From Deltaproteobacteria bacterium RIFOXYA12_FULL_61_11 (GTDB lineage Bacteria; Bdellovibrionota_F; JAHFAK01; YA12-FULL-61-11): 7,630 bases of DNA. Below the pieces are notes generated by a model that saw only the letters and a list, made by a program, of their open reading frames with translations, was not told the DNA's origin and did no database searches. Positions 1 through 7,630 of the stretch are shown one piece after another. Where the stretch lies: NCBI GenBank assembly GCA_001799195.1, contig MGSU01000210.1:1-7630 (forward strand), read 5' to 3'. The translations under genes and the position numbers were made by a program. Within the stretch, counting starts at the first letter, position 1; every line of letters starts with the position of its first letter.

Positions 1-243
1 CACGGCGCGGAGTACCCGGGGATGGCCGTACCCGGTGGCGTTGACCGCGATGCCGGCCGAGAAATCCAGGTACTCGTTGCCGTCAAGGTCGAAGAGGCGG
101 CAGCCCTGCCCCCTCTCGATGTAGAGGGATTCCGGACCCCGTCCATAGGAGGGGGACAGCACCAAGGTGTCGGCCTCGAGCGAACAACGGCTCTGCGGCC
201 GGGAACAGTCAGGCACAGTGATCGGTACTGGTTGCTCGTTCAC
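1..243 (-). CDS. Class III PLP-dependent aminotransferase (acetylornithine/4-aminobutyrate type), N-terminal fragment
   Basis: Only the first 81 codons are present; the gene runs off the left edge. The reverse-strand translation contains SPSYGRGPESLYIERGQGC, then LFDLDGNEYLDFSAGIAVN, then ATGYGHPRV. This is the conserved N-terminal block of class III aminotransferases such as ArgD and GabT, where this segment helps form the substrate pocket and dimer interface. These cytosolic PLP enzymes move an amino group from an omega-amino donor to 2-oxoglutarate. The catalytic lysine lies beyond the window, so the substrate cannot be chosen. I prefer the GTG start at 243 because GAGGA sits five bases upstream of it. 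That start overlaps the preceding aminotransferase gene by 35 nt. An in-frame GTG at 216 would give an 8-nt overlap but has no visible ribosome-binding site. It is the third gene of the minus-strand operon and probably translationally coupled. Confidence 0.85.
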   Translation of the reverse strand, partial: MNEQPVPITVPDCSRPQSRCSLEADTLVLSPSYGRGPESLYIERGQGCRLFDLDGNEYLDFSAGIAVNATGYGHPRVLRAV

Positions 244-1102
244 AATAGTCCTCGATGAAGAGCTTGAACAGTTCGTGCAAACGCCGCGTCAGCGGACCCG
301 GGGCCTCGGGTAGGACCAGGTTGTCGATCCTCTTCACGGCCACCACCTCGCGCGAGGTGCTGGAGAGGAAGGCCTCCTCGGCCTGGAAGAGGTCGTTCAG
401 CCCGAGGGTGCATGCCCGGGCCGGAAGACCATGGTGGGAACAGAGGTCCAGGAGGACCCCGCGGGTGATACCGTCGAGGATGCCGCTCTCGAGGGAAGGG
501 GTCAACACCTCACCGGCCCGGACCACGAACAGGTTGCTGCTGGAGAGTTCGGCCAGGGCTCCCTGGCCGTTGAGCATCAAGCAATCGTCGTACCCGAGCC
601 GTTCGGCCTCGGCGAGGGCGAGGATGTTGTTGAGTTTGTTGCCGGATTTGATCGCCGGATCGAGGGCTTCGCGCGAGGTCCGCTCGATCTTGGGAACGTG
701 GAGCGTAAAGCCTGCCGCGAGCCGGGCATCGTGGTCCTCGGGCAGCGCCGTGTAGAAGAGGATGGTGCGGGGCACCTCCGGCAGGCCGCGAAGCGAGAGG
801 GTCAGACCGGAACTCCCCCGGGTCACGACCACCCGGAGCAGGCCATTCCGGCAACGCGCGGTCTCGAGCAGGGTCTCGATGGAAGAGCGCAGCGGCTCAC
901 AGCGCGACCGAAGATCGAAACCCAACCCGGCAGCCGAACGGACCAACCGCCCGAGGTGCTCCTCTCGCATGAAAGGGACCCCTCGATACACCCGCAGGGT
1001 TTCATAGACGCTGTCGCCGAACAAGAAGCCCCGGTCGAAGACCGGAATAAAGGCTTCGCCGGGAGGACACGGTGTGCCGTCGATGCTGACCAGGATCTTC
1101 AC
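209..1102 (-). CDS. Fold-type IV PLP aminotransferase (BCAT / D-amino-acid transaminase / ADC-lyase family)
   Basis: A complete 297-residue protein of usual family length, predicted to be cytosolic. The N-terminus has IDGT, then VFDRGFLFGDSVYETLRVYRG (about 21-41), a typical class IV opening. The PLP lysine is very probably K152 in AIKSGNKLNNILALAEAE. ALAELSSSNLFVV (about 182-194) supplies the conserved glutamate E185 that contacts the cofactor ring nitrogen. ESGILDGITR (205-214) is the phosphate-binding loop. Branched-chain aminotransferases, D-alanine transaminases and 4-amino-4-deoxychorismate lyases share this fold, and the visible motifs do not separate them. IKSxN resembles D-amino-acid transaminases, while the GILxGITR loop occurs across the family, so I give no symbol. 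The start is GTG with TGAGG seven bases upstream. It lies 9 nt after the SCP2-like gene and overlaps the next aminotransferase gene, so the three are probably co-transcribed. Confidence 0.9.
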   Translation of the reverse strand: MKILVSIDGTPCPPGEAFIPVFDRGFLFGDSVYETLRVYRGVPFMREEHLGRLVRSAAGLGFDLRSRCEPLRSSIETLLETARCRNGLLRVVVTRGSSGLTLSLRGLPEVPRTILFYTALPEDHDARLAAGFTLHVPKIERTSREALDPAIKSGNKLNNILALAEAERLGYDDCLMLNGQGALAELSSSNLFVVRAGEVLTPSLESGILDGITRGVLLDLCSHHGLPARACTLGLNDLFQAEEAFLSSTSREVVAVKRIDNLVLPEAPGPLTRRLHELFKLFIEDYCERATSTDHCA

Positions 1103-1111
1103 CGTACAACC

Positions 1112-1582
1112 TCAGCCCATCAGCTTCTTGATCGCGTCCTTGACCTTGCCCAGACTGCCGAGGCCATGCAACGAGAGCCACTTCCAGATGGTCTTGCCCC
1201 CGAGCATGAGCACGCCGAAATACCCCTTGAATCCCAGTTTGATGGGTCCGGCTTTGAGCGCGATACGCATCCGTCGAGAAGCCTCGGGCCAGATCATGGT
1301 CTCAAAGACGCGGATGCCATAGGTACCGATGTCGTCGGTGTCGAAGTCGGCGACATGGACGAGCGCGGCTTCGGTGATGGTGAAGACCATCTCGCGTTCG
1401 GCCGGCGCTCCGTCGCTGACCCGCAGCCTTTCGCCCGCCTTGGTCAGGGTGTAGCCCACGCCCGAGGCGGCGTTGCGCAATTCGACGGAGATGCTATCCT
1501 TCAGCGGTTTGGCCGCTTCCACGCAGATCGGTTTGCGTTCGAAGAAGAGCACGAGTTTCTCTTTGAATTGGGCTTCGTCCAT
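1112..1582 (-). CDS. SCP2-like sterol/lipid-binding domain protein
   Basis: A 156-residue protein with no signal peptide, so probably cytosolic. Residues about 25-130 fit the SCP2 pattern. Alternating strands (GVGYTLTKAGERLRV) are followed by MVFTITEAALVHVADFDTDD and a C-terminal helix-loop with LKAGPIKLGFKGYFGVLMLGG. SCP2 domains hold a hydrophobic ligand such as a fatty acyl chain or sterol in a tunnel. The ligand here is unknown, and the family call rests on pattern rather than a diagnostic residue. The tail ends in a basic amphipathic stretch (GKVKDAIKKLMG). The ATG at 1582 is chosen because a strong GGGGGGAGG lies seven bases upstream. A longer TTG-initiated reading from 1606 would place this ribosome-binding site inside the gene. 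It is the first gene of the minus-strand operon, 9 nt before the class IV aminotransferase. A lipid-carrier role linked to amino-acid metabolism is not obvious. Confidence 0.65.
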   Translation of the reverse strand: MDEAQFKEKLVLFFERKPICVEAAKPLKDSISVELRNAASGVGYTLTKAGERLRVSDGAPAEREMVFTITEAALVHVADFDTDDIGTYGIRVFETMIWPEASRRMRIALKAGPIKLGFKGYFGVLMLGGKTIWKWLSLHGLGSLGKVKDAIKKLMG

Positions 1583-1632
1583 GCTTGATCCTCCCCCCGG
1601 CGGCAAGGACGATCCCCGCCGACCAAGCCCTC

Positions 1633-1661
1633 TTCCTAGTCTTTTTCCCGGGTATGATCAA
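1633..1661 (-). promoter_or_regulatory. Weak candidate sigma70-type promoter for the minus-strand operon
   Basis: On the minus strand, TTGATC (1661-1656) and TAGGAA (1638-1633) are separated by 17 bp. The matches are 4/6 and 3/6 to the consensus. Transcription would start near 1626, leaving a leader of about 45 nt that includes the strong ribosome-binding site of the SCP2-like gene. Position and spacing are reasonable, but the match is poor. Confidence 0.25.
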
Positions 1662-1687
1662 TGGAAAACCCCTTGCAGCAGGGAACA

Positions 1688-1716
1688 TTACCATGCAACT
1701 CGTTGAGATGTATATA
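1688..1716 (+). promoter_or_regulatory. Candidate sigma70-type promoter for the exported protein gene at 1800
   Basis: TTACCA (1688-1693) and TATATA (1711-1716) are separated by 17 bp; each matches 4/6 of the consensus. The TATATATG run is the most AT-rich spot in an otherwise GC-rich divergent region. The leader would be about 75 nt. Between it and the gene there is only a short GGCT/AGCC hairpin (1764-1776). Confidence 0.35.
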
Positions 1717-1799
1717 TGCAACCCGAGGTGCACGGCTCTTGTCTTCCTCGCGTTGCTCGTTTAGGCTGAAAAAGCCACGTAGACGAGGCAAAGAACTCC

Positions 1800-2321
1800 A
1801 TGGTCAGAACCCTTCTCCTCTGGTTCCTCATCGCTCACCTCCCGGGCGGTCTCCGGGCCGAGACCATCCTCACGCTCGACGGGACCAAGGTCGAGGGCAC
1901 GGTGGTGGAGTACACCTCCACGCACGTCGTCGTGCAACGCGACGGGGCGAGGATCACCCTGCCCAAGGCCCAGATCGAGAGGATCGAGGTCAATGCCCAC
2001 CGTCCCGATGCCCGGCTCGGCACGCCGGAAGGCACCCTGAACCTGTGGATCGACGCGGCCCGGAAGCTCGATTCCGAGGGCATGCTGCGTTGCTATGTGT
2101 CGGACGCCCAAGCGCAGAAACGCAAGGAGTTCCAGAAGTTCAAAACCGAGGAGCTGCGCCGGATGCAGGCCGATGCGATCAAGACCCGTTTCCATGTCGC
2201 CGAACCGCTCATCATCGGGAACCGGGCCACGGTCAAGGTCGATCGGGAGTTCGGCAAGGCTTCCGAGACCGAGATCTTCGAACTCGTCCTCGAACGCGGG
2301 GAGTGGCGCATCTCGCCCTGA
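1800..2321 (+). CDS. Exported protein with Sm/SH3-like N-terminal domain and possible NTF2-like C-terminal domain
   Basis: I do not recognise a named gene. The 173-residue product starts with a Sec-type signal peptide: MVR, a hydrophobic core (LLLWFLIAHL) and probable cleavage after LRA at residue 20, so it should act outside the cytoplasm. There is no lipobox cysteine. Residues about 22-64 (TLDGTKVEGTVVEYTSTHVV, then ITLPKAQIERIEV) form a compact beta pattern like the small Sm/SH3-like barrels common at the start of secreted Planctomycete and deltaproteobacterial-type proteins. Residues about 76-172 run helix-helix-strands: TPEGTLNLWIDAARKLD, a basic helix, then RATVKVDREFG and IFELVLERGEWRIS. 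This resembles DUF4878/NTF2-like domains that bind small ligands or stabilise envelope complexes. The ATG has only a distant GAGG, 11 bases upstream. The gene stands alone, diverging from the minus-strand operon. Function is unknown. Confidence 0.75.
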   Translation: MVRTLLLWFLIAHLPGGLRAETILTLDGTKVEGTVVEYTSTHVVVQRDGARITLPKAQIERIEVNAHRPDARLGTPEGTLNLWIDAARKLDSEGMLRCYVSDAQAQKRKEFQKFKTEELRRMQADAIKTRFHVAEPLIIGNRATVKVDREFGKASETEIFELVLERGEWRISP

Positions 2322-2348
2322 GGATGCCTGAACTCATATCCACGACCC

Positions 2349-2481
2349 TTCAGTCTTGGGGTATTGCTGATTGTTCCTGAAACCACGTAGGGGTGGCGCC
2401 GACGGGGGACCCCCGCCACGCGCAAGCATGAGCATGGTGGGGGTGAGAGGCGACAGGACCCCTTGCCCCCCCAAGACTGAA
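2349..2481. repeat. 133-bp GC-rich segment bounded by a perfect 13-bp inverted repeat
   Basis: TTCAGTCTTGGGG (2349-2361) is the exact reverse complement of CCCCAAGACTGAA (2469-2481). Smaller hairpins lie between the arms: GTGGCG/CGCCAC (2393-2398 with 2414-2419), a GGGGGACCCCC palindrome (2404-2414), and GGGGT/ACCCC (2440-2444 with 2458-2462). No coding sequence is supported inside. It could be a structured RNA closed by a 13-bp stem, a small non-autonomous mobile element, or an elaborate 3' structure of the upstream gene. No target-site duplication is visible at the ends (ccc before, cac after), and no T-tract follows, so it is not a classical intrinsic terminator. Confidence 0.6.
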
Positions 2482-2508
2482 CACTCACCTTATATCCCCA
2501 CTTTCCCA

Positions 2509-2538
2509 TTGCGGCCCTTGCGGTGCGAGGAGTATACT
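2509..2538 (+). promoter_or_regulatory. Probable sigma70-type promoter of the 937-residue membrane protein gene
   Basis: TATACT (2533-2538) matches the -10 consensus at 5 of 6 positions. TTGCGG (2509-2514) is a 3/6 -35 box with an 18-bp spacer. Transcription would start near 2545, giving a leader of about 85 nt that contains the GC-rich hairpin at 2566-2610. This is the best promoter-like match in the 2322-2628 gap. Confidence 0.45.
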
Positions 2539-2565
2539 GCCGCGAACTCCCTACCGGGATGAACC

Positions 2566-2610
2566 CTCGCGCCGCGCGCCCGCGCCCGCGAGAGGCAAGC
2601 CCGGCGCGAG
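2566..2610 (+). promoter_or_regulatory. GC-rich leader hairpin just upstream of the 937-residue protein gene
   Basis: CTCGCGCCG (2566-2574) is the exact reverse complement of CGGCGCGAG (2602-2610), with a 27-nt loop that is itself GC-rich. The stem ends about 10 nt before the GAGG ribosome-binding site (2619-2622) and 18 nt before the ATG. It could modulate ribosome access or mRNA stability. No U-tract follows, so termination is unlikely. Confidence 0.45.
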
Positions 2611-2628
2611 CCTTACCAGAGGTGTCTC

Positions 2629-5442
2629 ATGTACATCCCACGGTTGCGCCGTGACTTCGAATTGGCCACTATCGATGAGAACCTCCATGTTCTCAAGAGC
2701 ATCCGGGTCACACGCTATCTCGAAATGAGCGCCGAGGAGTACTTCGTCTTCACCAGCATCGACGGCAAGGCCGACCTCGAGGACATCGCCGTCCGCTTCT
2801 ATGAACGGTTCAAGTACATCGGGCACAATGAAATCGTCAATCTGTTGATAAAATTATACGAATACAAGCTCCTAGAAGAGGAACCGCCGAACTACATCGC
2901 TACCCGGCAGGTCCGCGGCGGACTCTCCCGCTTGGGAGACCAGTTGGTCCACCACCTCGACCTGACCCTCGTGGGCAAGGTGCTGCGTTACTCGCCCCTG
3001 CGCCTCCTCTATGTCCTACCCGTGTTCGTGGTTCTGCTCCTCGCCTCGCTCGCGACCGCGGTCGGTTTCATCCTCTTCCTCGATACCCGCACCTATCAAC
3101 TCTTCTCCTTCCAACAGGGCTTGGCCGCGAACATTACCCTCGATCTCGGGCTCTTCTATGGTCTCCTGGCCTGGTATTGTCTGGGAAAACTCGCCGCGCT
3201 CGGGGCCTACGACCGACAGGTCAACGGGTTCCAGGTCCGGTTGATCGGCGTAATTCCCTGGCTCAGCGTGGATACCAGCGACATCCTGATGACGGGGTTG
3301 CGAGGCCGCTTGACCACGGCCCTCTCCGGCAGCTATCTCCTCCTCCTGACCGCCATGGCCGGGGCCCTGCATCTGCTGATCGGCCAGTACTTCCCGGATT
3401 ACCTGCCGGACTTCCTGCGCAAGGAACTCCTGTTCGACCTGTCTTACAAGGTCAGCATCCTGGCGTATCTCCTGGTCTTCTTCAAGCTCTCGCCCTTCTA
3501 TCCGAGCGATGGATTGACCGCCTTCACCGAACTCTTCCATTTCCACACCGAACGGGCCAAGATCCTGCACTACCTCAAATCCATGCTCGTCCTCCGCAAG
3601 AGCAGTGGAGAGAAACGTGAGGATCGCGAGAGCCTTCGGCACGAACTCGGACTCTCGCTCGGCGCGACCTGGTCCATCGCGTACTTCTTCGGCTTCCTCA
3701 AGATCATGTCCTTCCTCATCAACAGCGAGGCAAAACTGGTCTTCCAGCGTCTGATCTTCGCCGACGACCTCTCCACGCGGGTCGTCTCGACCATCATCAT
3801 GGCCCTGATCTTCTTGCCGCCCCTCTTCCTGCTCGTGTATCTCTTCTATGCGGTCGAGGCTTGGTTGTTGCGCATGGCGTTGCGGCACAAAGCCTGGTTG
3901 TTGGCCCTGCTGTTGCAACCCGCCCTCGTCTCGTATGTCGCACCCTTCCCCGTGGCCTTCCCCCTCTATTGGACCCTCAGCCTCGTCTTGCTGGTCGCCG
4001 TCTTCCTGGCGGGCCGTCGTATCGGCTATTTCCCCAGTCTGGCCGAACGCTGGTCCCTCCTGACCGTATTCTTGGCCCTCTCCACCATCGCGATCCTGAC
4101 CTTGCTCGGCCTCAATACCATGGAAGTCGAGCGGCAGTACCTCTTGGGCGGTTTCGTCTGGCTCTGCCTGCTCACCTGTTTCTTGCTGGTCCGAACGTAT
4201 CGCTATCGTCAGGGCAAGCTCTTCGAGTCCTCCTTCTTCCAGGCCATCGCCGCGCTCAGCCTCTTTCCCGTCTTTTTCGTGCCCGACCCCTGGTTGCTCT
4301 GCTTGCCGGTGATCTCCTTACTCCTCCAACTCTTCGCCCTGCGCGATCTCTTCGCCACGCTCGCCGAATTACCCGCTCCAAAACTCAGCGTTTCGGCGCA
4401 GGACAACGGGGAGGTTTTGTGGCTTGCGTTGCTCGCGGAGCTCGGTCGGACCATCATCGGCCGCTGGGACGATCGCCTGGCCTCGGGCGTCGACGCCTTC
4501 AAGTTCCTCGAAGGACACCTCGGGTTGCACCTCGCCCGTTACCTGGCGTTGAGGGCCGGGCACGGACTACCCCTGTACCAGGCCTTCACCCTGCAACAGG
4601 ACGTGATCGAACCCTCCCGCCTCCCGCTGACCCTCTGTACCCACCGTAACCTGCAATCCCTGGAGAACCTGATCAAACGGATACCGCTGTTCGCGAGAGC
4701 CGAGGGGGAGGAGTTGACCATCCTGCTCAAGCACCTCAAGTCCATGGAGTGGGCTCGCGGCCAGTACATCCTGCGCGAAGGAGAGTCCGGGGACCAGTTC
4801 TTCGCCATCCAGGAAGGGGTGGTCGATATCTACAAAAAGGATCGCTATGGGTACGATACCAAGATCGGTACCCTCTTCGAAGGCGATTGTTTCGGCGAGA
4901 TCGCCCTACTCGAACACACGACGAGGCAGGCCACGGTCATCGCCCAGATTCCGACCACCTTGCTGTACCTCGACCGAGGCCCCTTCAACTACCTGATCGA
5001 ACAGTATCCGGGAATGAGGACCAAGCTGCTCTCGACCCTCCATCGGGCCAATCTCTTGCGCAGCGTCAGTATTTTCCATTCCCTGACCAGTACCCAGATC
5101 TTCTCCCTGGCCTCCAAGGCGGAGGAACGCAACAGCGTCGAAGGCGACGTCGTCATTCGCGAGGGCGAGGAGGGCCGGGAGTTCTTCGTCATCACCAGGG
5201 GCAAGTTCGAGGTCACCCGCGGCGGACAGGTGCTGACCATGCTGGGCGAGCGGAACTTCTTCGGGGAGATCGCCCTGCTCAAGGAGGTCAGCCGGACGGC
5301 TACGGTCAGCGCAAAGGCCGAGGGGGAACTCCTCGTCATCCAGAAAGCGGAATTCCTCCAGGCCATGTCCTCCAATACTACCCTGAGCGCAAAACTGCGC
5401 GAGATCACCTCCGACCGGCAAGGAGGGAACGGCCATGCTTAA
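2629..5442 (+). CDS. PqqD-like / M50-like (pseudo)protease membrane protein with two cyclic nucleotide-binding domains
   Basis: A 937-residue fusion. Residues about 5-88 resemble a PqqD-like winged helix, the fold used to hold peptides in RiPP maturation (YLEMSAEEYFVFTSIDGKAD is typical). About 12 hydrophobic helices follow between 124 and 572. The order and spacing match M50/peptide zinc metalloprotease relatives. VDTSD (214-218) and SPFYPSDG (288-295) sit where that family has its conserved motifs, but the expected HExxH reads YCLGK (183-187) and no HExxH occurs elsewhere. It is therefore probably not a zinc protease. A linker leads to two cyclic nucleotide-binding domains, about 683-800 and 812-915. 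Each has FGEIALL followed, nine residues after the Glu, by an Arg (E757/R766; E880/R889), the ligand-phosphate cassette of CAP and PKA. The ATG has GAGG six bases upstream. The stop overlaps the next gene by 8 nt. The M50 relationship is inferred by eye; the nucleotide-binding domains are clear. Confidence 0.85.
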   Translation: MYIPRLRRDFELATIDENLHVLKSIRVTRYLEMSAEEYFVFTSIDGKADLEDIAVRFYERFKYIGHNEIVNLLIKLYEYKLLEEEPPNYIATRQVRGGLSRLGDQLVHHLDLTLVGKVLRYSPLRLLYVLPVFVVLLLASLATAVGFILFLDTRTYQLFSFQQGLAANITLDLGLFYGLLAWYCLGKLAALGAYDRQVNGFQVRLIGVIPWLSVDTSDILMTGLRGRLTTALSGSYLLLLTAMAGALHLLIGQYFPDYLPDFLRKELLFDLSYKVSILAYLLVFFKLSPFYPSDGLTAFTELFHFHTERAKILHYLKSMLVLRKSSGEKREDRESLRHELGLSLGATWSIAYFFGFLKIMSFLINSEAKLVFQRLIFADDLSTRVVSTIIMALIFLPPLFLLVYLFYAVEAWLLRMALRHKAWLLALLLQPALVSYVAPFPVAFPLYWTLSLVLLVAVFLAGRRIGYFPSLAERWSLLTVFLALSTIAILTLLGLNTMEVERQYLLGGFVWLCLLTCFLLVRTYRYRQGKLFESSFFQAIAALSLFPVFFVPDPWLLCLPVISLLLQLFALRDLFATLAELPAPKLSVSAQDNGEVLWLALLAELGRTIIGRWDDRLASGVDAFKFLEGHLGLHLARYLALRAGHGLPLYQAFTLQQDVIEPSRLPLTLCTHRNLQSLENLIKRIPLFARAEGEELTILLKHLKSMEWARGQYILREGESGDQFFAIQEGVVDIYKKDRYGYDTKIGTLFEGDCFGEIALLEHTTRQATVIAQIPTTLLYLDRGPFNYLIEQYPGMRTKLLSTLHRANLLRSVSIFHSLTSTQIFSLASKAEERNSVEGDVVIREGEEGREFFVITRGKFEVTRGGQVLTMLGERNFFGEIALLKEVSRTATVSAKAEGELLVIQKAEFLQAMSSNTTLSAKLREITSDRQGGNGHA

Positions 5443-5821
5443 ACTCCTGCTCAAGCTGATGCCCGTCGCCGCGATAGCCGTGGGTGTCGTCAATGGCAAA
5501 CAGGTCGGTCTGGATGCCTTCTCCGCGATCACGGACATGGTCTACATCAGCCAGATGCGCGGCCGGTTGGCGATCATCAACACGGCGCTGGTGTCCGATC
5601 AGTTGACCAAGCCCGGTTGGTACCCCCGGGATTTCAAGGCCTATATACACGAGGTGTGCAAGATCACGGGCGGCGGCGATTGCAGCGTCGATCCCTGGGG
5701 CAAGGACGTGAGCCTGTTCGTGGATCCGCGAGGGGAATTCTTCGAGATCTTCTCGCCGGGACCGGACAGTGAACCCGAGACCGAGGACGACATTTTCCTC
5801 CAGACCTCCCTGGAACGCTGA
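5435..5821 (+). CDS. Small membrane-anchored/exported protein with GspG-like (pseudopilin-type) C-terminal module
   Basis: The 128-residue product starts MLKLLLKLMPVAAIAVGVV, a hydrophobic segment that could be a membrane anchor or uncleaved signal. It lacks the prepilin peptidase motif (GFxLxE) of true pseudopilins. The C-terminal half has WYPRDFKAYI, a pair of cysteines (C75 and C83, perhaps a disulfide), DPWGKDVSLFV and FFEIFSPGPDSEPETEDDI. This closely follows the NPWG...SxGPDG...TxDDI end of GspG, where the acidic loop binds calcium. AGGAGG eight bases before the ATG is an excellent ribosome-binding site. The ATG lies inside the last codons of the cyclic-nucleotide-binding gene, an 8-nt overlap that argues for translational coupling and a shared function. 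It may be a periplasm-facing partner of that membrane protein. A role in type II secretion is not supported, as no other secretion genes are present. Confidence 0.75.
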   Translation: MLKLLLKLMPVAAIAVGVVNGKQVGLDAFSAITDMVYISQMRGRLAIINTALVSDQLTKPGWYPRDFKAYIHEVCKITGGGDCSVDPWGKDVSLFVDPRGEFFEIFSPGPDSEPETEDDIFLQTSLER

Positions 5822-5850
5822 CCCCCTGCTCCGGTTGCGAATTTTCTCCC

Positions 5851-5878
5851 TTGACAAAGGAGCGGAGCCCGGAGTAAG
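5851..5878 (+). promoter_or_regulatory. Candidate promoter of tRNA-Gly
   Basis: A perfect -35 box, TTGACA (5851-5856), lies 16 bp before AGTAAG (5873-5878), which matches the -10 consensus at 3 of 6 positions. Transcription would start a few bases before the mature tRNA end at 5891. The -35 box is strong and well placed; the -10 box is weak. Confidence 0.45.
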
Positions 5879-5890
5879 CAAACCCTGGAT

Positions 5891-5963
5891 GCGGGCGTAA
5901 CTCAGTTGGTAGAGTATCACGTTGCCATCGTGAATGTCGCGAGTTCGAATCTCGTCGCCCGCT
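5891..5963 (+). tRNA. tRNA-Gly (anticodon GCC)
   Basis: A full cloverleaf folds over 73 nt. The acceptor stem is GCGGGCG/CGCCCGC (5891-5897 with 5956-5962) and the D stem ACTC/GAGT. The anticodon stem TCACG/CGTGA encloses the loop TTGCCAT with anticodon GCC at 5924-5926, reading GGC and GGU. The variable loop is ATGTC. The T stem GCGAG/CTCGT encloses TTCGAAT. The discriminator base is T, as expected for bacterial glycine tRNAs. The 3' CCA is not encoded and must be added by a nucleotidyltransferase. Confidence 0.97.
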
Positions 5964-6002
5964 TTCCTTTCCCCCCCCCGTTAGGTGCGAAACTCCCTCG
6001 AC

Positions 6003-7630
6003 TTACCGAACACAACAGACCGAACCGAAGGCCGTCTTCCTCTGGGGAATGAGGGTTCCGTCCTCCATCGAGATGGTCCAGGCCGTGTCCGGACGAGAAG
6101 CCTCCGTGGTCGAGGTCCAGAATACCGGAGCGCTGGCCGCGAGCGAAAACTCTAGGAAGGCCGCGGCGTCGAAGGGATTGGGATCCTGTTCGAGTTGGAG
6201 GATACTCTCCAGTTCGCGGATGCCCGGGACTCGCCAGCCGGTCTTGCCATCGAGTTCCAGACCGGCGCAGTACTCAAAGGCCCCTGCCCAGGTCTTGCGT
6301 TCCGCCTTGTTGTCGACTTGCCATTCCAGACCCCAGTCGCGATCGAGGACGGCCGTATTGGAAACATTGCGTTGAAAACTGCCCTGGCGCCGGGCTGCCC
6401 AAGGGGCTCCCGCCACGCAGAGCACCGCGCCCGGTCTGTCGGCATCGGCGCTCTCGATCCCGACAGGATGGAATCGCACGGCCCAGAAGTCGGCCTTGTC
6501 CGTGACCAGGACCTCCGAGGTCCAGAACCAGGCCTGGTCGGTACTCGGGTCCTTCTCGAGGGCTAGGCCGAGGAGCGTGTTCTCGGCACCGAAGGAGGCG
6601 ACCGAGAGCAACTCCCGGCGGCTGGGCAAGCGCCACTGCTCGCCGCTCTCGGTGACCAGGGCCTTGCAGATCATCGCGGCCGCGTGTTGGGTGGCCTCTG
6701 TTTCCACCTGCTTGACCGCCCAGCGCAGTCCGGTGTCACCGTCATGCAGTATCCCTCCCTCGGCCTGTTCCAGAGCGCGGGGAGGGGCGCCTTTTGCGGC
6801 CTCCTGGGCAGGGTATCGTGCCGCGATCTCGGCGCACTCCCGGGTCGTGGTCTCGTCGTAGCACGTCTTCAGCCCGCTCGCCGGCAAGCGCGGAGGGGCG
6901 ACCACTTCCACCTTCACCTCGGCCGAAACCGTGAGGGAAGGATTGCCGTTATCGCGGACCGAGACGGTGAAGGTAGAGGTTTGCCCGACCGCGGCCGAGG
7001 TCGGGGCGAATACGAGGTATTGGTGGAGTTGCTCGGCGAAGGAGGGGAGACCCTCGACCGAGAGGAAGAGCGCGTCCTGGTCCTCGTCCTCGGCTGCGAC
7101 GGTCAAGAAGGTCTCGACCCCGGGATAGGCCTGGTAGTGTTGCGCCAGGTTGAGTGTCGGTGTCCGATTGGGTTGACCCGCGAGGTCGACTTTGTCCTTG
7201 AGGAAGAGCAGCGGTTCCTCGCCGAGCGAGAGTTGGAGGAAGTTCCGGTAGGTGGTGGAGAAGACGAGTACGTCCAGAGTAGGGGCGGTCAGTTCGCCGC
7301 TGAGTGGACAGAACAGGTACAGGCCTTCCCGTAGGGCGACCGTCTGATCGAGGTGGCGGCAACGCACCTTGTGGACCGCACCATCGGCCTCACGGACGAT
7401 CAGGAGCGCCACCAGATACGTTGCGTCGCTCTCGATCGTCTGGTGCTTGTGCTGCATCTTTCCTACAGAAGGTTCGAGGCCGATCAGTTGGTAGCCGTGC
7501 TCGACCCGAGGATTCGAGGGCAGGGCGCTCGCAGGAATCAAGAGAGAGGGCACGACACTGAGTGGCAGTGTGACCGACCCGAGTTGCTCGAGACTGAACG
7601 CTTGCAATAAGCGAGTGGCGGGAATGGCTC
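6003..7630 (-). CDS. Secreted/surface-type protein with an Ig/cadherin-like domain and two DUF1566 (Lcl C-terminal) domains, 5'-truncated
   Basis: The frame stays open to the right edge, so the start and any signal peptide lie outside. A TTG at 7607 has no ribosome-binding site and is unlikely to be the start. From the first complete codon in the window the fragment has 541 residues. Residues about 157-242 (TVAAEDEDQDALFLSVEGLP, then STFTVSVRDNGNP) are an Ig/cadherin-like fold typical of adhesins and surface proteins. A linker with two cysteines (KTCYDETTTREC) follows. Two DUF1566 domains come next: about 295-405 with WRLPSRREL, FWTSE and VLCV, and about 430-541 with WRVPGIREL, FWTSTT and the terminal VCCVR. 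DUF1566 lies within the C-type-lectin-like fold group and is common in exported proteins of unknown ligand. The gene converges on tRNA-Gly with 39 nt between them. Function is unknown, but an extracellular or surface role is likely. Confidence 0.85.
   Translation of the reverse strand, partial: AIPATRLLQAFSLEQLGSVTLPLSVVPSLLIPASALPSNPRVEHGYQLIGLEPSVGKMQHKHQTIESDATYLVALLIVREADGAVHKVRCRHLDQTVALREGLYLFCPLSGELTAPTLDVLVFSTTYRNFLQLSLGEEPLLFLKDKVDLAGQPNRTPTLNLAQHYQAYPGVETFLTVAAEDEDQDALFLSVEGLPSFAEQLHQYLVFAPTSAAVGQTSTFTVSVRDNGNPSLTVSAEVKVEVVAPPRLPASGLKTCYDETTTRECAEIAARYPAQEAAKGAPPRALEQAEGGILHDGDTGLRWAVKQVETEATQHAAAMICKALVTESGEQWRLPSRRELLSVASFGAENTLLGLALEKDPSTDQAWFWTSEVLVTDKADFWAVRFHPVGIESADADRPGAVLCVAGAPWAARRQGSFQRNVSNTAVLDRDWGLEWQVDNKAERKTWAGAFEYCAGLELDGKTGWRVPGIRELESILQLEQDPNPFDAAAFLEFSLAASAPVFWTSTTEASRPDTAWTISMEDGTLIPQRKTAFGSVCCVR

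Follow-up and report, generated by a model that had tools for sequence, protein, structure and literature searches.

The locus and its overlapping gene pair

The window, that is, the whole stretch of 7,630 nucleotides that was analysed, carries on its forward strand a gene for a predicted membrane pseudoprotease, whose last bases are shared with the start of a gene for a small GspG-like protein (Table 1). The open reading frame named in the original prediction is present with its ATG start, the motifs YCLGK, VDTSD and PSDG lie at the residues it gave, and its roughly 12 hydrophobic helices correspond to ∼12–13 separate Kyte-Doolittle peaks between residues 130 and 570. The two C-terminal CNB domains it placed there were recovered by Pfam PF00027 as two stretches (E = 2.4e-39). 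When the protein was scanned directly, Pfam and NCBIfam returned CNB-type matches only, with no transporter family among them, and profile methods were therefore needed.

Two aminotransferase genes occupy positions 1–1102 of the reverse strand, a class III gene cut by the contig edge and a class IV gene at 209–1102. The gene at 1800–2321 (+), ∼307 bases before the pseudoprotease gene, encodes a probably secreted protein of 173 residues that shows weak N-terminal similarity to Leptospira LA_0442-type domains. Convergent to the pair is a gene at 6003–7628 (−) for a protein with two Lcl_C domains. The 4.6-Mb genome G000 gave ∼135 radical SAM matches, seemingly many.

Table 1. Features of the pseudoprotease gene and its partner in the window.
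Feature	Positions	Strand	Evidence
Pseudoprotease gene, 937 aa, ATG start	2629..5442	+	homologues found
PqqD-like (RiPP-recognition-like) winged-helix domain, ∼residues 17–90	2677..2898	+	PF05402 in 3/8 relatives; 3g2b Z 6.2
M50/S2P-like core, ∼residues 120–320	2986..3588	+	profile built from relatives only, E = 2.8e-25, residues 17–320
YCLGK (183–187) replacing HExxH	3175..3189	+	profile columns; HExxH absent from protein
VDTSD (214–218), conserved family motif	3268..3282	+	profile alignment
PSDG (292–295), Asp on LDGY Asp (third zinc ligand of intact members)	3502..3513	+	profile alignment
Extra hydrophobic segments, ∼residues 345–570	3661..4338	+	hydropathy; intact long relatives similarly longer
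CNB domain 1, ∼residues 684–800, cassette FGEIALLEHTTRQATV starting at residue 755	4678..5028	+	Pfam and alignment
CNB domain 2, ∼residues 806–925, cassette FGEIALLKEVSRTATV starting at residue 878	5044..5403	+	Pfam and alignment
8-base overlap of pseudoprotease and partner frames (ATGCTTAA)	5435..5442	+	reading frames
Partner gene, 128 aa, hydrophobic helix (residues 1–19) and GspG-like domain, no prepilin motif	5435..5821	+	
Partner GspG-like calcium-loop region DPWG...SPGPD....TEDDI, residues 84–122	5684..5800	+	weak T2SSG match, GspG alignment, profile

The M50-like core, the N-terminal domain and the CNB sensors

With the window protein left out, a profile was built from 16 relatives that are not pseudoproteases (14 with HExxH, and those of G085 and G269). 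It matched residues 17–320 of the window protein at E = 2.8e-25; the best shuffled sequence reached 0.011. Because the match was obtained with a profile free of the window protein itself, descent of the protein from the M50 family is firm, despite an unusable structure model (mean pLDDT of 45 for the core, low confidence; the match list held no M50 chain, which speaks neither for nor against the fold). YCLGK occupies the very columns of HExxH when aligned to the profile, VDTSD lines up with VDSSD, and the aspartate of PSDG with that of LDGY; the match together with this placement bears out the predicted M50-like core without HExxH. With regard to the features of an active M50 protease, HExxH is missing and the third-ligand aspartate of the LDG-type motif is present. 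HExxH occurs nowhere in the 937 residues. The sole 'HE', at 338 within RHELGL (337–342), was considered as an alternative zinc site and ruled out, as no second histidine is in place.

The intact relatives match models of S2P proteases of RiPP maturation (daptide protease and YydH/LiaK). Five of eight aligned relatives matched NF041824, the daptide intramembrane metalloprotease (best 1.5e-39), and NF058609, YydH/LiaK (best 3.3e-18); the window protein matched neither model. The PqqD-like N-terminus of the original prediction gained some support from PF05402, which three of the eight aligned relatives reach (best 1.7e-4) and the window protein itself does not, and from middling matches of a low-confidence model: PqqD 3g2b at Z 6.2 over 55 residues, the lasso-peptide B1 domain 6jx3 at Z 5.6 and other winged helices at Z 5. 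The N-terminal domain resembles PqqD and RiPP recognition elements. The window contains no genes for a RiPP precursor peptide or modifying enzyme.

The cassette glutamate and arginine of CNB domains contact the nucleotide. Both residues are kept in both CNBs of the window protein and of every full-length pseudoprotease, which agrees with the earlier claim of two nucleotide sensors. Among solved structures, the best matches of the tandem CNB were PKG (E = 4.6e-37) and the PKA regulatory subunits (8.9e-29). All 16 genomes checked encode class III nucleotide cyclases, and the window's own genome gave nine matches. The tandem CNB is predicted to bind nucleotide. A search of an anti-phage library matched the CNB region to Pycsar proteins only and was not counted as evidence for defence.

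Relatives without HExxH and the small partner

The phylum of the window protein is represented by two genomes in the searched set. The sole other genome of its class, G001, encodes a full-length relative with intact HELAH, VDSSDM and LDGYY motifs; its domains follow the same order and end in two CNBs. A profile from such relatives found ∼45 clear members in 386 genomes. HExxH is combined with two C-terminal CNBs in proteins of ∼1000–1140 residues from G001, G088, G130, G267, G060 and G201; shorter members carry N-terminal CNBs together with HExxH (G131, G127) or QELGH (G269), and many family members have no CNB, nearly all of these with HExxH.

The original prediction had named orthologues likewise devoid of HExxH as what would support it, and such orthologues were found in three further lineages, namely, 16 UBP6 genomes, G030/G312 and G044/G189. 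Two C-terminal CNBs accompany RAFIK in G044, EALTR in G189, SKNLF in G030 and PAVCS or PAIFS in the UBP6 pseudoproteases at the site occupied by YCLGK in the window protein. The HExxH-less form is present in 16 of 28 genomes of UBP6, the phylum Candidatus Asafiota (PMC11382960), and the named UBP6 loci are mostly of ruminant-gut origin. In the named genomes scanned, the window protein had no relative, and no protein closely related to it is known. An altered site, HQLVH, is also found in G085 on a protein with no fused CNB, and L132 (G057) deviates as well. In G085 a separate single-CNB gene lies beside the HQLVH relative (L056, 7037–7525 and 7183–8742), possibly another partly degenerate form.

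Purifying selection on the UBP6 copies is strong, with dN/dS of ∼0.1 for the dead core; among close UBP6 species the values were 0.08–0.11 for the dead core, 0.02–0.05 for the CNBs and 0.05–0.09 for the partner. Because of the HExxH-less orthologues, the kept CNBs and this selection, which was measured on the UBP6 copies, the window protein is read as a conserved pseudoprotease and not as a product of decay. In a tree of the core, all 11 sampled pseudoproteases lie on one side of a branch (99/98) where long branches meet, and the CNB tree recovered that grouping in 47% of bootstrap trees. Since long branches meet at this point and the CNB tree gives no confirmation, a single loss of HExxH is not claimed. 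The core of the window protein matches intact relatives better than it matches the UBP6 pseudoproteases. The partner shared by three of the pseudoprotease lineages argues for one ancient pair; HExxH may also have been lost more than once.

The gene next to the pseudoprotease overlaps its stop codon in 18 of 19 testable loci (the window, 16 UBP6 loci and G030; G189 and G312 end at the contig edge), by 4–16 bases, eight in the window. A pair with overlapping frames occurs in three lineages, and in the UBP6 loci and G030 a GGAGG-like ribosome site lies inside the upstream gene. The neighbours of the pair differ between UBP6 genera and the pair itself stays together. Strong matches to the partner (E < 1e-40) came from 5 of the 386 genomes, each adjoining a pseudoprotease; all five genomes contributed to the partner model, so the count speaks for specificity and not for independent discovery, and the other 13 UBP6 loci lie outside the model. 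No partner was found beside the genes of intact relatives, beside the pseudoprotease of G044 (97% complete), or anywhere in the G044 or G189 genomes.

Common to the partner proteins are a hydrophobic helix at the N-terminus and, in the C-terminal part, a D.W with S..D.....DD after it. Six true GspG proteins, no partner among them, gave a profile that matched the window partner at 6.1e-7; UBP6 partners reached 2.3e-11 and 4.3e-9, and the best of 2000 shuffles scored 0.28. The G030 partner scored 0.12 with this profile, which is not significant, and 2.8e-4 with the UBP6 profile. T2SSG matched the window partner weakly. Solved GspG chains top the lists obtained with the partner profile and with a low-confidence AlphaFold model of the partner, results not significant alone; the window partner could be aligned to the GspG chains 29jd and 3g20, its calcium loop being a sequence motif. 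By comparison with GspG structures, the kept DD residues are putative calcium ligands. Changes of the calcium-site aspartates in GspG impair type II secretion (PMC10574481). Against a UBP6-only profile the window partner matched weakly (E = 0.029), and it is closer to true GspG, so that it may have been recruited separately. The prepilin peptidase site and FTLIE-like helix, present in the true GspG matches, are absent from the window partner and its relatives, and ordinary pseudopilus assembly by the partner thus appears unlikely.

Other small genes were noted as well. Downstream of the intact long M50-CNB relatives of G001, G088 and G267 lies a small zinc-ribbon gene (MNC.HC.RPA...C.FCGR..CK.H), unlike the GspG-like neighbour of the pseudoproteases; its sites are just after 11226 in L053, 4437–4649 in L057 and ∼1340 bases downstream of the M50 gene in L095. 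L186 (G270:C247:3340-3606), a weak match of the partner profile, is a single chain that runs from a zinc-finger-like N-terminus through a hydrophobic helix to a GspG-like C-terminal domain, and it resembles a joining of both kinds of small partner.

A possible nucleotide-controlled holder of a small client

The overlap, in three bacterial lineages, of the pseudoprotease gene with one encoding a small membrane protein that resembles pilins suggests an undescribed signalling pair. The reading that we favour, and hold tentatively, is that a pseudoprotease of the PqqD-domain M50 (site-2 protease) family holds the small GspG-like protein as a client under cyclic-nucleotide control. The former M50 substrate groove and the PqqD-like domain on the cytoplasmic side would hold the small protein by its N-terminus and membrane helix. 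The small protein would be a stable client, held instead of cut, and its calcium-loop domain would lie outside the inner membrane. The tandem CNB in the cytoplasm, most like PKA/PKG regulatory modules, would bind cAMP or cGMP and thereby alter the grip of the core, which would control whether the client is exposed, released or assembled. The low-confidence models show no groove detail. Two M50 relatives, EpeP and TglG, have small peptides as their targets (PMC10885120). The original idea of a dead, gated scaffold holding a peptide fits the loss of HExxH, the PqqD-like N-terminus and the kept CNB residues, and the downstream GspG-like gene supplies a candidate client.

Held with more reserve is the further possibility of an undescribed two-gene signalling complex, in which a nucleotide-sensing pseudo-S2P with catalysis long lost might keep a GspG-derived, single-pass calcium-loop protein, the type of substrate it once had, as a permanent subunit, cytoplasmic cAMP or cGMP controlling the pilin-like domain outside the inner membrane. 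A literature search on CNB together with M50/S2P and PqqD turned up no account of this domain architecture. Should the pseudoprotease and the GspG-like protein prove to interact, the pair would constitute a new system. A CNB pseudoprotease family with a constant small partner would show an intramembrane protease turning into a regulated client holder, and the defined two-gene pair allows a direct test of the holder idea.

The resemblance of the partner to GspG could also mean that the pair regulates a type II secretion or type IV pilus machine, with the GspG-like protein contacting or capping the pseudopilus and the membrane protein exerting control. Homology to GspG including the calcium-loop motif, and the occurrence of true GspG in at least two UBP6 genomes (L205, L206), are in favour of such a role, which we nevertheless consider unlikely: the window and the other loci read have no secretion or pilus genes next to the pair, and the partner carries no prepilin motif. 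It is less likely again that the pseudoprotease acts as an iRhom-like decoy, binding single-pass membrane proteins generally and, under nucleotide control, keeping these from active S2Ps, with the partner as one such substrate or a cofactor. Rhomboid pseudoproteases work in this way (PMC3149277), and three other M50 genes score above the Pfam cut-off in the window's genome, but the one constant overlapping partner suggests a dedicated client, not a broad decoy.

The many membrane helices of the window protein, and the view that its M50 relative EpeP cleaves and exports its peptide (PMC10885120), would accord with a nucleotide-gated exporter or transporter of a peptide or other small substrate, docked at the PqqD-like domain; this is improbable given a window with no precursor peptide or modifying enzyme and a protein with no transporter family match. 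The kept VDTSD and aspartate of PSDG speak for a still active peptidase with zinc ligands placed elsewhere, but this is very improbable for a protein with no HExxH and RHELGL as its only 'HE', in a group whose other pseudoproteases differ at the site from it and from each other. Functionless decay of a former protease, to which the long branches of the core tree and the want of a close relative might point, is hardly credible against an open 937-codon frame, intact CNB cassettes, a conserved pair and dN/dS of ∼0.1 in the UBP6 relatives.

The client-holding reading can be set against several known systems. The M50 proteases of RiPP maturation (NF041824, NF058609, EpeP) share the PqqD-like N-terminal region and M50 core of the relatives, whereas the window protein matches neither model, lacks HExxH and has two CNBs in a window without RiPP genes. 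Pseudoproteases of the S2P family are already known from plants; the chloroplast S2P homologue EGY3 is regarded as a conserved pseudoenzyme in the part of the source drawn on here (PMC9355673), which reports it from plants only and mentions no CNB domains or GspG-like partner. The iRhoms are likewise relatives of intramembrane proteases that lost catalysis and turned regulators (PMC3149277), but they are eukaryotic, of another protease fold and free of nucleotide sensors. GspG, the major pseudopilin of type II secretion, shares with the partner the DPWG...SPGPD....TEDDI loop and the order of helices and strands; the partner differs in having no prepilin leader or FTLIE-like motif and in being encoded alone beside the pseudoprotease. 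The regulatory tandem CNBs of PKA and PKG have the same cassette motif and are the best solved-structure matches of the window tandem, which is joined to a bacterial membrane pseudoprotease and no kinase.
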